A stretch of 51,128 nucleotides of DNA from Verrucomicrobiota bacterium JB023 (GTDB lineage: Bacteria > Verrucomicrobiota > Verrucomicrobiia > Verrucomicrobiales > Akkermansiaceae): positions 1-51,128 of the forward strand of contig JAUTCR010000046.1 of the NCBI GenBank assembly GCA_030673895.1, read 5' to 3'. Both the position numbers and the translations under genes were made by a program. The notes under the pieces are model-generated. The model was not told the origin of the DNA. It saw nothing but the letters and a program-made list of their open reading frames with translations, and ran no database searches. Positions 1-51,128 of this stretch are shown piece by piece. Each line of letters begins with the position of its first letter. The stretch's first letter is position 1.

Positions 1-563
1 GCGGCGCGGGAGTTGAAGCCCCAGGTGGCGGCGGCGACGTGGATGCCGGCTTTGTGGGAGGCGCGGATGTCCCGGGTCTCATCACCGACATAGAGCATCT
101 TGGAGCGCTCCAGGGAAAAGGTCTTCTCGATGGCCCGCAGGTGCTTGTGCTTGCCGGAGAGCTTGGAAGTGGAGGAGATGAAGGTGAAGAGATCGCGTAG
201 GCCCTTGGCCTCGAGAAAGGCCTCGACATTCTCGGTGGAGTTGGAGGTCAGGATGCCGAAGCAGCTGGATTGCTCGCGGAGGCGGGGGAGGATATCCATG
301 AGGCCATCCACGACAGGGAGGCGGGTGATGTCCTTGCGAAGAGCGCGGCGGCCACGAGCGAGGAGGCTGGGGACGCGGAGCTTGGAGATGCCGAGGTGGC
401 GGAGCAGCTCCTTCAGCTCGTAGTCTTGGAGAGTGGGCAGCTCTTCATGGGTGACCTTGCGGAGGGAATGCGCGTCCGCGAGGTCGTTGTAAACGTCGAC
501 GGCGGCGTGGAGAGTGTTGGCAATGGTGCCGTCGAAATCGAAAATAAGAGCGGGATAGCGCAT
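1..563 (-). CDS. HAD-superfamily hydrolase, phosphoglycolate phosphatase-like (3' end beyond window)
   Basis: This is a cytosolic phosphatase of the HAD superfamily, subfamily IA, truncated at the window's left edge, so its C-terminus is missing. Translating from the ATG at 563 gives MRYPALIFDFDGTIANT, with the nucleophile motif DFDGT near residues 9-13. A motif II-like ILTSNST, a lysine-rich region (SGKHKHLRA) matching motif III, and GDETRD, the Mg-binding motif IV, follow. A helical cap lies between motifs I and II. Phosphoglycolate phosphatase (Gph) or a nucleotide/sugar phosphatase are the usual roles for this architecture; the substrate cannot be told. It is last in a minus-strand run after tsaD, 83 bases downstream of the tsaD stop. 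Confidence 0.85.
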   Translation of the reverse strand, partial: MRYPALIFDFDGTIANTLHAAVDVYNDLADAHSLRKVTHEELPTLQDYELKELLRHLGISKLRVPSLLARGRRALRKDITRLPVVDGLMDILPRLREQSSCFGILTSNSTENVEAFLEAKGLRDLFTFISSTSKLSGKHKHLRAIEKTFSLERSKMLYVGDETRDIRASHKAGIHVAAATWGFNSRA

Positions 564-646
564 GGAAAAGGGTCTGCGGCGACCTATAACAGGAATCGAC
601 GGCGAGGGCCAGAGCGTGTTCGTCCTGCGCGGCGTGGTCCGCGGCC

Positions 647-1714
647 TTAGGCAGGGCAGAGGGCCAGATTGGGGTTGATGTCCGTGCTGAGCGGATCGTG
701 GTGCCCGCCGTGGTGGCGATGCCAGCCCGCAAAGGCGATCATGGCCGCATTGTCTGTGGAGAGCGAGGGGATGGCCGAGCGGAATTCAAGGCCCGCTTCC
801 TGGCAGGCGGCTTCCATTTGCTTCCTGAGGGTGGCGTTGCAGGAGACGCCTCCGGAGAGGGCGATGAGCGGGAGGCCGGACTCGCGGGCGGCGCGGAGAG
901 ATTTGCTGATTAAGACCTCGAAGACTGCAGCTTGGAAGGAGGCGCAGATGTCAGCCAATCGCGCGGCGGGGTTCGGGAGTTTTTGCAGCGTGTAAAGGAC
1001 AGCGGTTTTCAGTCCCGAGAAAGAGAAATCGAGGGAAGGGTCCTTGAGCAGGGAGCGGGGAAAGTCGAAGGCGGAAGGGTCTCCCTGATGAGCGAGTTTT
1101 TCGATCTCCGGCCCGCCGGGGTAGGGGAGGTTGAGCATGCGGCCGACCTTGTCGAAGGCTTCGCCAGCCGCGTCGTCGATGGTGCGGCCCAGGAGTGTGT
1201 AGTGGCCCGGTTTTTCCACCTTCACGAGCATGGTGTGCCCGCCGGAGACGATGAGGGCGAGATGAGGCGGGATGGAGGGGGCGGCCACCGCAGGTGCGGC
1301 TTCCTCGCGAGGATCCGGGCTGGGTTTGGCCAAGAACGGGGAGAGCAGGTGGCCCTCCATGTGATTGATGGAGAGGAAGGGCTTGCCCGAGGCGACGGCG
1401 AGGCCCTTGGCGAAAGAGTGCCCGACCAGTAGAGAGGAAGCGAGGCCTGGCCCTCCCGTTGCGGCGAAGGCATCGATTCCGTCGGTCGATAGTCCCGCGT
1501 CTGCCAGCGCCTGGGTGACGAGGGGCTGCAAGCGCAGGGTGTGGTTGCGCGAGGCCACCTCGGGCACCACCCCGCCGTAGAGCCGGTGGATATCGATTTG
1601 AGATGAGACGAGGGAGGTCAGCAGTGCCGGGTGGTCCGGGAGATGGCCCGGAGCATTTCCGTAGATGGCGACGGCGGTCTCGTCACAGGACGACTCGATG
1701 GCGAGGATTCTCAT
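647..1714 (-). CDS. tsaD: tRNA N6-adenosine threonylcarbamoyltransferase TsaD
   Basis: TsaD transfers the threonylcarbamoyl group to A37 of ANN-decoding tRNAs, making t6A with TsaB and TsaE in the cytosol. The 355-residue length is normal for the family. The start MRILAIESSCDETAVAIY is the classic Kae1/TsaD N-terminus. The metal ligands sit in NHMEGH (His118 and His122). The ATP-binding stretches GGPGLASSLLVG (about 87-98) and LIVSGGHTMLV are intact, as is the C-terminal STDNAAMIA. A short proline/alanine-rich insertion (about 131-150) is slightly unusual. The ATG lies 21 bases after the upstream M48 protease gene, so the two are probably co-transcribed. tsaB and tsaE are not in the window. 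Confidence 0.97.
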   Translation of the reverse strand: MRILAIESSCDETAVAIYGNAPGHLPDHPALLTSLVSSQIDIHRLYGGVVPEVASRNHTLRLQPLVTQALADAGLSTDGIDAFAATGGPGLASSLLVGHSFAKGLAVASGKPFLSINHMEGHLLSPFLAKPSPDPREEAAPAVAAPSIPPHLALIVSGGHTMLVKVEKPGHYTLLGRTIDDAAGEAFDKVGRMLNLPYPGGPEIEKLAHQGDPSAFDFPRSLLKDPSLDFSFSGLKTAVLYTLQKLPNPAARLADICASFQAAVFEVLISKSLRAARESGLPLIALSGGVSCNATLRKQMEAACQEAGLEFRSAIPSLSTDNAAMIAFAGWHRHHGGHHDPLSTDINPNLALCPA

Positions 1715-1735
1715 GGATAAAGGACTAGGGCGGGC

Positions 1736-2503
1736 TCAGCGCTGATATTGGCGCATCGCCGTTGGCATGAATTGTCTGAGGGATGCGATGCGAGTCTCGT
1801 TGAGAGGGTGGGTGCGGAGGAAGGCGGCGGTCTGGCTGCTGCGGGCGTTGTTGTAGGCGGCGAATTGCTGCCAGAGGGTGACCGCCTCATTGGGGTTATA
1901 GCCTGCCCGGGCCATGAAGATGGTGCCGATGCGGTCGGCCTCCAGCTCTTGCTGACGGGAGAAGGGGAGCCCGAAGGCCAAATTGCCGACGGTGCCTGCC
2001 ATTTGTTGGGTGGATTCCGCATTCTCGCCACCGAGGGCCGCGCCGAGAATGGCCGCGCCCAAGCCGATGGTCTGCTGTCGCTGGAGTCGCTGGCCCGCAT
2101 GGTTGGAGGTGACGTGCCCGATCTCGTGAGCGAGCACGGTGGCGAGCTGGGCGTCATTGCGGGCGACCTTGAAGATGCCGGTGTTGACTCCGACCTTCCC
2201 GCCGGGGAGGGCGAAGGCATTGGGGGTGGGATCGTCGAAGACGACGAACTCCCAGTGCGCATTGGGGAGCTGGATGACACGGGTCAACTTGGCCGCCACG
2301 CGGTTCACTTGGGCCCGGTAGGAGGCATTCGTGGAGACCGGTTTCGCCGCTTTATAGGCTGCGAATTGCTTCTGCCCTTCGGTGATGAGGGTGGAGGAGG
2401 TCTGCGAATAGCGGACGTTCCCGGCCTGATCGAGGGCCATGGGAGCGGCACAGGAGAAGATGAGGAGGGGAATTGCGAGGGGGATGAATTTGCGCAGGTT
2501 CAT
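1736..2503 (-). CDS. M48-family metalloprotease, predicted lipoprotein
   Basis: This is a zinc-dependent endopeptidase of family M48 (LoiP/YcaL/BepA-like), probably acting on envelope proteins. The zinc site HEIGH is at residues 126-130 and the third ligand is the glutamate of ELEADRIG further on. The N-terminus MNLRKFIPLAIPLLIFSCAAP has a hydrophobic stretch ending in a lipobox-like IFSC with Cys18, so the mature protein is probably membrane-anchored and faces the periplasm. At 255 residues it is a minimal M48C protein without TPR repeats. Only 4 bases separate it from the upstream thioredoxin-like gene and 21 from tsaD, which points to one operon. BepA-like outer-membrane quality control is possible but unproven. 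Confidence 0.92.
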   Translation of the reverse strand: MNLRKFIPLAIPLLIFSCAAPMALDQAGNVRYSQTSSTLITEGQKQFAAYKAAKPVSTNASYRAQVNRVAAKLTRVIQLPNAHWEFVVFDDPTPNAFALPGGKVGVNTGIFKVARNDAQLATVLAHEIGHVTSNHAGQRLQRQQTIGLGAAILGAALGGENAESTQQMAGTVGNLAFGLPFSRQQELEADRIGTIFMARAGYNPNEAVTLWQQFAAYNNARSSQTAAFLRTHPLNETRIASLRQFMPTAMRQYQR

Positions 2504-2507
2504 GAGG

Positions 2508-4730
2508 TTACTTGAGCGTCTGCAGCGTATTTCGCAAGGCCGGGATCACCTCCGACAAGGACTCGAACTGACGAACGGTCTCGCCATTCATGCGGAGAAG
2601 AGCCGCGCCCTCAGGCTGCGGCAGCCGTTCGTTGGCTCGCATAGTGAGAATGCTGTCGAATTCTGGCGCAAGCAATTGCTGCCGGAGGGCGGTTAGCTCA
2701 GCGTCCGTCTGCGCCCCGGAGAGGACGAGGGTGAGCTGGCCCCAAGTATTGAGACGGGCCGCGAGGAAGTCGGTGTGCACGACCGGGGTGAGCGCGGATG
2801 CAGGCTCCAGGACACTTTCCTGCCGCTCGAGGATCGGCTCCAGAGCCGGGTGCTCGAAACCACCACCCTGAAGTCTGCGCAAGGCACCATAAGCGGTGCC
2901 CCAGGTGGAAGGGCCAAAAATCATCTTCCAATTCTGAATTGAAAAAGGGAGCAGGCTCGCTTCCAAGGGGTTTTCCGAGAGGTTGTGCTCGGAGTCCACA
3001 TGGTGGTCCAGCAGATGGGTGGCGAGCTCGATGGATAGTGAGAACAGGTCGTCATCCAGGGTGAGGCGGTGATAAGCGAGGAGGCTCTCGATCAGGAGAG
3101 CATAATCATTGGCCAAGGCTGGCTCGCCACGGTGGTTTTCGCTTGGAGCAATGCGGTAAAGCTGGCCTTCCTGATAGTAGTCGGTGATGAGACGGTCCGC
3201 GAGTTCTGCCGCCATCGACAAGCTCTCATCGGAGAGAGGGCCGCCCCACGAGGCGCTGAGGGCGAGGCCGGTAAGAAGGCGCGCCTGGGTAGAAAGGGGG
3301 AGGGTGGTTTCCTGAGAGAATCCTCCCGCCGCCTGGATGCCAGCTTCCCGGTTTTTGGCCAACTTCTCGCAAGCACCGGCGAGATAACGGGAGGCTTCCG
3401 AGGGGGTGATTCCAAGCTGATTGGCCATTTCCTCCGGAAGTGTCTTGAGGCCAAGACTATTCTTGCGGAAGTAGGCGCGGGTGGGATCATCTCCGCTGGC
3501 GAGGTTGCCTATGTTGGAGATGTCGAAGGCGAGCTTCACCACTTCCCATTCTCTTTCGTCGAGGAGGTCCTGAAGCTTCTGGCTTTCCCAGAAATACGCC
3601 TGCCGAGCCTTCCCGGCATTGGCGGGGACGGTTGAGAGAGGTGGTGAGTGATTGAGGTAAGTCAATAGCCTCTCTTGAGACCGTTCCGTGAGGGGGGTCA
3701 CCTCGCTAGAGGTGATGGCGGAGAGCATCGCGGCTTGGGTGTTGAGATGCTTGGTCAGGGTGGGGATGCTGAAGGAAGGGCTGAGCCGGCGAGCGAAGAA
3801 CGCTCCGTCGAGGGGATCCCTTATCGCAGACCGGAGGATGGTGGACAGGGCCTCGCGACTGCTGTCGGCGGCATTCTTCCGAAGCTTGGAAGGACACCCG
3901 GGGTGATGGGCCAAGCGGCCTAGGGACGTTAGGAGGCCAGACGGGGGAAGACCTCCAACGCCATCGAAGCGCCTGGCGACGGGGTCGTAAAGCTGGGCGA
4001 GGCGCTGAAACTTGATGAATAGAGCAGCCAGGCTGCTTTCTGCGGTTTCATCATCGGACTTGTCCGCAACCGGAGGGGTGAATCGCGTCAGTCGTTTCTC
4101 ATTGAGGAATCGGGAGTTCTCGATGACATACTTGGGTGACTTTTCCCAGACGGTGTGAACGGCTTGCTCCACGCGTAGAAAGGGAGCTTCCAGCGAGATT
4201 TGCCGATTTGCGGACATTGGCGTCCAACCGATGGGATAACCCTCGTGGCTGAGCAAAAGGAGGAAGGGAAAGGCGACAGGTTTGGCAGATTCCCGGCTGA
4301 GCAGTTGGCAGGCCATGGCGAGGGAGGGATCGACCTCTTGATCGGCCAGGACGGGTAGGTAACGTTCGTTGATCAAGTCCGAGTAGTCTGCAGCCAAGAG
4401 GTCGAGAAGCTCCCGGGATGCAGGATGCTGATTGGAGCCGACGACGACGAAGATCAATCGTTGGGCAGAGGTGGCGAGGTCGGTAATGTTCTCATCCCAA
4501 GGCTGCCAATTGATGGCGGAGCCGGCCTGGGAACGGAGAAAGTCCGTTGGCTCGTGGGCGAGGCGGTTGCGGGTGGCTTCCTCGGGGACTTGGAGGGGGG
4601 AGGAGAAGACGCTCTCCTCTTGTTCTTTTGCGGGGGCTTTTCGCGCGCCGAAGGGATTCTCCTTACAGGATGGGGACAGGAGCAAAGCCATGCAGGCGAG
4701 GGCGATGCGGGGACGAATGGGCATCATCAT
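2508..4730 (-). CDS. Diverged YyaL/SSP411-type thioredoxin-fold lipoprotein lacking the CxxC
   Basis: A 740-residue protein from the ATG at 4730. This start was preferred because it gives a short basic N-terminus, a hydrophobic stretch and a lipobox-like LLLSPSC; an upstream in-frame ATG at 4835 would only add a leaderless extension. After a charged linker, the segment RNRLAHEP...INWQPWDEN resembles the opening of the DUF255/YyaL thioredoxin domain, and the rest looks like the helical toroid (six-hairpin glycosidase-like) region of that family. Where family members carry the redox CHWC, this protein reads SNQHPASREL, so the thioredoxin active site appears lost. Function unknown; an envelope-tethered binding or scaffold role is only an inference. 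It heads the M48-tsaD-HAD operon and is divergent from parA. Confidence 0.65.
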   Translation of the reverse strand: MMMPIRPRIALACMALLLSPSCKENPFGARKAPAKEQEESVFSSPLQVPEEATRNRLAHEPTDFLRSQAGSAINWQPWDENITDLATSAQRLIFVVVGSNQHPASRELLDLLAADYSDLINERYLPVLADQEVDPSLAMACQLLSRESAKPVAFPFLLLLSHEGYPIGWTPMSANRQISLEAPFLRVEQAVHTVWEKSPKYVIENSRFLNEKRLTRFTPPVADKSDDETAESSLAALFIKFQRLAQLYDPVARRFDGVGGLPPSGLLTSLGRLAHHPGCPSKLRKNAADSSREALSTILRSAIRDPLDGAFFARRLSPSFSIPTLTKHLNTQAAMLSAITSSEVTPLTERSQERLLTYLNHSPPLSTVPANAGKARQAYFWESQKLQDLLDEREWEVVKLAFDISNIGNLASGDDPTRAYFRKNSLGLKTLPEEMANQLGITPSEASRYLAGACEKLAKNREAGIQAAGGFSQETTLPLSTQARLLTGLALSASWGGPLSDESLSMAAELADRLITDYYQEGQLYRIAPSENHRGEPALANDYALLIESLLAYHRLTLDDDLFSLSIELATHLLDHHVDSEHNLSENPLEASLLPFSIQNWKMIFGPSTWGTAYGALRRLQGGGFEHPALEPILERQESVLEPASALTPVVHTDFLAARLNTWGQLTLVLSGAQTDAELTALRQQLLAPEFDSILTMRANERLPQPEGAALLRMNGETVRQFESLSEVIPALRNTLQTLK

Positions 4731-4786
4731 TGCATGCCAAGGGTCGGGGGAATTGTCAAAGGATGATCCCGTGCACAGAAAAGGCT

Positions 4787-4827
4787 TTTTCCTTACCGGA
4801 GGCTGGCCAAGTATCGGGCAAGGAAAA
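4787..4827 (+). promoter_or_regulatory. Inverted repeat overlapping the parA ribosome-binding site
   Basis: TTTTCCTT (4787-4794) and AAGGAAAA (4820-4827) are perfect 8-base complements separated by 25 bases. The right arm contains the AGGA that would serve as Shine-Dalgarno for the GTG at 4828. In mRNA the two arms could pair and hide the ribosome-binding site. No function is shown; it could also be a coincidence in a short divergent intergenic region. Confidence 0.35.
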
Positions 4828-5598
4828 GTGATCACAATTGCGGTATCGAGTCAAAAAGGAGGCGTAGGCAAGACCACGGCGAGTATCAATCTTGCCCACT
4901 CCTTCGCGCGAAGTGGACGCAAGACCCTGCTCGTCGATGCGGATCCGCAGGGTTCGGTTGGCTTGTCGCTCACGCGGCAATCCCGTGTTCTGCCGGGCTT
5001 CTTCGACCTGATGGCGGATCCAGTCTTTCCGCTGGAGCGGTTAATTGTGCCGACCCGTCTGGAGACCTTCAGCTTGGTCGCGTGCGGGCAATCCAGCGAC
5101 TACGAGCTGGGAGGCGGCTCGGCGGGGGTCACCCTGCACCGTGTCAGGGAATTCCTGCGCTCGGTCGCGGCGCGTGGTTTCGAGATCTGCATCATCGATA
5201 CGGCGGCAGGGCTTTTTGGCGCGACTGCCGACATCCTGACCGCCTCGTCAGCGGTGATGATCCCCCAGCAGGCAGAGCCCTTGGGCATCCGTTCCGTTCC
5301 CAAGTTGATGTCTGTCCTGACCCGGATGAAGGTGGTCAATCCCGAGCTTAATATCCTCGGCCTCCTCCTCACCATGATGCAGCCGGGGCTCGCCGAGAGC
5401 CGGGAAGCTGCGCAAGCTCTCAAGGATATGCTACCCTCGGAGCTTCTCTTCCAGACGATGGTGCCGCGTGACGACCTCTTCATCAGGGCGAGTGCCCGTG
5501 GCTTACCCGTGGGTGCGATGGAGAATGGAGCCGGAGCGATGGCGGTATTTGACCGCATCCGGATGGAGGTGGAAGGTAAACTGGCAAAGGATAATTAA
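4828..5598 (+). CDS. ParA-family (MinD/ParA/Soj) ATPase
   Basis: A 256-residue deviant-Walker-A ATPase. The start GTG at 4828 was chosen because AGGA lies just upstream and because translation then begins VITIAVSSQKGGVGKTT, the standard ParA opening; an upstream extension in the same frame overlaps the divergent gene's coding region and is unlike the family. Walker A KGGVGKTT, the DADPQG motif A' and the Walker B region CIIDTAAG are intact. Such ATPases position plasmids, chromosomes, chemotaxis arrays or other cargo. No parB or parS-like cluster is nearby. The next gene starts 6 bases after the stop and encodes a Roadblock-like protein, so the pair is likely co-expressed. The cargo is unknown. 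Confidence 0.9.
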   Translation: MITIAVSSQKGGVGKTTASINLAHSFARSGRKTLLVDADPQGSVGLSLTRQSRVLPGFFDLMADPVFPLERLIVPTRLETFSLVACGQSSDYELGGGSAGVTLHRVREFLRSVAARGFEICIIDTAAGLFGATADILTASSAVMIPQQAEPLGIRSVPKLMSVLTRMKVVNPELNILGLLLTMMQPGLAESREAAQALKDMLPSELLFQTMVPRDDLFIRASARGLPVGAMENGAGAMAVFDRIRMEVEGKLAKDN

Positions 5599-5604
5599 GA
5601 GATC

Positions 5605-6330
5605 ATGAGCGACGTCATCAAAGCCTGGGTTGATGAGGGTGAGGTGAAGCGCCTCGCGGAAGCTCTGCTTTCCCGGCCCATCCTCGGGGAAGTCGAAGTT
5701 AAGTATGGCGACAATTTCGAAGGATTTGCCGAAGGAATTCCCTCCCAAGAGGCGGCGCCGGTCAATGAGATCCGGGCGCGCGAGGCTGCCAGCGTCTTGC
5801 GCAAGGCTCGGGAAGAAGCGATGCATGGAGGCTCCGTCCGCCCGGGACAGCAGGCCCCGGCCTCACCCTTCCGCCGCGTGACGCCCACTCCCGCAGAGAC
5901 CTCCAAGGGCGCGGGCATCACCCCGGCAGCCGAACTCAAGCGGCCCGGGGCGCCGAATGGAAACGAACCTCTCCTCAAGCGGATGCAGACCTTCGGCGAG
6001 TGGCTGAAGGGGCCCGTCGGCGCTCAATCCTATTTCATCTCGACCCGCAATGGGCAGCCACTCTTGGACGAGGTCAAGAATCCGAAGCTCGTCCAAGTGG
6101 CCCGGACCCTGGCCAAAGCCTCGCGCCCAAGCCGCAGCAAGACCGAGGAGATGGGCAGCCTCCACGTCCGCATCGGAGAGCACTCCATCCTCGAGGTCAT
6201 TCCCGCGCCCTCGCAATACGGCATCCTGATTCTCGGTCTCGTCGTCGAGCATTCTCTTGAAGACACCGTCATCCGCGAGATCAGGCTGGGCCTGCAGGAG
6301 GTGGCAGATGCCCGACTGATCAGACCCTAG
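5605..6330 (+). CDS. Roadblock/LC7-like domain protein downstream of parA
   Basis: A 241-residue cytosolic protein with no signal peptide. Residues 1-65 form an acidic, helical N-terminus, about 66-118 is a proline/alanine-rich linker, and about 125-241 looks like a Roadblock/LC7 fold: a helix, the strand GAQSYFISTRNGQPLLDE, a helix, then the strands SLHVRIGEHSILEVIP and YGILILGLVV. Roadblock proteins such as MglB act as GTPase partners or dimerisation platforms in polarity systems. The assignment is by eye and only moderately certain. Its start is 6 bases after parA, which suggests it is a partner or adaptor of that ATPase. It ends tail-to-tail with rluD. Confidence 0.55.
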   Translation: MSDVIKAWVDEGEVKRLAEALLSRPILGEVEVKYGDNFEGFAEGIPSQEAAPVNEIRAREAASVLRKAREEAMHGGSVRPGQQAPASPFRRVTPTPAETSKGAGITPAAELKRPGAPNGNEPLLKRMQTFGEWLKGPVGAQSYFISTRNGQPLLDEVKNPKLVQVARTLAKASRPSRSKTEEMGSLHVRIGEHSILEVIPAPSQYGILILGLVVEHSLEDTVIREIRLGLQEVADARLIRP

Positions 6331-6375
6331 AGGCCAGCCTGGAAGCACCACCCTTGTCGAAACAGCGGAGCCCTC

Positions 6376-7284
6376 TCAGGGGCAGAGCTGGTTGGGCTCG
6401 GTCCAAGGGTGGAATTCCGGCGGAATCGGCGCTTGGCAGGTGACCCGCTCTCCCGAGACAGGGTGATTGAACGAGAGCTGCCTGGCGTGGAGCATGAGGC
6501 GAGGGGTGAGCGGGCTGGGCTTGCCGTAGATGGGATCGCTCAATATCGGTGCGCCCACATGCTTGAGGTGGACCCGGATCTGGTGGGTGCGGCCGGTATG
6601 GATGTGGCAGCGCACGAGGCAGGTCCCGTCATCGGCTCTCATGAGGACCTCGTAATCGGTGATGGCTGGCTTGCCCCCGCCGGGCTCCAGGACGGCCATC
6701 TGCTGGCGATTCACTGGATGGCGGCCGATATTGGTGAAGATGGTGTCGGCCTCCTTGGCAGGGGACCGGGCAGTGACAGCGAGATAGATCTTTTCGGTTT
6801 CCCGCTCGGCGAACTGGGTGATGAGTGCCTTCATGGCGCGCTCGCTCTTCGCAACCACGATGCAACCTGAAGTGTCTTTGTCGAGGCGATGAACGATTCC
6901 CGGCCGCTCCACCCCGTTGATCCCGGCGAGTTGTCCGTGGCAGTGATGCAGCAGGGCATTGACGAGGGTGCCGTCGGGATTGCCATTGGCAGGATGCACC
7001 ACCATTCCGTGGGCCTTGTTCAGCACAATGAGGTCGTCGTCCTCCCGCAGGACTTCCAGCGGCAGGTCCTGCGGGATGAGCTCCAGGCTGGTGGGCTCGG
7101 GAATTTCAATATCGATGACGTCGCCGGGATTAAGGGACTGCTTGGGCTTGGCAGGACGTTCGTTGACCAGGATGTGCCCGTCCTCGATTAAGCTCTTGAA
7201 GCGGGAGCGGGAATACTCCGGCAGCTGGGCGACGAGGTAGGTGTCGAGCCTGGGCTGCGGGTTGGTCACTTCGAGAGTCGGCAT
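6376..7284 (-). CDS. rluD: Ribosomal large subunit pseudouridine synthase, RluD/RluC family
   Basis: This enzyme isomerises specific uridines of 23S rRNA to pseudouridine. It has an N-terminal S4 RNA-binding domain (about residues 12-60, with RLDTYLVAQ and the FKSLIEDGHILVN helix-turn-strand), then the RluA catalytic domain with VVHPANGN (about 96-102) and the catalytic motif HRLDKDTSG with Asp135. The C-terminal RTHQIRVHLKHVGAPILSD is typical. At 302 residues it has the normal length for RluD-type enzymes. It is the best fit to RluD, but RluC-like specificity cannot be excluded without phylogeny. It is divergent from the sigma factor gene. Confidence 0.9.
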   Translation of the reverse strand: MPTLEVTNPQPRLDTYLVAQLPEYSRSRFKSLIEDGHILVNERPAKPKQSLNPGDVIDIEIPEPTSLELIPQDLPLEVLREDDDLIVLNKAHGMVVHPANGNPDGTLVNALLHHCHGQLAGINGVERPGIVHRLDKDTSGCIVVAKSERAMKALITQFAERETEKIYLAVTARSPAKEADTIFTNIGRHPVNRQQMAVLEPGGGKPAITDYEVLMRADDGTCLVRCHIHTGRTHQIRVHLKHVGAPILSDPIYGKPSPLTPRLMLHARQLSFNHPVSGERVTCQAPIPPEFHPWTEPNQLCP

Positions 7285-7399
7285 CGGCGGATTCTAGGGC
7301 TGATGGCCCGTTGCAGGAAAGCGCGATGTCGACAAGATGCGGCGTCATGCCACGGTCTAGCGGCTGTGCTTTTGACAGGGCCAAGGAGATCGAACAGCT

Positions 7400-7423
7400 T
7401 CACCACACACCTTGGAGTGGTGA
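7400..7423 (+). promoter_or_regulatory. Stem-loop just upstream of the sigma-factor start
   Basis: TCACCAC (7400-7406) and GTGGTGA (7417-7423) are perfect 7-base inverted repeats with a 10-base spacer, ending 5 bases before the ATG at 7429. The GGAG at 7414-7417, the best Shine-Dalgarno match, lies in the loop and at the stem edge. It could modulate translation of the sigma factor or bind a dimeric regulator; neither is demonstrated. Confidence 0.35.
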
Positions 7424-7428
7424 GCTAA

Positions 7429-8034
7429 ATGAGTGTGGAACGGAAAAACGCGGATCCAGACCGGATTCTAGTGGAGCGGGCGCGGGGTGGCGACACCCGG
7501 GCGTTCGATGAGCTCATTGTGAAGTATAGCCCCAAGCTCTACGGCTTGATCTACAACATGACCTCCAACAAGGAGGACACCCATGACGTCTTGCAGGACG
7601 TCTTCGCCAAGGCCTACCGCTCCCTCAACAAGTTCAAGGGAAACTCCTCGTTCTACACCTGGATCTATGCCATTGCGACCAACATGACCTTGAACTTCCT
7701 CAAGAAGCGGAAGCGACGGGTGGCGCAGAGCCTGGACGAGGTTGACTCAGGCATTCAAAACGATCCGGCCTTCGTCGATGTCTCCAATGTCGCCAACCCC
7801 CGGCAGCAGAGCGACGTCCACACCTTGCAGGAAAAATTGAACGAAGCCATGATGAGGTTGTCAGACGACCATAGAGCGGTGGTGACCATGTTTGACATCC
7901 AGGGACTACCTCATGCTGAAATCAGCCGCGTGCTGGGTGTCAGCGAAGGGACCGTGCGTTCCAGGCTGTTCTATGCCCACCGTTTGCTCCAAGGCTACCT
8001 GCAAGAATTTTTGCCCGAAAAGGCTGGAATTTAA
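7429..8034 (+). CDS. ECF (RpoE-like) RNA polymerase sigma factor
   Basis: A 201-residue extracytoplasmic-function sigma factor. Region 2 covers roughly residues 24-95, with YSPKLYGLIYNMTSNKED and DVLQDVFAKAYRSLNKFKG contacting the -10 element and core polymerase. Region 4 covers roughly 130-185 and includes LPHAEISRVLGVSEGTVRSR, the helix-turn-helix that reads the -35 element. There is no region 1 or 3, as expected for the ECF class. The ATG at 7429 follows a small stem-loop. A one-pass membrane protein and a secreted PDZ protein follow in the same direction, the usual arrangement for a sigma factor held by a membrane-bound regulator. The target genes are unknown. Confidence 0.93.
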   Translation: MSVERKNADPDRILVERARGGDTRAFDELIVKYSPKLYGLIYNMTSNKEDTHDVLQDVFAKAYRSLNKFKGNSSFYTWIYAIATNMTLNFLKKRKRRVAQSLDEVDSGIQNDPAFVDVSNVANPRQQSDVHTLQEKLNEAMMRLSDDHRAVVTMFDIQGLPHAEISRVLGVSEGTVRSRLFYAHRLLQGYLQEFLPEKAGI

Positions 8035-8082
8035 GTTTGCCTAAAAATACGGAATTTTGATAATCTCCAAGCCCTAAGCGTC

Positions 8083-8505
8083 ATGAGTGCCCCACAAGAT
8101 CTGCCTAACGAGGAACTGCAACAGTTGCAGAGTCTCCTTCGTCTTAAGAATTATGAGCGGCCTGTGGACGGTTACTTTGAAGATTTTCTCGACGAGTTCC
8201 ACCGCCGTCAGCGGGAGGAAGTCGTCTCTCGCGAGCCCTCCGTGTGGGAGAAGGTCACGACTTGGTTCAATGGTCTGGGCGCTGCCCGTTGGGCCTATGG
8301 AGCGGGTCTCGGCTATGCCCTCCTGTTCTTGGCTTTTGTGATGTGGCCCGACCAAGCGGCTCCGAATCAGTCGGTAGCGCAGGAAACAGAGGAAGTTTTG
8401 CCAGGAGATCGTAGATTGGAGCATGTTGAGCTTGAGAGGAAGCAACAACCACTGCCAGCGGATGAGGAAAAGGAAGCCCGTGAACTGCTTCCCAAGGATT
8501 TTTGA
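8083..8505 (+). CDS. Single-pass membrane protein, candidate anti-sigma factor
   Basis: A 140-residue protein 48 bases after the sigma gene. The first ~60 residues are charged and helical (ELQQLQSLLRLKNYERP, then YFEDFLDEFHRRQRE). A single transmembrane segment lies at about residues 69-87 (WAYGAGLGYALLFLAFVMW), and a charged, proline-containing tail follows. By position and topology (cytosolic N-terminus, extracytoplasmic tail) it could be the anti-sigma factor. It lacks the zinc-binding HxxxCxxC of the ZAS class, and no cysteine is present at all, so any anti-sigma role would belong to a different class. The downstream PDZ-protein gene begins immediately after its stop. Function is inferred from context only. 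Confidence 0.55.
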   Translation: MSAPQDLPNEELQQLQSLLRLKNYERPVDGYFEDFLDEFHRRQREEVVSREPSVWEKVTTWFNGLGAARWAYGAGLGYALLFLAFVMWPDQAAPNQSVAQETEEVLPGDRRLEHVELERKQQPLPADEEKEARELLPKDF

Positions 8506-8506
8506 T

Positions 8507-9436
8507 TTGAAGGCATTGAGGCAGTTCCTTTGGACTGGCTTGCTACTCGTTACTACGGTGGCGCGAGGGGAAGTTCCCACTCGCGTCGTTTTTTTGCCTT
8601 CGTCCGTCGGGAAATTGCCCGCGTCGTCCGAGCTGGTCTACCTCGATGAACAAGGTTTAGCCGCGGCAGTCACCGCCCTCGGCGTCAATCCGCGACAGGG
8701 GCAAGCCGGCGACCGCAAGACGATCCTGGTCGCCCACGATCCAGTCAGCCGGCTCTCACTCCTCCGGGTCCCCCTGGAGACGGGGGAGAGCACGCGAGCG
8801 GAGGAGCTGGGCAGCACCCTTAATCTAGAGGAAGGGGCTGTGCTCCTCACCAGCCTGGAGGGGGGAGAGGAGGCTAGTCGGCTGGTCAGCCGGGAGAGCA
8901 CCTACAAGGGGAAGCCGCTGCCATTGGAATTAATGCGGGTCCACCACCCGCCGGAGATTGACGTCAGGATGGGCGCTCCGCTTTACGACGCCGCCGGCCG
9001 CTTGCTGGGTATCAGCTACCGCCGGGCACAAGAGTTTGGCAATGGCACCTTCGTCTTCCCTGCGGAAGCGATCGAGCGAGTTTGGCGGGGTTCCCGCAAG
9101 AACGAGATCGTCGAGCGCAGCTGGTTCGGTGTCGAATTGCTCGCCACCGACCCCATGCCCGTTGTGCAGGGCGTTCTGCAGAATTCTCCGGCGGCGGCCG
9201 CAGGTCTGCAGAAGGGCGATATCCTTTTGAAGATTGGTGAACGTCGGGTGGCGAACTACGCCGCCGCGGTCAATGCCTTCTATTACCTGCTGGAAGGTAA
9301 GCCGACCGATGTGCTTCTCCTGCGGGGGACGGAGCGCTTGTCATTAACGGTGGTTCCTGAGTTGGTTCCCGCAGCTACGGTGTCACCCGCCTTGCCAGCT
9401 CAGACGGAGCCGACAACCAGTTCGACAGCAAACTGA
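8507..9436 (+). CDS. Secreted HtrA-like pseudoprotease with C-terminal PDZ domain
   Basis: The TTG at 8507 is the chosen start: AAGGA sits 8 bases upstream and it yields a clean signal peptide (basic LKALRQ, hydrophobic FLWTGLLLVTTVA). An ATG at 8462 has no ribosome-binding site and overlaps the previous gene. The 309-residue product carries a C-terminal PDZ domain (about 205-285: FGVELLATDP, SPAAAAGLQKGDILLKIG). The N-terminal half aligns by eye with the HtrA protease fold: HDPVSRLSLLRV matches the DPxxDLALLKV region, and RMGAPLYDAAGRLLGI matches PGNSGGPL...GEVIGI. Asp and Ser are replaced and no equivalent His is visible, so it is probably not a protease. It likely serves as a periplasmic sensor or binding partner in the sigma-factor unit. 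Confidence 0.72.
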   Translation: MKALRQFLWTGLLLVTTVARGEVPTRVVFLPSSVGKLPASSELVYLDEQGLAAAVTALGVNPRQGQAGDRKTILVAHDPVSRLSLLRVPLETGESTRAEELGSTLNLEEGAVLLTSLEGGEEASRLVSRESTYKGKPLPLELMRVHHPPEIDVRMGAPLYDAAGRLLGISYRRAQEFGNGTFVFPAEAIERVWRGSRKNEIVERSWFGVELLATDPMPVVQGVLQNSPAAAAGLQKGDILLKIGERRVANYAAAVNAFYYLLEGKPTDVLLLRGTERLSLTVVPELVPAATVSPALPAQTEPTTSSTAN

Positions 9437-9446
9437 GCAAAAGAAA

Positions 9447-9475
9447 GGCTTGGTCCCCTCGTCGGAAACCAAGCC
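9447..9475 (-). terminator. Rho-independent terminator of the fasciclin gene
   Basis: GGCTTGGT (9447-9454) and ACCAAGCC (9468-9475) form a perfect 8-base stem with a 13-base loop. On the minus strand the stem is followed by TTTCTTTTG, a good U-tract, so it terminates the fasciclin transcript 33 bases after its stop. On the plus strand it lies 10 bases after the PDZ gene but has no U-tract. Confidence 0.75.
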
Positions 9476-9507
9476 ACAAATGAAGTCATTAGTATCTGTC
9501 CGGGTAA

Positions 9508-10032
9508 TTAGTCTTCCGAGGGCATGATCACGGAGTCAATGACGTGGATGACGCCGTTGGAGCCTTCGATGTCGGTTTTGACGACCTTGGCCTCATCGAC
9601 CATCACCGAGCCTTCGTCGGTCGAGATTGTCAGTTCGCTCCCTTCGAGTGTTTCGACCTCGCCCGCGGCCACGTCCTTGGCGAGCACCTTCGCGGAGACG
9701 ACGTGATACTTGAGGATTGAGGTCAGCTTCTCCTTGTTCTCGGGCTTGAGCAGCTCGTCGACGGTCCCTTCAGGAAGTTTTTCGAATGCGGCATTGGTGG
9801 GTGCGAAGATGGTGAACGGACCTTCACCTGAGAGCGCTTCAGCCAGTCCGGCAGCCTTGACGGCGGCGACCAAGGTGGAGAAGTCCTCATTGGATGCGGC
9901 GATCTCAACGAGGTTCTTTTCCATCATGGCTTTTTCTTCGGTCATCTCATGCTTCTCGCCGTGGTGATTGGCGAAGGCGGCTCCGGAGAAAAGGAGGGTA
10001 GCGGAAGTCAGAAGTGTGATTGTGGTTTTCAT
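9508..10032 (-). CDS. Secreted fasciclin (FAS1) domain protein
   Basis: A 174-residue exported protein: the signal peptide [21 protein letters not shown] is followed by a short histidine/glutamate-rich linker ([13 protein letters not shown]) and one FAS1 domain. The family's H1 motif is visible as [18 protein letters not shown], and the second conserved block appears as [11 protein letters not shown] at the C-terminus. FAS1 domains mediate adhesion or matrix contacts; bacterial single-domain forms are often stress-linked. It is monocistronic, with about 296 bases upstream before the next gene and a strong terminator downstream. Confidence 0.92.
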
Positions 10033-10328
10033 TATTTTTTGGATGTTCGGTTTTTCTTGTCTCTATGGACAGTTCAACAAACCACGAAAACACCACCTGT
10101 CTTCGAAAAAATTCGGTGGGGTGACTTTAGCTTGCGGACGCGCCGATCGAGTCTTCATTCAAGGTTTCCATGCGCAAAAATGCCAAGTGAATTGCCCTGC
10201 TAGTTGAAAGAGGGGTTTCCTTTAATGGTCTTTCTGTGAGTGGTTTAGGTGAAATCTAGGCATGAAAAAAGACGCTCCAGTAAGGAGCGCCTTTTTGAAT
10301 AAGGACGAAAAAATTTTTTCGATCGAAC
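10033..10328. other. Intergenic region upstream of the fasciclin gene
   Basis: About 296 bases without a credible gene. It should hold the fasciclin promoter (minus strand), since the 60 bases before that start are AT-rich. A bidirectional terminator lies at 10271-10291. Nothing else could be supported. Confidence 0.6.
10271..10291 (-). terminator. Terminator after the pyruvate dehydrogenase E2 gene
   Basis: GACGCTCC (10271-10278) pairs with GGAGCGCC (10284-10291) around a 5-base loop, with one wobble. Read on the minus strand the hairpin is followed by TTTTTTC, a strong U-tract, 38 bases after the E2 stop. The plus-strand reading also has TTTTT (10292-10296), so it may work in both directions. 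Confidence 0.8.
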
Positions 10329-11630
10329 TTAGACGAGCATCAGCGCCGGGTTCTCAATGAGCTTTTTCACCTCGGCAAGGAATTGAGCTCCGACGGCGCC
10401 GTCGACGACACGGTGGTCGCAGGAGAGACCGAGATTCATGCGCTGCCCAGGGACGATTTGGCCGTCCTTGACCACGGCTTTCTGGACGATGCCTCCCACG
10501 GAGAGAATGGCGGCCTGAGGGGGGTTGATGATGGCGTCAAAGGAATCGACTCCATAGGAACCGAGGTTGGAGACCGTGATGGTGCCACCCTCGAAGTCGT
10601 CGGGGCGAAGCTTCTTGTCGCGGGCCCGGGCGGCGATGTCCTTGACCTCGCGAGAGATCTGGAGAAGCGACTTGTCCCCGGCCTCTTTGATGACGGGGGT
10701 GACCAAGCCATCCTCGACGGCGACAGCGACCGAGACGCCAATGGAGGCAAATTGGATGATGTGGTCACCGGCGAAGGAGGCGTTCACTTCGGGCACCGCT
10801 TTGCTGGCTTCAATGACGGCCTTGAGGATGAAGTCGTTGACCGTGTATTTGTTGCCCGTTGTCTTCTCGGCTTGCTCATTGATTTGCTTGCGCAAGCCCA
10901 TGAGCGCGGCGGTGTCTGCCTCCACGTGCAGGTAGAAGTGCGGGATGGTCACCTTGGAGGTGAGGAGGCGGTCAGCGATGATCTTCCGCATGTTGGAGAG
11001 CGGAATCTTCTCATCAGCGTCGGACGCGGTGGCGGTCACGGCCTCCACCGCCGGAGCGCTAGGAGCGGGGGCGCTGGCTGCCGGGGCGGAGCTGCTCCCA
11101 CCAGCCTTGGCTGATTCGACATCCGCTTTGACGATGCGGCCTCCGGGGCCACTGCCGGTCAGGGTAGAAAGGTCGATGCCTTTGCTCTCCGCAATCTTGC
11201 GGGCGAGGGGAGAGGCCTTGATGCGCTCGCCGCTTTCGGTAGTGCCTGCGGCTGGAGCTGAGGAGCTTGTCGCTTCAGCCGAGCCGGCGGTGATGGACTC
11301 GGTCTTTTGGCTCTCTTCAGGCTGGGAGTCCGGGGACTTGGCGGGCTCGGAGCTTGTGCTCTCTTCTTCATCGTCATCGCCAGCCTCTTCACCTTCTTCC
11401 AGCAAGACGCCAATCTTGGTGCCAACCGGAGCTTTCTCGCCGTCACCAACGATGATTTTGCTGAGGGTTCCCTCGTCGAAGGCTTCCATGGGCATGGTGG
11501 CCTTGTCGGTCTCGATTTCGAGGATTTCATCACCGATTTCCACCCGATCCCCGACTTGTTTGAGCCAACGAAGGATGGTGCCTTCGGTCATCGTGTCGGA
11601 AAGCTTGGGCATTTCGATATTGGTGGGCAT
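10329..11630 (-). CDS. pdhC: Dihydrolipoamide acetyltransferase, pyruvate dehydrogenase E2
   Basis: E2 transfers the acetyl group from lipoamide to CoA and forms the structural core of the pyruvate dehydrogenase complex. The 433-residue protein has one lipoyl domain (about 1-78) with the lipoylated lysine in EIETDKATM (Lys43), an acidic then alanine/proline-rich linker, a peripheral-subunit-binding domain (about 138-172, SPLARKIAESKGIDLSTLTG), a second flexible linker and the catalytic CAT domain with SCDHRVVDGA (His406). MEMPKLSDTM-type openings are characteristic of the PDH rather than the 2-oxoglutarate enzyme. E1 and E3 genes are not in the window. A lipoate ligase-like gene lies 117 bases upstream on the same strand, a functionally sensible neighbour. 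Confidence 0.94.
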   Translation of the reverse strand: MPTNIEMPKLSDTMTEGTILRWLKQVGDRVEIGDEILEIETDKATMPMEAFDEGTLSKIIVGDGEKAPVGTKIGVLLEEGEEAGDDDEEESTSSEPAKSPDSQPEESQKTESITAGSAEATSSSAPAAGTTESGERIKASPLARKIAESKGIDLSTLTGSGPGGRIVKADVESAKAGGSSSAPAASAPAPSAPAVEAVTATASDADEKIPLSNMRKIIADRLLTSKVTIPHFYLHVEADTAALMGLRKQINEQAEKTTGNKYTVNDFILKAVIEASKAVPEVNASFAGDHIIQFASIGVSVAVAVEDGLVTPVIKEAGDKSLLQISREVKDIAARARDKKLRPDDFEGGTITVSNLGSYGVDSFDAIINPPQAAILSVGGIVQKAVVKDGQIVPGQRMNLGLSCDHRVVDGAVGAQFLAEVKKLIENPALMLV

Positions 11631-11747
11631 GTCTATGAAGGAAGGTTATTAGTGTGAAAAATTTGCCCGTGGGCGCGGAGAGGACTTAACACAGGAAAGG
11701 GGAATCAGAAGTGGAAAAAGGCAAATTGAGGAGGGAAAAATTGGACT

Positions 11748-12302
11748 CTAGATCGAGTGCAGGGCTCGCTCGAGGGATGTGCGGAAGCTTGTCGGCTCGG
11801 CGTTAATCAAGAGGCTGCCTTGGTGCAGAAGGCCGTCTCGGGTGCGCCGTTGGGCCGCTCCCGCAAGCTTCCGGCCCTGCTCATCGACGATGTCGCCGGG
11901 CACGGGATGGGCGAAGCAGGCTGGCCCGCCTCCTTCTTCTTGCTCAATGAGGCGGGCACGGAGGCCGTGCTCCCGCAGCGCGGGCAGCAGGCTGGCGTGA
12001 ACGAGGGCGTAGGAACGGGCCCGCTCCTGACGCGAGAACGGGTGGGTCTTCGGAAAGAAAAGGGAATACGTGAAATCGCACCGATGGTCGACCAAGCCGC
12101 CCCCGGTGGGCCGGCGGACGGCAGGAACGTCCGGGAAATGGCTGGACGCCTCCTCCGCGCTTTGGAAGTAGCCGTAGCTGACCCAGGGGCCCGCCCAGAG
12201 ATAGGTGCGGAGAATCACCTCCTCACCGAGAGAGGCCAAGAGCGCGACATCACGGGCCATATTGTCCGGGCCGTTCGCTTCGGCATCATGTATCACGCGC
12301 AT
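11748..12302 (-). CDS. Lipoate-protein ligase A-like protein
   Basis: A 184-residue member of the biotin/lipoate ligase (BPL_LplA_LipB) fold, shorter than full LplA (about 330) because the C-terminal accessory domain is absent. It has VSYGYFQ and the RRPTGGGLVDH loop that binds the lipoyl moiety, plus the catalytic-type lysine in GRKLAGAAQRR. It could attach lipoate or octanoate to E2 proteins, or act as a LipM-like octanoyltransferase; the two cannot be separated by eye. It lies upstream of the E2 gene in the same direction, consistent with a role in lipoylating it. Confidence 0.82.
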   Translation of the reverse strand: MRVIHDAEANGPDNMARDVALLASLGEEVILRTYLWAGPWVSYGYFQSAEEASSHFPDVPAVRRPTGGGLVDHRCDFTYSLFFPKTHPFSRQERARSYALVHASLLPALREHGLRARLIEQEEGGGPACFAHPVPGDIVDEQGRKLAGAAQRRTRDGLLHQGSLLINAEPTSFRTSLERALHSI

Positions 12303-12350
12303 GGGCGAGCGATTTTAGCCATCCCCGGTGGCCCGGCGAGCGCAAAAGGC

Positions 12351-13721
12351 TCAGCGAGTGGGGACCATGGCGTAGAGGCCCATCGTCATGCAGTAGGCCT
12401 CATCGGCGCGCATCTTCTTGCGCTCATGCCCCTCGCCCCAGGAATCGGTGTAAATGATCTCCCCGGTCGCCTTGTTGTAGCCGATGATCAACCGCATGTG
12501 GCCGCCGTAGCTCTGGGGTAGGTCTCCCTCCTTGAAGAGCCCGAGGGTGAGCGTCCAATTGATGGGGACTCCCTGGTCAATGTATTCCTGAATCTTGCGA
12601 TTGAAGGTGCTGAAGCCATTTTGCTCGGCCTTCATCGTGCGAAAGAGCACGGGGTCGATGCGGGACCAAATCAAGGAAGGAGGCAGGTAGTAATAGTCAT
12701 CGACGTCGATATCGATGGTCTTCTCCTCCTTCTTCCGCGCCAGTTGGTTGTATTGCCTAATGTCCTTCTTGAGATCGTTGTCATCGAATTCGAAGAGCTT
12801 GATGGTCTTTACATTGGTCTTCCCGGTGATGGAGCGGAAGGCATCCTTCATGTCTTCGGTGGAAGTTCCTCCTCCCGCCGAGGTGTCCGCGAGCAGGGCC
12901 ATCTCGTGTTGGTCGACCTGGCGGCCATAATAGCGCAGCACCCGCTCGACGGAGGCGACCACGCAGTATCCCTTGTCTCCTTGGTCCACCATGGGCACAC
13001 CTTTCAGCCAGACGTCGCCTTCCTCGTTCTTCTGGACGTTGTCGGGCAGGTCCCGGCGAGTCGTCCGCTTCTTGCTGACCGCGCCCAGCGGCCTGGAGGG
13101 AGCGATGCGGAGGCGGATGAACTCGGCCCGCTTTTCCCGTCGATTGATTGAGCCTTCGAGCAGATAGGCCGAATCGCCGTTCTTCCACATCCATCCGGTG
13201 ATTGGCAGGGCCCCGCCCTGATTGCGGTACGTGGAGCGCACCTGCAGGGCTGCGTCCAAGCGCGTCTTCCAATCCTTCAATCTAGCCTCATAGGAGGTGG
13301 GGCCGATGAGCTCGTCGTCTCCGCGGTTGTAGATGGAGATGGTGACCGATTTGACGCCGCTTGCGTCGCCCCGGATGACGGTTTCGCCCAATTCCAAACT
13401 GTTTAACGAGTAGCCACCTCTTGTGGCCCGGAGTCCGCGCTTGGCGGAAGAAAGCCACTGAAAGCGCGGGACCTCGACCACGTAATCGGAGATATCCATT
13501 CCCCTCTCCTCCATGCGACGTAGTGTCGAGAGCGGCAAGGAAGAGCTCGCTTCCACTTCCTTACCGGGGAGCCCCTTCTTCTTCATGATCTCCTCCATCG
13601 GAGTTTCCCAGAGACTGTCCGAGTAAAGTAAATCGTCCAAAGCCAACGGTTCGGGCAGCTTGAGGTCGGCTAGCAGAGAGCCGCAGGTGAGGAGAGAGAG
13701 GAGGGCAGGGAATCTGAACAT
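12351..13721 (-). CDS. Secreted C39-like cysteine peptidase domain protein
   Basis: A 456-residue exported protein (signal peptide MFRFPALLSLLTCGSLLA). Residues 1-240 have no recognised domain. The C-terminal 200 residues form a papain-like C39-type fold: Cys253 in QGDKGYCVVAS, His408 in YGGHMRLIIGY and Asp426 in IYTDSWG are the expected catalytic triad. The fold is used by bacteriocin-maturation domains and by stand-alone peptidases; here there is no ABC transporter, so a free exported peptidase is more likely. It is the first gene of its strand block, opposite the sulfatase. The substrate is unknown. Confidence 0.75.
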   Translation of the reverse strand: MFRFPALLSLLTCGSLLADLKLPEPLALDDLLYSDSLWETPMEEIMKKKGLPGKEVEASSSLPLSTLRRMEERGMDISDYVVEVPRFQWLSSAKRGLRATRGGYSLNSLELGETVIRGDASGVKSVTISIYNRGDDELIGPTSYEARLKDWKTRLDAALQVRSTYRNQGGALPITGWMWKNGDSAYLLEGSINRREKRAEFIRLRIAPSRPLGAVSKKRTTRRDLPDNVQKNEEGDVWLKGVPMVDQGDKGYCVVASVERVLRYYGRQVDQHEMALLADTSAGGGTSTEDMKDAFRSITGKTNVKTIKLFEFDDNDLKKDIRQYNQLARKKEEKTIDIDVDDYYYLPPSLIWSRIDPVLFRTMKAEQNGFSTFNRKIQEYIDQGVPINWTLTLGLFKEGDLPQSYGGHMRLIIGYNKATGEIIYTDSWGEGHERKKMRADEAYCMTMGLYAMVPTR

Positions 13722-14070
13722 ATCAGTATAACGGTCTGGATGAGATGAGGATTTGTCGAGACCAATCCTCCTGTGGCATCACGGCACTTACTATGACAAA
13801 CGATTGAAACGATGGAAATCGTGCCTTTTTTCCAAGAAAGCGGTTCTTTAGTGGATTGCTTGTCTGCAATAGGAGATGGTGCGACGCTCTCTTCGTTATC
13901 CGAAGGGCCATTCCTCAATTCGCTCGCCTTACGAATTGAGGTAAAAGCGGTGTGGGCTGAATAAATACAGTGCTCGTTCCGTATGATTCGACGCGGAATC
14001 GCGCAATTCTTACCAAATGAAACAGATGTGTGCTTGTCAGAAAAGGGCCGTTTCTCCAACGTCCGAGGGA
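13722..14070. other. Divergent intergenic region between C39 peptidase and sulfatase genes
   Basis: 349 bases without a credible gene, containing three inverted repeats: ACGATT/AATCGT (13800-13805 and 13817-13822), CTTCG/CGAAG (13891-13895 and 13901-13905) and the long perfect one at 13913-13941. It must hold the promoters of both divergent genes. Confidence 0.6.
13913..13941. promoter_or_regulatory. Perfect 10-base inverted repeat, candidate operator
   Basis: CCTCAATTCG (13913-13922) and CGAATTGAGG (13932-13941) are exact inverted repeats with a 9-base spacer, 130 bases before the sulfatase start. There is no following U-tract in either direction, so it looks more like a binding site for a dimeric regulator, or an mRNA stem in the leader, than a terminator. 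Confidence 0.45.
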
Positions 14071-15609
14071 ATGAAGAAACTCTTGATGGCCTTCTTGGCG
14101 ATGATTGGGGTGGCCTCGGCGAAGCCAAATATCGTGGTGATTCTAGCTGACGACCTCGGCTATTCCGACCTCGGCTGCTATGGCAGCTCGATTGAGACGC
14201 CCAACCTTGACCAGCTGGCAGCCAATGGAGTCCAATTCACTCAATTCTACAATTCCGCCCGCTGCTGGCCGACCCGTACGGCCTTGATGACCGGGTATTA
14301 CCATTCGCAGACCGAGCGGGTGGCGAACCATCGCCAGATGATGCCCTCCTACCTGCGCGAGTTGGGCTACCGTTCTTACCACAGCGGGAAGTGGCACGTC
14401 TTCAATACCCGCCCCTTCACCCACGGCAAATTCGACCACTCTTTCCATACGAGGAATTATGACCGCTACTTCAACGATCAGGATAACTTCCTCGATGACG
14501 AGGCGCTTCCCGATAACGGACGTCCCGAAGGGTACTACACCACCATCGACATCGCGGAGCGCGCCATCGGCTTCTTGCAAGACCACGAGAAAGAGCACGA
14601 TGAGGAGCCCTTCTTCCTCTTTACCGCATTCACCGGCCCGCACTTTCCGCTGATGGCCTTGGAGGAGGATATTGCCAAGTATCGGGGCAAGTTCGACCAC
14701 GGTTGGGATGAGGAGCGCAAGCGTCGCCAAGCACGCCTCAAGGAGCTGGGGCTGATGGATGTGGAGTATGCCGCCCGCGAGGAGAAGGTGGCTCCTAAGT
14801 GGAGCTTGAACCAGAAGCAGCTCGTCGAGCAAATCCATGAAGGGGAACTGCAATTCCCGGTGGCTTGGGATAGCCTCAACGAAACGCAGAAAGCTTACCA
14901 AGCGGAGAAAATGGCAATCCACGCAGCCATGATCGATCGCATGGACCACGAGATCGGCCGACTCATCACGCATCTGAAGGAGACGGGAGAGTATGAGAAC
15001 ACGCTGATTTTCTTCTTTTCCGACAATGGAGCCTCCGGCGAGCAGATCAACCGGGGAGACCAGCACACTCCCGGCGCCAAGCTGGGCTCCGGTGATAGCT
15101 ACCTTTGCCTGGGAACAGGCTGGTCCACGGCGGCGAACACCCCCATGCGCCTGCATAAACATTGGACTCACGAGGGAGGTTGCGCGACCCCAGCCATCGC
15201 CCACTGGCCTGCCAAGCTGAAGGGAGGCCAAATCGAGCGCACCCCGGGCCACGTCATCGATCTTCTGCCTACCTTTGTCGCTGCTGCCGGGGGCGATGCA
15301 GAGGCTCCCGAGGGTGAGCCGGAATTGCCCGGCCTTAACTTCTTCGCGCTGAAGCAGGGTGATGTTGAGCGCGATTTCTTGTTCTGGGAGCATCAGGGGA
15401 ACCTCGCCCTGCGCATGGGAGATTGGAAAATCGTCAAGACGCCTTACCACGATAATGAGTGGGAGCTCTACAACCTTAAGAATGACCGGGGAGAGACCAC
15501 GGATCTGGCCGGCGAGCATCCGGAAAAGGTGAAGACGATGGCTGCCAAATGGCAGGCGCTCTCCGAGAAATACGCGCAGGATAAAGAGGCTGCCGGTGCA
15601 CGCGGCTAG
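14071..15609 (+). CDS. Secreted sulfatase (arylsulfatase family S1)
   Basis: A 512-residue exported sulfatase. The ATG at 14071 is preferred over 14017 because it opens with the signal peptide MKKLLMAFLAMIGVASA directly before KPNIVVILADDLG, the family's metal-binding start (Asp27, Asp28). The formylglycine motif is CWPTR at 65-69, where Cys65 should be converted by a sulfatase-maturating enzyme (not in the window). YHSGKWH and FFFSDNGA carry the remaining metal and substrate residues. Such enzymes release sulfate from polysaccharides of algae or mucins; the substrate here is undetermined. It stands alone, with a strong terminator after it. Confidence 0.95.
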   Translation: MKKLLMAFLAMIGVASAKPNIVVILADDLGYSDLGCYGSSIETPNLDQLAANGVQFTQFYNSARCWPTRTALMTGYYHSQTERVANHRQMMPSYLRELGYRSYHSGKWHVFNTRPFTHGKFDHSFHTRNYDRYFNDQDNFLDDEALPDNGRPEGYYTTIDIAERAIGFLQDHEKEHDEEPFFLFTAFTGPHFPLMALEEDIAKYRGKFDHGWDEERKRRQARLKELGLMDVEYAAREEKVAPKWSLNQKQLVEQIHEGELQFPVAWDSLNETQKAYQAEKMAIHAAMIDRMDHEIGRLITHLKETGEYENTLIFFFSDNGASGEQINRGDQHTPGAKLGSGDSYLCLGTGWSTAANTPMRLHKHWTHEGGCATPAIAHWPAKLKGGQIERTPGHVIDLLPTFVAAAGGDAEAPEGEPELPGLNFFALKQGDVERDFLFWEHQGNLALRMGDWKIVKTPYHDNEWELYNLKNDRGETTDLAGEHPEKVKTMAAKWQALSEKYAQDKEAAGARG

Positions 15610-15637
15610 GGCGTGGTTCCGCAATCAGTTTCAAATC

Positions 15638-15673
15638 AAAGCTTCCGTCTGATCCGCAGGCGGAAGCTTTTTT
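15638..15673. terminator. Bidirectional terminator shared by sulfatase and permease genes
   Basis: AAAGCTTCCG (15638-15647) and CGGAAGCTTT (15661-15670) form a 10-base perfect stem with a 13-base loop, followed on the plus strand by TTTTTT (15668-15673). The U-tract runs into the permease's stop codon (TAA at 15672-15674 on the minus strand), and on that strand the stem is followed by TTTGATTTG. Confidence 0.85.
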
Positions 15674-16796
15674 AGTGCCCCATCGCCGAGGTCCACCCGA
15701 TGGAGGCGAGACCGGTGAAGATGAAGAGCCCGAGGGCCAGCCAGACGAGCACCTTGGGGCGCATCAGCGTCTGGTAGAGGAAGAGCAACTTAACGTCCAT
15801 CATCGGGCCGAAGACGAGGAAAGCGAGCCGGGCCGCACTGCGGGCGAAGGCGGGTGGGGCGAGGGTGGCCGCGATGAAGGCGTCCGAGGTGGAGCAGAGG
15901 CTGAGGAGGAAGGCGAGAACCATGAAGGCTGCTGTCTGGCCAAAGGCGGAGCCCTGCATATTCTCCAGCCATTCCGCGCCAGGTGCGATGCCGACATTGA
16001 AGAGGGCGGTGATGATGCAGCCAATGGTGAAATAGACCCCAACGTCGGTGAAGTCCTTGAGCGCGGCGCGCATGGCAGCGACGAGCTTCGAGGCCGACCG
16101 TTGCGTCGCAGGGCTGGCAATGACCCCGTGGTCATGCCCACAGTCGGAGTGAGCATGGGAATGGTCGTGGTCATGAGAGTGATCGTGCCCGCAGCTGGAA
16201 TGGTCGTGGGCATGGTCGTGCCCACAGCTGGAATGGTCATGAGAATGACCGTGGGAATGCTCGTGGTGGTGGGCGTGCCCGTGCTCGTCTCCAGCGTCGC
16301 TCTCATTCTTTCGATTCAGCGAGCGCAAGAGACTATCCTTAAGGATTTGCTCGACGGGGAAGCGGAGGATGATGAGGCCCGTGAGGGTGGCGGCGGCATA
16401 CCCAAGGAGCACGCGTGAGAAGGTGAAGAACTCCGGTCGATCCGGGAACGCGTCCATCGCGGGGAAGGCGTTCCAAGTGGAGAGGATGGTGATGGGATTC
16501 ACGATGGGCGCGGCGAGCATGTAAGCGAAGGCGCAACTGACGGGGAGGCCCTTGGCGACCAGTCGGCGGATGACGGGGACCACCGCGCACTCGCAGACAG
16601 GCAGGATGAGGCCAAGCAAGCCGGAGACGAGGACTGCGAGCACCTTGTTCTTGGGAAGGATTCGCTCCATCATCCCCGGAGGGAGATAGACGCTCAGAAT
16701 TCCGGAGAAGAGGGTGCCTAGGAAGATGAATGGCGCCCCTTCCAAGAGGATGGAGAGGAATGCGAGGGAGAAGTTGGCGAAGTTCTCAGAAAGCAC
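15672..16796 (-). CDS. Permease of the ArsP/SO_0444 family with histidine-rich loop
   Basis: A 374-residue integral membrane protein of the DUF318/ArsP_1 permease family, which exports metal or metalloid species. About eight hydrophobic segments flank a large cytosolic or periplasmic loop. PVCECAVVPV (Cys68, Cys70) is the family's conserved cysteine motif. Residues 172-223 form an extraordinarily His-rich loop with three (S/D)CGHDH units, expected to bind Zn, Cu or Ni. The combination fits SO_0444-type copper/zinc efflux permeases. The start at 16796 gives MLSENFANFS right before the first membrane segment. It is monocistronic and convergent with the sulfatase. Confidence 0.85.
   Translation of the reverse strand: MLSENFANFSLAFLSILLEGAPFIFLGTLFSGILSVYLPPGMMERILPKNKVLAVLVSGLLGLILPVCECAVVPVIRRLVAKGLPVSCAFAYMLAAPIVNPITILSTWNAFPAMDAFPDRPEFFTFSRVLLGYAAATLTGLIILRFPVEQILKDSLLRSLNRKNESDAGDEHGHAHHHEHSHGHSHDHSSCGHDHAHDHSSCGHDHSHDHDHSHAHSDCGHDHGVIASPATQRSASKLVAAMRAALKDFTDVGVYFTIGCIITALFNVGIAPGAEWLENMQGSAFGQTAAFMVLAFLLSLCSTSDAFIAATLAPPAFARSAARLAFLVFGPMMDVKLLFLYQTLMRPKVLVWLALGLFIFTGLASIGWTSAMGH
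16128..16283 (-). repeat. Coding repeat encoding the permease's His-rich loop
   Basis: Within the permease gene, codons for histidine alternate with Ser, Gly, Asp and Ala. Three copies of a CGHDH-type unit (two SSCGHDH and one SDCGHDH) recur with spacers of 4 and 10 residues. The DNA repeats are imperfect, consistent with expansion of a metal-binding loop. Confidence 0.8.
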
Positions 16797-16980
16797 GGGG
16801 GGCAGCTTCGGCTCTCCGTGAGGGGAGTCCAGACTAAGTTTGTGGCGAGCGCCTTGTCGCGGGCACGGGCCGACGAGAACGGTCGCCTTGGGGGTCTCAA
16901 TCTTTTATCTTTTTTGCTATTCAAACAATGTTGGTTATTTACTCTGGAAGAGAACGGTTTCAGCGAACTGAAGTTTCTTA

Positions 16981-18120
16981 ATGCGAGTAGTCCAGACATC
17001 CCTCCGTGCTCCTCTCGATGACCTCCCGGTCTTCGAAAAAAGGGGGAAGGGGGACTGCTTGGCGCTCGTTTTCGCCCCCCGTGAGTGGATGTCTGATCCG
17101 GCCTTTCGGAAGAGGATCCGCGAGTCGTTACCCGGGGGCGCTCGCGTGGCGGGATGCAGCACTTCGGGGGAAATTCATGCCGATGGCACCCATGAGGAAT
17201 CCGCGGTGGTGACTTTCATCGATTTCGACTCAACGGAGGTGGAGCTCGTCGTCAAGGATGGCAGTCGGGCCCAAGGTCCCGACCAATTCGGGGAGGAAAT
17301 GGGCGAGGCCATCCTTGCCAAGGTTCCCAAGCCGGCCTCAGTGATCGTTTTTTCGGACGGGTTGGGCTTGAATGGGACCAATCTGGTCCATGGCTTGTTC
17401 ACCATTCTGGCACCCCACTGCCCTTTTTCCGGAGGGATGGCTGCTGATGGCGAGACCTTCGAGACGACGCTTGTCTTGGTCGATGATGAGGTGTTCGCAG
17501 GCTCCGTGCTCGCTGTGGTCCTGAAGGGCGACCGACTCAAGACCTCCACTGCCTCGGTCTCCGGATGGCGCCCCTTCGGCACCTTTCGCGAGGTGACCGA
17601 CTCCGAGGACAATTGTCTCCGCTCTCTCGATGGCGAAACCGCGCTCAAAGTTTACTCATCCTATCTGGGACCGGATGCCGCGGATCTGCCCGCTTCGGGA
17701 GCCATTTATCCCCTCGAGGTCCATCCCCGCGATGGTTCGCCTCCGGTGATCCGGGGACTGCTGACCCTGGATCGGGAGGCGGAGAGCCTCACCTTCGCGG
17801 GCGACATCCCGCAAGGTTCCATCGTCCGGCTGATGAATGCGAGCTACGACCAGTTGGTCGATGGCGCGGCGGAGGCGGCCCGCATTGCGGCTTCCCACGT
17901 GCCGTCCGCCGAGCTGGCGCTAGTCGTCAGCTGCGTTGGCCGGAAACTTGCTCTGGGTTCCTACAGCGACCTTGAGGTGGAGGCCGTCAAGGAGATGCTC
18001 CCTGCCCGGACTCTACTGACCGGCTTCCACTCCTATGGAGAGATTGGATACGACCGTAAGGTCAGCCGGATACAACATCACAATCAAACGATGACCGTCA
18101 CCCTCTTCCGGGAGGACTAA
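16981..18120 (+). CDS. FIST-domain sensory protein
   Basis: A 379-residue cytosolic protein with the FIST_N domain (about 25-215, containing GARVAGCSTSGEI and the GGMAADG region) and the FIST_C domain (about 220-360, containing RIAASHVPSAELALVVSCVGRK and the C-terminal GFHSYGEIGY). FIST modules sense small ligands, probably amino acids, and pass the signal to kinases or cyclases. No catalytic or membrane segment is present. The next gene, 12 bases downstream, is a hybrid histidine kinase without its own sensor, so this protein is likely its input partner. Confidence 0.92.
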   Translation: MRVVQTSLRAPLDDLPVFEKRGKGDCLALVFAPREWMSDPAFRKRIRESLPGGARVAGCSTSGEIHADGTHEESAVVTFIDFDSTEVELVVKDGSRAQGPDQFGEEMGEAILAKVPKPASVIVFSDGLGLNGTNLVHGLFTILAPHCPFSGGMAADGETFETTLVLVDDEVFAGSVLAVVLKGDRLKTSTASVSGWRPFGTFREVTDSEDNCLRSLDGETALKVYSSYLGPDAADLPASGAIYPLEVHPRDGSPPVIRGLLTLDREAESLTFAGDIPQGSIVRLMNASYDQLVDGAAEAARIAASHVPSAELALVVSCVGRKLALGSYSDLEVEAVKEMLPARTLLTGFHSYGEIGYDRKVSRIQHHNQTMTVTLFRED

Positions 18121-18132
18121 GCCCAGTTGCTC

Positions 18133-20139
18133 ATGTCGACCGTTCCTCACAAGCTCCTCAAGCTTCAAGCCCGCAAGTTCCTCGCTAACGTGGCGACAGG
18201 CAGCTCGATTGAGACAGCTTTGGCAGAATCGTCGCCGGAGGAAGTCAGTCGCTTCCTCGCGGCAATTTCGGAAAGTTATACCGCTGCCGAGAAGCAGTCC
18301 CGGCGACAGGCTTACGCGCTTGAGATCAGCACTGAGGAGGCCAATCGCTTCATGACCCGGGTCAAGGATATCAACCGTGATCTGGAGGAATCCCTTGAGC
18401 TGGTCCGGCTGCAGGTGCTCGATCTTAAGAAGAGATACCCGGAGGCGCTCGGCGTCTTCGATGCCGAAGAAACGGATGCGCCGACCATTGTCCGCGAAAT
18501 CCAGCAGCTTGTCCGCGTGTGGCACTACCACCTGGCCACGATCGAGGAGTCCAAAAAGTTGGCGGACCGTTTGCGTGAGGAAGCGGATCAGGCGAATCAG
18601 GCCAAGTCCGACTTCCTTGCCGCCATGAGTCACGAGATCCGAACGCCCCTCAACGGCGTGATCGGGATGGCGGGAATCCTATTGAATATGGAGCTGGGCG
18701 CCGACCAGCGGGAACATGTCGAGACGATCCAAGGTTGTGGCGAGACCTTGCTCTCATTGATTAACGACATCCTCGATTACTCGAAGATTGAGTCCGGCAG
18801 CCTCGAGCTGGAGGAGGAGGACTTCAATTTGCGCGAAGCCATTGAGGACTCCCTCGAGCTATTCAAGCCAGCCGTCGCCAAGAAGAATCTCGAGCTGCTG
18901 CTCGATCTGGACCGCGACCTCCCGGAGAGCTTGATCGGGGACGTCACCCGCTTCCGTCAGGTGATCGTCAATTTGGTGGGCAATGCGGTCAAATTCACTT
19001 CCGAAGGCACGATCACCATCTCGGTAGGGAAGAACGAGAGCACGGGGCGCAAAGGCAATTGGCTGGTAAGGGTGACTGACAGTGGGATTGGGATCCCAGA
19101 GGATCGCTTGGGCCATCTTTTCCAAGTCTTCACGCAAGCGCATAGCTCGACGACGCGTCACTTTGGCGGGACAGGCCTCGGGCTGGCAATCAGTCGCCGC
19201 CTCGTCACCGCCATGGGCGGAGTGATCTGGGTGGAGAGCAAAGTGGGCCAGGGCTCGACCTTTTCCTTCACCATGCAGATGCCAGTGGGCCGGGGAGGAT
19301 TGGCCCGGCACCCCGCCAGCCCGCCAGAGAGCTTGCAGGGCTCGACGGTCGTCATCGTGGATGACCATCCTATCAATCTGAAGATCCTGGAAAACAGTCT
19401 TTCCCGCTGGAGAGCCAAGACCGTGGCCTTCGGCTGCCCTGGAGAGGCTCTGGACTGGGTGAAGGCCAGGAATCAGTTCGACCTCCTGATTACCGATCAT
19501 GATATGCCGGTGATGGATGGAAGCGAGCTGATCCGTGCCATCAACCAGCAACTGGATGATTCCGTGGCCGCTCTCGTTCTGACCTCCGTTGCCCATTCGG
19601 TCTCGCCGCCGGATGGGGTCATCGTGGCGAGCAAGCCCATCCGTGAGGCCGAGCTGGCCCGTTGTCTCACCCGGCTCCTGGAGGGGCGGGCGCCCCGCTA
19701 CCGCACGGCTCGCTCGAAGGAGAAGAGCATCCGGTTCTCGCAATTCCCGGCCCGGGTTCTGGTCGTTGAAGATAATCTCACCAACCAGCGCTTGATCCGC
19801 CTCCTGCTGGGCCAGATCGGCGTTGAGGCCTCCTACTGTGTCAATGGTTTGGAGGCCGTGTCCTTTGTGGAGGACCATCAGCCCGACATTATCCTGATGG
19901 ACGTCCGGCTCCCGGAGATGGACGGCCTTCAGGCGACCCGAGTGATCAGAGAGATGGGTGAAGCCATCAAGCAACCCCGCATCATTGGTTTGTCCGCGGA
20001 TGCCCTGGCCAACGAGAGGGAAGCGGGACTGGCCTCCGGCATGGATGCCTATCTCACCAAGCCCATCCTCCGCCCGGAGCTCTTCTCAGCGCTCCATGAG
20101 AACTGTCGCATCATCTGTGGCGAACCCGCCTTGGATTGA
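18133..20139 (+). CDS. Cytosolic hybrid histidine kinase with two receiver domains
   Basis: A 668-residue kinase starting at the ATG 18133 (a TTG at 18127 is less likely). Residues 1-150 form a helical, coiled-coil N-terminus without PAS or membrane segments. HisKA follows with the phosphoacceptor in [11 protein letters not shown] (His167), then HATPase_c with GNAVKFT, DSGIGI and [10 protein letters not shown]. Two receiver domains complete it: REC1 with VIVDDHPIN, phosphoacceptor [11 protein letters not shown] and a SKP lysine, and REC2 with [22 protein letters not shown] and TKP. Both receivers look intact. No HPt domain or cognate response regulator is adjacent. It is transcribed with the FIST gene, which probably supplies its signal. 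Confidence 0.93.
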
Positions 20140-20250
20140 ACGGGTGCGAGACGAGGTGAGAGGGTTTGGGCAAGTGTTTACACCGAGTAAGGATATACTT
20201 TACGTATCCTTTCTTGCCAGCTGAAGGCTTTTACCCAAGTTTCCTCATCC

Positions 20251-22377
20251 GTGAGAACGATATCCGCTTCGCTGGCATTCTTGGCCATGTTTACCAGCCA
20301 GCTGTTTTGCCAAGACCGTCATCTTTCGGAGCGATTGCCGATGGATTGTTCCTTTTACTTTGATCTCCATTGCGATGAACCAGGAGAGTTCTGGAATGAG
20401 CTGATGGATTCCTTGCTCGTTGAGAAGGAGTTTATTATGCGCGATTTGGTCGACGAGGAGCTGCGCAATGAGTTGGACGAGCTGAAAGAGCAATATGGGG
20501 AGGATTTGCCGCTTCCTACAGGCTCCTCGGAGGTTAAAGACTTGTCTGACTTGGGTGAATTCTTGGGCGGGGACTTCGTCTTTGCGGTGGGCGGCGAAGG
20601 AAGCGAATTCTTGAGCAAGACCGGGCCCCTCTATCACGAGGTGATGTCGATCCTGGCCCGCCTCATCACCATCGGTCAGCTCTCGGCATTGACCGGCTTA
20701 AAAGAAGACGGAGTGCCGGCTGATTATATGGACATGATGGGCCGCATGTTCTCCTCGCAACTCATCGACGAGCAATTGATTGAGGAGTTGATTGTCTCTC
20801 TATCGAGAGGAGGCAAGCTCGCCCTTCCTTCCATCTATCTTGGCTTCAAGCCGGGCGACGCGGACAAAGTTTTTGATGAGTTGAACAATCATGGAGAGGA
20901 GTTGCTTGCGGATGAGGAATTGGCTGTGGAGCGAGTGGTCTTGGATGGGGTGCGCGTGCCAGTCAATGGCGTCCGGCTCAAGGGCGACGGGAACTCAACC
21001 GATGATCTTTGGCCGACCGACGAGGAACGCCCCGACTTCATTGACGAAGAGGTCATCGAAGATCTGAAGGAGGCGATTGATACCCTCGAGCTGACCGTCG
21101 TCTGGGCCAAGGTGGATGGCTGGATCGTGCTTTGGATGGGGAATGGAGAAGAGAACTTTAAGCTCGTTGAGGGAGGGATGCCGTCGCTGGCAGGCGACGG
21201 GCAATTGAACCAGATCTCTGCCCTTGCCGAGACCTCACGGATGCGGGCGCGTTTCCGCGTCTCGAAGGATATTCTCGAGTGCCTTCCGGAATGGCTCAAT
21301 GACTCTCCCGAGTGGCGCGCTCGAGCCTCGCAGATCTCGCTTCATCAAAACTTCGGCGCGAAAAATGAATTGCGGGACTTGGCCTACGAAATGGCGAAGT
21401 ACAGCACGCTGCTCTCCAAGCGGGACGTCGAATCCGATTGGTATGGGACGGCCTGGTTGGACGAGGGATTCCGCCTGGAAACCATCGGAGGGATGAGGGT
21501 TCCTTGGCTCGACTATGACACCGAGTGGACCATGGAAGCCGCCACCGCGAAGATGCCCTACTTCCTACGCGCCCACTGGATGCGCTCGTCCCACTACCGG
21601 GGCTGGCAGTGGCAGCGGAACGTGACTCTCTGGAAGATGCTCGACGCGGCGCTCGCCGAGTTTCTCAGCAATGACGAGGAGATGGCACTCAATGCCTCAT
21701 ACCGCAATCTACTCCGGCAGCCCTTGGATAATCTGGTGACGGCCTCCCACGAGATGGCAATGGAGGGGCTTGGCGACGAAGTCGGGCTCATCGTCGACCT
21801 CGAAGGCCGCATCCCTCCGGTCGAGGAGGTTCCGCCGGAAGTTGCCAATGGCGGGCGAATCCCCCGCTTCCTAGGCTTCCAAAGTGTGGCCGATCGCCAG
21901 GTGGTGGCAGAGCAAGGAGGCCGCATGCTCTCCGAATTCAAAAATCTCTGGAAGCTGACGGAAGGTGCGAACCCGCTCCCATTCCCTGGCGTCATCTCGG
22001 GCGAGATTGAGCAGCTTGAGGTCAATTTTTTCACCTCGCCCTACTTCGATGAGGACTTCATTCCCATCACCGGATTGGGCGAAGAACTTTATTGCTACGG
22101 GAGTTCTCGTCGCTTGTTAGAGCAGCTGGCTCGTGCTCCCCGGACAGACACAGGCAACGGTTTGCTCATCGAGGCGAATTTGGCGAAAATGGGGCAGTTC
22201 CTGAGACAGTGGGACGAGCTTGCCGGGGGAGACTTTGAGGCTGAGGAAGACCAACCGATCAGCGAGGAAGATGTCTGGGCCTTCATCGAGCGTTTCGGCT
22301 CCTTTCGCTATCACCATCGCATGGAGGATGGTGAGCTACGCAGCTCCCTGCAGCTCGAGTTCGCCGATGACGAATGA
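20251..22377 (+). CDS. Secreted protein of unknown function
   Basis: A 708-residue acidic protein with a predicted signal peptide (VRTISASLAFLAMFTSQLFCQ from the GTG at 20251; an ATG at 20287 would cut the leader short). No family is recognised. The sequence is mixed helix and strand with a run of Glu/Asp-rich helices (LVDEELRNELDELKEQYGED), several Trp-containing stretches (DVESDWYGTAWLDEGF, MRSSHYRGWQWQRN) and no cysteine clusters or membrane segments after the leader. It is probably soluble in the periplasm or exported. It is not overlapped by other genes and stands 111 bases after the hybrid kinase. Confidence 0.75.
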   Translation: MRTISASLAFLAMFTSQLFCQDRHLSERLPMDCSFYFDLHCDEPGEFWNELMDSLLVEKEFIMRDLVDEELRNELDELKEQYGEDLPLPTGSSEVKDLSDLGEFLGGDFVFAVGGEGSEFLSKTGPLYHEVMSILARLITIGQLSALTGLKEDGVPADYMDMMGRMFSSQLIDEQLIEELIVSLSRGGKLALPSIYLGFKPGDADKVFDELNNHGEELLADEELAVERVVLDGVRVPVNGVRLKGDGNSTDDLWPTDEERPDFIDEEVIEDLKEAIDTLELTVVWAKVDGWIVLWMGNGEENFKLVEGGMPSLAGDGQLNQISALAETSRMRARFRVSKDILECLPEWLNDSPEWRARASQISLHQNFGAKNELRDLAYEMAKYSTLLSKRDVESDWYGTAWLDEGFRLETIGGMRVPWLDYDTEWTMEAATAKMPYFLRAHWMRSSHYRGWQWQRNVTLWKMLDAALAEFLSNDEEMALNASYRNLLRQPLDNLVTASHEMAMEGLGDEVGLIVDLEGRIPPVEEVPPEVANGGRIPRFLGFQSVADRQVVAEQGGRMLSEFKNLWKLTEGANPLPFPGVISGEIEQLEVNFFTSPYFDEDFIPITGLGEELYCYGSSRRLLEQLARAPRTDTGNGLLIEANLAKMGQFLRQWDELAGGDFEAEEDQPISEEDVWAFIERFGSFRYHHRMEDGELRSSLQLEFADDE

Positions 22378-22408
22378 GGCGCAGGCCCCGGGAGGCGCCT
22401 GGACGCCT
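22378..22408. terminator. GC-rich hairpins between convergent genes
   Basis: Overlapping stems are possible here: GGCGC/GCGCC (22378-22399) and AGGCG/CGCCT (22393-22408), the latter followed by GATTATTTTT. This 33-base space between two converging stops may act as a weak bidirectional terminator. Confidence 0.4.
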
Positions 22409-22410
22409 GA

Positions 22411-24162
22411 TTATTTTTGGATGGTGACGCGGTCACCGAGCTTGGTCTCCTTCCAGAAAAGTTGGGCCGTGGCCCGGGGGAGGCGGATGCATCCGTGCGA
22501 GGCGAAACGTGAGCCGGTATAGCCCTCATGGAAGCCGATGGCGGTGCATGAGAAGCGCTGAAAGTAGGGCATCGGGGCCTCATTGTAGATGTTCGATCGC
22601 TTGTGTCTCGTCTTGTCAGTGATGACGTATTCCCCGGGAGGAGTCCGGTAGCCGGAGCGACCGGTCGATACCTGGGAGGTTCTAACCAATTCACCATCCC
22701 GATAGTAGCGAACCTTTTGCTCGGAGAGGTCGATAACAAATTTTCGCCGTTGGTCTTCATCCCGATACGATACTCCTAGTAACAGCTGTTGCATGGGCAC
22801 GTTCTTGTTCTCCGCAGCCATCTGGATGGGATATACCACCCCGGGGGCGCTGGTCCCTTGGAAGCGATCGACACCCAACTCAATGAGACGCTCCGCCACC
22901 GTCAACTGACCGCGCATCACGGCGACCATCAGCGGGGTCAGCCCGGTTTCATTCCGGCAATACCAGTCGAGGAATCCTTTTTTGCCGAAGTGTTCGCGAA
23001 ATTCCTCGCTGACTGGTTCCGCCATAACGGCATCGAGAGCGGGCCGATTGTCGTGATTGATTAAGGCAAGGGCGCATTGGGTGCGGTCCATGGCGAGCGC
23101 GAGAAAGAGGGCCCGCTGCCCTTCGCGAGCCATCTCATCGGGGTTTGCTCCGTGGGAAAGCAGGCGGTTCAGGAGGCTAACGCGACCGTAGCGGATGGCA
23201 TGGATCAGGGGCGATTCTCCTTCCGGGCCTTGCTCGAGAGGGGATGCTCCCTTGGCCAGCAGCTGGGAGATGGCAGGGTCATTCTCTGCCCGAATGGCGA
23301 GCCAAAGGGTGTCGGAGATGTCCTCACAGCGGGGCAGCAGGAGATCGATGATGGGGCGGTAGTCCTTGGCGAGCGCGAGCTGGAGGGGACGCTGGCCGTT
23401 GGTGAGCGGGGCTTCGGCGTCGGCACCAGTCAAGAGGAGGTTGCCGCAGAGCTGGGTGAGAGTCTCTGCGGATAGGCCCCAGTCATCGGCTCGGTTGATG
23501 AGCTGTGCAATAACGGGCTCACCTGCCAGCAAGATGTCGGCCTCGGCCCCTTTCTCAAGCAGCGAGGCCACCAGCCGGGGGCGGTTGTCTTGCAAGGCGA
23601 GGGCGAGGAGGCTCTGGTTGTCACTTGCGGGTGAATCGGGTGACGCTCCTTCTTTAAGGAGAAAATCGACCAGCCCGGGCTGATCGGCCAGATAGTAGCC
23701 GGGGAGAGCGAGCTCCCCATTGGGCAGCGTGTAGTCCGGAGAGGCGCCCTTGGCAATGAGTGAGGAGGCCAGCTCGAGTTCGCCCTTCTCCAAAAGGATG
23801 GAGAGAGGCGTGTGACCGTAGCTGTCTCTGGCATTGAGGTCGCTGCCCTCGGCCTCCAGGAGGGGAAGGAGATGATAGTGCTCATTGGCCAGTGCGTGAT
23901 GGAGGGGTGTGCAGCCGTTGCCGTCGAGCGAGGTGAATGCCAGGCCACTGCGGGAGAGCAGGCGGAGCAAAGGCAAATCGCCCCGGGCAGCTGCCGCATG
24001 CAGCTCGGCTGATGAGGGCTCTTTTCCCAAGGCATTCAACTCGCGTTTGGCCACTGCGGGATCCGCGAAGTAGCCCTTCTGCTGCAGGATATAGCCAGTC
24101 AACCCGGCGGCCGCGAGCAAGAGGAAGACACTGGGCAGGAAAATCTTGAGAAATCGTCGCAT
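22411..24162 (-). CDS. Ankyrin-repeat protein fused to an L,D-transpeptidase (YkuD) domain
   Basis: A 583-residue membrane-anchored protein. An N-terminal transmembrane segment (about 5-28, FLKIFLPSVFLLLAAAGLTGYI) is followed by roughly ten ankyrin-type repeats (about 55-450; for example GNGCTPLHHALANEHYHLLPLLEAEGSDLN and TGLTPLMVAVMRGQLTVAERLIELG). The last ~110 residues form a YkuD domain with the catalytic motif SHGCIRL (Cys558) and the His of GFHEGYTGSRF. Such enzymes make 3-3 cross-links in peptidoglycan or attach proteins to it. The orientation places both domains in the periplasm. This pairing is unusual; the ankyrin array may recruit a partner. Confidence 0.9.
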   Translation of the reverse strand: MRRFLKIFLPSVFLLLAAAGLTGYILQQKGYFADPAVAKRELNALGKEPSSAELHAAAARGDLPLLRLLSRSGLAFTSLDGNGCTPLHHALANEHYHLLPLLEAEGSDLNARDSYGHTPLSILLEKGELELASSLIAKGASPDYTLPNGELALPGYYLADQPGLVDFLLKEGASPDSPASDNQSLLALALQDNRPRLVASLLEKGAEADILLAGEPVIAQLINRADDWGLSAETLTQLCGNLLLTGADAEAPLTNGQRPLQLALAKDYRPIIDLLLPRCEDISDTLWLAIRAENDPAISQLLAKGASPLEQGPEGESPLIHAIRYGRVSLLNRLLSHGANPDEMAREGQRALFLALAMDRTQCALALINHDNRPALDAVMAEPVSEEFREHFGKKGFLDWYCRNETGLTPLMVAVMRGQLTVAERLIELGVDRFQGTSAPGVVYPIQMAAENKNVPMQQLLLGVSYRDEDQRRKFVIDLSEQKVRYYRDGELVRTSQVSTGRSGYRTPPGEYVITDKTRHKRSNIYNEAPMPYFQRFSCTAIGFHEGYTGSRFASHGCIRLPRATAQLFWKETKLGDRVTIQK

Positions 24163-24325
24163 CAGTCGGATGAAGAGGGGAGAGGAACACTATCCATAGC
24201 GGGAAAGGCAGTGCTCGCCAAGTCCGGGATAAGCGCGTGTGGTTAGTCTGCCCGGATGGCAGATGGCGATGAGAAACTGGCTCTTTGTTTCTCTTGCCGA
24301 AGGAGGGGGAGAGGAGGCATGGTTG

Positions 24326-25111
24326 ATGGGAAAGGTTGAACGACTAATGTTTAAGAGACTGGGAAATTTGATAAAAGGCTTCTTCGGCTTGTTTGTCGGT
24401 AATTTGGAGAAGAAGAATCCGGAGGCTCTTCTCGATGTGGAGAAAGAGAACCTGCGTCGGCAGATTGCGGAATTCAACAAGGGGCTGGCAGCCCATGCCG
24501 GGGTGGTCGAGCGTCTGATCACGCAGGCGAAGAAGCTGGATCGGGAGGAAGACGATCTGCGGGCCAAAACCACGGCGAACCTCAAGGCTGGCAACCGGGA
24601 TGCCGCCGGGGAGTATGCACTCAAGCTGAAGCAGGTGCAGAAGGAGCATGATGAAGTCAAGGAGCAGCTCGAGGCGGCGGAGACTCGTTATCAGGAGCTG
24701 ACCAAGGCGCGGGACGTCTCCGTGAAAGAGGCGAAGGAGAAGATCGACCGCCTCGCCCGCGATATTGATGACATGAAGGTCCAGAAGGCCATGGCCGAAC
24801 TCAACGAAATGGCAGCAGGCATGGTGACCGAAATCGGAGGCGCGGGTGATACGCTCAATCGCCTTGAAGGAATCGTCGAGGAGGAGCGGACCAAGGCGGC
24901 GGGCCGGGCCCGGGTCGCCAAGGATCAGCTGGACCTCGGTGACATTGAGCAAAAGGCCGCCGAGCAGGATGCGCTCGCCGATTTGGCATTGGCCGAGTTC
25001 GCGGCGGCGGAAGGTATTGAGATGGAGACCGGTGGCAGCGCCTCAAGCAGTGAGAGCCCTGGCTCCGAATCGACGGGGTCCACCATGGGGCCCGTCAAAG
25101 AGGGCGAGTGA
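24326..25111 (+). CDS. PspA/IM30-family membrane-associated coiled-coil protein
   Basis: A 261-residue protein of the phage-shock/Vipp1 family that stabilises stressed cytoplasmic membranes. The ATG at 24326 has GAGGAGG 8 bases upstream; an internal ATG at 24347 gives MFKRLGNLIKGFFG, the usual family start, and cannot be excluded. The amphipathic N-terminal helix is followed by NPEALLDVEKENLRRQI and long coiled coils (about 45-190) and a low-complexity Ser/Gly/Glu tail. No pspF, pspB or pspC homologues are nearby. It is transcribed opposite the ankyrin-YkuD gene and ends at a strong terminator. Confidence 0.87.
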   Translation: MGKVERLMFKRLGNLIKGFFGLFVGNLEKKNPEALLDVEKENLRRQIAEFNKGLAAHAGVVERLITQAKKLDREEDDLRAKTTANLKAGNRDAAGEYALKLKQVQKEHDEVKEQLEAAETRYQELTKARDVSVKEAKEKIDRLARDIDDMKVQKAMAELNEMAAGMVTEIGGAGDTLNRLEGIVEEERTKAAGRARVAKDQLDLGDIEQKAAEQDALADLALAEFAAAEGIEMETGGSASSSESPGSESTGSTMGPVKEGE

Positions 25112-25180
25112 GGAAAGTAGAAGCCGTGGACACGTTAGCGTGTTCGGGTGTTTCTCCTTGTTAGGATAATTGGATAAGAA

Positions 25181-25212
25181 GGCAGGACCCGTCGTGGGCC
25201 CTGCCTTTTTTT
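25181..25212 (+). terminator. Terminator of the PspA-like gene
   Basis: GGCAGGACCC (25181-25190) pairs with GGGCCCTGCC (25196-25205) with one A-C mismatch and a 5-base loop, followed by seven T's (to 25212). It lies 70 bases after the PspA stop. Confidence 0.88.
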
Positions 25213-25240
25213 GAGGCAGGCTGGGAACGCTGCTTTCAAA

Positions 25241-25630
25241 TTAATTAACGGCGATCTTCTTGCCGGCTTCTTTCCATCCACTGATGCCAGCGGACAGGTG
25301 GGCGACATTGGTGTAGCCAAGGGACTCCGCCTTTTTCGCAGCCTTCATGTAGGCTCCGCACTTGGGGCCGCCGCAGTAGGCCACGATCAGCGTGGATTTG
25401 TCTGAGGGAAGAGCCTCGGCGATGTCCTTGGTGGCGGCGAAGTCGATCGCGGTGGGGATGTGTCCCTTTTTGTAGGACTTGGAGCCATTGACATCAATGA
25501 CCACAACCTTCTTGTCTTGGCTTTTGATCGCCTTGTCCAACTCCTCGATAGAGATGTCGGGGAATTGACCGGCAGAGGCAAACGCGGTCATCGCAATGAG
25601 ACCGGCAACGATTGATAGGAATGCTTTCAT
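25241..25630 (-). CDS. Exported single-domain rhodanese
   Basis: A 129-residue protein from the ATG at 25630; this start gives a signal peptide (MKAFLSIVAGLIAMTAFASA), while the longer in-frame opening to 25789 has no family-like sequence. The rhodanese fold follows: VVVIDVNG (about 42-49), GHIPTAIDF, and the active-site loop AYCGGPKCGAYM with Cys86 as likely nucleophile and Cys91 nearby. Single-domain exported rhodaneses handle sulfane sulfur or thiol/selenium chemistry. It is monocistronic, facing the PspA terminator. Confidence 0.9.
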   Translation of the reverse strand: MKAFLSIVAGLIAMTAFASAGQFPDISIEELDKAIKSQDKKVVVIDVNGSKSYKKGHIPTAIDFAATKDIAEALPSDKSTLIVAYCGGPKCGAYMKAAKKAESLGYTNVAHLSAGISGWKEAGKKIAVN

Positions 25631-25951
25631 GTTTCTTTTCGCTTGGTTAATTTTAACTGTTCCGTCCACCTCGCGGCAGCCGGGAATCACTGGGTAAGAG
25701 AGATCGGCCGCGACCTTATTCCTCCTCGCTTCAGCGAAATCCAATTTTTCGCTCTCCTGCAGTGCCTGCCTAAAGACCTTCTTTGTCAAGGTAAGGTCTT
25801 CTATTTGTTAGCTGATTGCCCGGTCTGATACGTGAAACGTGGTAGTTCCCGGTGACGAGCGGGTGGCTACCGTCATTTGGAGCAAGAAACGCGCAGATAT
25901 TCACAGGGAGCGCGGTGGAGAGGAGGGAAAAATTTGGTTATCCTATGGGTG
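25631..25951. other. Divergent intergenic region between rhodanese and globin genes
   Basis: 321 bases without a supported gene. It holds the promoters of both genes and a perfect inverted repeat AAGACCTT/AAGGTCTT (25773-25780 and 25793-25800). No known regulatory motif was recognised. Confidence 0.55.
25773..25800. promoter_or_regulatory. Perfect 8-base inverted repeat in the globin/rhodanese promoter region
   Basis: AAGACCTT (25773-25780) and AAGGTCTT (25793-25800) are exact inverted repeats with a 12-base spacer, 143 bases before the rhodanese ATG and 152 before the globin ATG. It could be an operator for one or both. Confidence 0.35.
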
Positions 25952-26341
25952 ATGGAAAATGAATCTCTCTATGAACGCATAGGTGGTGAAGAAGGCATCA
26001 GCAAGCTAATCGATCAATTCTATGAACGTGTGCTTGCGGACGAGGAGCTGGCGCCCTTCTTTCAGCACACACCAATCGAAAAGCTGCAAAGGATGCAGAA
26101 GGAATTCTTCAGCGAAGCCTTGGGTGGACCGCTGTTCTACTCGGGCAAGCCACTGCGTCAGGTTCATGCCGGGAAGGGAATCAGGAAAGAGCATCTCCGG
26201 CGGTTCACTGATCACTTGAAGGGCACCCTCGAGTCTGAGCAAGCTGGGCTGAACCTGAGTGCCGAGGATATCCACGCGATCCATAGCCGCATCGCCTTGG
26301 AAGCGGATGAAATTGCGGGACAGCCGGGAGAGGCCGGTTGA
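25952..26341 (+). CDS. Truncated haemoglobin, group I-like
   Basis: A 129-residue 2-on-2 globin from the ATG at 25952. SLYERIGGEEGISKLIDQFYERV is the classic group I opening, with Tyr24 (B10) likely in the distal pocket. ALGGPLFYSGKPLRQVHAGKGI contains the conserved glycine motif and the proximal haem ligand His72. Group I truncated globins oxidise nitric oxide or bind O2. No partner reductase lies nearby. A possible small ORF starts 20 bases after its stop, followed by an M15 peptidase gene. Confidence 0.93.
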   Translation: MENESLYERIGGEEGISKLIDQFYERVLADEELAPFFQHTPIEKLQRMQKEFFSEALGGPLFYSGKPLRQVHAGKGIRKEHLRRFTDHLKGTLESEQAGLNLSAEDIHAIHSRIALEADEIAGQPGEAG

Positions 26342-26360
26342 GAAGGACCTGCAAAGGATA

Positions 26361-26477
26361 ATGGCGAAAAGTGCTGTTACAAAAAACAGGAATAAAACGA
26401 CTGGCATCATCAGAATTCGGGGGCACCTTGTGACGCTCCAGGACCTGTCGACGGAAGGCGGTCCGAATCCTCCCTGA
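26361..26477 (+). CDS. Possible 38-residue basic small protein
   Basis: A short ORF between the globin and peptidase genes, beginning MAKSAVTKNRNKTTG and ending GGPNPP. AAAGGA lies just before its ATG, and it ends one base before the TTG that opens the next frame. It is rich in Lys, Arg and Thr and resembles no family known to me. It could instead be untranslated leader. Confidence 0.3.
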   Translation: MAKSAVTKNRNKTTGIIRIRGHLVTLQDLSTEGGPNPP

Positions 26478-26486
26478 TTGATAAGA

Positions 26487-27194
26487 ATGCCCTCAAACTA
26501 TTCCCCCCAACGTCGCCGGTGGCTCCAATCAATAGGTCTCCTCTCCGCAGGAGCTGCCCTTGGCGTCAAGCGATGGCAAGATGATCCGTGGCCGATCGAT
26601 CTCGCTAAATTCATTCCTGAAAGCATCGAGTTTCCCGAATTGCCGGAACTTTCCGACCTCGAGATCATCGGAGAGCCAATCGAGCTGCCAACCTCCGGAC
26701 GGCCCGGCAATCCCAAGCCGACCAAGGAGCCGGTGGAGGCCAGACCTCGTCGGCCTGAATCCTATCCTGCCGGAACTTACGGCGACTATCTCTCAACCCA
26801 ATCCTTTCGCTACATCAAGCCTCACGAGGTCATCCGGCCGCATCGTCGGGTCAGGCAAGGGGTGAACAATACCCTGCCGCCTCGCAGGCTGTGGGCGAAC
26901 ATCACGCCGACCTTGAAGGTGGCGGATGAAATTCGCCATCGTCTGGGTAAGCCATTGACTCTCATTACCTCCGCCTATCGCTGCCCGGCCTACAACCGGG
27001 TCTGTGGGGGAGCGAGCCGTTCTTGGCACATGCAGAACAAGGCTTTGGACCTTATCTACGATTGCTCGCCCGAGGCGGCCTACGCGATTGCGAAGGATCT
27101 CCGGCGAGAGGGGTTCTTCAAAGGAGGCGTAGGGCTCTACCGAGGGTTCATCCATGTTGATACCCGGGGCTACAATGCCACTTGGCAAGGGTAA
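26487..27194 (+). CDS. Tat-exported M15-type D-Ala-D-Ala peptidase domain protein
   Basis: A 235-residue protein from the ATG at 26487. The leader NYSPQRRRWLQSIGLLSAGAALG has consecutive arginines followed by a hydrophobic stretch and matches a twin-arginine signal. The C-terminal half is the M15A (DUF882/peptidase_M15_3) fold: TSAYRCPAYN, the zinc ligands in SWHMQNKALDL (His and Asp) and the second histidine in FIHVDTRG. The family trims cell-wall peptides or has lost activity. A Pro/Glu-rich linker joins leader and domain. It precedes the DUF1992 gene by 68 bases. Confidence 0.87.
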   Translation: MPSNYSPQRRRWLQSIGLLSAGAALGVKRWQDDPWPIDLAKFIPESIEFPELPELSDLEIIGEPIELPTSGRPGNPKPTKEPVEARPRRPESYPAGTYGDYLSTQSFRYIKPHEVIRPHRRVRQGVNNTLPPRRLWANITPTLKVADEIRHRLGKPLTLITSAYRCPAYNRVCGGASRSWHMQNKALDLIYDCSPEAAYAIAKDLRREGFFKGGVGLYRGFIHVDTRGYNATWQG

Positions 27195-27262
27195 GGCGAC
27201 GAAGGCCAGGGAGCGGTGCTTTCCGCTGGCGATCGACTGCGCCCTGCTTCTTTATCATCCCC

Positions 27263-27583
27263 ATGGAGAATCTCTCAAAACTCGGCGAGAGCTTGATTGA
27301 TGAGGCCATTGCTTCCGGGCGGCTCCAACCACCCCCTTCGGGAACGAAGTTGGACATGGAGGCGTATTTGCAGACGCCCGAGAGCTGGCGGGCTGGCTTC
27401 TCGATGCTGAAGGGAAACGGATTCGCCCCGCCCGAGGTGGAGCTGCTGCGTGAGGCAGCCCAGCTGGAGGAGGAGCTTGCAAATTGTGGAGATCCTACCG
27501 AGCGGATGCGATTGCGGAGGGAAATCGAGACCCGCCGGGTGAGTTTCCGCCTGGCGGTGGAGCGTCTGAGGTTGGGGGGATAA
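27263..27583 (+). CDS. DUF1992 (DnaJ-C28-like conserved region) protein
   Basis: A 106-residue cytosolic protein from the ATG at 27263. The pattern LIDEAIASG, then a Gly/Lys-LD-Y-TPE stretch (GTKLDMEAYLQTPESWR), LKGNGFAPPEVELLRE and ERMRLRREIETRR follows the DUF1992 family, whose function is unknown. No membrane segment or signal is present. It is followed by an exchanger gene after 135 bases. Confidence 0.75.
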   Translation: MENLSKLGESLIDEAIASGRLQPPPSGTKLDMEAYLQTPESWRAGFSMLKGNGFAPPEVELLREAAQLEEELANCGDPTERMRLRREIETRRVSFRLAVERLRLGG

Positions 27584-27718
27584 GGCGCCTGATTGTGCAA
27601 GCAATCTGCAAGTGCCGATGAGGGGGTCTTGCAGAATGCTTGGTGTTGTCTCGGCATTCGGGCGAGGATCCCCCGCACTTGCGGTGGTATGGAGCTTGCG
27701 AAGTGATGGTGCCGATTT

Positions 27719-28756
27719 ATGCGAGATTTCTTCAGTTCCCTCCCCTTCGTCTATCACGTCCTGATCTTTGCGGGTAGTGTGGCGGTCATCTTCTTCGCCG
27801 GACGGCGGCTTGCCAAGGTGGCGGAGACGATCGCGGATCGCTCGGGTCTCGGCCAAGCGATCACCGGAGGCCTCTTTCTGGGGGCCGCGACGTCGCTGCC
27901 AGGATTGGTGGCTTCGATCACGGCGGCGTGGCAGGGTTACCCGGAGATGGCGATCTCCAATGCGGTTGGCGGCATTGCGGCGCAGACCGCCTTTCTCGGC
28001 ATCGCCGACATTTGTCTGAGGCGGGGGAATTTGGAACACGCGGCGGCTTCCCTAGCCAATCTCATGCAGGCGGGGCTGCTCATCGCCTTGCTGAGTCTGC
28101 CACTCATGGCCTTTTCCCTGCCCGAGCTGACGCTTCTTGGGATGCACCCGGTCACTTTCTTGATGGTTTCCGCCTACTGCTACGGCATGCATCTGAGTTC
28201 CAAAACCAAGGCGGATCCCATGTGGCACCCTCACCAGACGGATGTGACGCAGGAAGATGAGGGAGAGGCGGAGAAGAGTGAGCAATCCTGGACCGCTGCC
28301 TTGGTGAGCTTCGTGTTGTTAGCGGCCCTGACCGCTGTCGCCGGCTGGCTCACGGCAGAGACCGGCATCGTCGCGGTCAACCGGCTGGGCCTGAGCGAGT
28401 CGCTGGTCGGAGGGCTTTTCACCGCAATCTCTTCTTCCTTGCCGGAATTGGTGACTTCCATTGCGGCTGTTAGAAATGGAGCCTACACCTTGGCAGTGGG
28501 TGGCATCATCGGGGGAAATGCCTTCGATAGCCTCTTCATGGCGGCGTCCGACGTGGCCTACCGCGAGGGTTCCATCTACCATGCCATTAGTAATCAGCAG
28601 CTTTTCCTGGTGTCGCTAGCCATCTTGATGACGGCGGTTCTGATGATGGGGCTTGTTGGTCGGGAGCGACGCGGGATTGCGAATATTGGTTTTGAGACCT
28701 TCGGGATTCTATCGCTCTATGGGGTGGCTCTCATCGCCATGTTTTTATCAAAGTGA
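27719..28756 (+). CDS. CaCA-family cation exchanger with altered first alpha-repeat
   Basis: A 345-residue membrane protein with about ten hydrophobic segments and two internal repeats of the sodium/calcium exchanger family. Repeat 2 carries the expected SSSLPELVTS with Glu243 and GGNAFD with Asn267. Repeat 1 reads ATSLPGLVAS (Gly62 where Glu is usual) and GGIAAQTAF where the second motif usually has an Asn, so half of the ion site appears changed. A ~40-residue charged loop (about 160-192) separates the halves. Transport of another cation or loss of exchange is possible. The TGA overlaps the next gene's ATG (TGATG). Confidence 0.82.
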   Translation: MRDFFSSLPFVYHVLIFAGSVAVIFFAGRRLAKVAETIADRSGLGQAITGGLFLGAATSLPGLVASITAAWQGYPEMAISNAVGGIAAQTAFLGIADICLRRGNLEHAAASLANLMQAGLLIALLSLPLMAFSLPELTLLGMHPVTFLMVSAYCYGMHLSSKTKADPMWHPHQTDVTQEDEGEAEKSEQSWTAALVSFVLLAALTAVAGWLTAETGIVAVNRLGLSESLVGGLFTAISSSLPELVTSIAAVRNGAYTLAVGGIIGGNAFDSLFMAASDVAYREGSIYHAISNQQLFLVSLAILMTAVLMMGLVGRERRGIANIGFETFGILSLYGVALIAMFLSK

Positions 28757-29913
28757 TGGGCATCGACGGTCAACTCGAGCGCGGGCAGGTGGTGGTGGGC
28801 TGGGTCGTTCAGCCCATTCCGGGGCGTGAGGAGGCGCAGTTTGGCCAGCTGGCCAAGCAGGCGGCGGAAGCGTTTGGTGCCCAGCTTTCCAGGCAATTTC
28901 CCCACTTTCGTTGGGTGATGGATGTGACGGAGCGAGCGCCTTGCCAAGCGGAGCAATCGCGTCTCGATCCCCTGCAGCTTCTCGGTATCGGCTGCAATGA
29001 GAAACTTGTGAGGCGATGGGACTTCGCACTGGTTGTTACCCAAGCCGATTTGGTAGCGCGGACCAGGCCATTTACCCTCGGCACGCCGTCCTCCGCGCTG
29101 GAGACCGCCGTGCTTTCGACAAACCGTTACCCCGCCGATGAGGATGAACCCTGGCTCCGCATGGCTGCCGTCGCCCAATATCTGTTAGGGCACATGTTGG
29201 GACTGAGTCCCAGCGAGCCTGGAGCAATGAGGCGTCCTTTGGACAGTGGCCAATCGGAACTCGGAGATTTCTCGGAAGAGGACCGGGAGACGGTTGAGGC
29301 TCGCCTTGAAGAGGTGGCCGATCTCCGTTTGGAGGAGGCGGGCGAGAAGCCCGGACTGGGGTTCTGGTTGCGCACTCTCATCGCGGATCCGAAGGGGATT
29401 CTGGTCGATGTTCTTGGCTATGAGCCTTGGAAGCAGCCCTTCCGCTTGGGGCGGCTGACGGCCGCCGCCTTCGTGAGTATGTTACTGCTCTTCCTCGGTG
29501 CGGAATCCTGGGAGCTTGGTATGGCCACCCGGGATCGGGTCTTGGGAGCGGGAGCCTTTCTCTCCATTCTTGCGGGGACGGTGGTGCTTTATCACGGGCA
29601 GAATCTGCATGAGCTGACCAGACAGCGCCGCCTCAGCGAGCAATTGGTGCGTAGTCGGGTCGTCTTAAAGCTGACTTTGCTATCCGGCATGGCCTCGCTT
29701 TGGCTCATGCTGCTTGTTCTTTCTTTTCTCATCGCTCTCTCATTTCCCCGCGAGGTCATTGCGGGGTGGGTGGGTCACGCGATATCACTTCCTGATCTCC
29801 TTCGCTTTTCCTTCTTCACTTCCACCCTAGGGACCCTGGCCGGTGCCTTGGGGGGAAACCTGGAGGATGAAGGCTCCTTTAAATCAAAACTCTTAATCGA
29901 TGAAGAATCCTGA
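28756..29913 (+). CDS. Four-helix membrane protein with a soluble N-terminal domain, unknown
   Basis: A 385-residue protein starting at 28756, one base overlapping the exchanger's stop. Residues 1-220 are soluble and include VVGWVVQPIPG, RWDFALVVTQADL and LLGHMLGLSP, faintly reminiscent of an archaemetzincin-like fold without the complete HExxH site. Four hydrophobic segments follow at about 232-250, 262-280, 305-332 and 350-368. No known family is recognised with confidence. It overlaps the next gene by 14 bases. Tight coupling suggests the three products work together. Confidence 0.7.
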   Translation: MGIDGQLERGQVVVGWVVQPIPGREEAQFGQLAKQAAEAFGAQLSRQFPHFRWVMDVTERAPCQAEQSRLDPLQLLGIGCNEKLVRRWDFALVVTQADLVARTRPFTLGTPSSALETAVLSTNRYPADEDEPWLRMAAVAQYLLGHMLGLSPSEPGAMRRPLDSGQSELGDFSEEDRETVEARLEEVADLRLEEAGEKPGLGFWLRTLIADPKGILVDVLGYEPWKQPFRLGRLTAAAFVSMLLLFLGAESWELGMATRDRVLGAGAFLSILAGTVVLYHGQNLHELTRQRRLSEQLVRSRVVLKLTLLSGMASLWLMLLVLSFLIALSFPREVIAGWVGHAISLPDLLRFSFFTSTLGTLAGALGGNLEDEGSFKSKLLIDEES

Positions 29914-30529
29914 AAAACACGAACTCAAAAAATCGGCAGCCTCCCTGGCAGACCACGGCAGGAGTCTCCGCTCGGGCGTCTACGAATTCATTCCGCTCCC
30001 TTTTATCGACGACTACCTTCTCAAGCGCGAGCGTCGCAAGCTTGTTGAATCGGTCTTAAAGCGGAACAACGTCGGCTATGATGAGAAGGCTGCCGCGACC
30101 CTCGCCGGGCGAAAGGGCAGTTTGAGCGCGAAGTTGAGGGGCTTTGCGCGAGGCCTCCTCATGAAGCCGTTGAAGAAGGTCTTCCGGACCGTCTTCTTCT
30201 GGCTCATGGTGAAGAATGCGGTATCAGATATGATCGAATCTTACCTCCTCGCGCGCTTTGCCGGGCACCCTCGGCTGGCTCTCAATGGTTACCTGACCGA
30301 GGAGCGGGCGCAGGAGGTGATGCCCATCTTCGAGCGGAATGTCACCCGCATCGACCATCGTCTCGCAGGGGAGGGGGTCCGTCACCTCTGGCAGTGGATG
30401 AGGAAGCAGAAGCAGGAAGATGCGGTCTCTGGAGAAAATGTGGAGGAAGCCATCGAGAAGGAGGCTCCCGGTCTCCTTGCAAGCTTCGACCGCAAGGTGG
30501 ACGAGGAACTCGGCAGTTTGCCGGCGTGA
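29900..30529 (+). CDS. Hypothetical protein, third gene of the exchanger unit
   Basis: A 209-residue protein starting 14 bases inside the previous gene. It is basic and largely helical with a weakly hydrophobic stretch (KKVFRTVFFWLMVKNAVSDMI, about 90-110) that might peripherally attach to membrane. No domain is recognised. Its stop is only 2 bases from the convergent PLD gene's stop, leaving no room for a separate terminator. Confidence 0.7.
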   Translation: MKNPEKHELKKSAASLADHGRSLRSGVYEFIPLPFIDDYLLKRERRKLVESVLKRNNVGYDEKAAATLAGRKGSLSAKLRGFARGLLMKPLKKVFRTVFFWLMVKNAVSDMIESYLLARFAGHPRLALNGYLTEERAQEVMPIFERNVTRIDHRLAGEGVRHLWQWMRKQKQEDAVSGENVEEAIEKEAPGLLASFDRKVDEELGSLPA

Positions 30530-30531
30530 CC

Positions 30532-31674
30532 TCAAAGGAAGTCACGAAGAGTGTGGGAGAGGCGATCCTTCGCCTTCATCAGCGGAGGGCGGCTTTTCCA
30601 TTGTTCATAGGAAATCTTCTCGGAGAGCTGACGATCGTCGGCGAAGACCTCGGCATGCTTTTGGATCCAGCTCTTGTCCTCGATTAGGATGCAGGCTTCG
30701 CTGTTAATCCGTAGAGAGCGGATATCGAAGTTCGAGGATCCGATCAGCAATTGCTTTTCGTCCACGATGAGCATTTTGACGTGAATCAACGTACGGTTGT
30801 ACTCGTAGATATCGACGCCGGCCTCTAACAGGTCACCCCAATCATGGCGGAAGGCCTTGCGGACGACACGCATGTCGTTGTTCTCGCCAGCTGCAATGAC
30901 CTCGACCTTCACGCCACGCTTGGCCGCCTTCACCAGCTCGGCGATGATTGTCTCACTAGGAGCAAAGTAGGGTGCCACGGCGAGGAAACGCTCCTCTGCC
31001 TTTGCCAACATATCGAGATAGATTCTTTCGATGAGGTTCTCGCCTTCCGAAGGCTCGGCGGCGATGAGACGGCATTCAAGGTTACCCTCAGGCTTAAGGG
31101 TGGGGTAGAATCGCTTGTCCTGTGCCTCGGGCCGGTCGTCTTCCTCCCAGTGGGCGAAGAACAAGCGCTGCATGTCACCGACGATGGGGCCGCGTAGCTG
31201 GTAGTGATTATCCCGCCAATGTTGCGGATCCTCAGCATCACCGGTCCACTCTTCGGCAATGCCGACGCCTCCGGTGAACCCGACCTGGCCGTCTACCACC
31301 ATTAGCTTGCGATGTGTCCGCTGATTGGACCGCTTGAGGTCATACCATTTGAGAGGGCGAAAGTGACGCACCTTCACGCCCGCTTGGTCCATTCTTTCAA
31401 TGAGGCCACGGTCCATCTTCTTGGAGCCATACCAGTCCAGAACGACGCGGACGATGACCCCTCGTTTCGCCGCTCTGGCGAGGCTTTCCGCAAATTCGAC
31501 CGCTATCTCGCCAGCCCAGTAAACGTAGGTCTCCAAGCTGATCGAATGCCGCGCATCCCGAATGGCCTGCAGCATACGGGGAAAGATTTCTTGGCCGTTG
31601 ATAAGCATCTCGAGATGATTGCCATCTCTCGTGGGGAAGTCGGGATTGTCTGAGGTGTCGATGGGTTGAATCAT
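30532..31674 (-). CDS. Phospholipase D/cardiolipin synthase family protein
   Basis: A 380-residue enzyme with the two HKD motifs of the PLD superfamily: HRKLMVVDG (His121, Lys123) and HVKMLIVDEKQLLIGSSNFD (His298, Lys300). The spacing and the TLDxRSLRINSE-type end match cardiolipin synthase. N-terminal transmembrane segments are absent, so it resembles the ClsB type more than ClsA. It makes cardiolipin or hydrolyses phosphodiesters at the membrane. It is monocistronic and convergent with the exchanger unit. Confidence 0.88.
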   Translation of the reverse strand: MIQPIDTSDNPDFPTRDGNHLEMLINGQEIFPRMLQAIRDARHSISLETYVYWAGEIAVEFAESLARAAKRGVIVRVVLDWYGSKKMDRGLIERMDQAGVKVRHFRPLKWYDLKRSNQRTHRKLMVVDGQVGFTGGVGIAEEWTGDAEDPQHWRDNHYQLRGPIVGDMQRLFFAHWEEDDRPEAQDKRFYPTLKPEGNLECRLIAAEPSEGENLIERIYLDMLAKAEERFLAVAPYFAPSETIIAELVKAAKRGVKVEVIAAGENNDMRVVRKAFRHDWGDLLEAGVDIYEYNRTLIHVKMLIVDEKQLLIGSSNFDIRSLRINSEACILIEDKSWIQKHAEVFADDRQLSEKISYEQWKSRPPLMKAKDRLSHTLRDFL

Positions 31675-31847
31675 GGGTGCCAGTGTCTTGCACAGTCGCG
31701 CCTAACCAGTCATTTTGCAAATGACAGTTCCGTAACGTCTCAAGCTATCACCCAAGCGAAAAACTACTAGTGGAGTAGTAAATTGAAGGAGCGCAATCGT
31801 TCTACGGAGGAAGATTTTTGAGAGTTTGCAGACATCCCTCGGCGCCG

Positions 31848-31886
31848 AAAAAAAACAACCCGCATTGCCAGATGGCAAAGCGGGTT
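31848..31886 (-). terminator. Rho-independent terminator of the peroxiredoxin gene
   Basis: AACCCGC (31857-31863) with GCGGGTT (31880-31886), plus inner TTGCCA/TGGCAA, gives a ~13-bp stem with one mismatch and a tiny loop. On the minus strand it is followed by TTGTTTTTTTT, a strong U-tract, 27 bases after the peroxiredoxin stop. Confidence 0.9.
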
Positions 31887-31913
31887 CTTGGAGAAAAAGT
31901 TGGAAGGGAAGTC

Positions 31914-32543
31914 TTACTTCTCGCCGAGGTAGGAGGAGACGCCCTCGTGGTCGGCGGTCATCGCCTTGTCACCCTTCTGCCAATCCATCGGGCAGACCTC
32001 GCCGTGTTGCTCGAAGTGCTGAAGAGCGTCCACGACACGGAGGCACTCACGGATCGAGCGACCGAGAGGCATGTCATTGACGACTTGATGACGGACCACG
32101 CCTTCGCGGTCGATGAGGAAGAGACCGCGATAAGCGACCAATTCGCCTTCGATGGCGAAGTTGCCTTCATCGTCAATGGTCTCTGTCCCGGCAAGGACGT
32201 CGAAGTCCTCGGAGATGGTTTTGTTGATGTCGGAGACGAGTGGGTATTGGACTCCCTGGATGCCGCCTTTTTCCTTCGGAGTGTTCAGCCAAGCCCAGTG
32301 GGAGAACTCCGAGTCGGTCGAACAGCCCACGACCTCGACGTCGCGCTTCTGGAACTCAGCCAGCTCTTCTTGAAAGCGGTGAAGCTCGGTTGGGCAGACG
32401 AAGGTGAAATCCTTGGGGTAGAAGAAGAAGACCACGTATTTCTTGCCGATGAACTGATCCAGCGAGAAGCCTTCGATGATGTTTTCACCTTGGACGGCTT
32501 TGGCTGAGAACGAGGGTGCTTTTTTTCCAACGAGTACAGGCAT
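31914..32543 (-). CDS. Typical 2-Cys peroxiredoxin (AhpC/Prx1 family)
   Basis: A 209-residue peroxidase that reduces H2O2, organic peroxides and peroxynitrite. The peroxidatic motif FYPKDFTFVCPTE has Cys50, and the resolving Cys184 lies in GEVCPMDWQKG. The conserved Trp-Leu around HWAWLNTP is present. The long C-terminal tail (HEGVSSYLGEK) resembles the eukaryote-like, hyperoxidation-sensitive 2-Cys Prx type with its YLG motif, rather than classical AhpC. It is monocistronic, with a GC-rich hairpin in its leader. Confidence 0.95.
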   Translation of the reverse strand: MPVLVGKKAPSFSAKAVQGENIIEGFSLDQFIGKKYVVFFFYPKDFTFVCPTELHRFQEELAEFQKRDVEVVGCSTDSEFSHWAWLNTPKEKGGIQGVQYPLVSDINKTISEDFDVLAGTETIDDEGNFAIEGELVAYRGLFLIDREGVVRHQVVNDMPLGRSIRECLRVVDALQHFEQHGEVCPMDWQKGDKAMTADHEGVSSYLGEK

Positions 32544-32562
32544 GATATTTTTCGGTTTGATA

Positions 32563-32585
32563 GCAGGCGCGCCACAAGCGCCTGC
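32563..32585 (-). promoter_or_regulatory. Stem-loop in the peroxiredoxin 5' leader
   Basis: GCAGGCGC (32563-32570) and GCGCCTGC (32578-32585) form a perfect 8-base stem with a 7-base loop, 19 bases upstream of the peroxiredoxin start on the minus strand. It may stabilise the leader or regulate translation. No U-tract follows on that strand. Confidence 0.45.
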
Positions 32586-32767
32586 CAGCGGGTAAGAGAA
32601 GAGGAGGTTGGGGTCAAGTTCCGGCTGCTATTGCGTAATTTCGCTCGGGGAGGTGAGGAAAAATGAAAAAAAATTGAGGCCTCCTAACCGAGCTCAAGCT
32701 GCGGGGTTTTCTAACTCTAAATGTGAGAAATGGGTCTAAAATGTATATATTAACGGGCTGGTTTCCA

Positions 32768-32797
32768 TTGTTTTTTCGATGAAAGATTCCTGATAAT
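32768..32797 (+). promoter_or_regulatory. Candidate sigma-70-type promoter for the hybrid kinase
   Basis: TTGTTT (32768-32773) and GATAAT (32792-32797) are spaced by 18 bases, the latter preceded by an upstream TG-like context. It would start transcription roughly 180 bases before the kinase ATG. A match by eye only. Confidence 0.3.
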
Positions 32798-32984
32798 GAA
32801 AGGCTTGCGAGTTTATAAAAATAGAGAGATGTCGGTTTAAAGAAATATTTGTTGTTAAGGTGGGGTCCTTCGTTGAGCCTCTGGAGGTTACGAGGGAAGG
32901 CTGAGAAAATTTGGGGAGTTGTCATCCTCAGGGCCCGGAAGTAATTCTTCGAGTGTCCCGAGCTTCGGCTGACACCTCGCTCCC

Positions 32985-35384
32985 ATGAGAATTCGCTCCC
33001 TCATCCTTGTCTTAATCTCCCTTTCGTTCACCGCGCTGGTGACCATCGGGACTTGGGCCCTCCTGCAAGCCAATGACCTTCACGACGAGCTGGTCCGGGA
33101 AAACGCGAAGATTCTCCGGGCGGAGAGCCAGGCTCGCCAAGCTCAAGCGCTTTTCAAGGAGCAGGTTCAGGAATGGAAGAACGTCCTCCTGCGCGGTCAT
33201 CGCACGGAGGATTTCGAGCGCTATTGGACAAGCTTTGAGGAGAAGGAGAGCAGGACCCGGGAGCTAATCAGCAAATTACTTGGAAATCTCACCGAGGGCT
33301 CGGAGGCAGAGGAGTTGGTGGAGGAATTCGCCTCCCAGCACCTCGCGCTGGGAAAATCTTATCGGGAGGCGGTCGAGCTTTTCCAAAGCAACGGGTATGA
33401 TCATCGGGCGACGGATGGTTTGGTCAGGGGGCAAGATCGAGCCCCGACCGAGCTGTTTGATCGGATCGTTCAGAAATTGGAGAGCGATATCACCAACGCG
33501 AACGTTCTTGCGGCAGTCAGGGAGCGGGAGAATCAGAAAAGAGTCTTCGCAGCCGCGCTGGCCGCGACGGCGCTCGCTTTCTTCATCCTCGCCTACGCGT
33601 TGCATCGCTGGGTTTCTCGCCCGGTATCGACTGCGACGGAGCAGGCCAAGGCGATCGCCGGCGGGGAGTTTCGCCGATTTGAGATTTCGGGAGGGGCCTC
33701 CGATGTGCGGGCCCTGCAAGAGGCGCTGAATGTGATGTCCGGCCGCCTGGAGGATTCCTCGCGTGAGCAAGAGCAGCTCAATAGGGAGCTGAGAAGCGCA
33801 CGGGATGAGGCCTTGGAGGCCTCGGTGGTGAAGTCGCAATTCCTTGCCAATATCTCCCATGAGATGAGGAATCCGCTCAATAGCATCATTAGTATGTCGA
33901 GCCTAATCAGCCGCACCCAGCTGACTAGCGAGCAGAAGAGCATGGCGCAGATCGTCCGGTCCGCTGGCGAGACCTTGCGTGCGGTCATCAATGACGTTCT
34001 CGATTTCTCAAAAATCGAAGCGAACAAGATCGAGATTTGTGAGGAGCCCTGTGTGTTAGAGCATCTTCTTGAGGAGTGCATCCAGATCGTTGCCATGAGG
34101 GTGGATTCCAGCAAGGTGGCTCTGGGTTTACTCATTGATGATGAGGTGCCAACGGGAGTGATGGTCGACCCGCTGCGCCTCAAGCAAATGATTGTTAATC
34201 TCTTGTCGAACGCAGCGAAATTCACCGAGAAGGGTGAAATTGTCCTGAAGGCGGGTCGGGAGAGCACGGAGGGCGATCGGGTGGTGCTGAACCTCGAAGT
34301 GCAAGATACAGGCATCGGAATTCCCAAGGAGAAGCTGGGGACGGTATTCGAGGCCTTTTGTCAGGCGGATGGGTCGACAACAAAGCAGTTTGGCGGAACG
34401 GGGCTGGGGCTGACCATTACCCGCGAACTCGCCGAGCTGATGGGAGGGGCGGTGGCCGTAACCTCCTCGGAGGGTGTGGGCACGTGCTTCACGATCGAGC
34501 TGCCCGTGACTCCTTGTGAGGTGCGAATTGAGCAAGATAGCGAAGTGGTTGCGATGCTGCGCGGGCGTTCGGGCCTCGTCATTGACCGGCATCACCTCAA
34601 TTGCGAAGTGGTGAGAAGGAAACTGGCGACGTATGGGGCTCATATCGAGTGTTGCGCCACGCTGGCCGAGGCTCGTCAAATTCTCGCCAAGGAGAAGGAC
34701 CTCGATCTTCTTTTTATTGATGATGATTACCCGGAGCTGGATGGAGTGGCCTTTGCCAAGAGCATCAAGGCGGAGCGGGGGAGCATGAGTCCGGCGATGA
34801 TTGTCCTCGCTTCTTATGAACGGGCTCTTCAAATCCAAGACCAGAAGGACTCCCAATTCGATGCCATCCTGACCAAGCCCCTAACCGGCCAAGCTATCGT
34901 GAGCGGGTTGGCGCGGATTCAATTCGCCGACCATCGTCTGGATGACTTCATCCAGGTAAAGAAAGATGAGGAGGCTGCGCAAACTGAGGAAGAGGCTGGC
35001 GGGGGTCGCCGGGTCCTGATTGTCGATGACGATCCGAAAAATCGGAAAGCGATGAAAATGCTCCTCCGCTTTGAGGGAGTCGCGAGCACGGCGGTCAATA
35101 ATGGGGCGGAAGCCGTAGCGGAGGTGGAGAAGGGGGACTACGACTTCGTGCTGATGGATTGCTCAATGCCGGTGATGGACGGCTATGAGGCAACGCGACG
35201 AATCCGGGAGAAGACGCTCAACAGGCAGCCTCAAATTATTGGCCTCACCGGGCATGTCTCCGGCGAAGTTCAGTCTGCCTGTCTGAAGGCCGGAATGAAC
35301 CGATACATTGCCAAACCTTTCGAGCCCGAGGAATTACTCGCCCTGCTCAAGGAGCCTGCTGAGGCTACGGAGCCAATCTTTTAA
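32985..35384 (+). CDS. Membrane-bound hybrid histidine kinase with two receiver domains
   Basis: A 799-residue sensor kinase. TM1 (about 5-27) and TM2 (about 187-207) bracket a ~160-residue helical periplasmic sensor. A HAMP linker (about 205-260) and coiled coil lead to HisKA (ISHEMRNPLNS, His292), then HATPase_c ([26 protein letters not shown]). REC1 (about 525-640) has the phosphoacceptor IDDDYPELDG and a TKP lysine but its acid pair reads VIDRHH, so it may bind Mg weakly. REC2 (about 670-795) is canonical: LIVDDDPKN, LMDCSMPVMDG, AKPF. No response regulator or HPt is adjacent. The signal is unknown. It precedes the C25-like gene by 86 bases. Confidence 0.94.
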   Translation: MRIRSLILVLISLSFTALVTIGTWALLQANDLHDELVRENAKILRAESQARQAQALFKEQVQEWKNVLLRGHRTEDFERYWTSFEEKESRTRELISKLLGNLTEGSEAEELVEEFASQHLALGKSYREAVELFQSNGYDHRATDGLVRGQDRAPTELFDRIVQKLESDITNANVLAAVRERENQKRVFAAALAATALAFFILAYALHRWVSRPVSTATEQAKAIAGGEFRRFEISGGASDVRALQEALNVMSGRLEDSSREQEQLNRELRSARDEALEASVVKSQFLANISHEMRNPLNSIISMSSLISRTQLTSEQKSMAQIVRSAGETLRAVINDVLDFSKIEANKIEICEEPCVLEHLLEECIQIVAMRVDSSKVALGLLIDDEVPTGVMVDPLRLKQMIVNLLSNAAKFTEKGEIVLKAGRESTEGDRVVLNLEVQDTGIGIPKEKLGTVFEAFCQADGSTTKQFGGTGLGLTITRELAELMGGAVAVTSSEGVGTCFTIELPVTPCEVRIEQDSEVVAMLRGRSGLVIDRHHLNCEVVRRKLATYGAHIECCATLAEARQILAKEKDLDLLFIDDDYPELDGVAFAKSIKAERGSMSPAMIVLASYERALQIQDQKDSQFDAILTKPLTGQAIVSGLARIQFADHRLDDFIQVKKDEEAAQTEEEAGGGRRVLIVDDDPKNRKAMKMLLRFEGVASTAVNNGAEAVAEVEKGDYDFVLMDCSMPVMDGYEATRRIREKTLNRQPQIIGLTGHVSGEVQSACLKAGMNRYIAKPFEPEELLALLKEPAEATEPIF

Positions 35385-35470
35385 AAGGCGAACTCCCAGG
35401 TTTGAGATTGAGAGACTTCTTCCTCCTTGCATTCGGGCGATGCGAAGACGATGGGTGGGGACCCAATAGG

Positions 35471-37837
35471 ATGACCACCATCAGATCTCTTCCCTCCCTA
35501 CTTTGCGGCGGCATTCTCACGCTGACGCCAATCCCCGCGATTGCTGTGCACAATCTGCTCGAGGTGGATGTGGAAGTGGATGCCGAGGAGCCGTCCTTGG
35601 CCTTCAGCTGGTTCTTGAATCATCGGGAGCCTGAAAGCGTGGAAATCTCCCGGCGTCCGCAGGGCGAGGTCGGGGCGTCAACCTGGGAGTTGAAAGGAAC
35701 CTTCGACTCGACGACGACCACTTGGAGCGATGCGGCGGTCGAAGCGGGTGAGATTTATGAATACAAGTTCTTCCTCCCTGCGGCCAACGGTGAGGCTGAG
35801 ACGGCGGCCTACTTGAGTTGTGGTATCGAAGCGCCATTGGTCGACGATCGAGGCAGGATTCTTCTTATCGTCGAAGAGGGCTTGGCGACCGAGCTGGCTG
35901 CCGAGCTGGGCCGCTTCGAGATGGATTTGGTCGGGGATGGCTGGACGGTCGAGCGACTAGATTCCCCGCGAGATGGGGAGGGGGAAGCCTCTGCGCTCCG
36001 AGCTGCCATCCAGAGCCGGCAGGACGAAGCCCCGCTGTCTTCCTTGCTTCTGTTAGGCAATCTGCCGGTGGAGACCAGTGGCTTGATTGCCCCCGATCAG
36101 CACGAGCCTTATGAGCAGGCCACCGACCTCTACTATGCGGACCTCGATGGACAGTGGCAGGATGTGCGTTCCACCTCGGGAAGCGGTCGGAACTACTATC
36201 CGGGGGATGGGCATCTGGATGAGGTCATCGTGCCGGGGCCCAATCACCGCATCGAGCTACCAGTTGGGCGAGTTGACTTCTCGGGCATGCCGGCTTGGCC
36301 GCTTGATGAGGTCGCCTTGATGCGACGCTACCTGACGAAGAATCACAACTTCCGGCATCTTCACCATGCGGTTCCCCGGCGAGGCTACTACACCAGCATG
36401 GCCTTCGATGATAGTCCGGTGGAGGCGGCCGCTGTCGTTGCGATGTTAGGGCGGGAGAATTGCGTCGAAGCTTACGATGACCAGACCGAGCAATCGCAGC
36501 CCTTTCTCTGGGGCATCGCGGGACGGGATTGGAATGGTGAAAACTATCCGTCCTATCGCTTCAAGTCCCACTTCACGGTGAATTTCGCGAGTGGCAAGCA
36601 GGCTTGGAGCTGGGAGAATAATCAGATGCGGGCGATGCTCGCGATGCCCTGGTATGGCTTGACCTGCGGCTGGGGTGTCCGGCCGAACTGGTTTTTCCAT
36701 CACATGGGGATGGGTGCGCCGATAGGCGAGAGCTTTCTCCGCACCGTGAACAATAACGACAATGGCACCGCGTCACCCGGTTTCGACTACCTGCCGGTGG
36801 ATGACTTCGATGGTTGGCTTGACGGCTACGTTCATATCAATCTGATGGGGGATCCGACCTTGCGACTTCATCCTATCGCTCCCGCGAGTGACTTGGCCGC
36901 GGCCCCGGATGAGGATGGTGTTTCCTTGCAATGGGAGGCTTCTCCGGACGGGGAGGTTATCGGGTATCACATCTACTCCTCGCCTGAGAGACTGGGACCC
37001 TACGTTCGTCTAACCGATTCCCCCCAGGCAGAGACCGTCTTCCGGGATGAGCCTGCGGATGCGGAGACGACCTACTATATGGTTCGTCCGGTCAAGCTGG
37101 AGGCATCCCATACGGGAACTTATTACAATGCCGGGCAGGGTGTCTTTGCGCGGGTGGAGGCGGGTGCTGCCAACGTCCGGCCCCAGGCCGGGGATGAAGT
37201 CTTGACTGTCGATGCGGGTGGGATGGCTACCCTCACGCTGCCTATGCCAGAAGGAGGGATGGCCTCCCTGGAGCATCCCCCCAGCCATGGTGAAATTGTG
37301 GAGAGTGAGGGAATTCTAACCTACTATCCTGATGAAGGGTTTGAGGGCGAGGAGCGCTTGGGTTTCTCAGTGTGGGACGGCTTGGCCAAATCCTCCGGGA
37401 CCTTGACCTTGCAAGTTGGAGAGACACCCTTCTCTATTTGGCAGTCGACCATCGACTGGCAGGATCGGGATTCCTCTCCTTTTGCCGATCCGAATGGGAA
37501 TGGTCTGGTCAATCTTTTGGAGTTTCACCTCGGGCGTGATCCCCTGGCTACCGATGCGCCGCTCTTCTCCCGCCGCGCGTTCACCGGGGAAGAAGGAGGC
37601 TCCGAGTTTGTCCTCGAGTTCCGCCGTCGCCAGAATTCGCCATCGCTGGTCATTGAGATAGCGGAAGGTGATTTAGCGGATTGGCAAACACTGGATCCGA
37701 GCGATCCGGATTTCTCTGAAGAAGTCATTGGGCCGGATCCCGCAGGCGACGGGTCAGTGGAAGACGTCAGGCTGACAATCCACCGCACCTCGCAGAAGCC
37801 GTCCTGCTACCTCCGCTTCCGCGTGGGCGGAGACTGA
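35471..37837 (+). CDS. Large secreted C25 (gingipain)-like protein
   Basis: A 788-residue protein from the ATG at 35471, chosen because it opens with the signal peptide TIRSLPSLLCGGILTLTPIPAIA; a TTG at 35402 is less likely. The middle resembles a peptidase C25 domain: DLYYADLDGQWQD, LPVGRVDF and HINLMGDPTLRLHP are typical landmarks. The catalytic His and Cys of gingipains are not evident to me, so it may be inactive. It is followed by a fibronectin-like segment (about 465-560), an Ig/cadherin-like region, and a C-terminal tail with DPNGNGLVNLLEFHLGRDPL, a calcium-loop-like motif common in Verrucomicrobiota surface proteins. It has no PEP-CTERM or LPXTG. Confidence 0.7.
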   Translation: MTTIRSLPSLLCGGILTLTPIPAIAVHNLLEVDVEVDAEEPSLAFSWFLNHREPESVEISRRPQGEVGASTWELKGTFDSTTTTWSDAAVEAGEIYEYKFFLPAANGEAETAAYLSCGIEAPLVDDRGRILLIVEEGLATELAAELGRFEMDLVGDGWTVERLDSPRDGEGEASALRAAIQSRQDEAPLSSLLLLGNLPVETSGLIAPDQHEPYEQATDLYYADLDGQWQDVRSTSGSGRNYYPGDGHLDEVIVPGPNHRIELPVGRVDFSGMPAWPLDEVALMRRYLTKNHNFRHLHHAVPRRGYYTSMAFDDSPVEAAAVVAMLGRENCVEAYDDQTEQSQPFLWGIAGRDWNGENYPSYRFKSHFTVNFASGKQAWSWENNQMRAMLAMPWYGLTCGWGVRPNWFFHHMGMGAPIGESFLRTVNNNDNGTASPGFDYLPVDDFDGWLDGYVHINLMGDPTLRLHPIAPASDLAAAPDEDGVSLQWEASPDGEVIGYHIYSSPERLGPYVRLTDSPQAETVFRDEPADAETTYYMVRPVKLEASHTGTYYNAGQGVFARVEAGAANVRPQAGDEVLTVDAGGMATLTLPMPEGGMASLEHPPSHGEIVESEGILTYYPDEGFEGEERLGFSVWDGLAKSSGTLTLQVGETPFSIWQSTIDWQDRDSSPFADPNGNGLVNLLEFHLGRDPLATDAPLFSRRAFTGEEGGSEFVLEFRRRQNSPSLVIEIAEGDLADWQTLDPSDPDFSEEVIGPDPAGDGSVEDVRLTIHRTSQKPSCYLRFRVGGD

Positions 37838-37935
37838 GCTCGCCACCTCGTTATCGGTATCCATCTGCCCAAGTGAAGTTGCTTGCGGCTGGCGATTGTT
37901 CCTTGCCGAGCGATGCCTTCGGTCTAGGCTCTGCC

Positions 37936-39240
37936 ATGGACGATTTGATGGCAGCTCGCGCCACCATGGCTTTCTCCCTGGGCTTCCATATCATCTTTGC
38001 TGCCATCGGGATGACGATGCCCTTCTTCATGTCCGTCTCCCATTGGCTTCATCTCAAGAAAGGGGATCCGGTCTACCTTGAGCTGACCAAGATGTGGATG
38101 CGGGGCGTGGCCATTCTTTTCGCGGTGGGCGCGGTTTCCGGAACGGTCCTTTCCTTTGAGCTGGGGCTCCTGTGGCCCCAATTCATGGAGCATGCCGGAC
38201 CCATTATCGGAATGCCATTTTCTTGGGAAGGAACGGCCTTCTTCATCGAGGCGGTCGCGATTGGACTCTTCCTCTACGGCTGGGGCAGGATGAAGCCCTG
38301 GGTGCATTGGGGCACCGGGCTGGTTGTGGGAATCTCCGGATTTGCCTCTGGAATCTTCGTCGTGGCTGCCAACTCGTGGATGAACTCGCCGACAGGCTTT
38401 GATTGGGAGGACGGGCAGGCGAGCAATATCGATCCGGTGGCCGCGATGTTCAATGATGCCTGGCTTCATCAATCCATCCACATGCAGGTAGCCGCGCTGC
38501 AAGCGGTGGGCTTCGCGGTCGCCGGCGTGCACGCCTTCCTCTATCTGCGTGGGCGGAATGCCAAGCTCAACCTGACTGCCCTTAAGATTGCGATGGCCTT
38601 CGGAGCGGTGGCGGCGCTGGTTCAGCCTCTCGTCGGGCACTTCGCGGGAGAGCGGGTGGCCCATCTTCAGCCGGCCAAGCTGGCTGCCATGGAAGGCCAC
38701 TTCAAGACCACGACCTATGCCCCCTTGACCATCGGAGGTATTCCCGATGAGGAGAGCGAGACGATGTCCTGGGGGCTTGAGATCCCGGGCGCGTTGAGCA
38801 TTCTCGCGCATCGTGATCCGTCGGCCGAGGTGATTGGTCTGGACCAGTTTCCCAAGGATGACTGGCCGAACGTCATGGTGGTGCACCTAGCCTTCCAAGT
38901 GATGGTCGCCATTGGAATGCTGATGGCTGGGCTGGGTTTGCTCTATTTTTGGTTTCTTAAGAAAAAGACGCTGCCCCGGTGGTTCCTCTGGGCCCTTGTG
39001 GCGGCGACCCCATTGGGGATGATTGCCATCGAAGCGGGGTGGATCGTGACCGAGGTCGGTCGGCAGCCTTGGATCATCTACGAGGTTTTTCGCACTGAAG
39101 AGGCGGTGACGCCGATGCCCGGGATGGTCTATCATTTCGTGCTCTTCCTCGTGCTCTATCTTGGTCTGGCCGCTGTGACCACCTGGCTCTTCTGGCGCCA
39201 GATTCAAAACACGCAACAGAAGCTCGAAAGCCATGGTTGA
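37936..39240 (+). CDS. cydA: Cytochrome bd ubiquinol oxidase subunit I
   Basis: CydA is the haem-carrying subunit of the high-affinity terminal oxidase in the cytoplasmic membrane. The ATG at 37936 gives MDDLMAARATMAFSLGFHIIF, the canonical opening with haem ligand His18. WMRGVAILFAVGAVSGTVLSFELG and GRQPW are intact, and nine membrane segments are recognisable. The Q-loop is short, as in the CioA/cyanide-insensitive subgroup (434 residues total). cydB follows with an 8-base overlap, so the pair is translationally coupled. cydX and cydDC are absent from the window. Confidence 0.96.
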   Translation: MDDLMAARATMAFSLGFHIIFAAIGMTMPFFMSVSHWLHLKKGDPVYLELTKMWMRGVAILFAVGAVSGTVLSFELGLLWPQFMEHAGPIIGMPFSWEGTAFFIEAVAIGLFLYGWGRMKPWVHWGTGLVVGISGFASGIFVVAANSWMNSPTGFDWEDGQASNIDPVAAMFNDAWLHQSIHMQVAALQAVGFAVAGVHAFLYLRGRNAKLNLTALKIAMAFGAVAALVQPLVGHFAGERVAHLQPAKLAAMEGHFKTTTYAPLTIGGIPDEESETMSWGLEIPGALSILAHRDPSAEVIGLDQFPKDDWPNVMVVHLAFQVMVAIGMLMAGLGLLYFWFLKKKTLPRWFLWALVAATPLGMIAIEAGWIVTEVGRQPWIIYEVFRTEEAVTPMPGMVYHFVLFLVLYLGLAAVTTWLFWRQIQNTQQKLESHG

Positions 39241-40255
39241 AGCCCTCGTCTTTTTCATCGCCGCCTCGCTCCTGCTCTACATTCTCCTCGGAGGCTCAGA
39301 CTTCGGAGCAGGCATTCTCGAGCTGATCCCCGCCAAGGATCGACGGGAGAAGCAGAAGCACACCATCAACCGGGCAATGGGCCCGGTGTGGGAAGCCAAT
39401 CACATTTGGCTGATTCTGATCGTGGTGATTCTCTTCATGGGGTTCCCTCCTGTCTTCACAAAGCTGATGGTGGCGCTGCATATCCCGATGATTGCCTTGT
39501 TGGTGGGGATCGTTGTGCGGGGCACGGTTTTCACCTTCCGGCACTATGATGCTATCCAGGAGCCGGTCAGTCAGCGTGCCTACACGTGGTTGTTCGGCCT
39601 CTCGAGTCTGTGGAGTTCATACTGGCTGGGTGTGATTGCCGCCAGCTTGACGCGGGGGACGATTCCCGTTCGAGCGGAAGCCTTTCAGGAAGCCTATCTC
39701 GATCCGTGGCTTGGCTGGTATCCGGCCAGCGTCGGTCTCTTCGTGTCCGGCATCTTCTGTTTCTTGGCCAGTGTGTTCCTGATTGGGGAGAGTCGGGATG
39801 ACGAGCGTTTGCAGGAGCACTTCCGCCATCGGGCGGCAGCCTTCAATGTGGCGATCATCTTCTTGGGCGCTTTGGTATTCTTTGCCTCGTTAGGCGAGCA
39901 GCGAAGTCTGGCCACCGAGTTCATTGGCCATCCCCTTGCCCTTGCTGCCATGATCGTTGCGACCGTTCTCTTCGTCGCATTGTGGGTCTCGATGTCGCGC
40001 GAGAAGGTGATGTTGACCCGTATTGTCGCCAGCGGACAGGTGGTCCTTATCCTCTTCGGCTGGTGGATCATCTATCGGCCCAATGCGATTATCACCACGG
40101 AAGGGGCTTTGACCTTCTACGATGCGGCCGCGCCCGAGGCGACTCTACGGCAGCTGCTCATCGCGCTGGTGGTGGGGAGTTTGTTGATTTTTCCGAGCCT
40201 GATCTTTCTTCTCCGGGTCTTCAAGTTCACTGGCTCGTCGGAGGAATCGGAGTAA
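39233..40255 (+). CDS. cydB: Cytochrome bd ubiquinol oxidase subunit II
   Basis: A 340-residue partner of CydA with eight or nine membrane segments. LLYILLGGSDFGAGILEL is the classic CydB opening, and GPVWEANHIWLILIVVILF is its conserved first loop region. It starts 8 bases before the end of cydA. Its last 29 bases overlap the 3' end of the convergent SDR gene. Confidence 0.95.
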   Translation: MVEALVFFIAASLLLYILLGGSDFGAGILELIPAKDRREKQKHTINRAMGPVWEANHIWLILIVVILFMGFPPVFTKLMVALHIPMIALLVGIVVRGTVFTFRHYDAIQEPVSQRAYTWLFGLSSLWSSYWLGVIAASLTRGTIPVRAEAFQEAYLDPWLGWYPASVGLFVSGIFCFLASVFLIGESRDDERLQEHFRHRAAAFNVAIIFLGALVFFASLGEQRSLATEFIGHPLALAAMIVATVLFVALWVSMSREKVMLTRIVASGQVVLILFGWWIIYRPNAIITTEGALTFYDAAAPEATLRQLLIALVVGSLLIFPSLIFLLRVFKFTGSSEESE

Positions 40256-41699
40256 GGGCACGGCTGTCGTTCCCTGCTGCCAGCCGCTTCGCCATGCCGG
40301 GGAAGAGAATCCAGTGCGCGGGGAGAACGGAGAACCAGTAGAGCCTGCCGAAGAGGCCTTGGGGCCGAAAGGTGGCGGTCTGGGTGAGGGTCTCTTTGCC
40401 GACTCGGAACTCGAGCCACGCTTCTCCCGGCAACTTCATCTCCGCATAGAGCATGAGGCGTCCGGCCTCCCGGTCTGCAAGAACGACTCGCCAGAAATCG
40501 AGCGCATCACCAGGCCGGAGTTCGGTATCGTGTCGCCGTCCCCGCCGCAGGCCACTGCCCCCCACGAGGCGATCCAAGGCTCCCCGGATCTTCCAAGCCC
40601 AGTTCATGGAGGGCCAGCCCTTGTCCCCGCCGATAGACAAAACGGCATCAATCACCTCCTCGCGTGGTGCGGTCAAGGGGACGCGCTGGCGGTCGGAATA
40701 GACGCCGTGCTCGGGCACCTTGATGACGTCGAGGAAGCGTGGGTCGAGTCGCCCGGACTTCAGGGAATCCATCCAGCTGGAGGGCACCCGGTTTTGCGCA
40801 ATGCGGGAGAGGGCCCGCTCGACGGCTTGCCGATAACTGAATCGCTCAATGGGGATCGCCTCATGCAAGTCGTCGCCCCGGCAGACCGTCTCATGCTTCA
40901 TCGAGTCGACCAAAGCCTGGGCGAGCGGGAAGCTGGTGGTCGTCATCAGATAGAGCCACCAGGAGGAGAGACGCGGGCTGAGAAAGGGGACGGGGACGAA
41001 CCACCGGTGCAGGCCCCGGACCTCCGCGTATTGGGAGAGCAAGTCGCGGTATCGGAGAACGTCGGGACCGCCAATATCGAAGGTGCGCCCCGCTGTCTCC
41101 GGGAGGTCGAGCAATCCGGCGAGATAATCGATCACGTTACGGATGGCGATAGGCTGGCAGAGGGTATTGACCCAGCGGGGGCAGATCATCACCGGAAGCT
41201 TCTCGGCCAGATCGCGGACGATCTCGAAGGATGCGGAACCGGAACCAACGATGATGGAAGCCCGTAGGACGGTGAGTTCCGCGGTGCCCTTACGAAGCTC
41301 GTCCTCAACGGCAAAGCGGGAGGCGAGATGCTCGGAGAGGGCCTCTTCCTCGGGGATGAGCCCGCTCAAGTAGATGATACGCTGGCATTGGGTGGGCGCG
41401 AGAGCCTCCATGAAGTTGACCGCCACTTGTTGCTCCCTCTTGGCGAAATCTCCCCCGGCGCCCATGGAATGAAGAAAATAGTAGGCCACATCGATGTCCT
41501 CGGGGAACTCTTCGATTGACTCCGGTTGCAGGAAGTCGCCTTCGATGAGTTGAAAGCGATTTCCTTCTTTTTCAAATTCCTCACAAGGGAAGCGGCGCCG
41601 ATCCCTCACCACGGCGGTCACCTGGTGCCCCGCCTCGAGAAGGGCGGGTAGCAGGCGTAGGCCGATGTAGCCATTGGCTCCGGTTAAAAGAAGATGCAT
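40227..41699 (-). CDS. SDR/NAD(P)-binding protein with C-terminal DUF2867 domain (YbjT-like)
   Basis: A 490-residue protein with an N-terminal extended short-chain dehydrogenase-type Rossmann domain (TGANGYIGLRLLPALLEAG, glycine motif at about 7-13), the YYFLHSM active-site region (YxxxH rather than YxxxK), and a C-terminal DUF2867 half (about 340-480). It matches the YbjT-type NAD-dependent epimerase/dehydratase family, of unknown substrate. It ends overlapping cydB by 29 bases and lies 60 bases downstream of the GMC oxidoreductase gene, so it may be last in that operon. Confidence 0.85.
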   Translation of the reverse strand: MHLLLTGANGYIGLRLLPALLEAGHQVTAVVRDRRRFPCEEFEKEGNRFQLIEGDFLQPESIEEFPEDIDVAYYFLHSMGAGGDFAKREQQVAVNFMEALAPTQCQRIIYLSGLIPEEEALSEHLASRFAVEDELRKGTAELTVLRASIIVGSGSASFEIVRDLAEKLPVMICPRWVNTLCQPIAIRNVIDYLAGLLDLPETAGRTFDIGGPDVLRYRDLLSQYAEVRGLHRWFVPVPFLSPRLSSWWLYLMTTTSFPLAQALVDSMKHETVCRGDDLHEAIPIERFSYRQAVERALSRIAQNRVPSSWMDSLKSGRLDPRFLDVIKVPEHGVYSDRQRVPLTAPREEVIDAVLSIGGDKGWPSMNWAWKIRGALDRLVGGSGLRRGRRHDTELRPGDALDFWRVVLADREAGRLMLYAEMKLPGEAWLEFRVGKETLTQTATFRPQGLFGRLYWFSVLPAHWILFPGMAKRLAAGNDSRALTPIPPTSQ

Positions 41700-41759
41700 T
41701 GGCTAAAGGATGAGGGATGAAAGGAAAAACGGCGAGTTCTCATTTTCATCAAACTGCGG

Positions 41760-43256
41760 TTAAAGGGTCGCCAGCTTCTCGCCGACGCGGAGGGCATTGG
41801 CGACGATGGTGAGCGTAGGATTAAGGGCGCTACTAGAGGGGAAGAAGCTCCCGTCGAGAACCCAGAGATTATCCAGGTCGTGGGCGCGGCAATCGGGGGT
41901 GAGGACACTCGTGGTGGGATCGAGACCGAACCGCAAGGTGCCGCACTGGTGGGTGCACCAGGCGACGGGCATCAGCTGGCTACGATAGTGGCGGAGGGTG
42001 AGCGAATCCGTAGGGAGCTCGGCCAAGGCCGCTCCAAATTCATCGACAAGCTGCTGATGCAGGGCACGATTGGAGAGCTCGCGGTGGAGATGGAGACGAC
42101 CTCCACTGTCCAACTGGATACGATTCTGGGGTAGGGGAAGGTCCTCAGTCATGAAGAAGAATTCCAGCCCGTGCTCGGCGAGCTGCCGGGAGTCGTATCC
42201 GTCCAGGTGAGTCCATGGCTCAAGTTCATATTGAGCCGCGTCCCACTTGCCTTGTGTCTGAATGGAGCCCGCCAAACAGCCGCCACGATCCGGTTGGTAC
42301 CAATGGTTTGTTCCGAAGGTTTTGGCAAACTTGTCTGGGACGGCTTCCTTGAAGGTGGCGGACCCAGCCGAGCAAAGGTGCGCCATGTAGTTCCGTCCGA
42401 CTTGACCCGACGAGTTGGCGAAGGCTCCATCATCCCCGGAGTTGAGGAACAGCTTCGCACTCTGGATCGCGCCTGCACTGCAGAGGTAGCGCTCCGCTTG
42501 GAGAACCTCTCGTTGACCCTCGCGTTCCACCTCAAGGCCGATGACTTGACCATCGCGATGAAGGAAGCGAAGCGCCTGGGTCTTTGTGAGAAGTTCAAAG
42601 CGTCCGCCTTGCAGGGAATCCAGAGCCACGGCTTCCGGATCAGCTTTCGAAAGGGAAGGATCGGGATAGGCATCGAAGTGAGCGAGATCAGTCTCCCAGC
42701 CTCCACTGCTCTCACCGGGGCTGACGCCGACGGGGAGGGGGAATGAAGAAATGCCAGTCTCGGTGAGACCACGCTTTAGCTGGCTGATAGCTGGCTCATC
42801 CTTGAGGGGGCCGTAGGGGTAGGGTCTTCCGGTTGGTTCGCTTGCGTCCATCGACCGATTGCCATGCACTCGGTAGAGCGCCTCCGCCTCATCGTAGTAT
42901 GAGGCAAGGTCTGAGTAGCTAATAGGCCAGGCCGGACTCATGCCCTCATCATAAGGCACTTCGCCAAAGTCAGCCTCGCGGAAGCGGAAGTGCGCCGAGC
43001 CGTAGAGCTTGGCATTGCCACCGACGTGGAAGTGCATCCAGGGCTGGAATTCCTCGCCCTCTTGATCGATCCAACGTTCGCTGGTGCGATAGCGCCGCTC
43101 TCCATAGACCGCCTGCGAGTCGCGATTCTCCGCCTCCTTGGGGAGAAAATCACCGCGCTCTATCATGAGGACCCGCCGCCCGGCCTGCACGAGCTTGAGG
43201 GCTGCCGAGGTGCCCCCGGGCCCGCTCCCAATGATGAGAAATTCGATGTCCTTCAT
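41760..43256 (-). CDS. GMC-family FAD-dependent oxidoreductase
   Basis: A 498-residue flavoprotein of the glucose-methanol-choline family. The FAD-binding start DIEFLIIGSGPGGTSAALKL (GxGxxG at about 9-14) leads to IERGD and the flavin region GGNAKLYGSAHF. The C-terminal NLWVLDGSFFPSSSALNPTLTI is the family's signature end. The active-site His-His/Asn pair is not assigned with certainty. There is no signal peptide. Its ATG overlaps the cyclase gene's stop by 4 bases (ATGA), so the two are coupled. Substrates are usually alcohols or sugars; not determinable here. Confidence 0.9.
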   Translation of the reverse strand: MKDIEFLIIGSGPGGTSAALKLVQAGRRVLMIERGDFLPKEAENRDSQAVYGERRYRTSERWIDQEGEEFQPWMHFHVGGNAKLYGSAHFRFREADFGEVPYDEGMSPAWPISYSDLASYYDEAEALYRVHGNRSMDASEPTGRPYPYGPLKDEPAISQLKRGLTETGISSFPLPVGVSPGESSGGWETDLAHFDAYPDPSLSKADPEAVALDSLQGGRFELLTKTQALRFLHRDGQVIGLEVEREGQREVLQAERYLCSAGAIQSAKLFLNSGDDGAFANSSGQVGRNYMAHLCSAGSATFKEAVPDKFAKTFGTNHWYQPDRGGCLAGSIQTQGKWDAAQYELEPWTHLDGYDSRQLAEHGLEFFFMTEDLPLPQNRIQLDSGGRLHLHRELSNRALHQQLVDEFGAALAELPTDSLTLRHYRSQLMPVAWCTHQCGTLRFGLDPTTSVLTPDCRAHDLDNLWVLDGSFFPSSSALNPTLTIVANALRVGEKLATL

Positions 43257-43912
43257 GATCCCACCCGTCTCCCAATGACTCGACTGAGACCCGCGTCGCC
43301 GCCCTCAAGGCGGAGGGGGAGGCAGGCGACTTCATGCATTCCGGCTTCGGCTTCTCCCAGCCAAAGCCCTTCCACGCACCAAAGACCCGCCTCAAGGAAG
43401 GCGTGATGGACGTCAATCACATTGCCCTGATAGCCTCCGACCGAGAGGTAATCGATGCCCACCATCTCGATGCCGGATCTTGCAATAAGCTCTGCCGCAT
43501 CAAGTGCGAAATGCACGGCGTCTTCGAGGAACGGCTGCTTGAACCACTCGGTTTCAGAATTCCGGGTTTTGAAGAATACTCGGCGGAGAGAGCCTGCTGC
43601 TTCCAGCTGGGAGGCGATCTCATCGGCGGTAACTTGGCGGGGGTCGTCGACGTGAATGATCAGGCAAGGGCCTATCATGAGGTCGAGCGGCATCTCGTCG
43701 ATGCCTTTGCCGCCTTGGATAAAGTGATTCAAGCCATCGGTATGAGTGCCGGTATGGGTGCCAGTCGAGAGGAGGGAGACATTGGCGTCATCACCATGCT
43801 CAAGTTGTTGCTGCCCTTGATGCTGGAAGGGTGGATTGTCCGGCCAGACGGGGAGCCGGTAGGAGAGCGGGACCGTGAAGTCCATCCATGGGCCAGTCGG
43901 GGAAGTTGTCAT
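43253..43912 (-). CDS. Cyclase-family (kynurenine formamidase-like) metal hydrolase
   Basis: A 219-residue protein from the ATG at 43912; a later ATG at 43885 is also possible, and neither has a strong ribosome-binding site. The family's metal-binding motif HTGTHTDGLNHF (His53, His57, Asp59) is intact. Members hydrolyse N-formylkynurenine or other amides and lactone-like compounds using Zn or Mn. The stop overlaps the GMC start by 4 bases, while dinB ends 62 bases upstream, giving the order dinB, cyclase, GMC, SDR. Other kynurenine-pathway genes are not in the window. Confidence 0.87.
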   Translation of the reverse strand: MTTSPTGPWMDFTVPLSYRLPVWPDNPPFQHQGQQQLEHGDDANVSLLSTGTHTGTHTDGLNHFIQGGKGIDEMPLDLMIGPCLIIHVDDPRQVTADEIASQLEAAGSLRRVFFKTRNSETEWFKQPFLEDAVHFALDAAELIARSGIEMVGIDYLSVGGYQGNVIDVHHAFLEAGLWCVEGLWLGEAEAGMHEVACLPLRLEGGDAGLSRVIGRRVGS

Positions 43913-43974
43913 TGGGCGGGGAATTCGCACCGTCCATGCCAGCAAGTTCCAGAGGATGTCTGACGAGGAAGAGC

Positions 43975-45018
43975 TTAGAGGCCGAGCTCCAGCTGCGCGG
44001 CCTCTTCCTCATCCGCGAGCTTGAGACTGACGCCGAGCAGGCGCACCGGTCGACCCTCTCCCCGGTGCCAGGCGATCTGGAGAAGCTCCGTGAAGATGTC
44101 TTCATCGATGGTGCCGGTCGCTCGCTCGGCAGTCGTTCTTTCGAAGTCGGCGAACTTCAGTTTGACGACCAAAGATTTGATACGGCGTGTCTCATATTTG
44201 GACCCGTATGTCTGGGTGACCTGCGCGATGAGGGAGGGCAGGTCGGCCTCCAGATCCTGCAAGCTCTCCCGATTTTCCCGGAAGGTGGTCTCGCGCCCGA
44301 TTGATTTGCGGACGTGCTCGACCTCGACCTCGCGGTGGTCACGCCCCCGGCAGCGCTGGTAGAGGGAGCGGCCCCACTTGCCGAAGCGCTTCGCCAGCTC
44401 GTATTCCTCGAGTTTCTGCAGGTCGCCACAGGTTTGGATTCCTAGCTGGGCGAGGGCTTCCGCTCCTTTCTTTCCGACTCCCGGGATTCGGCGGACAGGT
44501 AGATTGATCATGAAGCCGGCCACGTTCGCGGGTTTGACTTCGAATTGGCCGTCGGGCTTGTTCCAATCGCTGGCAATCTTGGCCAGCATCTTGTTGGGGG
44601 CAATCCCTGCCGATGCGGCCAAGCCTCGCTCGTCCCGGATCTGGGCCCGAATTTCTTCAGCAATCTCGGCCCCGGTTTCCGGCAGGTGGCTGACGTCGAG
44701 AAAGGCTTCGTCCAGACTGAGTGGCTCGATCAACGAGGTGAAACGCTCGAAGATGGAGCGAATGTGGGCCGATTCCTCGCGATAGAGGTCGAAGCGCACC
44801 GGGACCAGAACGAGATCAGGACAGAGCTCAACCGCCTTGAAGACAGGCATGGCTGAGCGGCAGCCATACTTACGCGCCTCATAATTGGCCGTCGTCAGGA
44901 CGCCCCGCATGGACCGTCCCCCGACGCCTACCGGTTTGCCTCGTAGGTCAGGATTTTCCCGCTCCTCGATGGCCGCGTAGAAGCAGTCCATATCCACGTG
45001 GATGATCTTGCGACTCAC
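43975..45018 (-). CDS. dinB: DNA polymerase IV (Y family)
   Basis: A 347-residue translesion polymerase. The N-terminal catalytic carboxylate sits in IIHVDMDCFYAAIEE (Asp9) and the second pair in LSLDEAFLDVS (Asp103, Glu104). The steric gate and YEARKYGCRSAMP palm/fingers, the helix-hairpin-helix IPGVGKKGAEALAQLG thumb and a little-finger domain follow. The C-terminal end lacks a clear QxxLF clamp-binding motif; the last residues are EEAAQLELGL. No LexA-box-like palindrome was recognised upstream, but the promoter is probably between 45018 and 45124. Confidence 0.95.
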   Translation of the reverse strand: MSRKIIHVDMDCFYAAIEERENPDLRGKPVGVGGRSMRGVLTTANYEARKYGCRSAMPVFKAVELCPDLVLVPVRFDLYREESAHIRSIFERFTSLIEPLSLDEAFLDVSHLPETGAEIAEEIRAQIRDERGLAASAGIAPNKMLAKIASDWNKPDGQFEVKPANVAGFMINLPVRRIPGVGKKGAEALAQLGIQTCGDLQKLEEYELAKRFGKWGRSLYQRCRGRDHREVEVEHVRKSIGRETTFRENRESLQDLEADLPSLIAQVTQTYGSKYETRRIKSLVVKLKFADFERTTAERATGTIDEDIFTELLQIAWHRGEGRPVRLLGVSLKLADEEEAAQLELGL

Positions 45019-45123
45019 TTGAACAGTATCGCCGCAGCCTCATCGGAGTGCAAGCGCGGGATCGCCCGAATCCTTGCTCCGGGGATCAAAGGGTATCCCC
45101 AGTTTATTGGAGGCGGTGAAGGG

Positions 45124-45498
45124 TCAGTCCTCCTTCAGCTGCCTGATGGCTTCGATCCAGTCCCCGTAGGGATCACCCGGCTTGTTCCATTGCACGCGAT
45201 CAAGATAGACGAAGTAGGCCCGGGCCGCGATGTCCGCATCCGTAGGCGGTGTGCTGCTGGCTTGGGGAGCCTTCTTGGGAGGTTTCTCGGTAGCACGTTT
45301 CTTGGCCGCTTTTTTGGAAACCTTCTTCGAAGCTTTCTTCGAGGAGCCTTTCTTCGCAATCGACTTCTTAACTGCCTTTTTGGCGGGCTTCTTCTTGGCA
45401 GCTGCTTTCTTGGAAGTCTTCTTAGCGGCCTTCTTTTTGCTCTCCTTGGGTGCCTTCTTGGAGGCGGATTTTTTCGACGTTGTTTTCTTCTTAGCCAT
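45124..45498 (-). CDS. Histone H1-like lysine-rich protein with DUF2934-type C-terminus
   Basis: A 124-residue protein. The first 80 residues contain 35 lysines, arranged as repeated KKxxKK/AKK units with alanine and serine, resembling the C-terminal tail of histone H1 and bacterial HC1/AlgP-type tails; it should bind DNA or RNA. Residues about 90-124 (IAARAYFVYLDRVQWNKPGDPYGDWIEAIRQL) match the small DUF2934 pattern. It is transcribed alone, oriented toward dinB 105 bases away. It is probably a nucleoid-associated protein. Confidence 0.82.
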   Translation of the reverse strand: MAKKKTTSKKSASKKAPKESKKKAAKKTSKKAAAKKKPAKKAVKKSIAKKGSSKKASKKVSKKAAKKRATEKPPKKAPQASSTPPTDADIAARAYFVYLDRVQWNKPGDPYGDWIEAIRQLKED

Positions 45499-45624
45499 GT
45501 GAGGACAAGGGTTGGTGGCAACTCCTTATGCCGATTCAGTGCCAACTCTTCGCGGTTTCGCCAAATTTGAGCCGACAAGGGTGCGAAAAAGAGCGTTTCA
45601 TTGTTCTACGGCATGAGTAGTAAG

Positions 45625-45657
45625 CAAAAAAACACGCCTTCTTGGGAAGAGGCGTGT
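45625..45657 (-). terminator. Terminator of the DUF2383 gene
   Basis: ACACGCCT (45632-45639) and AGGCGTGT (45650-45657) form a perfect 8-base stem with a 10-base loop. On the minus strand it is followed by TTTTTTT (45631-45625). It lies about 97 bases after the DUF2383 stop and separates it from the H1-like gene. Confidence 0.85.
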
Positions 45658-45754
45658 GCGGAGCCATTCTGTAGTAAACGGCAAGTGGGAGATTTCGTGA
45701 CAAGGCCATTGCCGTTCCAGCTCGAGCGACAAGTCTCCTGCTGCTGGACAGGGC

Positions 45755-46213
45755 CTAGGCTTCCTTGATGGATTCCAGGGTTGCGAGGTTCGACTGCACA
45801 CGGGGGAGAAGGACCCGATCAATCATCTCTCGGGCCTCGCGCATGAGCTCGCCCTCGAGGGCGTCTTGATAATCTTTGGCTCCATGCTCTTCCCCGGTTT
45901 TTAAGACACTGAGTGATGCGTTCTCTCCGAAGAAGTTAGCGCCAGTTTGCAGAGTTTTGACCAGCACTCCCCAAGCGCCTGATCCGGTGGCAGGCTCGCT
46001 TCCCAGCCAGCCCACGTGCTCGCGCAAGAGGCGCTCATTCTCAAGATGATTTGCGCGAATCTGGCGCAAGGTGTCGGCAAAAGGTTGGTCGCCGTATTTC
46101 TCGATGGCGAGATTGTAGGTCTCGACTGCGGAGATTTCTCCTCGCAGAAGGTTCTGACAAGCTTCGGTCGTTTGTTGGACCGTGATGGTATTGGCTTCGA
46201 TAACGGTAGACAT
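45755..46213 (-). CDS. DUF2383 (PA2169-type) four-helix-bundle protein
   Basis: A 152-residue protein from the ATG at 46213, preceded by GGGAG six bases upstream; a longer in-frame opening to 46495 has no family-like sequence. The fold is ferritin-like: CQNLLRGEISAVETYNLAIEKYG, RQIRANHLENERLLREHV and LKTGEEHGAKDYQDALEGEL are paired helices with carboxylate and histidine residues that may bind iron. The function of the family is unknown. It is followed by a strong terminator. Confidence 0.83.
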   Translation of the reverse strand: MSTVIEANTITVQQTTEACQNLLRGEISAVETYNLAIEKYGDQPFADTLRQIRANHLENERLLREHVGWLGSEPATGSGAWGVLVKTLQTGANFFGENASLSVLKTGEEHGAKDYQDALEGELMREAREMIDRVLLPRVQSNLATLESIKEA

Positions 46214-46298
46214 GACAGCTCCCGGTGCGCAGCGGTCATGCCGTGCCATGCCAAATCGCGTGAGCGCCTTGTCTGAGCAACGGATTGTGAGCGGCTTA

Positions 46299-46323
46299 AG
46301 GAAAGGAGCTAGACTCCTTTCCT
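46299..46323. repeat. Perfect 10-base inverted repeat between DUF2383 and PEP-CTERM genes
   Basis: AGGAAAGGAG (46299-46308) and CTCCTTTCCT (46314-46323) with a 5-base spacer. It lies 93 bases after the PEP-CTERM stop and 86 bases before the DUF2383 start. There is no clear U-tract, so it could be a weak terminator of the upstream gene or an operator/leader stem of the next. Confidence 0.5.
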
Positions 46324-46415
46324 CGGCCCCGAGGGTGGCTCCTTGGTGAAAAAGCCGTGCGGATTGAACGCTTGCCCGATGCAATTTGATCTGCCGGGCG
46401 AGGGGCGGAGGGGGT

Positions 46416-47156
46416 TCACCGCCGCCGACGGAGAAGAAGGAGGGCGCAACCCGCGAGAAGCGAGGCTGTGGAAGGCTCGGGCACGAGCGTGGCAACTTGG
46501 AAGCTCATGCCGCCTTCCTCCGCGTATGTGAACAAGTATTCCAGCCGTCCAACAGGTTGATCGAGAGTGAGGGTGGCCAAGGGCAAGGCCACATTGCCAG
46601 CCGTGCTATCGTCCGTTGTAAGTTGTGCCGTGGCGGGGTCCCATTGATGAGTATTATCGCTGACCCCAGTCTGTCCCGGATACTCGTTATAGGTCCAGCC
46701 GGAGAGGTCGGTGATTTCCGTTCCTTCGGGGCTGAAGGCCCGAATAGAAGCGCTCTCTTCCATCAGGTCGAAATCAAGGAAGAGAAGAAGATCTCCTGCC
46801 TCAAGAGGAATTGCGAAATCCATCGCAAACGCTGCCGTCAGAGCGTGGGGCGTGAACTCGAAAAAGCGAATCTCCTGCTGAAGATAAGAAGGCTGCCCGC
46901 CGAAGCCCGTGAAGTCGGCTGTGTAGTTCCCATTCTCGTTACCGCCGGGGTCGGATTCGAGAAAGGTGAAGGTCACATCCTCGACGCCCTTGAAGTCCTG
47001 CTGCAGCGGATAGGTCACGCCGCCATTGTTATCGAAGTCGTAGTCGAAATCGCTGATGGTTTGGAGGGAGACTCCTTCTGCTTGAGCGGCCCAGAGAGCC
47101 ATGAGGGTAAGCGACAGGCGAATGCGTGACCGGCTCGGGGATGGTTGGAGAGTCAT
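46416..47156 (-). CDS. PEP-CTERM sorting-domain protein
   Basis: A 246-residue exported protein. A signal peptide (about residues 11-27) leads to a beta-rich domain without a known family, with Asp/Asn/Gly-rich stretches, and the C-terminal PEP-CTERM sorting signal VPEPSTASLLAGCALLLLRRRR. The motif is the substrate of an exosortase, so the protein is likely anchored and then released as part of an exopolysaccharide or surface matrix. The exosortase is not in the window. Promoter elements were not recognised. Confidence 0.9.
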   Translation of the reverse strand: MTLQPSPSRSRIRLSLTLMALWAAQAEGVSLQTISDFDYDFDNNGGVTYPLQQDFKGVEDVTFTFLESDPGGNENGNYTADFTGFGGQPSYLQQEIRFFEFTPHALTAAFAMDFAIPLEAGDLLLFLDFDLMEESASIRAFSPEGTEITDLSGWTYNEYPGQTGVSDNTHQWDPATAQLTTDDSTAGNVALPLATLTLDQPVGRLEYLFTYAEEGGMSFQVATLVPEPSTASLLAGCALLLLRRRR

Positions 47157-47341
47157 GTGGCAGAAGGGCTGGTTATTGGTATGATGGGATAGCAGATTGA
47201 GATGGTGGACAGTCTAGCTCCCTACGCGGGGAGGGCAAGCAGCAAGCTCCGCCTGAGCGGTAGCCCCGACTCGATGGTTAGAAACCCGGCAAGATGGCGC
47301 CTCGCCCTTGGCCGTCCCGCTCCAAAGCGAGGCCGGCCGGT

Positions 47342-48469
47342 CTAGCTGGCTTTGGCGAGGTCACCTCGCTCCGGGCTGGGAAGCTCAGTAGCCTCCAGCT
47401 GGGAATCTTCTTCCAACTTCCGAAGAGTGTCCAAGTCGATGACATGGCGGAAGTCTTGTCCGCCACCGTTGGCAAGCTCCTCATAGACCTCGTTAATGGC
47501 ATCAATAGAGACAAGCTTGGTGGCAGGTGCAATGCCGTGCTTGGCACATAGAACGAGGACCTCTTGCGTATCCGCAATGCCTCCAATGAGCGAGCCGGAC
47601 AATGAGATCCGGTTGAAGACGAGGGGGCCGGGCGAGAACTCCGGGAAGGAGTCCATGTTCCCGACAATGACCAAGTGGGAATTGGGGCGCATCAGTTGGA
47701 TGTAGGGAGCGATATCGTGCGCGACGGGGATCGTGTTGATCAGCATGTCGAGGCTGCCCGCGGCGTCGTTCATTTGCTCCTCATCAGTTGAGATGACGAC
47801 CTCGTCGGCACCCATGGCCAGGATTTCTTCCTTCTTATCCTCATTGCGGGTGAAGGCCACCACCTTCGCCCCAAGCGCCTTACCCAGCTTGACTGCCATG
47901 TGGCCGAGACCTCCGATGCCTGCGACACCGAGCGTCTGCCCTTCCTTCAACTCGAAGTGCTTCATAGGTGCGTACACTGTGATGCCCGCGCAGAGAATGG
48001 GCCCCACTTTGTCTTGCTCGATCTCATCAGGTACCCGAAGGACGAATTCTTCCCTTACGATGATATCAGTACTGTATCCACCGTAGGTGTTGCTGCCGTC
48101 GGGGTTCTTTGGGCCATTGTAAGTTAAGGTGCAACTCTTCGGTCCGGAGCAGTACTGCTCTTCGTCTTTTTCACAGGAGTCGCATTCTTGGCAACTGTTG
48201 ACCATGCAGCCCACACCGACCCGATCCCCCTTGGCGTATCGAGTAACCCCGGGGCCAACCTCGGTGACCACACCGGCAATTTCGTGCCCCGGCACGCAGG
48301 GATAAATGGTATTGCCCCAATCATTCTTAGCTTGGTGAAGGTCCGAGTGGCAGACCCCGCAGTGGGTAATTTGAATCGCAACCTCACCGTCGCGCAGCTC
48401 GCCGCGCTCGAAGGTTACTGGGACGAGTTCATCTTCTTTGCTTTTTGTTCCGTATCCGTAAACTTTCAT
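47342..48469 (-). CDS. Zinc-dependent NAD(P) alcohol dehydrogenase (CAD/YahK-like)
   Basis: A 375-residue medium-chain dehydrogenase from the ATG at 48469; an in-frame ATG at 48496 is less family-like. Catalytic zinc ligands are Cys37 and His62 (THCGVCHSDLH, GHEIAG with Glu63); the structural zinc site has the four-cysteine lobe in CQECDSCEKDEEQYC. The cofactor loop is GIGGLGHMAVKLGKALG. The pattern fits cinnamyl-alcohol-dehydrogenase-type or YahK-type aldehyde reductases, usually NADPH-linked. It is monocistronic; a PhoD-like gene lies 58 bases upstream in the same direction. Confidence 0.92.
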   Translation of the reverse strand: MKVYGYGTKSKEDELVPVTFERGELRDGEVAIQITHCGVCHSDLHQAKNDWGNTIYPCVPGHEIAGVVTEVGPGVTRYAKGDRVGVGCMVNSCQECDSCEKDEEQYCSGPKSCTLTYNGPKNPDGSNTYGGYSTDIIVREEFVLRVPDEIEQDKVGPILCAGITVYAPMKHFELKEGQTLGVAGIGGLGHMAVKLGKALGAKVVAFTRNEDKKEEILAMGADEVVISTDEEQMNDAAGSLDMLINTIPVAHDIAPYIQLMRPNSHLVIVGNMDSFPEFSPGPLVFNRISLSGSLIGGIADTQEVLVLCAKHGIAPATKLVSIDAINEVYEELANGGGQDFRHVIDLDTLRKLEEDSQLEATELPSPERGDLAKAS

Positions 48470-48527
48470 TTTCCCGATGACCCTTGCCCCGCTCATCGAG
48501 TTCGCAAATGAAAACTAGGAAGGTTCC

Positions 48528-49505
48528 TTACTGGCCTTCCTGTGAGCGGTCGAGGGTGAACGTAGTAGCTCGCACCGGGCGTCCTCGCTCGCTGTGGACT
48601 GTTGCGGTGATGACTGGAGCACGGCGATCCCAATCGATAGTGAGGCTTCCATAATTATTCGCTCCATAGTTTTCCCCCAGGCGCAGGCTGTTCGTTTCCG
48701 TAGCATTCCCTCCAAAGCTCGAGTTGAGGCTACTAGTGGTGATGTCGTAAAGAGGGTAGCCCACGGCTTTGTCTTCCACCGAGATCTCCGCCAAGTGCCG
48801 GTCGCCGCTTAGGATGACCACCGGTGGCATTTCCGGTCGGGCGAGAAGGTCAAGAAGTCGCTGCCGTTCCTTTGGGAAGTTTGCCCATTTTTCAAAGCGA
48901 TGTTCCGCTGCCAGGCACTGGATAGACGAGACGATTAAGTTCACCCGGGCCGGACTTGTCTTCAGTTTCTCCTCAAGCCATCGCCATTGCTCTTCCCCGA
49001 GAATCGTGCCGTTCGCCGAGTCGAGAGAATCTCGATGATAGCGGGTGTCGAGCAGGATGACGCGAACGGATTGACCCTCTTCACCGTAGTCGTGGCAAGC
49101 ATAGACGCCCCTTCGGCTGCGCCTCGGGCTGTCCATCGGAACTTGGAGGAAATCGAGAAAAGCCTGCTGCGATTGCTCTTTGATGGAAAATTCCTTCCCC
49201 ACATCGTTGGCTCCGTAGTCATGATCATCCCAAGTGCCAATGATCTCCGTGGTCTGCATTAAACGTTGATAGGCGGGCCGGGCCAGAGCCTTGCGATACT
49301 TTTGCACGAGAACCTCAATGTCATCGGAATCACCATAGATGTTGTCACCCATCCAGATGAAGAGATCCGGCCTTTGCGCAGCTATGGTCTCGAAGGCCGG
49401 GGCTGGTCGGCTCTCTTTGTGACAGGAGGCGAAGGTGATGAATGTCGTCTCGCCGGCAGACAAGGAGCAGGACAAAAGGGCGAAGGCGCTGAGGAGTGTT
49501 CTCAT
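48528..49505 (-). CDS. PhoD-like exported metallophosphatase
   Basis: A 325-residue phosphatase from the ATG at 49505, chosen because it opens with a signal peptide (MRTLLSAFALLSCSLSAGE) directly before TFITFASCHK. It has the PhoD metal sites WMGDN (Asp54, Asn55), GTWDDHDYGAND and ILSGDRHLAEI. PhoD enzymes release phosphate from phosphate esters outside the cytoplasm with Ca/Fe. It is shorter than canonical PhoD (about 500), lacking the N-terminal domain. No Pho box was recognised. It is divergent from the old yellow enzyme gene. Confidence 0.88.
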   Translation of the reverse strand: MRTLLSAFALLSCSLSAGETTFITFASCHKESRPAPAFETIAAQRPDLFIWMGDNIYGDSDDIEVLVQKYRKALARPAYQRLMQTTEIIGTWDDHDYGANDVGKEFSIKEQSQQAFLDFLQVPMDSPRRSRRGVYACHDYGEEGQSVRVILLDTRYHRDSLDSANGTILGEEQWRWLEEKLKTSPARVNLIVSSIQCLAAEHRFEKWANFPKERQRLLDLLARPEMPPVVILSGDRHLAEISVEDKAVGYPLYDITTSSLNSSFGGNATETNSLRLGENYGANNYGSLTIDWDRRAPVITATVHSERGRPVRATTFTLDRSQEGQ

Positions 49506-49714
49506 TTCTTGGGCGTGCCAACAACGGGGTCCGGGCCAATTTGGCAAGCCTTTCCTCATGGCTGTTTCGTTACGGGTGCATTGCAAGTTTCCCCAGGCTC
49601 CGAGCACCGGTGCGGCATTCTGCACGACGCAAGGTGGCGAGACATGGCTATTCGTCGCTAAAACTCATTCCAAAACGCTGGCACCGGTTCTGCGCAAGGA
49701 GGGGACACAAACCG

Positions 49715-50812
49715 ATGGACAAGATTTTCGAACCACTGCAGTCAGGCCCTCTCTCCTATTCCAACCGCATCGTCATGGCACCCATGACCCGCGCTCGTGC
49801 CGGAGAAGACCGGGTCCCCAACGAGATGATGATGGAATACTACAATATTCGTAGTAACGCCGGTTTGATTATTACCGAAGCCACCCACATCTCCGAGCAG
49901 GGAATCGGCTGGTCACAAACGCCGGGCATCCACACCAAGGAGCAAGTCGAAGGGTGGAAGAAAATCACCGACGCTGTCCACCTCAGCGGAGGGCGGATCT
50001 TCCTCCAGCTCTGGCACACGGGGCGGGCGTCGCATTCCTCGTTCAATGGGATGCAGCCGGTCTCTTCTTCTCCGGTTGCCAAGGCTGACGACGATCCGGT
50101 TTTCACCGACGAGGGAAAGAAAGCGCCTGAAGTCCCCCGGGCTCTCAGCGTGGACGAGATCAAGAAGACGGTCGACGACTACCGCCACGCGTCAGAATGT
50201 GCTTTTCAGGCAGGCTTCGATGGCGTGGAGATTCATGCGGCGAATGGCTACCTCATCGATCAGTTCCTTCGCGATGGCGTCAACCAGCGGGATGACCAAT
50301 ATGGGGGAAGCATAGAGAACCGGCTCCGGTTTCTTCTCGAGGTCCTCGAGGCCGTGAAGTCCGTTTGGGCTCCCCAGCGGATAGGCGTTCGCTTCTCGCC
50401 GACCAACCCGTTCAATTCGATGTCTGATAGCGACCCTCGCGCGCTCTTCACTGCGGCGGCAAAAGCTCTTAATTCCCACGATCTCGCCTACCTCCACCTC
50501 TTGGAAGCAAGACCGGGAGTGGACCATCAAATGGCGGCGGATGATGCGCCCTACATTGCCCCCGACATTCGGAAGGTCTTTAACGGCCTTCTGATGCTGA
50601 ATGCTGGCTACTCCTATGAGACCGGCAATCGGGCTATTGAAGAAGGTGAGGCAGATCTCATCGCATACGGAGTCCCATTTCTCGCAAATCCTGATCTGGT
50701 TCAGCGATTTGCGACGAAAAGCCCCCTCAATGAGCCGGATCAGAGCACGTTTTACACTCACGGCGAGCAGGGATACCTCGATTACCCGATGTTCGAAGTG
50801 GCCGAGGCCTGA
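49715..50812 (+). CDS. nemA: Old yellow enzyme-type FMN alkene reductase (NemA-like)
   Basis: A 365-residue FMN enzyme from the ATG at 49715, with AAGGAGG about 12 bases upstream; the longer in-frame opening is not family-like. The flavin and substrate residues are in VMAPMTRARAG, FLQLWHTGRASH, EIHAANGYLIDQFLRDGVN and the end AYGVPFLANPDLVQRF. Such enzymes reduce activated alkenes such as quinones, nitro-esters and enals using NADPH. It is monocistronic and divergent from the phosphatase gene, with no regulator (nemR) visible. Confidence 0.93.
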   Translation: MDKIFEPLQSGPLSYSNRIVMAPMTRARAGEDRVPNEMMMEYYNIRSNAGLIITEATHISEQGIGWSQTPGIHTKEQVEGWKKITDAVHLSGGRIFLQLWHTGRASHSSFNGMQPVSSSPVAKADDDPVFTDEGKKAPEVPRALSVDEIKKTVDDYRHASECAFQAGFDGVEIHAANGYLIDQFLRDGVNQRDDQYGGSIENRLRFLLEVLEAVKSVWAPQRIGVRFSPTNPFNSMSDSDPRALFTAAAKALNSHDLAYLHLLEARPGVDHQMAADDAPYIAPDIRKVFNGLLMLNAGYSYETGNRAIEEGEADLIAYGVPFLANPDLVQRFATKSPLNEPDQSTFYTHGEQGYLDYPMFEVAEA

Positions 50813-51128
50813 ATTTGAATCCGGACTGAGGAACAAACGTAGAGAGGTTTTTCCTTATAAATCGTGGGTTAGAGCGTGGAACAAACGCGGTTTCGAGCGG
50901 GTATTCGAAGAAAAATCGAATTTAAGTGTGGAATGATGTTGACGCTAACCGCGATCGCTGGTTGAGTCGCCGCCCGCTGCGAGACGCAGCCCACGAGAAA
51001 CCAAAGCGAGTCGGTAACGGACAGAGTGCCAAGCCGACTTTTTAGTCTCCGTGTGAATGTTCCTTTACAGTGCGAATTTTGTGAAGCAGTGGATGCTTCA
51101 TGAAATGGAAAGTAAGGCTAAGTTGTGT
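50813..51128. other. Non-coding end region with small palindromes
   Basis: 316 bases without a supported gene at the right edge. It contains ATTCGA/TCGAAT (50903-50908 and 50916-50921), the near-palindrome AACCGCGATCGCTGGTT (50947-50963), a stem AGTCGG/CCGACT followed by TTTTT (51009-51043) that could be a terminator, and GAAGCA/TGCTTC nearby. A small RNA or a leader of a gene beyond the window is possible. Confidence 0.45.

Follow-up and report, generated by a model that had tools for sequence, protein, structure and literature searches.

Can an HtrA-like protein that has lost its catalytic residues serve the sigma factor in whose operon it is encoded? Known circuits of the sigma-E type rely on an active HtrA (DegS, AlgW). 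In the DNA analysed here, a stretch of 51,128 nucleotides that we term the window, the HtrA slot of a sigma factor operon belongs to a protein that, throughout its sampled family, has lost the triad and retained the fold, the PDZ loop and the position. Its partner in the membrane has a matching C-terminus, which makes the role of a pseudoprotease in signalling testable.

The open reading frames of the operon, all co-directional, are the following.

7429-8034, + strand: ECF sigma factor with sigma2 and sigma4 regions, 201 amino acids (Pfam and relatives).
8083-8505, + strand: single-pass membrane protein, a putative anti-sigma factor, 140 amino acids (hydropathy and position behind the sigma gene).
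8507-9436, + strand: HtrA-like pseudoprotease, apparently exported, with one PDZ domain, 309 amino acids from a TTG start (Pfam, profile and structure prediction).

The first-pass annotation had placed the trio correctly at these coordinates and on this strand. It had also called the first gene an ECF sigma factor, and both regions are indeed present. Pfam matches were obtained for Sigma70_r2 (E = 4e-16, 59 bits) and Sigma70_r4_2 (E = 1.2e-13, 50.9 bits), and the TIGR02937 sigma70-ECF model gave 109.5 bits against a cut-off of 42.9. Sixteen relatives of the sigma factor have identities of 51-79%, and there may be a published ECF group that covers it. An Rfam scan of positions 6000-11000 returned no families.

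The second gene had been described as encoding a one-pass membrane protein without a zinc motif, and our analysis agrees. Three parts of the protein can be distinguished.

8083-8289, + strand: conserved N-terminal domain, LxRLKxYExPxxxYFxDFLxEFHxRQR, presumably cytoplasmic (helical by prediction in a relative).
8290-8346, + strand: transmembrane helix, residues 70-88 (hydropathy).
8494-8502, + strand: C-terminal tail -KDF, the proposed PDZ ligand (conservation).

The best hydrophobic 19-mer corresponds to residues 70-88. The protein contains no cysteine, and therefore has no ZAS motif HxxxCxxC. Class I anti-sigma domains can do without zinc, as RseA does according to an excerpt of the literature (PMC7406223). 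Lys and Arg are more abundant on the N-terminal side of the transmembrane segment in 75 of 100 systems, and on the C-terminal side in three, with 22 ties; these counts favour an N-terminus that lies inside. In the predicted structure of the relative from locus L043, helices are formed by residues 5-16 and 22-59, followed by a transmembrane helix at 62-82. A Pfam search with the window protein identified no family, none of 23 members of the membrane-protein family matched the Pfam anti-sigma families, and the search of solved structures with the family gave no relative at E < 0.36. Five of the 23 members match the NCBIfam CU044_5270 family weakly (best E = 5.5e-4). The position of the gene and the predicted topology would be consistent with anti-sigma activity, and we refer to the protein as a putative anti-sigma factor.

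The third gene was read from a TTG at 8507, one base past the TGA of the membrane-protein gene. This start codon is a choice, because the frame is open upstream as far as an ATG at 8423. Judged by eye, the N-terminus of the protein looks like a signal peptide. The domains and the positions of the missing catalytic residues are as follows.

8579-9097, + strand: trypsin-like double-barrel domain without a catalytic triad (alignment and predicted structure).
8675-8677, + strand: A57, at the column of the catalytic His (alignment).
8750-8752, + strand: R82, at the column of the catalytic Asp (alignment).
8969-8971, + strand: M155, at the column of the catalytic Ser (alignment).
9119-9361, + strand: PDZ domain, with the carboxylate-binding loop W206-F-G-V209 (Pfam and alignment).

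Three PDZ models of Pfam match the protein (PDZ_2, E = 3.1e-9); Trypsin_2 scores 18.7 bits and so stays below its threshold of 27.6. A profile of the window protein and 51 relatives (54 were found behind sigma in the named loci, with L051, L082 and L094 left out) matches DegP and DegQ chains across both domains, with a best E value of 3.3e-54. The AlphaFold model has pLDDT 90.8 and pTM 0.83, and corresponds to the protease domain plus PDZ1 of DegP, DegQ and DegS. Using VIA-align, the model was superimposed upon DegP (8f0a_A) with Z = 23.6, an rmsd of 2.9 and 253 aligned positions, upon DegQ (3stj_A) with Z = 23.2 and upon DegS (3gdv_C) with Z = 18.4. A trypsin-like fold of this half, on which the first-pass annotation had made its reading depend, is thus predicted. 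Structurally the model matches HtrA proteins best, and any likeness to RseB is purely one of functional analogy. We also observed three short pseudo-HtrAs (L027, L029 and L033; 258-261 amino acids) in which much of the first barrel is gone and the PDZ domain is retained; their membrane partners keep an -EF or -DF tail.

The catalytic columns were taken from an HtrA of the same genome with intact motifs (L002), in an alignment of the pseudo-HtrA family with eight Trypsin_2 proteins of that genome. The absence of His, Asp and Ser that had been noted at first sight holds at each column, with A57, R82 and M155 in their places. The landmark DPxxxLxLLxV that had been named in the same connection corresponds to the HtrA strand on which the catalytic Asp lies; here the Asp itself is replaced by Arg. 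The loss extends to the whole sampled family, to judge from the aligned columns. Among 73 distinct members the His column contains P (19), V (12), S (10), T (7), E (6), L (6), A (4), I, N and G (2 each), D and Y (1 each) and one gap. The Asp column has R (44), G (26), Q, H and a gap (1 each), and the Ser column A (25), P (24), G (9), S (5), I (4), L (3) and M, T and F (1 each). The canonical motifs are likewise missing from all of a further 13 members. Four of these come from the window's family and nine from different families within the phylum, and one of the nine (L210) belongs to another class. Since the loss is common to several families and to one other class, recent decay in a single genome was ruled out.

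On these columns, and on the missing motifs of the further 13 members, we also rejected an active protease of the DegS type. The third protein might still cut, as a DegS-like site-1 enzyme that uses an unusual set of catalytic residues; it has the fold of DegS and DegP, and Ser occupies the nucleophile column in five of the 73 members. Against this, His is missing from its column in all 72 members that have no gap there, 70 of 73 have Arg or Gly in place of the Asp, and no member combines His with Ser. We consider this explanation highly improbable. In two members (L111 and L076) there is a His two residues upstream of the His column. Among the eight Trypsin_2 comparators, L007 and L008 likewise deviate from the triad. 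L007 (own genome, G000:C40:1135-1557; 339 amino acids) carries Glu in place of the His and Gly at both other catalytic columns, and is possibly a second pseudoprotease of this genome.

Are the three genes neighbours in relatives, as the first-pass annotation had required of its reading? The order is kept, in near and in distant loci. Searching 58 genomes with the third protein gave 27 loci with strong matches (L009-L035, where L009 is the window). A sigma factor and a membrane protein lie upstream of the pseudo-HtrA in 22 of the 26 near relatives; of the other four, L032 is cut by a contig end and L012, L019 and L020 have no trio partners. When the named genomes were sampled by the sigma factor instead, the membrane protein was present behind it in all of the best 80 loci among the matches listed, with the pseudo-HtrA next in 54. 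Five of the 26 misses (L049, L052, L070, L086 and L100) have fewer than 600 bases behind the membrane protein. A profile of the membrane protein has matches in 145 of 195 genomes of the window's family, and in 86 of 288 genomes drawn over the phylum Verrucomicrobiota. The complete trio is found in nine of 18 distant loci, hand-picked from the phylum-wide set, in families f7, f8, f10, f14, f15, f16 and f18 and, in another class, f22. The recurrence of the whole trio exceeds chance. It occurs in records titled Roseibacillus, Haloferula rosea, Persicirhabdus sediminis and Spartobacteria, and in a metagenome-assembled genome titled Akkermansia muciniphila (L104). Two Prosthecobacter-titled loci (L085 and L112) have the sigma factor and membrane protein and no pseudo-HtrA.

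Conversely, three genomes contain a pseudo-HtrA with neither a sigma factor nor a membrane protein beside it (L012, L019 and L020). Their best sigma factors are 37-39% identical, and the profile search for the membrane protein gave no match in any of the three. In L019 and L020 a folB-like frame, named by eye, lies immediately upstream of the pseudo-HtrA, and in several relatives a similar frame, again by eye, ends before the sigma gene. These two loci look as though the sigma factor and membrane protein were lost there.

The periplasmic part of the membrane protein is variable in length and sequence, with a last residue that is nearly invariant. We compared 100 systems with the trio, comprising 91 in which identical membrane proteins were counted once and near-identical ones kept, and nine distant ones. 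The last residue is Phe in 72, Leu in 16, Tyr in six, Met in five and Asp in one, so that 99 of the 100 systems with an adjacent pseudo-HtrA end in F, L, Y or M; the lone exception, L094, extends beyond the usual stop. As controls from the same operons, a hydrophobic last residue is found in 16 of 93 sigma factors and in four of 100 pseudo-HtrAs. Glu occupies the penultimate position of the membrane protein in 54 systems. A 23-base overlap between the tail codons and the start of the next gene occurs in 13 loci and may add a constraint on the tail there. On the other side of the proposed contact, the carboxylate loop of the PDZ domain has Gly in all 73 distinct members and Trp in 65. The near-invariant hydrophobic last residue of a membrane protein beside a pseudo-HtrA is new here.

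This co-conservation suggests that the tail may be held by the PDZ domain of the neighbouring pseudoprotease. The first-pass annotation had proposed that the signal would be transferred by binding rather than cleavage. The conserved hydrophobic C-terminus and the retained carboxylate loop speak for this part of its reading; the sole model computed showed no docking. In that model, an AlphaFold prediction of an in-frame read-through of the membrane protein and pseudo-HtrA of L043, the tail was disordered (pLDDT about 41) and undocked. It is weak evidence against binding, because the tail is internal in this chain and the alignment depth is almost nil.

How closely is the tail tied to the gene next to it? 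The comparison was made with 139 distinct systems, nine with less than 1.2 kb behind the membrane protein being set aside. Thirteen of 39 systems without a pseudo-HtrA nonetheless have a hydrophobic last residue, and the other 26 end in P, R, K, D, Q or E. Fisher's test on the table of tail against pseudo-HtrA gives p = 1.2e-16, for rows that are related by descent. A tree of the sigma factors, made by a quick method, provides five supported independent pairs, or 12 if unsupported branches are included. In the five, the average numbers are 2.9 with the tail accompanying the gene, 0 with the opposite and 2.1 with no difference, and on the tree the association does not reach significance (median p = 0.25). 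Of the nine distant loci that lack the gene, eight have a hydrophobic last residue; the seven of family f9 end in -KF, L209 in -EY and L213 in -QR. With near and distant samples taken together, a hydrophobic tail is found without an adjacent pseudo-HtrA in 21 of 48. A near-strict link between tail and pseudo-HtrA, drawn from the first 80 loci, failed in this larger, hand-picked sample.

Family f9 (L198-L202, L212 and L215) is distinguished by a long periplasmic segment, with no pseudo-HtrA behind it and -KF in seven of seven. Intact motifs are present in each of the 12 HtrA hits, the stronger ones, that were read in four f9 genomes. In a single-sequence search of 14 genomes with hydrophobic tails for an unlinked pseudo-HtrA there was nothing better than E = 5.4e-7, which is the level of generic HtrA/PDZ matches and one at which a divergent copy could escape.

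The conserved unit, which occurs in many Verrucomicrobiota, and its greasy tail suggest control by gripping, not cutting. From the computed gene order, HtrA fold, loss of three catalytic residues and conservation of the tail, our best reading is that a putative anti-sigma factor has its C-terminus held by the PDZ pseudoprotease as an RseB-like cap, and we put its chance of being right at a little short of even. Counting against it are the undocked tail of the one model, the non-significant link on the tree, the three genomes with a solitary pseudo-HtrA, the trio system L094 with its non-hydrophobic end, and the 21 of 48 tails kept where the gene is missing, a count that lowered our estimate slightly. 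The ECF sigma factor would be bound by the N-terminal helices of the membrane protein, as gene order and predicted topology suggest. In the periplasm, the free hydrophobic C-terminus would lie in the PDZ groove of the pseudo-HtrA, which could not cut it and would cap it, as RseB protects RseA. Envelope damage might then produce competing C-termini, for example those of unfolded outer-membrane proteins, or some other ligand of the pseudo-HtrA, and so remove the cap. Once uncapped, the membrane protein might be cleaved by a separate active HtrA or other site-1 protease and then by an RseP-like site-2 protease, freeing the sigma factor; alternatively, release could follow from a conformational change. 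The first-pass annotation had allowed for a distant protease, and its participation is possible: the window's genome encodes HtrAs with intact motifs (L001, L002 and L004) and an RseP-like protein with HELGH.

The same intact HtrAs could be used differently. By binding the tail, the pseudo-HtrA might hand the anti-sigma factor to an active HtrA, or activate that enzyme, and so promote cleavage and not prevent it. The HtrA-family pseudoprotease MamO is a precedent: proteolysis dependent on MamE's active site also requires MamO (PMC4794232, in excerpt). In the loci read, however, the operon has no active HtrA linked to it. We regard such an adaptor as unlikely, and nothing observed separates it from capping. 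Removing proteolysis altogether gives a switch in which the pseudo-HtrA is itself the sensor, and the gripping and release of the anti-sigma C-terminus by its PDZ domain toggles the sigma factor without site-1 cleavage. The module on which this would operate occurs in two or more classes of a single phylum, and we place this version on the unlikely side.

The failure of strict pairing bears on a further explanation, in which the tail is a degron for unlinked active PDZ proteases, and the pseudo-HtrA an independent periplasmic chaperone or scaffold that shares the operon by chance. The -KF tails of all seven f9 loci without the adjacent gene fit this, as do the 13 hydrophobic tails among 39 other systems without a pseudo-HtrA and the three genomes in which the pseudo-HtrA stands alone. 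It accounts less readily for 99 hydrophobic tails in 100 where the pseudo-HtrA adjoins, and for the 26 of 39 systems without the gene that end otherwise. We consider it unlikely. Capping of the tail by the pseudo-HtrA remains our preferred reading.

Comparison with known systems, drawn from excerpts of the cited papers, shows which elements of the trio are familiar. In E. coli an active DegS cuts RseA, and RseB is a second negative regulator bound to RseA (PMC6737893). The likeness lies in an ECF sigma factor, a one-pass partner and a periplasmic PDZ protein of HtrA fold, and the PDZ ligands are C-terminal peptides (PMC6737893), as proposed for the window. RseB, however, is not an HtrA, and here its proposed role falls to an HtrA fold. 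In Pseudomonas, MucE and outer-membrane proteins are bound at their C-termini by the PDZ domain of AlgW, and MucB and RseB protect MucA and RseA in AlgW assays (PMC8545111). An HtrA PDZ domain thus binds a periplasmic C-terminus ending in Phe, where in the window binding is proposed; but AlgW is proteolytically active, and MucE serves as an activator, not as the anti-sigma factor (PMC8545111). In Mycobacterium tuberculosis, sigE adjoins an rseA-htrA-tatB operon, giving the same order of sigma, anti-sigma and HtrA. There HtrA is an essential serine protease, RseA is under redox control and subject to phosphorylation-dependent proteolysis by ClpC1P2, and the meaning of the gene grouping has been called hard to understand (PMC10027907). 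The window differs in an HtrA without the triad and in a membrane protein that ends in a residue like that of a PDZ ligand.

MamO is closest in being derived from HtrA and repurposed without catalysis; it promotes cleavage by MamE, and its own active site is dispensable (PMC4794232). It differs in its magnetosome function, in binding metal and in having no sigma factor, and its nucleophile is replaced by Thr with His and Asp retained (PMC4794232), whereas the window protein has lost all three. As excerpted, none of these systems combines a triad-less HtrA, a sigma operon and a tail in cis. Among the matches listed from open-licence PMC, judged by title and start of abstract, no paper describes the module, and nothing there links Verrucomicrob-, anti-sigma and PDZ.

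Upstream of the sigma gene, 30 of 121 regions contain the motif TTGAAC-N15-17-[TG]GTC (for example L045, L046 and L022), a count made post hoc on a motif first spotted by eye, with some near-identical rows and one mis-set region (L034). Shuffled regions gave a mean of 0.33 (maximum 2), and the reverse strand 0. The whole genome has 17 matches, against nine for the backward control, numbers that define no regulon. The motif is absent from the upstream region of the window's own sigma gene, which has TTGACA at 7372-7377. In the regions where it occurs, the motif resembles an ECF-like promoter.
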